A stretch of 28,818 nucleotides of DNA. Origin: a virus. The notes beneath the pieces were generated by a model, which saw nothing but the letters and a program-made list of their open reading frames with translations, ran no database searches and was not told where the DNA came from. The stretch lies in the IMG/VR virus record IMGVR_UViG_3300025898_000029, positions 1 to 28,818 of that record; one strand, 5' to 3'. Shown piece after piece: positions 1 to 28,818 of the stretch; positions within the stretch are counted from its first letter, which is position 1; each line of letters opens with the position of its first letter. The translations under genes and the position numbers were made by a program.

Positions 1-387
1 CGATGCCAGCGCATGGTTGGTGAATTCGTCTTCGACTTTGCCGAATACCGCGGCCGCGGTGCGGCCATTGCCGGCAAAGTCCGAGCCGTGAAGCTGATTA
101 GCCGTGGAGGCCCGCAAATCGGCGAGCTGGCTGCGCTGTGCCGGGGTGAGCGATCCCGGATCGGCGACGAGCGTGCGCAGAAACGCCGTACCGGGGCCGG
201 TGCCGCCGCTCTGTGCCGCTGCATCCGCTTCGGCAGCGATCTGCGAGTCCGTGGCCTGCGCAACCCTGGTGGCCGCCTGCACACCCTGGACACCCTGGTC
301 GATCGCTTTCGTCGCTTTGTCGTTCGACAAAAGCGAAGCGACGGTGCCGCCTATTGCCGCGAGCCCCGAGCCGATTAATTGCCACAT
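1..387 (-). CDS. Partial virion/ejection-type protein, C-terminus beyond window
   Basis: The reading frame opens at ATG 387 and stays open for 129 codons to base 1, so the C-terminus is missing. Residues about 4-20 are hydrophobic with many small residues (LIGSGLAAIGGTVASLL). The rest is Ala/Thr/Gln-rich, and a stretch around residues 80-125 (TPAQRSQLADLRAS, then GNGRTAAAVFGKVEDEF) resembles N-terminal parts of internal virion proteins that I have seen in podoviruses. No named family is recognised. A weak GGTGA ribosome binding site precedes the ATG. It follows the gp10-like gene and three small proteins, the place where P22-like phages keep needle and ejection genes. A role in DNA ejection is inferred from position only. 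Confidence 0.7.
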   Translation of the reverse strand, partial: MWQLIGSGLAAIGGTVASLLSNDKATKAIDQGVQGVQAATRVAQATDSQIAAEADAAAQSGGTGPGTAFLRTLVADPGSLTPAQRSQLADLRASTANQLHGSDFAGNGRTAAAVFGKVEDEFTNHALAS

Positions 388-413
388 GGCCGTTCACCGA
401 TTGTGACGAATTG

Positions 414-836
414 TTACGTCATCTTGTTGAAGCGCGAGGCCGCCGGCGCCACTGGCGCTGCCATGCGTTGCGGCTGGCCGCCGGGCATCGCCGCACCAGG
501 GCCGGCATCGCCGGCGCCGGACGGATCGCCGCCGGCGCCGCCAGCTCCACCGCCGCCCATCAACTGATCGAACACAAAGCCGATCTCGGGCAGGAGCTTC
601 TTCAGCACGCCCGCGGCTTGCGGCGTCACGCCTTGCTTCAAGGTCTCGGCGTCCTGTGACGAGAAGGTACTGAGCCTTTGCAGAAGCGCCGCCTGCAACG
701 GATTGCGCGGGTCGACGTTGCGCGCCATGCCCTCCGGCATAGCGCCGGGAGGACGCTGCGCGGCGGCGGCCGGCGGCGCGGGTTGTGCCGGCTGTTGTGC
801 CGGAAGCGATTGCGGCTGCTGTTGCTGCGGGAGCAT
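414..836 (-). CDS. Gln/Pro/Gly-rich hypothetical phage protein
   Basis: A 140-residue protein with low-complexity ends. The N-terminus is rich in Gln, Pro and Ala, and the C-terminus carries a Gly-rich stretch (about residues 93-110). Between them, roughly residues 40-90, is a plausible helical core containing LQAALLQRLSTF and LKKLLPEIGFVFDQLM. An AAGGA ribosome binding site lies 7 bases before ATG 836. It belongs to the run of small genes after the gp10-like gene. Function is unknown; a minor virion protein is a positional guess. The low-complexity ends suggest a flexible linker-like protein. Confidence 0.65.
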   Translation of the reverse strand: MLPQQQQPQSLPAQQPAQPAPPAAAAQRPPGAMPEGMARNVDPRNPLQAALLQRLSTFSSQDAETLKQGVTPQAAGVLKKLLPEIGFVFDQLMGGGGAGGAGGDPSGAGDAGPGAAMPGGQPQRMAAPVAPAASRFNKMT

Positions 837-854
837 GGATGGTTCCTTTTCTCG

Positions 855-1223
855 TTAAAACAGACCGTGAAAGAAGTTGCCCGGCGTACCGGCAGCGCTC
901 CACAGCGCGCTGGTCGGATTTCCGGCATTGCTCGGCGCGACGAGCTGATTGAGCGTGAGACCGGGCGCGGCACTCGGCGCGGGTGACGTGGGTGGCGGAG
1001 CAAACGACACATTCGATAGCGTGTTGTCGGCCCCGCTTGATGGCAGCGCCGCCGGCGGTGCCTGGGAGACTGGCGGCAGCGGGCCGCTCGATGGCGCTTT
1101 TGCCGATGTCGGCGTCGGCGCCGTCAAGCTCGCGCCAAGCCCGACGCTGGGCGATTGCGACGTGACGGCGCCGCCAGATGTCAAATTGTCATTGCCGACA
1201 TTGATCGGTGTTTCGCTGGCCAT
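855..1223 (-). CDS. Pro/Ser/Ala-rich hypothetical phage protein
   Basis: A 122-residue protein dominated by Pro, Ser, Ala and Thr (residues about 20-95) with no charged core, suggesting an extended or disordered chain. The last 30 residues are more ordered and end in aromatic residues (GNFFHGLF). It starts two bases after the stop of the upstream 96-residue gene and no clear ribosome binding site is seen, so translation is probably coupled. No family is recognised. Its place among late genes makes a minor virion component the most likely role. Confidence 0.6.
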   Translation of the reverse strand: MASETPINVGNDNLTSGGAVTSQSPSVGLGASLTAPTPTSAKAPSSGPLPPVSQAPPAALPSSGADNTLSNVSFAPPPTSPAPSAAPGLTLNQLVAPSNAGNPTSALWSAAGTPGNFFHGLF

Positions 1224-1225
1224 GG

Positions 1226-1516
1226 TCAGGACGCTGGTGGGGTGATCGGGAATCCGGCGACGTGGGCACTAGCGAGCGCATCGTTGAGCGCCTTGCAGAA
1301 TGCCATGCCGACATTGGCGGTGAGCTGCGCGTTGGCGATGCTAGTGCTCGACGGATCGGGCAGATTATTCGGGTCGATGGTCGTTCCGGACTGTTGCGTC
1401 AGAGCGGTATAGAAATCCTGCAAGTAATCGTTCAGTGTTTGATAGTCGATCTCCCATTGCCCGGTGAGCCGCGGCGGCGATGGGATGTCCACCGAGGTTG
1501 CGTTGCTGCTCGCCAT
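1226..1516 (-). CDS. Small hypothetical virion-region protein
   Basis: A 96-residue protein. After a Ser/Pro-rich start, residues about 20-45 (GQWEIDYQTLNDYLQDFYTA) look helical and amphipathic. The end is Pro-rich. A GAGGA ribosome binding site sits 4-5 bases before ATG 1516, and the upstream gp10-like gene stops only eight bases earlier, so the two are probably co-translated. The family is not recognised. Because it directly follows the gp10-like tail protein, where P22 has its tail needle gene, a tail-tip or plug role is possible. Nothing in the sequence, such as a long heptad coiled coil, shows that it is a needle. Confidence 0.65.
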   Translation of the reverse strand: MASSNATSVDIPSPPRLTGQWEIDYQTLNDYLQDFYTALTQQSGTTIDPNNLPDPSSTSIANAQLTANVGMAFCKALNDALASAHVAGFPITPPAS

Positions 1517-1524
1517 GGCGTCCT

Positions 1525-2973
1525 CTATCCGATCTCGACGGCGCGCACCTGCGCCTTAATCAGATTGACTGGCGCGTCGTCGCTGCACATGATTTCCCAT
1601 TGGAACGTGGTCGCGGTGCCGAACGGGCCGAAATTCTTGAACTGGATGTTGTCGCCTGACACGCCGAGATCGCGTTTGATCCAGGGACCGAAGGCGCGGC
1701 CGTCGCGACGCGCGCGCACCGCGATGGTGGCGGCCTTGGTATTGGAGCCGCGGCCGCGGGTGAGCTGCAGGCGAAAATCCTCGATCGAGACCTGGTTGCC
1801 CTGGGCGATATGCGCAGTCCGCACCAGCCACCGCTGCATGGTCGCGCCATCGATCCAATAGCTGTCGGTGGTGAACTTGTAGATTTTCCCCTCGCCGCCG
1901 ACGAACACCTGATCCCACAGCGGCCAGTGCGACCAGCCCGGCCAGCGCGTCGGCTGGCCTACGGTGTTGTCGAAGCCGTAAAGCTGGAAGAATTTCTTGG
2001 CGCGATAGTCGAAGACGATGGTGACGCCCTTGGTGCCGTATTCGTTGGTGGCATGCGGCATCTGCAACAGGATGAACTTCTGGCCGAGAAGGTGCAGCGG
2101 TTGATCGGGATAGCCGCCCATCCAGGCGTCGGTCCAGTCGTCGATCTTTTCCAGCAACAGCCCGATCTCGGCGGAGACGTTCTGCGACACCTGCGCCTGG
2201 AACTTGACCAGCTCCTTCTTGCTGTTGACGGTCCAATTGCCGTTGTCGGCGAACAAGAGAAGATACGGCGTGAGCGCGCCGTCGCCGATCGACCAGCGCC
2301 GGTAGAACGCCGCAGCGCTCGTGCGGCTGCGCTCCCATTGCTCGAATTTCTTAGGGCCCCCGAAGATCAACTCCCGGAACGGGGTGATGGTAAAGCAGGT
2401 GATCGGGTTTGGGTCGCTGTCGGCGGATTGGCTGTTGAGCGCCGGCCACTGATCGATGAAGCCCGGATTGGAATTGAAGAAATCGAACGTGTTGATCTGG
2501 TTGGCGACCGCGATGCCGTCGATCCAGCCGACATAACTTGCCTGCGGCGCGTCTTCGCTCAAGATTTCGGTCGTGCCCTGGCGCAGCCGCACCACCTGGC
2601 CGCCGGCCGCAAACAGCATTTCCTGGTTGGTCGGCGCCATGATGACGCGCAAGCCGCCGGAGACCGGAACGCCGGTGCATGGCGTGACGGCGCCGTTCTC
2701 GCCGATCCGATAGACCTGGCCTTTACTGGAGGCCGCGATCAGGTCGCCCTCGAACTCGCAAAGATAGATGCGGCCGTTGTCGTTGAACTGCGCCTTGAGG
2801 TCGACGAAGGTTTTCAAGCCGGGGAATCGGGTGTGGCCGCCGAGCTCGTTGATGAAGCCGTTCTCGACCGCGGTCTGATATTGCACCACGGCGTCCGGAT
2901 CGAGATTGGCGAACAGTCCCTTGTCGAGCGGAAGGGCTATCCAGTCCGAAGGGTCGCGGCGCTGCTGTGCCAT
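1525..2973 (-). CDS. P22 gp10-like packaged-DNA stabilisation / tail hub protein
   Basis: This 482-residue protein fits the P22 gp10 family (phage stabilisation protein, usually about 470 residues). In that family it forms the hexameric tail hub that closes the head after DNA packaging and holds the spikes. Features seen: an N-terminal segment with NGFINELGGHTRFPGL, as in gp10 relatives that begin by handling an arginine/proline-rich start, followed by repeated beta-rich blocks with many aromatic residues, such as WSIGDGALTPYLLLFADNGNWTV in two halves around residues 225-250. The ATG at 2973 directly abuts the TAA of the tailspike gene, so translation is probably coupled. Family assignment rests on protein pattern, length and the neighbouring gp4-, portal- and terminase-type genes. 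Confidence 0.85.
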   Translation of the reverse strand: MAQQRRDPSDWIALPLDKGLFANLDPDAVVQYQTAVENGFINELGGHTRFPGLKTFVDLKAQFNDNGRIYLCEFEGDLIAASSKGQVYRIGENGAVTPCTGVPVSGGLRVIMAPTNQEMLFAAGGQVVRLRQGTTEILSEDAPQASYVGWIDGIAVANQINTFDFFNSNPGFIDQWPALNSQSADSDPNPITCFTITPFRELIFGGPKKFEQWERSRTSAAAFYRRWSIGDGALTPYLLLFADNGNWTVNSKKELVKFQAQVSQNVSAEIGLLLEKIDDWTDAWMGGYPDQPLHLLGQKFILLQMPHATNEYGTKGVTIVFDYRAKKFFQLYGFDNTVGQPTRWPGWSHWPLWDQVFVGGEGKIYKFTTDSYWIDGATMQRWLVRTAHIAQGNQVSIEDFRLQLTRGRGSNTKAATIAVRARRDGRAFGPWIKRDLGVSGDNIQFKNFGPFGTATTFQWEIMCSDDAPVNLIKAQVRAVEIG

Positions 2974-4914
2974 TTACAGGATCGGCGCCGTTGCGAGCAC
3001 GCGGACGTTGACGAACCATTCGACGGTCATGGCGGTGTCGCCGGTGACGTAGAGCACTGCATTTTGGCCCTGCGCCACCAGGTTGCCGGTCCAGTTGCTG
3101 TCGCTCACCGAGTTATAGACGCCATGATCGGCGCTCAGTCCCGACGCGGTATTGTTGAGAAGGCCGATACTGACCGTGCCCTGGGTCAGCGCCGCCGCCG
3201 CCAGCGCGCTGCCGCCCTGGGAATCGGTGATGACTTCGCCGGTTTGGAAACTTCCATTCGGGCCAAGCGTCACATCTTGCAGCGTGAGGGTGCCGCTCGA
3301 TCCCCCGGCGGCGACGGCGATGATGCGTCCCGTTGCACCGCTGGCCTGCCCGGTGACCACGCTTCCGGCGGCGAAGGCGCTCAGTGGGGTGTTGTATGTC
3401 AGCAACGCGCCGCTGCAAGACACGGCCCACATTGCCTTGAACCAGGCATTATCGAGCGACGTGCGGGAGCGCGCAACGATGGTCGCCTCAAGAAGTGCGT
3501 GCTGCCCGGACTGAAGCAGCATTTCCCAGACCGGAAACTGCGAGTTGTTGGTGGTTACGCCGACCGAATAGCCGTCGCGGGTCGTGAAGCTCGACACCCA
3601 GGCTTGGGCAGTGCCGGCAAACTTGACGCCGCCGATGATGCGGCAGTCTTGCGCCACAACATTGTAACCCGGGTTGGTGATGGTGATCGTCTCGTTGGTG
3701 AATTCGGAGCGACGGAAGGCGACGTTCTGCAGCGTTCCTTTGAGGTTGATGGCCGCACCGTTTGCCCCGGTGCCGATAAAGGACGCATCCTGACACTCAA
3801 AGCCGATGGCAGTGTTGCTCTGCGCGGCGTTGAGCGGGGTGCCGTCCTCGAGCTGCAGATCTGTGGTGTTGCCGTTCCAACTGCAGCTCTTGAGCAGCGT
3901 CGCGCTTGCGCCGAGTGCATGAAACGCGATGCCGATATTGTTGAAAAACCGCAAATTGGCAAAGCTCAAATGATCGCACGGCTTGTCCACGTTGGCGATT
4001 TCGATGCCGGCGATCGAGCAGGTGTCGATCTGGCCGCCGTCCCAGCGGCCGAATTCGAGCGCGCCGCCATTGCCGTTGTCGGTATAGCCGTGGCCCTGAA
4101 ATCCGGTCAGACAATCGGAAATATAGACTTCGCGCCAGCCGTACTGGCCGCCGCCGATGAGCTGGATGCCGGTGGCGAAGCGCTGCACCAGGACATTGTC
4201 GAGAATGACGCCGGTCATCACCTCGGCATAAAGCCCGATCGAGCCGTTGGCCTGATTGAGCCCGTCGATCGACAGGTTCTTCAGCCCGGCCTGGCTGCCT
4301 CCGATAGTCACCACGTTGCCGGCAAAGGTCAATTGCAAGGTGGTGGCGTCGCGCCCCTGCCCGCTCAACGTCACGTTCTGCGGCAGCGTGATGGACGTGA
4401 ATGGAAACACGCCATCGGGAAGCTCGATGGTCCCGCCGCCGGCGCCAGCGGCGTCGCCGATCGCCGCATCGAGCGTGTTGGTGTTCGTCGTTGCCGACGC
4501 GCCGGTCTGCCCCACGGCCAAAAAAACGCCGAAGTCGAGCACATTGAGCTGCCGCGCCAGAATGTCGGCAAGCTTGTTGCCGACAAGCGCGCCGGTGGGG
4601 AGCACCGTGGCCTGCGACGCATCCTGTCCCACAAGCGTGGTCAGCGGCGGCGTGATGACGCCGGTGCGATCGACGCTGTTGATGCTCAAGCTGTAGGGCT
4701 GACCGGTGTAGAGCGGCACCGCGAACTTGCCGTAAGTGTTGCCTTGCGGGTCGGTCTTCGCGATCAGCGTTTGCGGATTGGATGCCGGCTGGGTCAATGC
4801 CTGATCGGTGAAGACCGCAGCAGGTGTTTGCGTGTCGCCGACATTAACTTGGACGGTCGCGAGCGCGTAGCCCTGCTGCCACGTGTCGAATTCGGCGATC
4901 AAAACGGAAGGCAT
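2974..4914 (-). CDS. Tailspike with pectate-lyase-type beta-helix
   Basis: A 646-residue receptor-binding spike candidate. Residues about 1-110 form a head-binding-like N-terminal region. From about 125 the chain has the start of a pectate-lyase-3-type right-handed beta-helix (VLDFGVF, then a GGGTIELPDGVF block and LSGQGRDATTLQL), followed by repeated short beta turns with Asn/Asp/Gly ladders to about residue 430. A later module around 515-580 (SVVTGQASGATGRIIAV, then GEVITDSQGGSA) matches a small repeat-type domain common in phage structural proteins. Such spikes bind and often cleave surface polysaccharide outside the cell; catalytic residues cannot be assigned by eye. A strong GGGGAG ribosome binding site lies six bases before ATG 4914. 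Confidence 0.85.
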   Translation of the reverse strand: MPSVLIAEFDTWQQGYALATVQVNVGDTQTPAAVFTDQALTQPASNPQTLIAKTDPQGNTYGKFAVPLYTGQPYSLSINSVDRTGVITPPLTTLVGQDASQATVLPTGALVGNKLADILARQLNVLDFGVFLAVGQTGASATTNTNTLDAAIGDAAGAGGGTIELPDGVFPFTSITLPQNVTLSGQGRDATTLQLTFAGNVVTIGGSQAGLKNLSIDGLNQANGSIGLYAEVMTGVILDNVLVQRFATGIQLIGGGQYGWREVYISDCLTGFQGHGYTDNGNGGALEFGRWDGGQIDTCSIAGIEIANVDKPCDHLSFANLRFFNNIGIAFHALGASATLLKSCSWNGNTTDLQLEDGTPLNAAQSNTAIGFECQDASFIGTGANGAAINLKGTLQNVAFRRSEFTNETITITNPGYNVVAQDCRIIGGVKFAGTAQAWVSSFTTRDGYSVGVTTNNSQFPVWEMLLQSGQHALLEATIVARSRTSLDNAWFKAMWAVSCSGALLTYNTPLSAFAAGSVVTGQASGATGRIIAVAAGGSSGTLTLQDVTLGPNGSFQTGEVITDSQGGSALAAAALTQGTVSIGLLNNTASGLSADHGVYNSVSDSNWTGNLVAQGQNAVLYVTGDTAMTVEWFVNVRVLATAPIL

Positions 4915-4917
4915 CGA

Positions 4918-5379
4918 TCACTCCCCGTCAGCGCCGGGCCAGAAACAGGTCAGCGCGCCGCCTTCGCCGAGGCGAAACAATGTCGGCTGGCCGTCCGGTG
5001 CGTGCTCGCCCCAATGGATGATGTCGGGCGGGATCAGCTTGTACTCGTCGCCGTCGAGATACCACCACTGATCGGCGCCGTTTTTTTTGTCGACGCGAAA
5101 CTTGGTGCGCACCACATCGGAGTGCTTGCAGCAGCTCTTGAACGGAAAGCGCTTCTGCGCCTCCGGCGTCAATTCGGCGTGCTCGTACCAGTCGCGCACT
5201 TCGGGCGCGGCTTGCGCGTATTGCGGCTTCCATGTGGCATGCGCCGGCGCTGGCCGCACGGCCATAAAGAAACACGTGCTCACGCCTACGGCCGCCAGAA
5301 GAAGCAAAACAGCCAGCAGGATTTTACCGAGCCACTCGCCGCGTTGCCGCGCGCGGTGACGTTGGCGCCAAGTCGCCAT
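4918..5379 (-). CDS. Exported or membrane-anchored Cys-containing protein
   Basis: A 153-residue protein with a very basic N-terminus (RQRHRARQR), one strong membrane segment at about residues 18-42 (KILLAVLLLLAAVGVSTCFF) and an exported domain. The domain carries SCCKHSDVV, then DQWWYLDGDEYKLIPPDIIHW and a C-terminal LTCFWPG, suggesting disulfide bonding in the periplasm. I have seen this pattern in small exported proteins of Bradyrhizobium-like genomes, but no function is known to me. It follows the spanin pair and precedes the tailspike. An eight-A run inside the gene (5081-5088 on the plus strand as T) places a slippery heptamer A AAA AAC in frame. It could be a host-derived morphon gene or a lysis accessory. 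Confidence 0.8.
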   Translation of the reverse strand: MATWRQRHRARQRGEWLGKILLAVLLLLAAVGVSTCFFMAVRPAPAHATWKPQYAQAAPEVRDWYEHAELTPEAQKRFPFKSCCKHSDVVRTKFRVDKKNGADQWWYLDGDEYKLIPPDIIHWGEHAPDGQPTLFRLGEGGALTCFWPGADGE

Positions 5380-5380
5380 G

Positions 5381-5692
5381 CTATTTCTTTCCCTTTTTTT
5401 CTGCGTAGGCTTGCTTCACGTCGGCAATGCAGGCCCGGCCCAGCGCCTTGTCGGCGTTGGCGCTGAAGAGCGCGGCGTCGTCCTTCATGAAGGCAACGCT
5501 GGCGTCGGTTTGCGCGGTGATCGCGGGCAGCGGCGTCGGCGCCAAGACCTTGCCGCACTCGTCGAGCGCGGCGAGATCAATGCCGAGCGGCGGGGTGCCC
5601 GAGGCGCTATTTTGCGTGATTGCGCAGCCGCAGAGCGTCGTTGCCGAGAGGACAAGCGCCGCCGCTCTTTGCCGCCAAAAGCTTGTGTTCAT
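5381..5692 (-). CDS. Rz1-like outer-membrane spanin lipoprotein
   Basis: A 103-residue protein with a short lipoprotein signal: basic start (FWRQR), hydrophobic core (AALVLSATTL) and a lipobox-like LCGC ending at Cys23, the likely lipidated first residue. The mature part contains a Pro-bearing stretch (GTPPLG, APTPLP) and a basic end. It starts inside the upstream Rz-like gene in another frame, with 86 bases shared. Overlapping i-spanin and o-spanin genes are a hallmark of phage lysis cassettes. In the family, Rz1 sits in the outer membrane and joins Rz across the periplasm to fuse the two membranes in the last step of lysis. Sequence alone is weak evidence because o-spanins diverge quickly; position and lipobox carry the call. 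Confidence 0.75.
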   Translation of the reverse strand: MNTSFWRQRAAALVLSATTLCGCAITQNSASGTPPLGIDLAALDECGKVLAPTPLPAITAQTDASVAFMKDDAALFSANADKALGRACIADVKQAYAEKKGKK

Positions 5693-6056
5693 AGCTGTCG
5701 ATCTGTTGCTGTTGCGCTGCGTTGATCTTTTGCAGCGACATGATTTTCAGGTCGTATTGGGCGGTGATTGCCATGTTGGTGCGCTTGTCGCGCTGCTCGA
5801 ACTGCTGCGCACGGCTGGCGTCGGCCGCATCGCACTCCGCTTTCTTGTCCGCGTTGCCCTGGTGATAGGCGAAGATGAAGCCCCAATAGCCCACGGCCAC
5901 CAGGACAGCGGTGCGGATGGCAAACTTGCGCGCGGTCGGGTCGAGATAGACGACGGCCGCGCAGCCGATCAACGCGGCGACCGACAGGCCGGTGATCTCG
6001 CTGATGTGCTTGACTTCGCTCCAGGCATTGGTGATGCCGTCGAAAATTTCATACAT
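5607..6056 (-). CDS. Rz-like inner-membrane spanin
   Basis: A 149-residue protein with hydrophobic segments at about residues 23-38 and 46-64, then a charged, Gln-rich coiled-coil region (about 70-128, including INAAQQQQIDSYEHKL). It ends with a Cys-bearing tail, ACPLGNDALRLRNHAK, like the C-termini of many Rz-type spanins. Typical Rz has one N-terminal membrane segment, so two hydrophobic segments are unusual. The partner lipoprotein gene begins inside its 3' end. The ribosome binding site is weak (AAGTGA). In the family, Rz is anchored in the inner membrane and pairs with Rz1 to disrupt the outer membrane. A holin-like function for the double membrane part cannot be excluded. Confidence 0.75.
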   Translation of the reverse strand: MYEIFDGITNAWSEVKHISEITGLSVAALIGCAAVVYLDPTARKFAIRTAVLVAVGYWGFIFAYHQGNADKKAECDAADASRAQQFEQRDKRTNMAITAQYDLKIMSLQKINAAQQQQIDSYEHKLLAAKSGGACPLGNDALRLRNHAK

Positions 6057-6070
6057 GGTCGTTCACTTTC

Positions 6071-6079
6071 TGCTATAAT
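6071..6079 (+). promoter_or_regulatory. Extended -10 promoter for the plus-strand endonuclease gene
   Basis: The bases TGCTATAAT form a perfect extended -10 element (TGnTATAAT) on the plus strand, 71 bases before ATG 6150. No good -35 box is seen at the usual distance, which extended -10 promoters can do without. A perfect TATAAT is rare in such GC-rich DNA and it points toward the only plus-strand gene in the window. Confidence 0.6.
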
Positions 6080-6149
6080 CCACGCGAGCCGACTCACGAT
6101 TTTGGACCCCGCCGTGGCCTATAAATCCCCGAGACGAAGACGCGTTTTG

Positions 6150-6620
6150 ATGACCGCAGGTGAGCGAAAAGGCAGGCTTGTTGCGATCAAGTTTGTCTGG
6201 CGCACTAAACAGGGACACGCTATGTGGCGCTTCCGTTGCGATTGCGGCGGAACGATTGTTGCCAGAGTGGGCGCCGTGCGGTCCGGCAACACTGTTTCCT
6301 GCGGGTGCCAGAAAATCGAGAGCGCGACGCGGCATGGAATGTCACGATCGGCCGAATATCGCGCGTGGAGCGCAATGCTTGATCGGTGCTACAATCCGAA
6401 GAACAAGGCCTTTCCCAACTACGGCGGTCGTGGAATAAAAGTCATCGCTCGATGGCACGAATTCAAAAACTTCTTCTCTGACATCGGGCCTCGACCGCGA
6501 GGCTTAACATTAGAGCGGCTCGACAACGAGCGGGGTTATTCGAAGAAAAACTGCGTCTGGGCAAATTGGTCCACGCAGGCGCGGAATCGGCGTAAGCCGA
6601 TTAGACGTGGTCGTTCTTAA
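6150..6620 (+). CDS. HNH/AP2-type putative homing endonuclease
   Basis: A 156-residue protein and the only convincing plus-strand gene. The N-terminal half has paired cysteines CDCG (30, 32) and SCGC (51, 53), a likely zinc site. The C-terminal half carries a signature common in phage HNH- or AP2-like endonucleases: EYRAWSAMLDRCYNP, YGGRGIKV, RWHEFKNF, LERLDNERGYSKKNC and a final QARNRR. Such proteins are usually selfish DNA-cutting genes. Catalytic residues are not certain by eye. The gene has its own extended -10 promoter and lies between spanin and lysozyme genes, converging on the lysozyme 3' end with 20 shared bases. The DNA looks less GC-rich than its neighbours. An upstream in-frame GTG at 6114 would add 12 residues (AYKSPRRRRVL). 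Confidence 0.85.
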   Translation: MTAGERKGRLVAIKFVWRTKQGHAMWRFRCDCGGTIVARVGAVRSGNTVSCGCQKIESATRHGMSRSAEYRAWSAMLDRCYNPKNKAFPNYGGRGIKVIARWHEFKNFFSDIGPRPRGLTLERLDNERGYSKKNCVWANWSTQARNRRKPIRRGRS

Positions 6621-7452
6621 GCTTCGACCAGCGATCGAAGATGAGGAAGCCGCCGAGCGCGATGATGGTGGCGGCAACGATCAGCCCGAACCCTGGCGAG
6701 TGCGCGAAGTCGGCAAGACGCGACACCAGCTCGCCGCCGCCGAGCGCGTCGAAGTGCCCCTTGGCCTCCTCGAGCGGCGCCGCGGCTTGATTGGCGGCGT
6801 TGATGGCGGTGATGACGCCGCCGGCCGCAACGCCGCCGCCGGCAGTGATGGCCTTGGACTGCGTCGCCGGCTTCGGCGGCGGGTTGCGTTCGCCCTTCGG
6901 GCAGAACACGACGTCCGGATGCGGCGCCGCCGGTCCTTCGACGTGATCCGGGGTGTTGAACCAGGCGATCTCGGCGGTGCGGCGATGGGTGAGCCCGTCC
7001 ATGTGCTCGCCCTTGGAATAGGTGTATTGCAGAAGCTTCGCCGGCACCGCCTGGATGTTGCCGGCGTTGATGAGATTGATGGCGGCGATCGCCGCATGCG
7101 GACAGTTGAAATAGGTGTCGTAGAGCGCGTCGGCTTGATGCTGGGTCACCGGCACCTTTAAGAGCGCGTTGACGTGCGCCTCGCATGGCGCCAGATCGTG
7201 CGACAGGATTTGGTCGCCTTCATCACGCGTGACGCGCAATCCCTGTACGATCTTCGGCGCACCGGCCGCATCGGTATGACCGGTGGCGATGGTCAGCGTG
7301 CCGCGCACCGGCCCGCCGTCCCATTCGGGATAGGCAAGTCGCCCGGTACGAGGATCCCGCTCCTTCGGCCGCTTGTCGTCGTAGACGTAGGGAACGAACT
7401 CCTCCCACGGCTCGGTGAGCCGCGCGCGGCACGCGGCGCTCATCTGGCGCAT
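6601..7452 (-). CDS. GH24 phage lysozyme (endolysin) with C-terminal membrane segment
   Basis: A 283-residue muramidase-type endolysin. Aligning with T4 lysozyme by eye gives the catalytic triad Glu17 (TEPWEEFVPYVYDD), Asp26 and Thr54 (GTLTIATGHT). About 24 extra residues lie between Asp26 and the GTLTIATGHT block. The enzyme part ends near residue 185. It is followed by a Pro-rich linker, an Ala/Gly segment (about 201-226) and a strong membrane segment at about 254-273 with a basic tail (RWSKLKNDHV). It would cleave the MurNAc-GlcNAc bonds of peptidoglycan. The C-terminal anchor is unlike soluble T4 lysozyme and unlike the N-terminal signal-anchor endolysins. GGAG lies eight bases before ATG 7452. 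The holin-like gene is just upstream. Confidence 0.9.
   Translation of the reverse strand: MRQMSAACRARLTEPWEEFVPYVYDDKRPKERDPRTGRLAYPEWDGGPVRGTLTIATGHTDAAGAPKIVQGLRVTRDEGDQILSHDLAPCEAHVNALLKVPVTQHQADALYDTYFNCPHAAIAAINLINAGNIQAVPAKLLQYTYSKGEHMDGLTHRRTAEIAWFNTPDHVEGPAAPHPDVVFCPKGERNPPPKPATQSKAITAGGGVAAGGVITAINAANQAAAPLEEAKGHFDALGGGELVSRLADFAHSPGFGLIVAATIIALGGFLIFDRWSKLKNDHV
7221..7233. repeat. Copy 1 of palindromic motif CATCACGCGTGAC
   Basis: This 13-base match contains the perfect palindrome TCACGCGTGA. It lies inside the lysozyme gene, where the minus strand again encodes Val-Thr-Arg-Asp. Confidence 0.6.
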
Positions 7453-7487
7453 CGGCGTTACTCCAAGCTTGCGGGGATCGGGGACGA

Positions 7488-7910
7488 TCAGCCGTTCGAG
7501 CCGGGCGATTGCTGCACGCCGCTGGCGTCGACGACGGGCGCGCCGCCCTGCAACACCACAACCGGCGGCCCCTTCACTGACGGCAGCGGAACGAAGCCGC
7601 CGAGCTTGTCCTCGATCGCCTTGATGCGCGGTTCGAGCCCGGCGATCCTGTCTTCGAGCGTTGTCAGCCCGGTCTGGAACTCCGCGATATCGGCTTTGCC
7701 CCTGTTCGCCCACGCGTGCAGCATCGCAAGGCCCCAGCCCCAGCCCTTTTGCGCCACCAGCCAGGCGAACCGCGCCACGATGACCAGGAAGGCGCCGGTT
7801 GCCAGGATCGCCGCCGTCTTGATGTACGGAGCGAAAAAGAAAGCGACCGCGGCGAGCGCCAGGCAGAGCAGCACGCCGAGGATGATGTAGACGAGGAGCT
7901 TCTTGCTCAC
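7488..7910 (-). CDS. Holin-like membrane protein with coiled coil
   Basis: A 140-residue protein with two N-terminal membrane segments, about residues 5-28 (LLVYIILGVLLCLALAAVAF) and 32-55 (TAAILATGAFLVIVARFAWLV). A predicted coiled coil follows at about 72-105 (EFQTGLTTLEDRIAGLEPRI), then a Pro/Gly-rich tail. The start is GTG 7910 with AGGAG six bases upstream. It lies immediately before the lysozyme, so it may be the holin that opens the inner membrane for lysis, but it has no holin family signature I can name. Alternatives are an antiholin or a membrane-bound lysis regulator. A strong hairpin terminator separates it from the tail genes upstream. Confidence 0.7.
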   Translation of the reverse strand: MSKKLLVYIILGVLLCLALAAVAFFFAPYIKTAAILATGAFLVIVARFAWLVAQKGWGWGLAMLHAWANRGKADIAEFQTGLTTLEDRIAGLEPRIKAIEDKLGGFVPLPSVKGPPVVVLQGGAPVVDASGVQQSPGSNG

Positions 7911-7928
7911 GACAGTCTCCTGGAATGC

Positions 7929-7955
7929 GAAAGGCCGCCCGGACGGCGGCCTTTC
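7929..7955 (-). terminator. Intrinsic-type terminator between tail and lysis genes
   Basis: GAAAGGCCGCC (7929-7939) and GGCGGCCTTTC (7945-7955) form a perfect 11-bp hairpin with a 5-base loop. In the minus-strand transcript it ends in UUUC, giving only a short U-tract. It lies after the lectin-like gene and before the holin-like gene. The same GAAAGGCC/GGCCTTTC design appears at 24683-24711. Confidence 0.7.
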
Positions 7956-7976
7956 TGGATGGTGTTGATGGGCGGC

Positions 7977-8855
7977 TTACAGATTTCCCATCAGCGAATT
8001 CATCAGCTGGGTCACCTGCGCTGAATTCAGGTAGCTCTGGAACAGCACGAAGTCGGCAATATCGACTTGCGCGGCGACGCCCGAGCCGGACGACGCCTGC
8101 GGGCGGCCGATCAAGAGCGGGTAGGACGATGACGCCGCGCCTTTGCCGGTATAGGCCGAGGCAGTGAGAACCTGGGTGCTGTTGACATAGCCGTCGATCG
8201 CACCGGAGCCCGAGCCGGTTTGATTGATGGCGAAGCACACGAAGCCGAAGGCGTTCTGCAGCGCGGCGCCGCCGGTCATGTTGACGGTGCCGACGCTGCC
8301 GTTCATGTAAAGCTGGAACGTCGATGACGACGTGCCGTAGGTAAAGCCGAAGCCATGGTCGAATGTAGACCCTGTCGTCGGGTCGCCGTTGCCGAGCATC
8401 GCCAAGACTTGCGACACGGATGTGCCGACCGAGCCGACCGGCGGCAACAGCCGCAGCGCCGCAGCGATCGTCAGCCCGCCAACCGCAGTGCCGAGATCGA
8501 AGGCGGCGTTGTGCGCGTTCCACAACCCGACGTCGCGCTCATTGGCGTTGGCGGCATCCTGGCCGAAGCGGACAACGTCAGTGCCTTTGAATGCGTTCGG
8601 CACCACGAGCAGCGAAGTCGCCTTCGGTGGCGAGAACGGATTGGCATCGTGCCAGCCCGCATTCTCCGGCGCGAAGCCGCCGACTTCACTCGGCCACGAG
8701 GTGATGACGCCGCCCGGCGTCGCGGTGAAGCCGGCCTGGCGCAGCCACAGCACCGGCGACAGCGCCGAAACGCCGTTGGCCACGGTCTTGAGATGGCGTA
8801 GCCGCGGGCCGGTGAGCGTCGCGCCGGGAAGCTTTGGGACAGCCTGCGTGCTCAT
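7977..8855 (-). CDS. Concanavalin/LamG-like lectin-type tail protein
   Basis: A 292-residue protein starting at ATG 8855, which overlaps the stop of the tail fibre gene (ATGA). Residues about 1-60 contain LSPVLWLRQAGFTATPGGVITSW, typical of the start of jelly-roll lectin modules in phage proteins. The body (about 90-275) alternates beta strands with Gly/Ser/Thr turns. It includes GLTIAAALRLLPP, FQLYMNGSVGTVNM, FVCFAINQTG, IDGYVNSTQV and IADFVLFQSYLNSAQVTQL, the usual pattern of a concanavalin A or LamG fold ending in a helix. Such domains bind sugars. Coupling to the fibre gene suggests that it is part of the same adhesin. Its N-terminal TQAVPKLPG echoes THAVPKLSN in the fibre, a possible shared docking motif. 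Confidence 0.75.
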   Translation of the reverse strand: MSTQAVPKLPGATLTGPRLRHLKTVANGVSALSPVLWLRQAGFTATPGGVITSWPSEVGGFAPENAGWHDANPFSPPKATSLLVVPNAFKGTDVVRFGQDAANANERDVGLWNAHNAAFDLGTAVGGLTIAAALRLLPPVGSVGTSVSQVLAMLGNGDPTTGSTFDHGFGFTYGTSSSTFQLYMNGSVGTVNMTGGAALQNAFGFVCFAINQTGSGSGAIDGYVNSTQVLTASAYTGKGAASSSYPLLIGRPQASSGSGVAAQVDIADFVLFQSYLNSAQVTQLMNSLMGNL

Positions 8856-11494
8856 AGGTCGTAACCAAATCTGACGATGACGGTCGACGCACCGTTCGGC
8901 AACGTGAGGGTCACCTTGCCGGTGGTGCCGGTCGAAAACACGATGCCGGGGCCATAGACGCCGGTGCTGTCGCGCGCCGAGCCGGCGACATTCGGTGCCG
9001 CCGCACTGAGATCGGACGACGTTTCCGGCAGCGTGAAGGAAAAGCTCGCGGCGCCCGCGGTCACGCCGGTCAGCGCCGCCGCAAAACTGCCTTGCACCTG
9101 GTCGCCGCTGCGGCGGTATTTGGCCGCGGTCACCGCGCCGATCGTGCAATTGCTGATGCTCACCGGCGCCGGCGCATAGGTCTCGCCGTTGATTTGCGGA
9201 TCGTACGCGAGGAGGCCGGTGAAGACGTTGCCGCCCTGGCCCCACACCGTCTGGAACGTGCGGTTGGGAAGCGGGAACATGCCGATGTAGCTCGCGGTGC
9301 CGCCGGAGGCGAGCCGGAATTGCGCACCGAAATTGCGCGCGAAGTCGAGCGAGTTTGAGCCGACAGTTTGCGTCGGTGTTGCGCCGCGATCGAAATAGGC
9401 GACCGCGCCACCGCCGATGTCCTCAAGCCACGGGTTGCCCTGCGCGTTCCAAGCCGATGCGACACCGGCGCTCCAAGTGAAGCCGAGGTCCTGCGAGCGA
9501 TAGAAGTAGACCGGCGTCGGCGTGCCGCCATCGGCGTTCGAGCGCACGCCGAGCAGGACTTCCTTGGTGGCCTTGTTTTGGACGATCGAGCCCTCGTTGC
9601 GGGACAATCCATCGGTCGCGCCGGTGCCCACCGCCGGCGTCGCGCGCAAGGTCCAGGAAATGCCCTTGTCGATCGAGGCGAAGACGCTGGTCTGATACGG
9701 ATTGTTGAACTGAAAGGCCGCCACCAACAGCGTGCCGTCGTCGAGCTGCTCGATGCGGCCGGCTTGCGCCAGCCCGGCGGCGCCGGAGCCGCCGCCGATC
9801 AGATGCGGCTGCGACAGCGTAATCACCCCGGCGCTCATCGTGCCGGTATAGTGATAGACCAGACTGTTGGCGGCGAAGACGTAGGCGATGATGTGGATCG
9901 TCGCGCCGTCGACGTCGACCTTGACCGCGCCCACATAGGCGTTGAGCGACAGCGCCGACAGATCGAGCAGCGCCGTGCCGGCCGGCGGCGTGCCGCCGTG
10001 CAGCGCCCAGGTCGAATAATAGATTTTTCCGAAGCCGCCGGTGGTCTCGATCCACAGCGCGAACGCGGTCTCGCCGACGACGCCGCTCGTCGGCTGGGTG
10101 GCAACGCCGCTCGCCGACAGCGTCTGCACGTTGGAGAGCTTCGGCACCGCATGCGTGGCGGTTGCGGCAAGCCGCGACGCCAGATGGCCGCGGCGCACGT
10201 CGCCCTGCTGCGCCAACGCGGCGGGCGAAAGCGGCGGCGTGGCGTTGGAATTCTGGCTGGCGAATTGCAGCGCCCAGGCCGCAACCGTTCGCGGGCCGAG
10301 ATCGAGATTGACTTCGAGCTTGTCGCTGCGGATTTCGGCTGGCAGCATTTTGGCGCTGTCGAGAAACAGCGGCGCATCCGTCGCATAATCGCTCGCGACA
10401 TTGGTCAGCGCGCCGCTCAAGCCGCTGTTGATGCCCATGAGGCCGAAATTGAGCGCCGTGGTGCCGATGGTGATGCTGCCGGCGGTGAGATTGAGCACGT
10501 ATTGCGCGCCGGCGTTGAGTGTGCCGCCCAGGACGACGATGCCGATCAGCGCCAGAAGCGCCGGCGTATTGGCGTCGGTGACGCGGGTGAGCACGAAAGC
10601 GGTGCCGCCGTCGCCGACGACGCTCAACTGATAGACGCCGTAATGGGTGGCCGAGCTGGCGCCGGTCCAGATCAGGTAGCGCTGGTTGAGGACCGGCGCG
10701 ACGCCGTCGACGGTCGGGAATGCGCCATTGGCGGTGCCGGTGATGGTGGCGCCGACGCCGGCGGCGCCGTTGTTGTACGTGTAGGCCGGCAGCGTGAAGC
10801 CGCTCCGCGGTGTTGCCGCGGCCACACCGAGCGCATTCCAATTATAATTCGCGCTTGCCGCCGCCGCCGCCGCCGCGGCCGTAATCGCCGCATTCTGCGC
10901 ATTGATGGTCGCGTTGGTGACGATCCCGGTATCGGTCGCCACGATTGCCGCATTTGCACTCGCCGATGCGGCGGAGGCGGATGCGGAAGTCGCGGCAGCG
11001 GCGCAAGCGGCCTGTGCTGCGGCGATCGCCGCCGCATTGGCGTTGATGGCGGTGAAGTCGAACGCGATCTTCAGATTGCCGGCGGTCACGTCGGCGCCGA
11101 CCGATGCTCCCGAAATATAGTCCTGGGTCGCCAGATAGATGTTGCCGTTCACCGCATCGACGACGAAGTCCGAGGAGTAATACTGCGTGCCGGTGACCCA
11201 ATTGCCGCGCCAGGTGCCGCGCGGGTTGATGATGCCGGTCGAGTGCGACGGGATCGAGCCGCCCAACACCATGCCGATCGCCGGCACCTGGATATAGACC
11301 GGCGCCTGGAGTTTTCCGGTGCTGTCGAGCACCTGCGGGTTGGGCACCTGCGTGGCGCTGATCGGATCGGCGAACAATTGCGCCAGCGTGCCGGTGGATT
11401 GCCCCGAGGAGTTCACCGTGTAGAACGCAACGCTGCAGCCGATGTAAAGCTGATTGGCGAGCGCAAAATCGGGGATGGAGCTGCGGAAGGCCAT
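8852..11494 (-). CDS. Tail fibre/spike with sialidase-type Asp-boxes
   Basis: An 880-residue receptor-binding protein. Residues about 10-145 form an N-terminal virion-binding region; about 150-217 is an Ala-rich helical, probably coiled-coil, shaft. Residues about 265-310 carry a phage tail module (RYLIWTGAS, YGVYQLSVVG, VLTRVTDANT). A beta-propeller-like region (about 470-770) contains two Asp-boxes, SIDKGISW (607-614) and SQDLGFTW (667-674), plus RIEQLDDGTLL, as in BNR/sialidase folds. The C-terminus (about 795-880) resembles small fibre-tip domains. It may bind or cleave acidic sugars; the catalytic Arg triad is not proven. The start at 11494 overlaps the adaptor stop as TGATG; an upstream in-frame ATG at 11545 is less likely. 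Confidence 0.85.
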   Translation of the reverse strand: MAFRSSIPDFALANQLYIGCSVAFYTVNSSGQSTGTLAQLFADPISATQVPNPQVLDSTGKLQAPVYIQVPAIGMVLGGSIPSHSTGIINPRGTWRGNWVTGTQYYSSDFVVDAVNGNIYLATQDYISGASVGADVTAGNLKIAFDFTAINANAAAIAAAQAACAAAATSASASAASASANAAIVATDTGIVTNATINAQNAAITAAAAAAAASANYNWNALGVAAATPRSGFTLPAYTYNNGAAGVGATITGTANGAFPTVDGVAPVLNQRYLIWTGASSATHYGVYQLSVVGDGGTAFVLTRVTDANTPALLALIGIVVLGGTLNAGAQYVLNLTAGSITIGTTALNFGLMGINSGLSGALTNVASDYATDAPLFLDSAKMLPAEIRSDKLEVNLDLGPRTVAAWALQFASQNSNATPPLSPAALAQQGDVRRGHLASRLAATATHAVPKLSNVQTLSASGVATQPTSGVVGETAFALWIETTGGFGKIYYSTWALHGGTPPAGTALLDLSALSLNAYVGAVKVDVDGATIHIIAYVFAANSLVYHYTGTMSAGVITLSQPHLIGGGSGAAGLAQAGRIEQLDDGTLLVAAFQFNNPYQTSVFASIDKGISWTLRATPAVGTGATDGLSRNEGSIVQNKATKEVLLGVRSNADGGTPTPVYFYRSQDLGFTWSAGVASAWNAQGNPWLEDIGGGAVAYFDRGATPTQTVGSNSLDFARNFGAQFRLASGGTASYIGMFPLPNRTFQTVWGQGGNVFTGLLAYDPQINGETYAPAPVSISNCTIGAVTAAKYRRSGDQVQGSFAAALTGVTAGAASFSFTLPETSSDLSAAAPNVAGSARDSTGVYGPGIVFSTGTTGKVTLTLPNGASTVIVRFGYDL

Positions 11495-12291
11495 CAGTAA
11501 AATCCGAACCGATGCACACCCGGATGATCGAGCGCGCTCACGCAATGGTCATCGAACGGCTCGCAGATCGGCGGCTCGGTATCGTGCTCGCGGTTCTCGA
11601 AGGCGAGTAGTGCTGCGCGGGAGGCGGCGGCCGATTTGCCCCAGCGGTTGAGATCGCTCTCCGGGCGCTTGAAGATCGGCCCGGAGCCGAGATCGTGCGA
11701 GAGCTGCCAGACCAGATAACGCTGCCAGCCTTCGCGGAATTTGGTGATGTCGGCCGCTGAAGGCTGCGCCCCCGTCACGCCGGCCGGCGCCACCTTCGGT
11801 GCATAGGTCTGCACGTCGAAGATGACGACGTAGACGTTGGTGTCGGTAACCGCCGGAATCGGATAGGGGAAGAACTGCGAGTCCGGCAGTCGGTCGATAT
11901 AGACGATGCGCGGCGGTCCGGTTTCCGCCGGCTTGCGTAAATCCATAAAGTCATCACGCGTGACGATCTCAAGCGGCGTTACGCGCCCCGAAGGCCACTG
12001 CAGATGCGCGGCCTTGGGAAATTGGATGCCGTCGACCGGCGCATTGGCGCCGAGCGCGCCGATCAGATCGTAGGCGCCGGTGCCGTTGGTCAGCAAAAAT
12101 TTCACCTGATTGGGCGACGGCACCAGGAACAACAATTCCTCGGTGGCGGCGAGCTCCGACAACAGAAGATCGAGCCAGAACATGGCCTCGCGCAGATGCT
12201 CCGGATCGGCGGCCGAATCCGTCACCGGAAACGCATTGATGACGCGAAGCGCCCGCTCGCAAAGCTGGCGCGCGGTAAGGACCTGGCTCAC
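11494..12291 (-). CDS. P22 gp4-like head-to-tail adaptor
   Basis: A 265-residue protein similar in pattern to the P22 gp4 tail accessory/adaptor family, which forms the ring below the portal and in some phages has peptidoglycan-cleaving activity. Seen: an N-terminal helix pair (LCERALRVINAF, then REAMFWLDLLLSELAATEELLFLV), a beta segment with the typical NGTGAYDLIG, and then an aromatic-rich region and a WQLSHDLGSG helix. The start is GTG 12291 with little ribosome binding site, six bases after the previous stop. Its stop overlaps the fibre start. The usual P22 order is portal, scaffold, coat, gp4, gp10; here fibre, lectin, lysis and spike genes separate gp4 from gp10. One CATCACGCGTGAC site lies within the gene. 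Confidence 0.8.
   Translation of the reverse strand: MSQVLTARQLCERALRVINAFPVTDSAADPEHLREAMFWLDLLLSELAATEELLFLVPSPNQVKFLLTNGTGAYDLIGALGANAPVDGIQFPKAAHLQWPSGRVTPLEIVTRDDFMDLRKPAETGPPRIVYIDRLPDSQFFPYPIPAVTDTNVYVVIFDVQTYAPKVAPAGVTGAQPSAADITKFREGWQRYLVWQLSHDLGSGPIFKRPESDLNRWGKSAAASRAALLAFENREHDTEPPICEPFDDHCVSALDHPGVHRFGFY
11952..11964. repeat. Copy 2 of palindromic motif CATCACGCGTGAC
   Basis: The 10-base core TCACGCGTGA is a perfect palindrome. This copy lies inside the gp4-like gene, where it encodes Val-Thr-Arg-Asp on the minus strand. Confidence 0.6.
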
Positions 12292-12297
12292 GGCGGT

Positions 12298-12987
12298 TTA
12301 ATCTTCGCTGTACAAGCGGTCCGCCTGCGAGGCAACGGGGCCGGTCTCCAGCTCCGCGGCCGGATAGAACTCCTCGCTGTCGCCCTCCTCGGCCTGTCCG
12401 GCAATCTGGCGCGCCGGGCGCTTCTCCAGGTTGGCGTCGCGCTTCTTCTTCTTCTGCTCGATGATGAAGTCGATCATGCGGCCGCGGTCTTTGCCCTCGA
12501 CCGCGGCTTCGCCGCCGGGCAATTCCACGGTCCGCTGTATGAGCGCCATGGTGGAGAGCTCGCTGTAGCGCGCGATCGTCTGGTTGTCGGCAATCTCGAA
12601 TTTCTCGCCGGCGCCGAGTTCTTCGGGCTGCTTGGGCTGCCGGCTATACGGCAACAGGTTGCCTTGCTCGTCGGTGTGCTTGAAGGCGTCGATCGCCAGG
12701 AACCGCACCGCGACCGGAAACGGCAGCTTGAGCGGCTTGCCCGGCTCGAAGGTGAATGACTTGAGGATTTTGCCGGTCCCGCGCGGGCCAGCAACCCACA
12801 TATCGTGCGTGCGCGGCGGCTGACCTTGAACCGCGGTGGTGTCGAGCACGAACAACGTGGTCGGAATGGCGGCCTTTTCGGTGCCGTCGTTCGTTGCTGG
12901 CGGCAATGGTGCGGCAGCGCGAGGCAATAGCTCGCCGGTATATTCGTCACGCTCCTGCGCAGCGGCAGCGCTCGATGCAGCGTTCAT
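12298..12987 (-). CDS. Hypothetical late protein with basic helix and acidic tail
   Basis: A 229-residue protein of unknown family. The first 45 residues are Ala/Pro-rich. Residues about 45-160 appear folded (TLFVLDTTAVQGQPP, TFEPGKPLKLPFPVAVRFLAI). A very basic stretch, IIEQKKKKRDANLEKRPARQ (about 175-195), is followed by an acidic C-terminus. AAGGA lies eight bases before ATG 12987. It comes after a hairpin terminator and just before the gp4-like adaptor, so it may be the first gene of the tail block. A virion or assembly role is inferred only from position. Confidence 0.7.
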   Translation of the reverse strand: MNAASSAAAAQERDEYTGELLPRAAAPLPPATNDGTEKAAIPTTLFVLDTTAVQGQPPRTHDMWVAGPRGTGKILKSFTFEPGKPLKLPFPVAVRFLAIDAFKHTDEQGNLLPYSRQPKQPEELGAGEKFEIADNQTIARYSELSTMALIQRTVELPGGEAAVEGKDRGRMIDFIIEQKKKKRDANLEKRPARQIAGQAEEGDSEEFYPAAELETGPVASQADRLYSED

Positions 12988-13027
12988 GGGTCGCGTCCTT
13001 CAAGGTTGTTGACATGCCGAAACGGGG

Positions 13028-13053
13028 CCGGCCGGGCGGCGACGCCCGGCCGG
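13028..13053 (-). terminator. GC-rich hairpin terminator after the capsid block
   Basis: CCGGCCGGGCG (13028-13038) and CGCCCGGCCGG (13043-13053) pair perfectly over 11 bp around a 4-base GCGA loop. The minus transcript then reads CCCCGUUUCGG, so the U-tract is poor. It lies in the gap between the 229-residue virion gene (13085) and the next gene (12987). Confidence 0.6.
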
Positions 13054-13084
13054 TAGAATTTTCAACGGCGCTCGAGGCGGCGCT

Positions 13085-13774
13085 TTAGCCGTTGAGCACG
13101 TAGGGCAACAGGATGAAGCCCTTGGCCGCGACCGCGCCCGAGGAGATCGTCAGGCTGATGTCGGACGCGGTCTGCGCATCCGACGTCGCCGGCGCATTCG
13201 AGGAAAACAGCGCGCCGTTGGTGCCGATGACCTGGCCGGCGTTCGTGGTCGAGGCGGCGTTGATGAAGCCGGTGGCATTGCCGCCCGATTCCGACGACAG
13301 CAAGCCGCAGCTCACCGTCTTTGAGGCTTCGAGCGTCGTCACCAGGATGCCGCAGCCATGCAGCCGATCGAGGATCATGGACGAGGCTGGGAACTTGAAG
13401 CCATTCGCGGTCTCGGTGTTGGCGGCATAGTCGGCGATCGAGAACGGCATCTTCATCACGCCGCGCTTGCGCGCGGTATCGATGTTGATCTCGTTCGGGC
13501 CGGACGGCGAGACGTTCAAGAACACGCCGAAATGGCCCTTCGCGGTCTGGATGTAGAGATCGACCTTGGCGGTGACCGAGCTGTCATACTGGAACTGGAT
13601 CAGCCCCGAGGTGAGCGCGATCGGATTGGTGAGCGTTGCGCCGGTGAGATCGAGCAGCGCTGCCTTGTCCGGCGTGCCCGCCTTGGTGACATAGCAGACG
13701 GCACCGCTATCGTTGATGTTGACGTCCTTGAACACGTCCTTGAGCTGGACGCGAACATTTACAAGCGTGACCAT
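13085..13774 (-). CDS. Probable capsid-associated virion protein
   Basis: A 229-residue protein with no charged low-complexity regions and many beta-type segments rich in Thr, Ser, Ala and Gly. Examples are GAVCYVTKAGTPDKAALLDL, LIQFQYDSSVTAKVDLYIQT and a C-terminal ISSGAVAAKGFILLPYVLNG. It lies directly after the major capsid gene, a place often used for decoration or head-completion proteins. An AGGGG ribosome binding site is nine bases before ATG 13774. It has its own leader, between a hairpin after the capsid gene and a 15-bp palindrome, and is followed by another hairpin, so it may be expressed as a single unit. The exact role is not known. Confidence 0.75.
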   Translation of the reverse strand: MVTLVNVRVQLKDVFKDVNINDSGAVCYVTKAGTPDKAALLDLTGATLTNPIALTSGLIQFQYDSSVTAKVDLYIQTAKGHFGVFLNVSPSGPNEINIDTARKRGVMKMPFSIADYAANTETANGFKFPASSMILDRLHGCGILVTTLEASKTVSCGLLSSESGGNATGFINAASTTNAGQVIGTNGALFSSNAPATSDAQTASDISLTISSGAVAAKGFILLPYVLNG

Positions 13775-13798
13775 GGTGGGTTACCCCTTGAGTTTGAG

Positions 13799-13813
13799 GA
13801 ATTCCGGGAATTC
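13799..13813. repeat. 15-bp palindrome GAATTCC-G-GGAATTC
   Basis: A perfect inverted repeat of 7+1+7 bases lies 25 bases upstream of ATG 13774, between a hairpin terminator and the gene. It is shaped like an operator, but no promoter boxes were identified around it. It also contains two EcoRI-type GAATTC sequences. Confidence 0.5.
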
Positions 13814-13841
13814 GAAAGCCTTCTGAACCTTAAAGACGCCT

Positions 13842-13874
13842 CGCCCGCGCGAAATCTTTCGTCTCGCGCGGGCG
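13842..13874 (-). terminator. Hairpin terminator after the major capsid gene
   Basis: CGCCCGCGCGA (13842-13852) and TCGCGCGGGCG (13864-13874) form a perfect 11-bp stem with an 11-base loop. The minus transcript continues AGGCGUCUUUAAGG, so the U-tract is displaced. The position, 21 bases after the capsid stop, fits partial termination that would give higher capsid message levels upstream. Confidence 0.55.
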
Positions 13875-13894
13875 TCGCTATTGCGGTGTGGCGC

Positions 13895-15022
13895 TTACTG
13901 CGCGGCGGCGGTCTTGAGCGCGATGCAGCCAAAGTCCTGCCGCGTCGGGTTCAAGCTGCCGTCGAGATCGTAGAGCGACAGGAACTGCGGTTTGAGCATC
14001 CCGAGCTTGCGACCGACGCCGATGCCGGGCCGGTTGCCGTAGTCGGTAAGCACCGCTTCGCGCCAGAACATCGAGCCGATGGTGGCGATCGCGCCGGCTT
14101 GTGCGCCGAGCAGCATCGCCTGCGCACCATCCACGGTGCCGCCGGCGCCCCACTTCGAGCCCGACGCCATTCCGGTGGTGTTGAACACCTTGTTGTGGTG
14201 ATGGATCACGGTATTGCCGATCGTCACCGACGCGCCGGTGAACAGCGGGTTCTTGCTCGAGCGCTTCTCGGCCGACCGCACGATGGTCTGGTAGGTCGGG
14301 TCGAGCTGCAGATCGCGCCATTGCGGCTCGCTCATCAGCAGCACGTAGTAATTGCGCCCGCCGTCGCGGATCGGCCGCAGCCGCTTGGTGGCGGCAAACG
14401 ACGTCGTCGACACCACCGTCGCCCAATTCATGGTGTTGGACGTGGTGACGGTGGCTTCGCTGGTCGCCGTGCCGGCAAACTTGATGCGGTTCGAGGACGG
14501 CGCCACCACATCGGCGGCGAACGTCAACGCCGGCAACTGGCTGTTGGTCCGGGTCGCCCCGTTATAGGTGAGCGAGTAGGACCGGCCCGAGAGCGTGAGA
14601 AACATCAGCTCGTCGAGCTTGTCGGAGAGCCAGAAGGTGAGCTTGTCCTTCGACTGCATGCGGAACCGGATGACGGTCGCCTGCTCGGCCATCTCGCCCT
14701 TCGACTTGTTGCCGTTGCGCAACTGATCGATGCGGATGGTCTGGCTGTCGTTTTGCAGGGCCTCTTCGTTGCCCTCCAATTCGTTGTCGCCGACAACGCC
14801 GTCCGATTGCATGTCGAGCACGAGCTGCATCACGCACTCGAAGCCGCGTTCGGTCTCGGTGAGCTTCGTCACACGCTGGATGACGGAGTTCATGTCGTTG
14901 TCGTTCTTGCCAATAAAGCCATTGGCAAAGAAGAACGATTGATCGCGGCCGTTCTTCCAAAGCTCGGCCGCCCAGACGATTTTCTTCGCGGCGCTCAGAG
15001 CGCCGAAGTCGGTTACTGCCAC
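13895..15022 (-). CDS. Major capsid protein, N4-gp56/DUF4043 type
   Basis: A 375-residue coat protein of the N4-gp56/DUF4043 capsid group (HK97-type fold in that family). Recognisable parts are the N-terminal AKKIVWAAELWKNGRDQSFF and GFIGKNDNDMNSVIQRVTKL, then MQSDGVVGDNELEGNEEALQ and QTIRIDQLRNGNKSKG, all typical of this group. Further along are the FRMQSKDKLTFWLSDKLDEL helix and a C-terminal LTDYGNRPGIGVGRKLGM. It builds the head shell around the scaffold, with the portal at one vertex. The start is GTG 15022 with AAGGTG upstream. The scaffold gene is just upstream and a hairpin terminator just downstream, as expected for a highly expressed gene. The mixture with a P22-like portal is common in podoviruses. 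Confidence 0.9.
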   Translation of the reverse strand: MAVTDFGALSAAKKIVWAAELWKNGRDQSFFFANGFIGKNDNDMNSVIQRVTKLTETERGFECVMQLVLDMQSDGVVGDNELEGNEEALQNDSQTIRIDQLRNGNKSKGEMAEQATVIRFRMQSKDKLTFWLSDKLDELMFLTLSGRSYSLTYNGATRTNSQLPALTFAADVVAPSSNRIKFAGTATSEATVTTSNTMNWATVVSTTSFAATKRLRPIRDGGRNYYVLLMSEPQWRDLQLDPTYQTIVRSAEKRSSKNPLFTGASVTIGNTVIHHHNKVFNTTGMASGSKWGAGGTVDGAQAMLLGAQAGAIATIGSMFWREAVLTDYGNRPGIGVGRKLGMLKPQFLSLYDLDGSLNPTRQDFGCIALKTAAAQ

Positions 15023-15033
15023 GGTGGCACCTT

Positions 15034-16215
15034 TTAAATGTCAGTGGTGCCGAGGAGTCTCATGCGCTGCGCTTCGGACATCCTGTCGTAAGCATCCTCG
15101 CTCATGGCCTCGATCGCCGCGTCCGTAAGCTGGCTGGCATCGCCGTTGTTGCCGTTCATTGCCGACAGATTCGGCGGCTGACCGGCTTCGACGTCGAGCT
15201 TGCCCTTGCGGATGGCCGCGATCGGGGAAAGCGGGGGTTGCTGTTGACGAGCGCCCTGCCCTGCCGGCGGCTGCTGTTGCTGCTGCTGGCCGGGTTTCGG
15301 TTGCTGAAGACCGGGAATAGCGATGCCCTTTGCCGTGGCTTTCGCCGACAACATCGTCGGGCCAAGCTGATCCATCAGCACGGCGGCCTCTTCGCGCAGA
15401 GCGAGAGTGCCGGCCGGCGTCATGACGTCGACGCCTTTGTCGATCAGATTGGCAACCGCACGATCGCGGACGTATTTCCAGTCGATGTCTGTGCCGACTT
15501 GCTCGAACACGTCGATCCACGGATGGTCCGCTTTGATTGCCTCGGTGCGATCCTCAAGGTAGAGGTCGCTCGGCTGTTGGGCTTGCGCCGCCGGCTTCAC
15601 CTTCGCGAGCAGGACTTCCTCGCGGATCGCCTGCTCTTGATTGCTCAGCTCGCGCGTCCGCTTTGTCAGCTCCGAATAGGTGATCTCGCCGTTGTCGAAT
15701 TTCGTGGCAAGCTCATCCTGTTTGGTCTGGATCGCGGCAAGGCGCTGATCGGCGGTCGGCTGTTGCGGTTGCGGCTGTTGCTGCGGCCCGCCTTGGGGCT
15801 GGGGCTGCTGCTGCCGGGCTTCCGCGACACCGCGCCACCGGGCGGCTTCGAGTTCAGCTTTGTGGACGCGAGCCAGCACTTCGGCAAAACGCTCCGGCGG
15901 GATCATCTGGCCGCCGGCGGGAGTGTGCTCCCTGGTCGGCTGCTGATCCGGCTTTTGCGTTTGTCCGGGTTGCTGCTGGTCGCCAGTCTTTCCGGGTTCG
16001 GCTACCGGTGCCTGCTGTCCCCTCGCCGCTGCCTCCTCGGCTTCAACTGCGGCTTGAGCTTCAGCGAGCGCCGTATCGTCGGGATCGACAAACTGCGGTC
16101 CGGGCTCCGGCTCTTGCGGTTGCGGCTGCGGTTGGACAGCGGCACCCGTTTCGTTCGGATCGGGCTGCGGTTGTTGATCGCCCGGATTGGGCTGAACATC
16201 GCTACTCGTGGTCAT
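15034..16215 (-). CDS. Gln/Pro-rich scaffolding-type protein
   Basis: A 393-residue protein upstream of the capsid gene, where scaffolds are found. Residues about 1-110 are Gln, Pro, Glu and Ala-rich, and the middle (about 165-245) has a charged, probably coiled-coil stretch (AAIQTKQDELATKFDNG, then SELTKRTRELSNQEQAIREE). Another Gln/Pro-rich zone follows, and the end is helical (DAAIEAMSEDAYDRMSEAQR). Scaffolds of this type guide coat assembly and then leave or are cut. The open frame extends upstream to 16512, but ATG 16215 is preferred because GAGGA lies a few bases before it and the upstream residues look non-coding. Identification is by position and composition. Confidence 0.75.
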   Translation of the reverse strand: MTTSSDVQPNPGDQQPQPDPNETGAAVQPQPQPQEPEPGPQFVDPDDTALAEAQAAVEAEEAAARGQQAPVAEPGKTGDQQQPGQTQKPDQQPTREHTPAGGQMIPPERFAEVLARVHKAELEAARWRGVAEARQQQPQPQGGPQQQPQPQQPTADQRLAAIQTKQDELATKFDNGEITYSELTKRTRELSNQEQAIREEVLLAKVKPAAQAQQPSDLYLEDRTEAIKADHPWIDVFEQVGTDIDWKYVRDRAVANLIDKGVDVMTPAGTLALREEAAVLMDQLGPTMLSAKATAKGIAIPGLQQPKPGQQQQQQPPAGQGARQQQPPLSPIAAIRKGKLDVEAGQPPNLSAMNGNNGDASQLTDAAIEAMSEDAYDRMSEAQRMRLLGTTDI

Positions 16216-16294
16216 GTCATCCTCTGCGCGGGAAAACTTTGCGGAAACGCCCGAACGGCGGCGGCCCGGCCGGATGCGCTCCGGCAGGCGGAAA

Positions 16295-16317
16295 CATTCG
16301 GCACGTCTCGCCGAATG
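16295..16317. repeat. 8-bp hairpin in the gap before the scaffold gene
   Basis: CATTCGGC (16295-16302) and GCCGAATG (16310-16317) form a perfect stem with a 7-base loop. The minus transcript then has UUUCC, so it could be a weak terminator. It shares this 143-base gap with a CATCACGCGTGAC copy. Confidence 0.5.
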
Positions 16318-16329
16318 ACGGAGGCTCGC

Positions 16330-16342
16330 CATCACGCGTGAC
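16330..16342. repeat. Copy 3 of palindromic motif CATCACGCGTGAC
   Basis: This copy is in the non-coding gap between the 79-residue gene and the scaffold gene, 13 bases from a separate 8-bp hairpin. It is not under protein-coding constraint, so it argues against pure codon coincidence. Confidence 0.6.
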
Positions 16343-16358
16343 GGCGGGCTTAAAGATT

Positions 16359-16598
16359 TCAGTGATCGAAGAAGAACGGATCGAACGGCAGATGCGGGTC
16401 GGAGCCGTAAGGTGGCGGCGGCGGCACCATCATCACCGTGCCCGATTGCGGGCAACGGAATAGCAGCGCGCCCTTGTCGAGCAGCACGCGCTCGCCGGTC
16501 GGGGTTTCCCAAACGTCGTTGTTCACGTGGCGCTCAACGATCGTCCAACCGAATGAGCGCGGCGAAGCTGGCGTGCCGACACCCCGGACGTAGCGCAT
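16359..16598 (-). CDS. Small hypothetical protein with Pro/Phe-rich tail
   Basis: A 79-residue protein whose ATG (16598) overlaps the stop of the upstream gene as TGATG, so it is probably translationally coupled. Features are a small beta-type core (WETPTGERVLLDKGALLFRC) and an unusual tail with five prolines in a row (PPPPP) and a PFDPFFFDH end. An in-frame upstream ATG at 16628 exists but lies within the neighbouring gene. The family is not recognised. It sits between portal and scaffold genes with two other unknown small genes. Confidence 0.7.
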   Translation of the reverse strand: MRYVRGVGTPASPRSFGWTIVERHVNNDVWETPTGERVLLDKGALLFRCPQSGTVMMVPPPPPYGSDPHLPFDPFFFDH

Positions 16599-16891
16599 CA
16601 GTGTAGCAAGTCCTTTGCGCCCACCCACATGGTGTGCATGGCGCCGGCCACCGCTATGGTAATGGCACCCAGGATCGCCTTGCCGAACAAGCCCTCGGAT
16701 CGCTCGCGGGTCTTGTCGAGGAATTGCATGTTGCGCTGCCAGCGCAACGGGTCTTTCGGATCAATGCCAAACTTGATCGCGAACTCATCAAGCGCTTCGC
16801 TGGTGCCTTCCTTGACGAGCTGTTTCATGAGCGCCGCATCGCGGGCGCGCATTCCGCCGATGTGGAGGCGTTCCTCGTTGTCGGCGCTCAT
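16598..16891 (-). CDS. Small membrane-anchored phage protein
   Basis: A 97-residue protein with a charged helical N-terminal part (MRARDAALMKQLVKEG, then LRWQRNMQFLDKTRERSEG) and one membrane segment at about residues 70-92 (AILGAITIAVAGAMHTMWVG). AGGA/GAGG precedes ATG 16891 and the previous stop lies one base away. Small phage proteins with this charged-helix plus C-terminal-anchor layout are common in phage genomes, but their job is mostly unknown. Being between portal and scaffold, it may be a minor virion or host membrane protein. Confidence 0.75.
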   Translation of the reverse strand: MSADNEERLHIGGMRARDAALMKQLVKEGTSEALDEFAIKFGIDPKDPLRWQRNMQFLDKTRERSEGLFGKAILGAITIAVAGAMHTMWVGAKDLLH

Positions 16892-16892
16892 T

Positions 16893-17450
16893 TTAGTTCC
16901 TCAATGACGGCGGCAATTGCCCGCGGGCGCGCTTGTAAAGCTCACCTTGGCCCGGCTCGAGCACCTTGCGCATGTGCAGGTTCCACAGCTCCCAGCCGCC
17001 CTCGCAGAGCCCGATGATGTTCTCAAGGCCGGTCGCCAGGACGCCGGCAAAGTCCCGCGGCTCGCACTCGTTCTCGACCCATTCGATCGGGATCTGCACG
17101 TCTCCATCCTCGTCGAGCCACAGGATGACGTAGCGGCTATATTCGGCCTCTCCGGAGCGCGCGAGGACCGCGAGCCCGTTCTGCATGTCGGCCGGCTTCG
17201 GATCGGTGAAGACGATCACCCAGGCGCCGTTGTGGTGCAGCTCGCGATTGAGCTTGTTGAGGACATCGACCGCGAACATGGTCTGCTCGCCGATGATCTC
17301 GGGCGAATAGGGATTGTGGGTAGTGATCTCGCCGTTGTCGCGGCGGATGAAAGCGTAGTGCCGGCCGTCGCCTTTCAAAATCTCGCCTTCGGCGGCGAAG
17401 CGGCGCAGCAAGGCTTTGGTGATGAGCCGGTCATCGTCGAGCATCGGCAT
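16893..17450 (-). CDS. Hypothetical protein of the portal-scaffold interval
   Basis: A 185-residue protein that looks globular and mixed alpha/beta. Segments include RLITKALLRRFAAEGEIL, GAWVIVFTDPKPADMQ, SRYVILWLDEDGDVQIPIEW and a C-terminal GELYKRARGQL. No conserved catalytic motif was found. GAGG lies nine bases before ATG 17450, inside the end of the portal gene, and a second in-frame ATG is at 17444. No family is recognised. The tight spacing to portal and to the membrane protein gene suggests one operon. Confidence 0.75.
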   Translation of the reverse strand: MPMLDDDRLITKALLRRFAAEGEILKGDGRHYAFIRRDNGEITTHNPYSPEIIGEQTMFAVDVLNKLNRELHHNGAWVIVFTDPKPADMQNGLAVLARSGEAEYSRYVILWLDEDGDVQIPIEWVENECEPRDFAGVLATGLENIIGLCEGGWELWNLHMRKVLEPGQGELYKRARGQLPPSLRN

Positions 17451-17461
17451 GGCGCTCTACC

Positions 17462-19498
17462 TCACTGCGTAAATGGCGTGACGTCGGCCGCGACCGGCCC
17501 GCGCCCGAGCGGACCCGGCGTTTCCTGGTGCGGGCTCGGCATACCGCCGTGCGGCGCATGGTGCGCGGGCTTGTGATGGGCGATGGCGCGCTGCGGCTGT
17601 TGGCCGTGCTGCTGTTGCTGTTGCTGTTGCTGCTGCGCCTGCGCATTGGCCTGCCACATCGCCTTGATGCGCTCGATCCACTCGTCCTTGCGCGGCATCG
17701 ACGACGCGTCGATCAGCAAGTCCGCGGCCATCGGCAGATAAGGCCCGATCGCCGGCCCGAGCTTCTCCAGAAGCATCAGCATTTCTTCGAACTGCGCGTG
17801 CAGGAACGTGTCCGACAGCGGCGCGTCGTCGATGACCACGGCATATTTGCCGATCGTCACGTCGTTGTTGATCGCCGCCAGCCCCGATGTCGGGTCCTGC
17901 ATTTCCTGGTTCAAATGGACCTGGGAGAAGTGGCCGTTCTTCCCCATGATCCGGTAGATGCGCGGCTCGGTGTACCAGCCTTGAATGATGCGCAGGTGCG
18001 AGGCGCCCAGCAGCATCTTCGAGCGCTTGAAGTTGTCCATATAGGTCTGGATCGCCAGCACCGCCTGGCGCTGCTTGGCCTGCAGCGCGCGACCGGATTG
18101 CACGTTGAGTTCCTGACCCAGCGCCGCCTCGTTGATGCCGGCGATGGCCTTGATGTCCTGATCGGCGTCGTCCTCGAGCTGCTTGTGCGCTTGCGCGGTG
18201 CCGCCGGGCACGATCTGCTCGGGCTTCTGTGCTCCCGCCTTGTAGACGATGTTGACGCCGGGCGATGAGCCGTACTTCTTCATCGCCCGCTCTTGGTGCG
18301 GGGTGAAGGTTTGGTCGGTATACGTCCAGCCGCCGTTGGCGAGCTTGCCGGCAATCTCGATGCGCGAATTGCGCCGCTTGTTCTTCTCCTGCTGCGGATC
18401 GACCAAATCCTCCACCATGCCGCGGGTGATGCCGCGGCGGAAATAGGGGAAATATCCGGTCTTGGTGTAGCCCTCGTAGTAGGACGGCTTGTCGTAGAGC
18501 AACAGATCGCCGGCGAACGTCGTCCACTGGATGCGCTCGACGGTGCGGCGCTGGATTTTTACCGGGGTGCCGACTTGCTCGGCGTAGAGCATGATCTTCT
18601 GCAGCTCGTTGGTGCCCCAATGATCGGGCAGCACTTCGCGGTCGCCGGTCTCAAGATCGATGGCGACGTTGCGCGGCTCTTTCACCTTCCACTGCATGTC
18701 GATCAGGCGGATGGTGCGCCGCGATGTATCGACGAAATCGCCGACCAGCGAATAGAAGCTGTCCCACCAGGCGTCCTCGACGTCCTCGCGGGAACCGAAG
18801 GTGCGCACCGGGCTGATCTCGTCGGTCACGATCATCGACGAGATCGGCGCCAGCGGCGTCTGCCCGAGCACGAACGGCCGCAACAGCGACATCGCGTCCT
18901 TGCCGAACGTCGCCTCGATCTCATCGAGCGAGACGTAACGGCTCTCGCACATGAAGTTGGCCGATTCGTCGAGGTTGTAGGCGTCGGCGTCGGGATCGGG
19001 ATAGACCGCGAAAGGATCGCTGGCGCTTGTGTTGATCTCGCCGAATTCATTGCTCTCGAAGCTCAACCGGGTGTCGTACCAGCCGCGGCCGGTGAGAAGC
19101 CCATCGAGAAACACTTCGGTGTCGACGTAATCGAGATGCGAGCCGGTGGCGATCACCTTCTCGACGTCGCTCAACGCGGTGGCGACCGTCTCGGCCGAGC
19201 GCATGTCCTGGCCGGGCTTGAAGGTGATGTCGGTCTTGTTGGCGCGGTGATAGCCGAGCACCAGCCGCACCAGCGGCGCGATGATGTTGAACTTGAAGTG
19301 CGGCCGGCGCTGGCGGCGCAATTCCGCTTTCGCCGCTTCCGCCCACTGCCGGCCCTCGAAGAAATCGACACACACCTTCGCCGGCTCCGCCCAGCGCAGT
19401 TGCGCATAGGCCGCGCGCTGCCACTTTTCGGCCAATAGCAGGACCTTCGCGGGATCCTGCTTGGGCAGCCGCTTTGGGGGGACGGGACCGAATTTCAT
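17462..19498 (-). CDS. P22-like portal protein
   Basis: A 678-residue portal, close to the length of P22 gp1 (725). It forms the 12-fold ring at one capsid vertex through which DNA is packaged and ejected. Family-like features are an N-terminal helical part with PHFKFNIIAPLVRLVLGYHRANKTDI, then DGLLTGRGWYDTRL, DPFAVYPDPDADAYNLDES and the central KTGYFPYFRRGI region. Also seen are the crown/wing segment EDDADQDIKAIAGINEAALG and a C-terminal helix before a Gln run (QQQQQQQQQ, about residue 640) and a His/Pro-rich tail. P22-type portals end in a long barrel helix; here a Gln-rich end takes its place. No good ribosome binding site is seen before ATG 19498. Confidence 0.9.
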   Translation of the reverse strand: MKFGPVPPKRLPKQDPAKVLLLAEKWQRAAYAQLRWAEPAKVCVDFFEGRQWAEAAKAELRRQRRPHFKFNIIAPLVRLVLGYHRANKTDITFKPGQDMRSAETVATALSDVEKVIATGSHLDYVDTEVFLDGLLTGRGWYDTRLSFESNEFGEINTSASDPFAVYPDPDADAYNLDESANFMCESRYVSLDEIEATFGKDAMSLLRPFVLGQTPLAPISSMIVTDEISPVRTFGSREDVEDAWWDSFYSLVGDFVDTSRRTIRLIDMQWKVKEPRNVAIDLETGDREVLPDHWGTNELQKIMLYAEQVGTPVKIQRRTVERIQWTTFAGDLLLYDKPSYYEGYTKTGYFPYFRRGITRGMVEDLVDPQQEKNKRRNSRIEIAGKLANGGWTYTDQTFTPHQERAMKKYGSSPGVNIVYKAGAQKPEQIVPGGTAQAHKQLEDDADQDIKAIAGINEAALGQELNVQSGRALQAKQRQAVLAIQTYMDNFKRSKMLLGASHLRIIQGWYTEPRIYRIMGKNGHFSQVHLNQEMQDPTSGLAAINNDVTIGKYAVVIDDAPLSDTFLHAQFEEMLMLLEKLGPAIGPYLPMAADLLIDASSMPRKDEWIERIKAMWQANAQAQQQQQQQQQHGQQPQRAIAHHKPAHHAPHGGMPSPHQETPGPLGRGPVAADVTPFTQ

Positions 19499-19597
19499 GG
19501 AGAGTTGGCGCTAGTCGCCTTGATTCCAAGGAAGTGCTGCCATTGTCAGGTTTTCCTTCCGTTGCAGGCGCGCCGATCGCGGCGCGGGTGGTGCGCC

Positions 19598-19981
19598 TCA
19601 GCTCGCCGGATAGACGATCATGAAGGTGATCGTCTTGGTGCTGAGGTTCGAATTCTGCTGCGTGGCGAGCGCCGCGCCGAGGATCTGCGCGGTCGATGTT
19701 CCCGCCACCGCCTTGATGAATTCGTTTGCCGCGTAGCCCAGGATGCTGCCGAACACGGCGGCGTAGCTCTGGTTAGGGACCGCCACCGGCAGCGAAATCG
19801 TCGCCTGATGCGTGTCGGCCGTACTCGGGAAGGTCAGCGTGCCGTAGGCAAAGACCATGTTGCCGTGCTGGCAATATTGCGCGCTGACGCCCGTGAAGGT
19901 GAGGCCGCCGCCGCTCTGATCGGTCGGTGTCCACGACGTCGGCGGAACGAACGGCAGCGGAGTGGTTTCAATTTTCGCCAT
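19598..19981 (-). CDS. Small fibre-tip-like structural protein
   Basis: A 127-residue beta-type protein. The segment from about residue 20 (GGLTFTGVSAQYCQHGNMVFAYGTLTFPS, shown here in two overlapping parts: GGLTFTGVSAQYCQ and HGNMVFAYGTLTFPS) and the following FGSILGYAANEF and ATISLPV stretches match the common phage module seen at fibre tips, similar to the last 85 residues of the 880-residue fibre (YRRSGDQVQGSFAAAL). It is the last of five small genes between terminase and portal. A virion surface role is likely. The 99-base gap after it holds a GC-rich 7-bp hairpin without a U-tract. Confidence 0.7.
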   Translation of the reverse strand: MAKIETTPLPFVPPTSWTPTDQSGGGLTFTGVSAQYCQHGNMVFAYGTLTFPSTADTHQATISLPVAVPNQSYAAVFGSILGYAANEFIKAVAGTSTAQILGAALATQQNSNLSTKTITFMIVYPAS

Positions 19982-19990
19982 CGGCCGGGC

Positions 19991-20785
19991 CTATGCGAAT
20001 TGAGCGTCGAACCAGCAATCCGCCGATCCGATCGTTTTGGTGGGGCCGGTCGAGGAATTGGAGACGACAATGCCGGTCGCGAAGGCCCGCCCACGCGAGC
20101 CGAAGTCGATGGAAAAATTCGACGATGCGGGCACCGTAAGGGTTACGACCGGCACCGCCGTATCAGCCGGCAGGGTCGCGGCATCATGGAGCTGAATGAA
20201 TTGCGCGGATGTTTTGCTGTTGTAGCCGCTCAAGCCGTAGAGCGTTCCCGCTGAAGCTTTTATGACGTGCGAGGCCTCGTAGGCTGGGCTGCTCGCATTG
20301 GAAGCGGCCGCTAACGTCGTGGTGATACCCGCCGCAATGAGCTTCACCAGGCCGCGGAGATATTGCTGCAGCGTGCCGGCGGCGTCGGTGATCACCGCGC
20401 CGCCCGTCGTCACGCCGATGGTCACCTGATCGCCGTCTGCGGATTTAACCGCCATCTTGGCGCCTGACACCGCGCCGGCGAGTGTGTCCGTATCTGTCTT
20501 GATCGCGGCAAGCGCGCCCAGTGACGTTTCCGCAGCGGCGTCGGTCACCGAGATCGTCCCGGCCAGCGACGTGGCTACAGCCTGAATGCTCTTACTGATC
20601 TGTTTCCAGATCGAAATGCCGGAGACCGGCGTCACATCGGTCGCGGTGCTCGCGGCATCGGCCTTCGCGCCGATCGTAGCCTGGCCGCCATCGGCCATCA
20701 GCGCGTCGATCGTGGAAACCGTCGCGCTGCCCGCAGGCCCGCTTGGAACGCCATTGGTCAGAGTGACGCTTGTCGCGTTCGGCAT
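19991..20785 (-). CDS. Structural protein with conserved phage beta-domain at the C-terminus
   Basis: A 264-residue protein. Residues about 1-160 are Ala/Thr/Ser-rich. The C-terminal 95 residues ([38 protein letters not shown], then [20 protein letters not shown] and [11 protein letters not shown]) match a beta-type domain I have often seen in phage head or fibre proteins. That suggests a surface or decoration protein. It starts three bases after the previous stop with a weak GGGG ribosome binding site. It lies between terminase and portal rather than near the tail genes. Confidence 0.75.
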
Positions 20786-20788
20786 GAT

Positions 20789-20926
20789 CTAAAACCCCAA
20801 ATAGTAGTAATACTCGCCGGTCCCGCCACCGCCGGAGCTGCCGCCCTCGAAGGCAGTGCCCTGGCTGTCGCCGGACACCACGCGCGGTGGATCGTTCGGC
20901 GATGACGCGCTCTGCTCGTTCTGCAT
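20789..20926 (-). CDS. 45-residue protein ending in a Tyr run
   Basis: A very small protein (45 residues) with a Ser/Gly-rich body and the ending GGGGTGEYYYYLGF. ATG 20926 uses the last base of the previous stop (TGATG), and the next gene begins three bases after its stop, so it is embedded in a coupled string. An upstream in-frame start at 20980 lies wholly in the previous gene and is less likely. No function is known; short Gly-rich proteins ending in aromatics occur among phage structural genes. Confidence 0.65.
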   Translation of the reverse strand: MQNEQSASSPNDPPRVVSGDSQGTAFEGGSSGGGGTGEYYYYLGF

Positions 20927-21201
20927 CAGTAGGTTTCGACGACGCTCACCGCTTGCGTCGCGCTTTCGGCGATGCCCCACACCTCGGCTTGCGTCGGGAT
21001 GGTGACGCTGGCGCCGGCGACGCCGACGAGCTGCGCGCCGGTCCCCGTGGTGACGCCGCTCGAATTGCCGAGGTCGATCGCCACGGTGCCCTTATTGATG
21101 ATCGTGATGGCGTTGCGCCCAGGCCTGCGCGCGGCAATCAAGGTCGCTTGGGCGCTTTGGACCGTGACTTGATTGGTATCGAAACCGCCGGTGCCTGACA
21201 T
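20926..21201 (-). CDS. Small beta-type virion protein
   Basis: A 91-residue protein that looks like one compact beta domain: NAITIINKGTVAIDLGNSSG, then GVAGASVTIPTQAEVWGIAE and SATQAVSVVETY. This pattern (a short strand, a Gly turn, then an LPG- or TIP-type segment) is a common small phage structural domain. GGAG lies seven bases before ATG 21201. It is translationally coupled to the next gene. The role is probably virion surface or decoration, inferred from pattern and context. Confidence 0.75.
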   Translation of the reverse strand: MSGTGGFDTNQVTVQSAQATLIAARRPGRNAITIINKGTVAIDLGNSSGVTTGTGAQLVGVAGASVTIPTQAEVWGIAESATQAVSVVETY

Positions 21202-21213
21202 CGCCGCACTCCG

Positions 21214-21936
21214 TTAGCTGATCCGCACCGAGTTGATGTTGGCCACCATGCCCGATGAGGCGGTCTCGGTGAGCACCGTCTCAAGCTCGAAGGTGACCTT
21301 GTCGCCCGGATTGAGCGTGGTGCCGGTGATGGTATGGGCGACGTCGGCGCCGGCGGCGGTCATCGCCTGCGCGGCCGGGCCGAGGTTTGCGCCTTCGGTG
21401 CCGTCATTGGCGGCACGGTAGGCTTTGACCTGCACCGTTTTGGTCGAGAGCGTGCCCGCGCCGGTGATCGAGCAATTGGTGGTGACGGTGATGTTCTGCC
21501 CGGCCTTGTACCAGGCCGGCAGCACGTATTCGAAGATCGCGTCGTCGGTCTTGGTGTTGTTGTTGGCCGATTCCGAGACCAGGAATGCGGAGGTGCCGAG
21601 CGTGATGGACTGGCCGAATTTGCCGGCTGCCGCTGCGGCCGCAAGCGCGGAGCCGTCCGCATTCTTGAAATCGGCGAGCTTGATCGGCGTAGAGCCGAGG
21701 AGCCCGTTGGCGCTCTGCGCCACCTGCGACACGATGCCGGGCTTGTTGGTGCCGCCGGAGAAGGCGGCAGCGGTCACCGTACCGGTGAGCGTCACGTTCT
21801 GGCTGGCGTCCGCGGTGAGCACCTTGTTGGCTTCGGCAGTGCCGTCCACGGCGGGCAGTAGTGCGGCATAGAACTTTTCCTGGCCGACATGCCAGGCGCT
21901 GCCGAGCGCGAAGCGGATGTTGTCGAGAAGCGCCAT
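21214..21936 (-). CDS. Hypothetical structural protein downstream of terminase
   Basis: A 240-residue protein. The N-terminus (LDNIRFALGSAWHVGQEKFY) is amphipathic. Residues about 35-60 (VLTADASQNVTLTGTVTAAAF) look like a phage fibre-type repeat, and the remaining part is beta-rich (AIFEYVLPAWYKAGQNITVT, GTTLNPGDKVTFELETVLTE). AGGAG lies eight bases before ATG 21936, directly after the terminase stop. It is the first of a five-gene group of structural-looking proteins between terminase and portal. No family is named. Confidence 0.75.
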   Translation of the reverse strand: MALLDNIRFALGSAWHVGQEKFYAALLPAVDGTAEANKVLTADASQNVTLTGTVTAAAFSGGTNKPGIVSQVAQSANGLLGSTPIKLADFKNADGSALAAAAAAGKFGQSITLGTSAFLVSESANNNTKTDDAIFEYVLPAWYKAGQNITVTTNCSITGAGTLSTKTVQVKAYRAANDGTEGANLGPAAQAMTAAGADVAHTITGTTLNPGDKVTFELETVLTETASSGMVANINSVRIS

Positions 21937-21951
21937 GATCGTGTCTCCTGG

Positions 21952-23577
21952 TTAGCTGGCCATAAAGTCGCCGCCGGCCGCTTCGTCTTCGATGTCCTGC
22001 ATCCACTTCGGGGTTTGCAGCTCAAGCGGCTCGGGGAAGATGACGGAAAGTTCGGGGTCGAGAATGCGGCTCATGCCATCGAGCATGTCCTCGTGGCTGA
22101 GCACCGGGAACGGCTTGTATTCCTCGTTCAAAAACACCTGCACCAGATTGAGCGTGTGTTTTTCAGAGACCGTGGTGTAGAGAATGCCGGCCTCGGGCAA
22201 GAGCATCCGGCCCTGCTCGAAGACCGGGATCAGCCGCTTGATGCGGTCGATCTTTTTCAGCGAACCGGCGAGCGGGGTGATGCCGAACCGATAGTTGGTC
22301 TGCGCCATCACGTATTGCATGTGCTCGATGTCCGCCTGCAGGCCGTACTCCTCGTAGCCGACATTGAGCGGGCGCCACTTACGGTGCAGGTAGAACAGCG
22401 CTTTCGTGCGCTCGGTGAGGTTCAGCCGATCGCGGATCGCGTCGCAGACGTAATAGTGCTCATCGCCGCCGGTGCCGATCACCCACATCGTGGTGTAGTC
22501 GCTGGTCGGCTTCTTCTTCGAAGCCGGATCGACCACGATGTAATGGTTGAGCCCGGTGAAGTTTTGCCCCGGCCAGTATTTGATCCACTTTTCGTTGAAG
22601 CCTTGCGCCTTGTCCGCTGTCGGATTGAGCAGCATTTGTGCTCCGAAGGTGTAAGGCCCTTGCAGCCGGCGCTTTTCGGCTAGGAACTCGGCCGAGCGCA
22701 GCACCGACTTCGACCAATCCTCTGAGCCGTCCGACGTGCAGGGATGAATGCGAGCCGGGATTCCGCGCTCCATCATCACCGAATAGGTATCGAATAGGTG
22801 GTAGCGGCTGCCCTGAAATCGCGTCCAGCCGCCCTCGGTCCCAAGATTGTCCGACAGCTCCCACGCCTCGGTGGTCTTGTGGATCATTTCCGGCGTGGTG
22901 ACGCTGCGGTCGGTCACCGTGTCGTCGTAGTCGCGAATGAAAAAGTGCTTGCCGATGGGCTGGCCGTCGACCAAGCCCCAGGCCTCGATCGTCGCCTCTT
23001 TCGGGTTGGTCTTGCGCTTGACGATCAGCCCGTCGTCTTCCGACCACTTCGGCGCCTCGTTTTCCGGATTGGCCCACAGCACGTCTGGGAAGATCGCCTT
23101 CAGGTCCTCGTTATTCTCGCACTCACGCTTGATCTGCCGCAGAAAGCCCTTGGCGCTCGGCCGCGTATGCGAGAATAGCCCGATGGTGACTTCGCGGCCG
23201 TTATAGCGCGGCTCGGGATCCTCACCGTGGCTCGCCAGCACATCCTGCAGCGACAGCCCGAAGGTGATGATCGTGGACTTGTAGTGCTCACGCGCCCACA
23301 GGTCCAAATAGCCGTTCGGCGCCGCCCCTACTTCCCGGCAGCGCTCGAACAGCCAATCATGATTGATGTCGCGCCGCTTGCAGGCGGCGGTGAGCAGATA
23401 AAATAGATCATTGCGGATCAGCTTCCGCTTCGCCCGGCGCAAATCCTCCGGTGACCGGGCCGAAGCTGTCGTCAGGATGCGGACGTACCACTGGATCGTT
23501 TCGAGCCGGTTCTTCGGCAGCTCCAGGCGGAACATCGGCCAGGACAGCGGCAGCGCCGAAGATGGCTGCGAGTTCAT
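21952..23577 (-). CDS. Terminase large subunit (packaging ATPase-nuclease)
   Basis: This 541-residue protein drives DNA into the head and cuts the concatemer. The ATPase domain has a phage-type Walker A, LWAREHYKST (93-102, Lys100), and a Walker B-like FFIRDYDDTVT (212-222, Asp218/Asp219). The nuclease domain has the RNase H-type acidic residues expected of terminases: Asp350 (HYIVVDPAS), Glu409 or Glu410 (VGYEEYG) and Asp497/Asp500 (SHEDMLDGMSRIL). The ATG at 23577 has a strong GAGG ribosome binding site and lies inside the small-subunit gene, giving a 170-base overlap. ATG 23535 is an alternative start. It belongs with the DUF2280-type small subunit just upstream. Confidence 0.95.
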   Translation of the reverse strand: MNSQPSSALPLSWPMFRLELPKNRLETIQWYVRILTTASARSPEDLRRAKRKLIRNDLFYLLTAACKRRDINHDWLFERCREVGAAPNGYLDLWAREHYKSTIITFGLSLQDVLASHGEDPEPRYNGREVTIGLFSHTRPSAKGFLRQIKRECENNEDLKAIFPDVLWANPENEAPKWSEDDGLIVKRKTNPKEATIEAWGLVDGQPIGKHFFIRDYDDTVTDRSVTTPEMIHKTTEAWELSDNLGTEGGWTRFQGSRYHLFDTYSVMMERGIPARIHPCTSDGSEDWSKSVLRSAEFLAEKRRLQGPYTFGAQMLLNPTADKAQGFNEKWIKYWPGQNFTGLNHYIVVDPASKKKPTSDYTTMWVIGTGGDEHYYVCDAIRDRLNLTERTKALFYLHRKWRPLNVGYEEYGLQADIEHMQYVMAQTNYRFGITPLAGSLKKIDRIKRLIPVFEQGRMLLPEAGILYTTVSEKHTLNLVQVFLNEEYKPFPVLSHEDMLDGMSRILDPELSVIFPEPLELQTPKWMQDIEDEAAGGDFMAS

Positions 23578-24031
23578 CCTTCACCTCGGTAGGGGTTTGC
23601 GGCGCCACGGGCTGTGTCTGGATCGGCTTGCCGCCAGGCCCTGACAATTCGCGCCGATTGGTGAAGAAGCCGCCGACTTCTTTTGCGGCCTGCTCGGCGA
23701 GTTCCTTCGCCATGCCCATGTTGCCGAGCGCCTCGGCCTTGCTGGCCATGCGATCGAGCATGCGCAGCCGATAAACCTGCGACGCAATGCCGATCGCCGC
23801 GGTGTCGGCGAGATAGAGCTTGCGCGCCTCCTCGAACAGCGCCTTGAGCTCCGGTGATAGCGCCTTGCCCGCGACCTTGGTCGGGTCGTAAGCCTCGACC
23901 CGCTGGCGGGTGACGTCGATCCCGAAGTCTGCCTTGACGGTCGCGGCTACCTCTGAGGGGGTGTCCCAGCACGCCAGCTTCGAGACGATAAAGCGTTTGA
24001 TCTCGTCGGCGAGTTCGTCGGGAGCAGCCAT
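23408..24031 (-). CDS. Terminase small subunit, DUF2280 type
   Basis: A 207-residue protein matching the DUF2280 pattern: an N-terminal helix-turn-helix-like part (DELADEIKRFIVSKLACWDT, PSEVAATVKADFGIDVTRQR, VEAYDPTKVAGKAL), then helical segments with YLADTAAIGIASQVYRLRML. In phage context this family lies directly before the large terminase and is taken as the DNA-recognising small subunit. The C-terminal 55 residues are Pro/Ala-rich and acidic and are encoded in the overlap with the large subunit gene. The start ATG 24031 has no strong ribosome binding site; the metallopeptidase gene ends 14 bases before. Confidence 0.85.
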   Translation of the reverse strand: MAAPDELADEIKRFIVSKLACWDTPSEVAATVKADFGIDVTRQRVEAYDPTKVAGKALSPELKALFEEARKLYLADTAAIGIASQVYRLRMLDRMASKAEALGNMGMAKELAEQAAKEVGGFFTNRRELSGPGGKPIQTQPVAPQTPTEVKDELAAIFGAAAVLADVPPGAAEEPARNDPVVRPHPDDSFGPVTGGFAPGEAEADPQ

Positions 24032-24045
24032 CGGTCAAGGCCGGG

Positions 24046-24666
24046 TCAATGTCGCGCGTGACAGGTGCCGCAGGCGCCGCGGATGAATTCGGGATCGACC
24101 GTCGGGATCTCCGCAGCCGCCGCGACCATCGCCGCCACATCGGCCGAAACCGCTCCGTACCGCTTCACCACCCCGATAAACTCCTCAACGTCATGGCCGC
24201 GCATGGTGAAAACCGGGATGCCGGTATCGCCGGCGAATTTCGGCTGCCCGAATTCGTCCTTGGCCTGGCCGCAGTGATAAAGCTCGTGCTCGACCAGCGC
24301 GCAGAACTCGGCGTCGCTTGCCTGCGCCGCGTACTCAGCGTCGAACGTCAACAGGAAATCCAGGTCGCCGCCGAACCATCCGAGGAGTTGCGATTGCGCT
24401 CTTGCCCGCGCCCACTTCCCCATCGAGCCACCCGGCGGCTTGAACTCGGCTTGCCCGACGATGATCCGGCCGTGCCGGCTGTTGCGCACGCCGGCCCACA
24501 ACACTCCGATCCGCGCACTGATTAAATGACCGTGATCCGGGTTGGCGAGACCGCCGCTGTCCTGGATGAACGTCGCCGTGATCCACTCCAGCATGTCCGG
24601 CGCCGGCGCGAACATCGGGCCGTGGATCGTGCGCGCCACGATCTCTGCTGGCGGCTGCGGGCGCAT
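24046..24666 (-). CDS. Phage zinc metallopeptidase-like protein
   Basis: A 206-residue protein with an HELYH zinc-peptidase motif (ALVEHELYHCGQ, His127-Glu128 and His131) and an Arg-Gly-His-Asp-Val-Glu-Glu segment around 157-162 that may supply the third ligand. This fits the putative phage metallopeptidase family often found beside terminase genes. The end, CGTCHARH, holds two Cys and two His in a knuckle-like spacing and could bind a second metal. Two start codons are possible: ATG 24672 and ATG 24666. The second is preferred because GAAGG lies six bases before it. It follows the terminator of the basic-protein cassette and precedes the terminase pair. The substrate is unknown. Confidence 0.85.
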   Translation of the reverse strand: MRPQPPAEIVARTIHGPMFAPAPDMLEWITATFIQDSGGLANPDHGHLISARIGVLWAGVRNSRHGRIIVGQAEFKPPGGSMGKWARARAQSQLLGWFGGDLDFLLTFDAEYAAQASDAEFCALVEHELYHCGQAKDEFGQPKFAGDTGIPVFTMRGHDVEEFIGVVKRYGAVSADVAAMVAAAAEIPTVDPEFIRGACGTCHARH

Positions 24667-24682
24667 CGGCATCCTTCAAAGC

Positions 24683-24711
24683 GAAAGGCCCGGCTGCGAA
24701 CCGGGCCTTTC
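24683..24711 (-). terminator. Intrinsic terminator of the basic-protein cassette
   Basis: GAAAGGCCCGG (24683-24693) and CCGGGCCTTTC (24701-24711) form a perfect 11-bp hairpin with a 7-base loop. In the minus transcript it ends UUUCGCUUU, so the U-tract is broken. It separates the 45-residue basic gene from the metallopeptidase and terminase genes. Confidence 0.75.
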
Positions 24712-24741
24712 TGTACGCGGTCTGCGAAGCCAGAGCTCTTC

Positions 24742-24879
24742 TTACGCCGTGGCCGCCCGCTTGCGCATCGTGCTCGAGCTGCGCTTGGTGCGAGCCCGTG
24801 CCGCGCGCGGCGTGGTACGGCGGTTGCGCGCGCTCGACGAGCGGCGCGAACGGGAAGATGTACGACGTGGTGACGACAT
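24742..24879 (-). CDS. Arg/Ser-rich protamine-like 45-residue protein
   Basis: A 45-residue protein made almost only of Arg, Ser, Ala and Thr: RRTSSRSRRSSSARNRRTTP, then RAARARTKRSSSTMRKRAAT. It has no acidic residue and about 14 Arg/Lys. It is too short for usual gene finding, yet it has a perfect GGAGG ribosome binding site six bases before ATG 24879, an isolated leader and a terminator after its TAA. Composition resembles protamines, histone H1 tails and small basic phage or bacterial nucleoid proteins; DNA or RNA binding is inferred. Possible roles are DNA condensation in the head, host nucleoid change or regulation. A chance Arg-rich open frame is possible in GC-rich DNA, but the control signals argue against this. 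Confidence 0.75.
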   Translation of the reverse strand: MSSPRRTSSRSRRSSSARNRRTTPRAARARTKRSSSTMRKRAATA

Positions 24880-24893
24880 TATTGCCTCCATCG

Positions 24894-24908
24894 CCCGAAT
24901 GATTCGGG
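24894..24908. promoter_or_regulatory. Operator-like palindrome CCCGAAT-G-ATTCGGG
   Basis: A perfect 7+1+7 inverted repeat lies between the predicted -10 box and the ribosome binding site of the basic-protein gene. With a start of transcription near 24911 it would cover about +3 to +17, a classic repressor site. A hairpin role in the leader RNA is the other option. Confidence 0.5.
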
Positions 24909-24917
24909 GTAATGTCG

Positions 24918-24946
24918 GCTATACAGCGCCGCTGGATGAAAGTGAA
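24918..24946 (-). promoter_or_regulatory. Possible promoter of the basic-protein cassette
   Basis: On the minus strand TTCACT (24946-24941) and TATAGC (24923-24918) are separated by exactly 17 bases. Each matches the sigma-70 consensus in four of six positions. The site lies in the 78-base gap upstream of the gene. The match is modest, so it is supported mainly by the palindrome and terminator around it. Confidence 0.4.
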
Positions 24947-24957
24947 TCCCTTTTGCG

Positions 24958-25206
24958 CTATGCGTGGCCGCCGTGCCCCAAAAGCGCACCCAGGTCGAGC
25001 GCCTCACCGTCCTCGCGTCGCTGACCGCGTTTGAGCAACAGCGCCTTTGTAATCGACACGCCGAGAGGAGCAAACTCGCACTCTGTGCCTTGAACGATCG
25101 CCGGGAGCGTCGCCATGGGATCGTCCACGTATGATAGCCGCACCTCACTGCCGGCCTTCACTGCCCCATCGAGCGAGAGGATCACAATGAAATTGGGCTT
25201 CGCCAT
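24958..25206 (-). CDS. Small hypothetical protein
   Basis: An 82-residue protein, MAKPNFIVILSLDGAVKAGS onward, with an alternating hydrophobic N-terminal strand region and a basic patch (LLLKRGQRRED) followed by an acidic Leu-rich end. An in-frame upstream start at 25269 lies inside other genes; ATG 25206 is preferred because it begins one base after the stop of the acidic mini-protein. No family is recognised. It is the last gene before the basic-protein cassette. Confidence 0.65.
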   Translation of the reverse strand: MAKPNFIVILSLDGAVKAGSEVRLSYVDDPMATLPAIVQGTECEFAPLGVSITKALLLKRGQRREDGEALDLGALLGHGGHA

Positions 25207-25207
25207 T

Positions 25208-25315
25208 TCAATCCTCGTTGTCCAGTTCCGGCATGTCGTCCGGCTCGCCGCAGGGATCGTCGCGGGCAATGTCGTACTCGTCGTCGTCGAGCGGATCAGG
25301 CGCGCAGTCGGGCAT
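25208..25315 (-). CDS. Very acidic 35-residue mini-protein
   Basis: A 35-residue protein with 16 Asp/Glu (PDPLDDDEYDIARDDPCGEP), two Cys and no basic patch except one Arg. An AAGG site lies about nine bases before ATG 25315, which overlaps the previous gene by 20 bases. The next gene begins one base after its stop. No function is known. Strongly acidic short phage proteins sometimes act as DNA mimics or anti-defence factors, but this is only a possibility here. The open frame continues upstream in the shadow of the neighbouring gene, so the start is not certain. Confidence 0.5.
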   Translation of the reverse strand: MPDCAPDPLDDDEYDIARDDPCGEPDDMPELDNED

Positions 25316-25496
25316 CACGGCGCGCCTTGCGCTCCTCGTAGGTGAGCGGGCGGCAGCGCTCGCGGAGCACGGTGTGATAAGCCGTGGCTGGGTTGCGATT
25401 GTTGGCGCGTGCCCAGGCGCGAACATCGCCGCCGGCGCGGTCGATCGCCATCAGTTCGGCGACTTCCTCTTTGGTGAACGCCGATCGGTTGGCCAC
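25296..25496 (-). CDS. Small helix-turn-helix-like protein
   Basis: A 66-residue basic protein. The part from FTKEEVAELMAIDRAGG to DVRAWARANNRNPATAYHTV reads like two helices and a turn, as in small DNA-binding proteins, followed by a basic C-terminal helix (YEERKARRDARLRA). The start is GTG 25496 with GAGGGG upstream and an in-frame stop (TGA) five codons before, so no longer form is possible. No family is named. It could be a small phage regulator. Confidence 0.65.
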   Translation of the reverse strand: MANRSAFTKEEVAELMAIDRAGGDVRAWARANNRNPATAYHTVLRERCRPLTYEERKARRDARLRA

Positions 25497-25682
25497 GGAT
25501 TTTCCCCCTCACCGACATAGCGGGCAGTTCGGAATAACGCACCAGCGGCCAATTGTGGGCCTCGATTTTCGGGCGATGGTGCGAACGAAACGCGAAAGCG
25601 GCGGTTTCAGGCAACTTGCCAGGGCGCAAGCCCGGCAATCGGCCGCGTCAGAAATGCAGGAAGCCGCAGCATGATTGTTACC

Positions 25683-25946
25683 TCAGCACACTGGATCGGC
25701 CCACGCGGGCGGAAACTCTTGCAGCAACACGTCGCGCACCGCGCCGCTGCGGAAAGCGTCCTCTGGAAACAGGAGAGTGCGCCGCTCGGCATTGGCGAAG
25801 CGCTGGTACGACAAGATGTAGCGGCGCTCAGCCCCATCAAAGCTGCAGGCGAAGGACTTTGGATCGACACCCGCGTTGGCCCGGACCGCTGCGAAGACCG
25901 CTTCCTTCCGAAGCTGTATGCAGCCCATTTGCAATCGAGCGCTCAC
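25683..25946 (-). CDS. Small hypothetical protein coupled to upstream gene
   Basis: An 87-residue protein starting at GTG 25946, which overlaps the stop of the previous gene (GTGA). A nearby internal ATG at 25928 is an alternative start. The sequence (EAVFAAVRANAGVDPKSFAC, SFDGAERRYILSYQRFANAE, then LLFPEDAFRSGAVRDVLLQE) looks like a compact alpha/beta protein. No family is recognised. The following 186 bases (25497-25682) hold no supported gene; a 19-codon frame with a weak GAGG site was judged too short to call. Confidence 0.65.
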   Translation of the reverse strand: MSARLQMGCIQLRKEAVFAAVRANAGVDPKSFACSFDGAERRYILSYQRFANAERRTLLFPEDAFRSGAVRDVLLQEFPPAWADPVC

Positions 25947-26407
25947 TTGCCCCTCGGCAAATAAACCCGCGGCTCGACATGGCCGGATGACGCCACCATG
26001 GCGCCATTGACCACCGACAGCCAGCGGCCGTGATGCTTGTTCGGCTCGGTGCTCGAGCGGATCGTCGCCAGAATGATCTCCGGCGGCTTGCCCTTGCCGA
26101 CCACGGCGCAGAAGTTGATGGCGCTCTGAAAGCACTCCTCGGCGGAGCCGTTGGTGATCTGCACAAAGCCGCGGATGACCTTGACGCCAAAACCGTGCGG
26201 GCCGGACGAGACGAACGGCGCCCACAGCTTCGGCAACAGGAAGCCCATGCGCACTTCGGGACACCATCGCGTCGGATAGCGCTTGGCGTATTGCACGTTA
26301 AGCGCATCGAGCCGCTCGATAAGCGGACGCTTCGGCGATTGACGCCGATCGGTCTTGCGGTTGGTGATCCACTCACCGTCCCGCTGATGGAGGGCGCGGC
26401 CGCTCAT
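25943..26407 (-). CDS. Hypothetical phage protein
   Basis: A 154-residue protein with a basic N-terminal part (ITNRKTDRRQSPKRPLIERL) and a later globular region with MGFLLPKLWAPFVSSGPHGF, KVIRGFVQITNGSAEECFQS, and IRSSTEPNKHHGRWLSVVNG. ATG 26407 is preferred because GGGGAG lies nine bases before it. The open frame extends to 26563, but that extra part is a run of stem-loops and lacks protein-like composition. No domain is recognised. It is coupled to the 87-residue gene by a GTGA overlap. Confidence 0.65.
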   Translation of the reverse strand: MSGRALHQRDGEWITNRKTDRRQSPKRPLIERLDALNVQYAKRYPTRWCPEVRMGFLLPKLWAPFVSSGPHGFGVKVIRGFVQITNGSAEECFQSAINFCAVVGKGKPPEIILATIRSSTEPNKHHGRWLSVVNGAMVASSGHVEPRVYLPRGK

Positions 26408-26433
26408 TAGCTTACGCTCCCCGATCATTTGAT

Positions 26434-26577
26434 GCGCGTCCCGGTCCCGGCTCGGACGACTGACAGAGCCAGACGCAACCAGGACCGGGAACGCGCGAAG
26501 CGCAGTGAGGTGCGCTAGACCTGATCCCCACTTACAGCGCTGCTGGAAATAGATGCGCTGCATCGGTTAACGGGGAT
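26434..26577 (-). ncRNA. Candidate structured RNA: three adjacent stem-loops
   Basis: Three consecutive hairpins tile this stretch with only 2- and 7-base linkers. Hairpin A pairs GCGCGTCCCGGTCC (26434-26447) with GGACCGGGAACGCGC (26482-26496), one base bulged, and contains an inner GGCTC/GAGCC stem (26449-26453, 26466-26470). Hairpin B is AGCGCA/TGCGCT with a 6-base loop (26499-26516). Hairpin C has an outer ATCCCC/GGGGAT pair (26524-26529, 26572-26577) around CAGCGC/GCGCTG (26535-26540, 26555-26560). No known RNA family is recognised. Strand is assumed from the genes. It may be a leader of the 154-residue gene or an independent RNA. Confidence 0.45.
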
Positions 26578-26881
26578 TCAACAAAGGGGAGCCCGCGGGC
26601 CGAGGGCGCTACGTCTCGGCTCTAACCGGCGGTCCAGAAGGATGCGGGGCCGTGTGGTTCCGCCGATCGCTCGGCCCGGGAGGCCGCCGCGAGCATTTGG
26701 TGCCGGCGACGACTGTGCGTCGATGGCGACGAGGACAGCTAACAACGCTCTTTGCGAAGCTGCGCTGTCGGCGCCTTTGCCGGCAAAACGAAATCCCGCC
26801 GCGGCGGAACCGGGCGGGCTGACAATTTCACGGGTCACAGTATCGTCAATAGCGCAACTCTCAACAAGCGTCCTCCGAAAA
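26578..26881. other. Gene-free GC-rich stretch with further inverted repeats
   Basis: No open frame here has a convincing ribosome binding site and protein-like composition. Short inverted repeats continue: GCCGAG/CTCGGC (26599-26604, 26615-26620), CGGCGG/CCGCCG (26627-26632, 26660-26665), CGGCC/GGCCG near 26672-26686 and a TTTGCCGGCAAA palindrome near 26775-26790. An 86-codon minus frame from a GTG near 26838 is low-complexity and unsupported. Confidence 0.5.
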
Positions 26882-27676
26882 CTAGGTAAATGAATTGTAG
26901 GTCTTGCCTACCCTCCTAGATACTTCAGCGGAATTTTCTGCGGCCGACAGCCAAGGAAAAGGCGGAGCGCTCGGTGGCAACGCGAAATGCTCCGTCATCC
27001 GGCACCTCTCCGCCAGCTCACAGAGCGCCATCCACCACACGGCGTATTCGAAGCGAGCGCGCAAGATGATGTCGATCGACGGCACGAGCTGAAGCGGAGA
27101 ATGAGCGCCTTCTGCGTACCGGCGTCCCTTGGTGATGCCTCGCACAATCGGCTTATTGTTGCTGCCAAGGACGCGCGCAATCCGCGGTGCGCCCGTCACC
27201 CAATTCGGCCGGTTGCCGAGCCGGGCATGGATCGGCACAAGCTTTGCTGGGGATAGCTCGCGTGCATCAAAGCCGGTCTCGTGCAAAATCTCCTCGCGGA
27301 CGACGATGCCCGCCACCTCGCGTTTTTTTCGCTTGATGATCGTCGTCTCGACCGCGCGGAAGACTTCGCGCGTCAACCACACAGCGAGATCGCCGAGCAG
27401 CTGCTTGGCCATCGGCAGGGTGAGCCGCGCTGGCTCAAGTCCGCGCACGGCATAATCGAGCATCAGCGCGTCGTGATGCGGCGCGCCATACATGACGGCA
27501 TCTGGAATCGTGGAAACGTAGCCGCCGCCGCCGCCACCCCCGCCCAGCATAAAGAGATCGTCCCCAAAGCTTCGCGTCCCGTCATCAGGGAGCCGCTTCG
27601 GTAATTCGTGTACGTATGCCCAGCGTAAGATTTGTTCGATGTCGAGCCGCTTCTTCCCCGCCACCAGCACCCTCAC
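26882..27676 (-). CDS. Hypothetical protein with poly-Gly loop
   Basis: A 264-residue protein. Its start (KKRLDIEQILRWAYVHELPK) resembles uncharacterised proteins I associate with alphaproteobacterial prophages. A loop of eight glycines follows at about residues 47-54, then helical segments (LTLPMAKQLLGDLAVWLTRE, RARFEYAVWWMALCELAERC). No enzyme motif is seen. The start is GTG 27676; a later in-frame GTG at 27664 has GAGGG close upstream and may be the real start. An A-rich run inside the gene (T7 on the plus strand near 27323-27329) encodes Lys-Lys. Many basic residues and an RVLGSNNKPIVRGITKGRRY segment could indicate nucleic acid contact, but this is speculative. Confidence 0.75.
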   Translation of the reverse strand: MRVLVAGKKRLDIEQILRWAYVHELPKRLPDDGTRSFGDDLFMLGGGGGGGGYVSTIPDAVMYGAPHHDALMLDYAVRGLEPARLTLPMAKQLLGDLAVWLTREVFRAVETTIIKRKKREVAGIVVREEILHETGFDARELSPAKLVPIHARLGNRPNWVTGAPRIARVLGSNNKPIVRGITKGRRYAEGAHSPLQLVPSIDIILRARFEYAVWWMALCELAERCRMTEHFALPPSAPPFPWLSAAENSAEVSRRVGKTYNSFT

Positions 27677-27735
27677 ATGCTGCCATGGCTCTTGCGTCCG
27701 ATAACTTAAAAATGCGGCGCGACCGCCCTCACGCA

Positions 27736-27748
27736 GTCACGCGTGATG
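27736..27748. repeat. Copy 4 of palindromic motif (reverse, GTCACGCGTGATG)
   Basis: This copy lies in the non-coding gap between the 113- and 264-residue genes. It is the exact reverse complement of the other three over 13 bases. Confidence 0.6.
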
Positions 27749-27751
27749 CGA

Positions 27752-28093
27752 TTACTCGTAGATCGGCTTGACCAAAAACTTATGCATTTCGCTGGTGCCG
27801 CCCTCGACATCGATATGGCCGTAAGCTTCCACCAGGATGCCGATGAGGATCGGAGATCGCGGCTCGCCGCCCTGCTCGATCGCTACCCTCTTTTCACTCG
27901 GCTTTTCACTCAGCGATGCGATATTGCCAGCGGCGGCTTGCTGCGCGCCGCCGGCAGGCAGCCGGCTCGGCTTCGGCATTCCATCGAGCGCGGCCTCGAT
28001 CAAAGCTTTGACGGCCGCCGGAGCGTAGGCGTCATGCAGTCTGCCTTTTGCGGCGGCAACAGACGATGCGGTGATGTTGATGTGGAAGCTCAT
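27752..28093 (-). CDS. Hypothetical phage protein
   Basis: A 113-residue protein with an alternating start (MSFHINITASSVAAAKGRLH), a helix (APAAVKALIEAALDGMPK), a Gly/Ala/Ser-rich linker and a C-terminal beta-type part (SPILIGILVEAYGHIDVEGG). GAGGGG lies eight bases before ATG 28093. Similar short proteins occur in phage early regions, but no function is known to me. The gap before the next gene holds one copy of the CATCACGCGTGAC repeat. Confidence 0.75.
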   Translation of the reverse strand: MSFHINITASSVAAAKGRLHDAYAPAAVKALIEAALDGMPKPSRLPAGGAQQAAAGNIASLSEKPSEKRVAIEQGGEPRSPILIGILVEAYGHIDVEGGTSEMHKFLVKPIYE

Positions 28094-28169
28094 GATGATG
28101 TCCCCTCGGAAAAGCGCGGCTGTGCCGCGGCTCGAGCTTCCACGGTGACTGTAAAGCTTTAGGGTTGGG

Positions 28170-28382
28170 TTAATCGTCGGCGGTGATGCGCCGGCCGGCG
28201 CCGTCGCGCAGCAAATTCAGCACAACCTCAAGCGCCACATCGCCGAAGCCGAGGTCGAATTCGACCCTGGCCAGGTGGATGCCGTCCCGGATGACGATGG
28301 AGCGCAGGCAGCCTTCGACCAGGACCGGAACCTTGGTGGCGCCGGCGACTTCGGCCGCAATTTCCGCGCTGGGAGGCGCCAT
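28170..28382 (-). CDS. Small hypothetical protein
   Basis: A 70-residue protein with a hydrophobic beta-type middle (KVPVLVEGCLRSIVIRDGIH, LARVEFDLGFGDVALEVVLN) and an acidic end. The start ATG 28382 has only a weak GGGA site. It follows an AT-rich gap with a promoter-like pair of boxes. No family is recognised. Confidence 0.6.
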   Translation of the reverse strand: MAPPSAEIAAEVAGATKVPVLVEGCLRSIVIRDGIHLARVEFDLGFGDVALEVVLNLLRDGAGRRITADD

Positions 28383-28430
28383 CGAAATCGGTTCCCGTGC
28401 CGCGGGAAAATAGTACGATTTGCGCCCGTA

Positions 28431-28459
28431 AATCTAGCGGAGATTCAATAGCTTATCAA
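28431..28459 (-). promoter_or_regulatory. Sigma-70-type promoter upstream of the 70-residue gene
   Basis: On the minus strand TTGATA (28459-28454) and TAGATT (28436-28431) are spaced by exactly 17 bases, matching the sigma-70 consensus at five and four of six positions. It lies in the only clearly AT-rich gap of this region, 49 bases before ATG 28382. Confidence 0.55.
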
Positions 28460-28483
28460 AATCAGTGAATTAGCGATGACACC

Positions 28484-28798
28484 TTAGCCCTCGCGGGTAT
28501 CCTCGTGGGCCGGTGTCTCGAGCTGCGCCGCCTGCAGCGGCTTGCCGATCGGGGAATCGGGATGCACCCGCACCCGGTCCACGCACATTGCCGCATAGCG
28601 GCCAGCGCCTTCGACCACGCCGACGATGCGCTCCAGGTCGGCTGCCGTCTCGCTATCGCGGCTGTGGGTTTGCATGTGCCCGATGAGCCGGTCGAGGTCT
28701 TCGGCGAGCGCGCAGGTGGCGTCGGTGAGCCGCTTGTGCAGATCTGTAAGCGCGGTCGCCTGCAGCGGCGGCTCGAAGTCGTCGGGCTCGAGCGGCAT
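28484..28798 (-). CDS. Hypothetical helical protein
   Basis: A 104-residue protein with a helical middle (LTDLHKRLTDATCALAEDLD, RLIGHMQTHSRDSETAADLE, RIVGVVEGAGRYAAMCVDRV), an acidic start and an acidic end. AGGGAGG precedes ATG 28798 by nine bases. The bases just before the ATG also contain a TGA overlapping it (TGATG), so a further gene probably ends here at the window edge. No family is recognised. Confidence 0.7.
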   Translation of the reverse strand: MPLEPDDFEPPLQATALTDLHKRLTDATCALAEDLDRLIGHMQTHSRDSETAADLERIVGVVEGAGRYAAMCVDRVRVHPDSPIGKPLQAAQLETPAHEDTREG

Positions 28799-28818
28799 CA
28801 GTTCTTGCCTCCCTGGAT

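What the first reader, a model, noticed from the sequence alone, without database searches (positions are those of the whole stretch)
24683..24946. Self-contained cassette for a protamine-like Arg/Ser-rich mini-protein
Seen: promoter-like boxes with 17-base spacing, a perfect 15-bp palindrome just after the expected start of transcription, a GGAGG ribosome binding site, a 45-residue protein almost entirely of Arg, Ser, Ala and Thr, and a perfect 11-bp terminator hairpin. This is the layout of a morphon: a separately regulated phage gene. Inferred: the product binds nucleic acid, perhaps compacting phage DNA, altering the host nucleoid or regulating packaging, because the next genes are metallopeptidase and terminase. 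The gene is short enough to be missed by standard annotation.
Basis: partly seen in the sequence, partly recalled or inferred. Interest (0 to 1): 0.7.

Follow-up and report, generated by a model that had tools for sequence, protein, structure and literature searches.

The report
Conserved cationic mini-gene in a phage
A phage carries a real but easily missed gene for a 45-residue, almost purely positively charged protein just before its DNA-packaging genes; it is conserved as protein in one relative, probably binds DNA or RNA, and is a modest new example of a small accessory phage gene.

Summary
On the minus strand of this 28.8-kb phage contig, 24742-24879 encodes a 45-aa peptide (14 Arg, 2 Lys, 11 Ser, no Asp/Glu; net +16) with GGAGG 5 nt before the ATG and a perfect 11-bp hairpin after the stop. 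It is very probably a real gene: one relative (L002) has the same frame (43 aa) at the same place, GGAGG and hairpin conserved; 11 of 15 substitutions are at third codon positions, dN/dS is about 0.12, the only indel inside is 6 nt, permutation p about 0.0003. The palindrome is at chance level (six such in the window) and not conserved. The promoter is weak (8/12), but a 29-bp block there is conserved (27/29). The hairpin ends 16 nt before the metallopeptidase start, at the edge of the packaging operon. Two more distant relatives lack the cassette between the same flanking genes; one has an unrelated Lys-rich 27-aa frame plus terminator upstream. No family, PDB or Rfam match. Most likely an accessory (moron-like) nucleic-acid-binding mini-protein; whether it condenses DNA, is packaged, or regulates transcription is untested. 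New member of a known kind, moderate interest.

The parts
24742..24879 (-). 45-aa Arg/Ser-rich ORF, MSSPRRTSSRSRRSSSARNRRTTPRAARARTKRSSSTMRKRAATA (net +16). The upstream ATG at 24891 is not conserved in L002, so this ATG is taken as the start
   Evidence: ortholog L002:782-913; dN/dS ~0.12 and permutation p ~0.0003
24885..24889 (-). GGAGG ribosome binding site, 5 nt before the ATG
   Evidence: same sequence and spacing in L002
24922..24950 (-). 29-bp conserved block GGGATTCACTTTCATCCAGCGGCGCTGTA (27/29 identical in L002, flanks diverged) holding the promoter-like -35; promoter pair TTCACT-17-TATAGC at 24946..24918
24894..24908 (.). 15-bp odd palindrome CCCGAATCATTCGGG in the 5' leader; chance-level, sequence not conserved (L002 has a different hairpin with a 5-bp stem there)
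24683..24711 (-). Perfect 11-bp hairpin with 7-nt loop, weak U-tract: terminator or attenuator, conserved in L002 (9-bp stem)
24046..24666 (-). Phage metallopeptidase (PF18894); conserved start 24666, 16 nt after the hairpin; first gene of the packaging/head module
23408..24031 (-). DUF2280 protein (PF10045) between metallopeptidase and terminase large subunit
21952..23577 (-). Terminase large subunit (phrog_38)
25208..25315 (-). 35-aa very acidic ORF MPDCAPDPLDDDEYDIARDDPCGEPDDMPELDNED (net -15), overlapping the end of the preceding 66-aa ORF; also in L002 (36 aa, net -16)
   Evidence: codon test inconclusive (p 0.11-0.13)
24958..25206 (-). 82-aa ORF present in the window but absent from L002 between the acidic ORF and the cassette: indel turnover right at the cassette's upstream edge

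Best explanation
A real accessory (moron-like) phage gene: a promoter-like block, a 45-codon gene and a hairpin inserted at the junction between the small-gene region and the packaging/head operon. Shown: the frame is under purifying selection as protein, with conserved RBS and hairpin, and the cassette is absent between the same flanking genes in more distant relatives. Inferred: the product, with 16 positive and no negative residues, binds DNA or RNA mainly by charge, as Arg/Ser-rich protamine-like peptides do, perhaps through its near-invariant C-terminal half (weakly modelled as a helix); and it is made together with or just before the packaging genes, because the metallopeptidase gene starts 16 nt after the hairpin and must be read through it unless transcribed from within.
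For: Ortholog in L002 at the same place, 86% identical amino acids, 11/15 differences at codon position 3, dN/dS ~0.12, permutation p 0.0004 and 0.00025, one 6-nt in-frame indel inside the frame versus several 1-2-nt indels in the leader and 3' untranslated part; the two long opposite-strand frames are interrupted by stops in L002. GGAGG, promoter-containing block and hairpin conserved. Same flanking genes without the cassette in L004 and L005. L005 carries an analogous +12, 27-aa Lys-rich ORF followed by an 11-bp terminator; among RBS-bearing ORFs of 20-75 aa followed by a hairpin in about 110 related loci, only the window, L002 and L005 are this cationic. Arg/Ser-rich peptides of like composition shift lambda DNA non-specifically, and baculovirus P6.9 is an Arg/Ser-rich DNA condenser (PMC6163548).
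Against: Only two orthologs known, so the codon test rests on 15 substitutions. No binding, expression or virion data. Near-invariance of the C-terminal 26 residues (one change) is more than bulk charge alone needs. The hairpin's U-tract is weak and the promoter match poor, so an independent transcription unit is not proven.
Confidence: 0.6

Rival explanations
1. Late-gene regulator or leader: the peptide is an arginine-rich RNA-binding antiterminator (working like lambda N), or the ORF and hairpin form an attenuator leader of the packaging operon. Transcripts starting upstream meet the hairpin, and the peptide or its translation lets polymerase pass into the metallopeptidase-terminase genes.
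For: The hairpin ends 16 nt before the metallopeptidase ATG, leaving no room for another promoter in between. The stretch from stop to hairpin is also conserved. C-terminal half near-invariant and weakly modelled as a helix.
Against: No RNA-box or Nus-type element identified; no Rfam or protein-family match. Most relatives have no such gene directly before the metallopeptidase. A late promoter inside or downstream of the metallopeptidase gene cannot be excluded.
Confidence: 0.2
2. Packaged virion protein: the peptide enters the head with the DNA and neutralises charge there, a true phage protamine.
For: Composition like baculovirus P6.9 (PMC6163548); position directly before packaging genes.
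Against: Position is not function; tailed phages generally package DNA without protamines (own knowledge); the gene is rare among phages sharing this packaging module.
Confidence: 0.1
3. Chance Arg-rich frame in GC-rich DNA, or a non-coding RNA whose conservation only looks like coding.
For: GC-rich DNA yields many Arg/Ser/Ala-rich shadow frames; the 3' part folds better than shuffles.
Against: Codon-position pattern, low dN/dS, in-frame indel, conserved GGAGG and start, interruption of the long opposite-strand frames; no Rfam family.
Confidence: 0.05

Closest known systems
Morons of tailed phages (PMC6316719)
   Same: Small gene with promoter-like and terminator-like signals, found in few genomes, absent between the same flanking genes in relatives, product under 100 aa
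   Different: Promoter weak and untested; terminator U-tract weak; lies directly before the packaging operon, which it may influence
Baculovirus P6.9 and other viral protamine-like proteins (PMC6163548)
   Same: Short, Arg/Ser-rich, strongly positive
   Different: No homology shown; phage, not insect virus; no evidence of packaging, phosphorylation or DNA condensation
Arginine-rich-motif antiterminators such as lambda N (own knowledge)
   Same: Short basic peptide gene near a terminator upstream of regulated genes
   Different: No boxB-like or Nus elements found; no recognisable NusA- or polymerase-binding part; not homologous
L005 mini-gene MATKAKSRAASKKSATKRSRVKITKRK + 11-bp terminator (found here)
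   Same: Tiny, purely cationic, ends at a strong hairpin, lies upstream of the same packaging module
   Different: Lys-rich, 27 aa, about 950 bp upstream of the metallopeptidase, no sequence homology, no relative of its own found

Membership tests
Moron (independent transcription unit added to a phage genome) | Own promoter | tested here: inconclusive
   TTCACT-17-TATAGC, 8/12, overlapping a 29-bp block conserved in L002; 22 sites of 8 or more in the window
Moron (independent transcription unit added to a phage genome) | Factor-independent terminator after the gene | tested here: inconclusive
   Perfect 11-bp hairpin, conserved, but tail UUUCGCUUU
Moron (independent transcription unit added to a phage genome) | Absent between the same neighbours in related phages | tested here: met
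   Homologs of the 206-aa gene and the metallopeptidase are adjacent in L005 and separated by two other small genes in L004, without the cassette
Protamine-like DNA-condensing protein | Short, Arg-rich, no acidic residues | tested here: met
   14 R, 2 K, 0 D/E in 45 aa; pI 12
Protamine-like DNA-condensing protein | Condenses DNA and is part of virion or chromatin | not testable with these tools
   needs gel shift, microscopy, virion proteomics
Protamine-like DNA-condensing protein | Sequence match to a known protamine or histone-like family | tested here: not met
   no match in Pfam, PHROGs, NCBIfam, PDB
Arginine-rich-motif antiterminator | Cognate RNA box and antitermination activity | not tested
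   no box sought beyond Rfam; activity needs experiment

The most novel reading that the evidence does not exclude
A peptide-controlled switch: a 45-aa arginine-rich peptide, encoded between a promoter and the hairpin in front of the packaging operon, opens that hairpin (or compacts the DNA for packaging), and is balanced by the acidic 35-aa neighbour of almost equal opposite charge (-15 against +16).
Probability: 0.08. Interest if true: 0.7.

Novelty: new member of a known kind. Interest (0 to 1): 0.38.

Why it matters
It shows that very small, low-complexity, highly charged phage genes can be real and selected yet invisible to standard similarity searches (a tblastn-confirmed search failed to recover even the 86% identical ortholog). 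If the product binds nucleic acid at the packaging-operon boundary, it would be a simple testable case of a protamine-like or antiterminator-like peptide in a tailed phage.

Tried and rejected
Peptide search with tblastn confirmation in viral contigs and tblastn in phage records found nothing, but the method also misses the known ortholog, so this is not evidence of absence. DNA patterns for TTPRAARAR and KRSSSTMRKRAAT found only L002 as a true match, the other 44 hits of the first being unrelated frames. Searches of 15 prophage-bearing genomes, 385 genomes of the same class and 50 related viral records found only L002 convincingly; hits at E 0.002-0.005 in two records were not followed. The pattern of the L005 mini-gene occurs only in L005; that of the acidic ORF, apart from the window, only in L002. 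A search for more relatives through the 206-aa gene found none. Palindrome as operator rejected as chance. Start at 24891 rejected: ATG not conserved. AlphaFold model (two sequences, pLDDT 72, pTM 0.37) suggests a C-terminal helix but is too weak to interpret. Eight annotated phages with the same module carry no comparable small cationic gene in the stretch read; one chance-like 23-aa frame in phiPSA1 was set aside. Literature searches turned up no protamine-like protein of a tailed phage in the library held.

Full report
What the window is. The window is an IMG/VR virus record of 28,818 bases. Its minus strand carries a head and packaging module: phage metallopeptidase PF18894 (24046-24666), DUF2280 protein (23408-24031), terminase large subunit (21952-23577), P22-like portal (17462-19498) and a capsid protein (13895-15022). 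The metallopeptidase-DUF2280-terminase part occurs in alphaproteobacterial prophages and in Rhizobium, Burkholderia, Pseudomonas and other phages.

The observation. All the elements are there: promoter-like TTCACT-17-TATAGC, a 15-bp palindrome, GGAGG with 5-nt spacing, a 45-aa frame, and an 11-bp hairpin. The frame has the highest [RKSTA] fraction of 365 ORF starts of similar size in the window and of 16,528 in control loci. The palindrome is one of six of its kind in the window and so unremarkable. The promoter is 8 of 12; 22 sites that good or better, itself included, occur in the window on both strands.

Is it a gene? A close relative, L002 (IMGVR_UViG_3300043252_000017), has the same frame at the same position: MAPRSSSRSRRSPSARSRRTTPRAARARSKRSSSTMRKRAATA. 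GGAGG and its spacing are identical. Over 39 aligned codons there are 15 substitutions, 11 at third positions; dN 0.05, dS 0.41. Random placement of the same substitutions gives as many third-position changes in 0.04% of trials and as few amino acid changes in 0.025%. The only indel inside the frame is 6 nt; the leader and the 3' untranslated part have 1- and 2-nt indels. The two long opposite-strand frames (24526-24873, 24542-25024) have stops in L002. The limit is that only two sequences exist.

Regulatory parts. A 29-bp block just upstream (24922-24950), overlapping the promoter pair, is 27/29 identical in L002 between diverged sequences, which supports a promoter or binding site there. The leader of L002 folds into a different hairpin that is no better than shuffles, so the palindrome's sequence is not conserved. 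The 3' hairpin is conserved (11 bp in the window, 9 bp in L002) but its U-tract is poor. It ends 16 nt before the metallopeptidase start; there is no room for a promoter in between, so the metallopeptidase and whatever is cotranscribed with it must be read through the hairpin unless transcribed from further inside. This is inference from layout.

Synteny. The upstream gene 25943-26563 has homologs in L004 (45% identity) and L005 (39%). In L005 it overlaps the metallopeptidase start; in L004 two other small genes separate them. The cassette is thus an addition in a variable slot. Even between the window and L002 the slot changes: an 82-aa ORF is present only in the window. L005 has, upstream of this slot, a 27-aa Lys-rich frame (+12) followed by an 11-bp terminator. 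In about 110 related loci, the window, L002 and L005 are the only cases of a strongly cationic RBS-bearing small frame followed by such a hairpin. This suggests, without proving, independent use of cationic mini-proteins at this boundary.

Function. No family, PDB or Rfam match exists. Charge +16 without any acidic residue makes nucleic-acid binding likely: Arg/Ser peptides of similar make-up shift lambda DNA without specificity, and P6.9 condenses baculovirus DNA (PMC6163548). The C-terminal 26 residues differ by one T-to-S change only while synonymous sites diverge by about 0.4; that constraint is more than bulk charge needs and leaves room for a more specific role such as RNA-binding regulation. 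I place a nucleic-acid-binding accessory protein first (0.6), a regulator of the packaging operon second (0.2), a virion protamine third (0.1) and a non-coding or chance reading last (0.05).

Acidic neighbour. Upstream, overlapping the end of a 66-aa ORF with only a weak match to an HTH family (E 0.018), a 35-aa frame of net -15 is also present in L002 with net -16. The charge match with the +16 product is curious; its codon test is inconclusive because few substitutions fall there, and nothing else ties the two together.

Comparison with the known. By layout it works like a moron (PMC6316719), with the 'absent in relatives' feature met and the promoter and terminator features inconclusive. 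By composition it resembles protamine-like proteins, without homology and with no binding test. It is best filed as a new small accessory phage gene, ordinary in kind and uncertain in role.

Noticed in passing
window 25208-25315 (-): 35-aa extremely acidic ORF (12 D, 4 E, net -15), also in L002, start overlapping the preceding ORF; its charge nearly mirrors that of the basic product.
   Followed up: partly
L005 2961-3044 (+), hairpin about 3051-3080: 27-aa purely cationic Lys-rich ORF followed by a strong 11-bp terminator upstream of the same packaging module.
   Followed up: partly
window about 6150-6620 (+): Frame on the opposite strand to the structural genes, with CDCGG..CGCQ and HGMSRSAEYRAW..CYNPKNKAFPNYGGRGI stretches, looking like a homing-endonuclease type insertion; no Pfam match.
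   Followed up: partly
window 24958-25206 (-): 82-aa ORF present in the window, absent from L002 at the same junction: recent gain or loss.
   Followed up: no
window 24046-24666 (-): phrog_513 and many phage records call this protein 'transposase' although it matches the phage metallopeptidase family PF18894 strongly: a likely annotation error that spreads.
   Followed up: no
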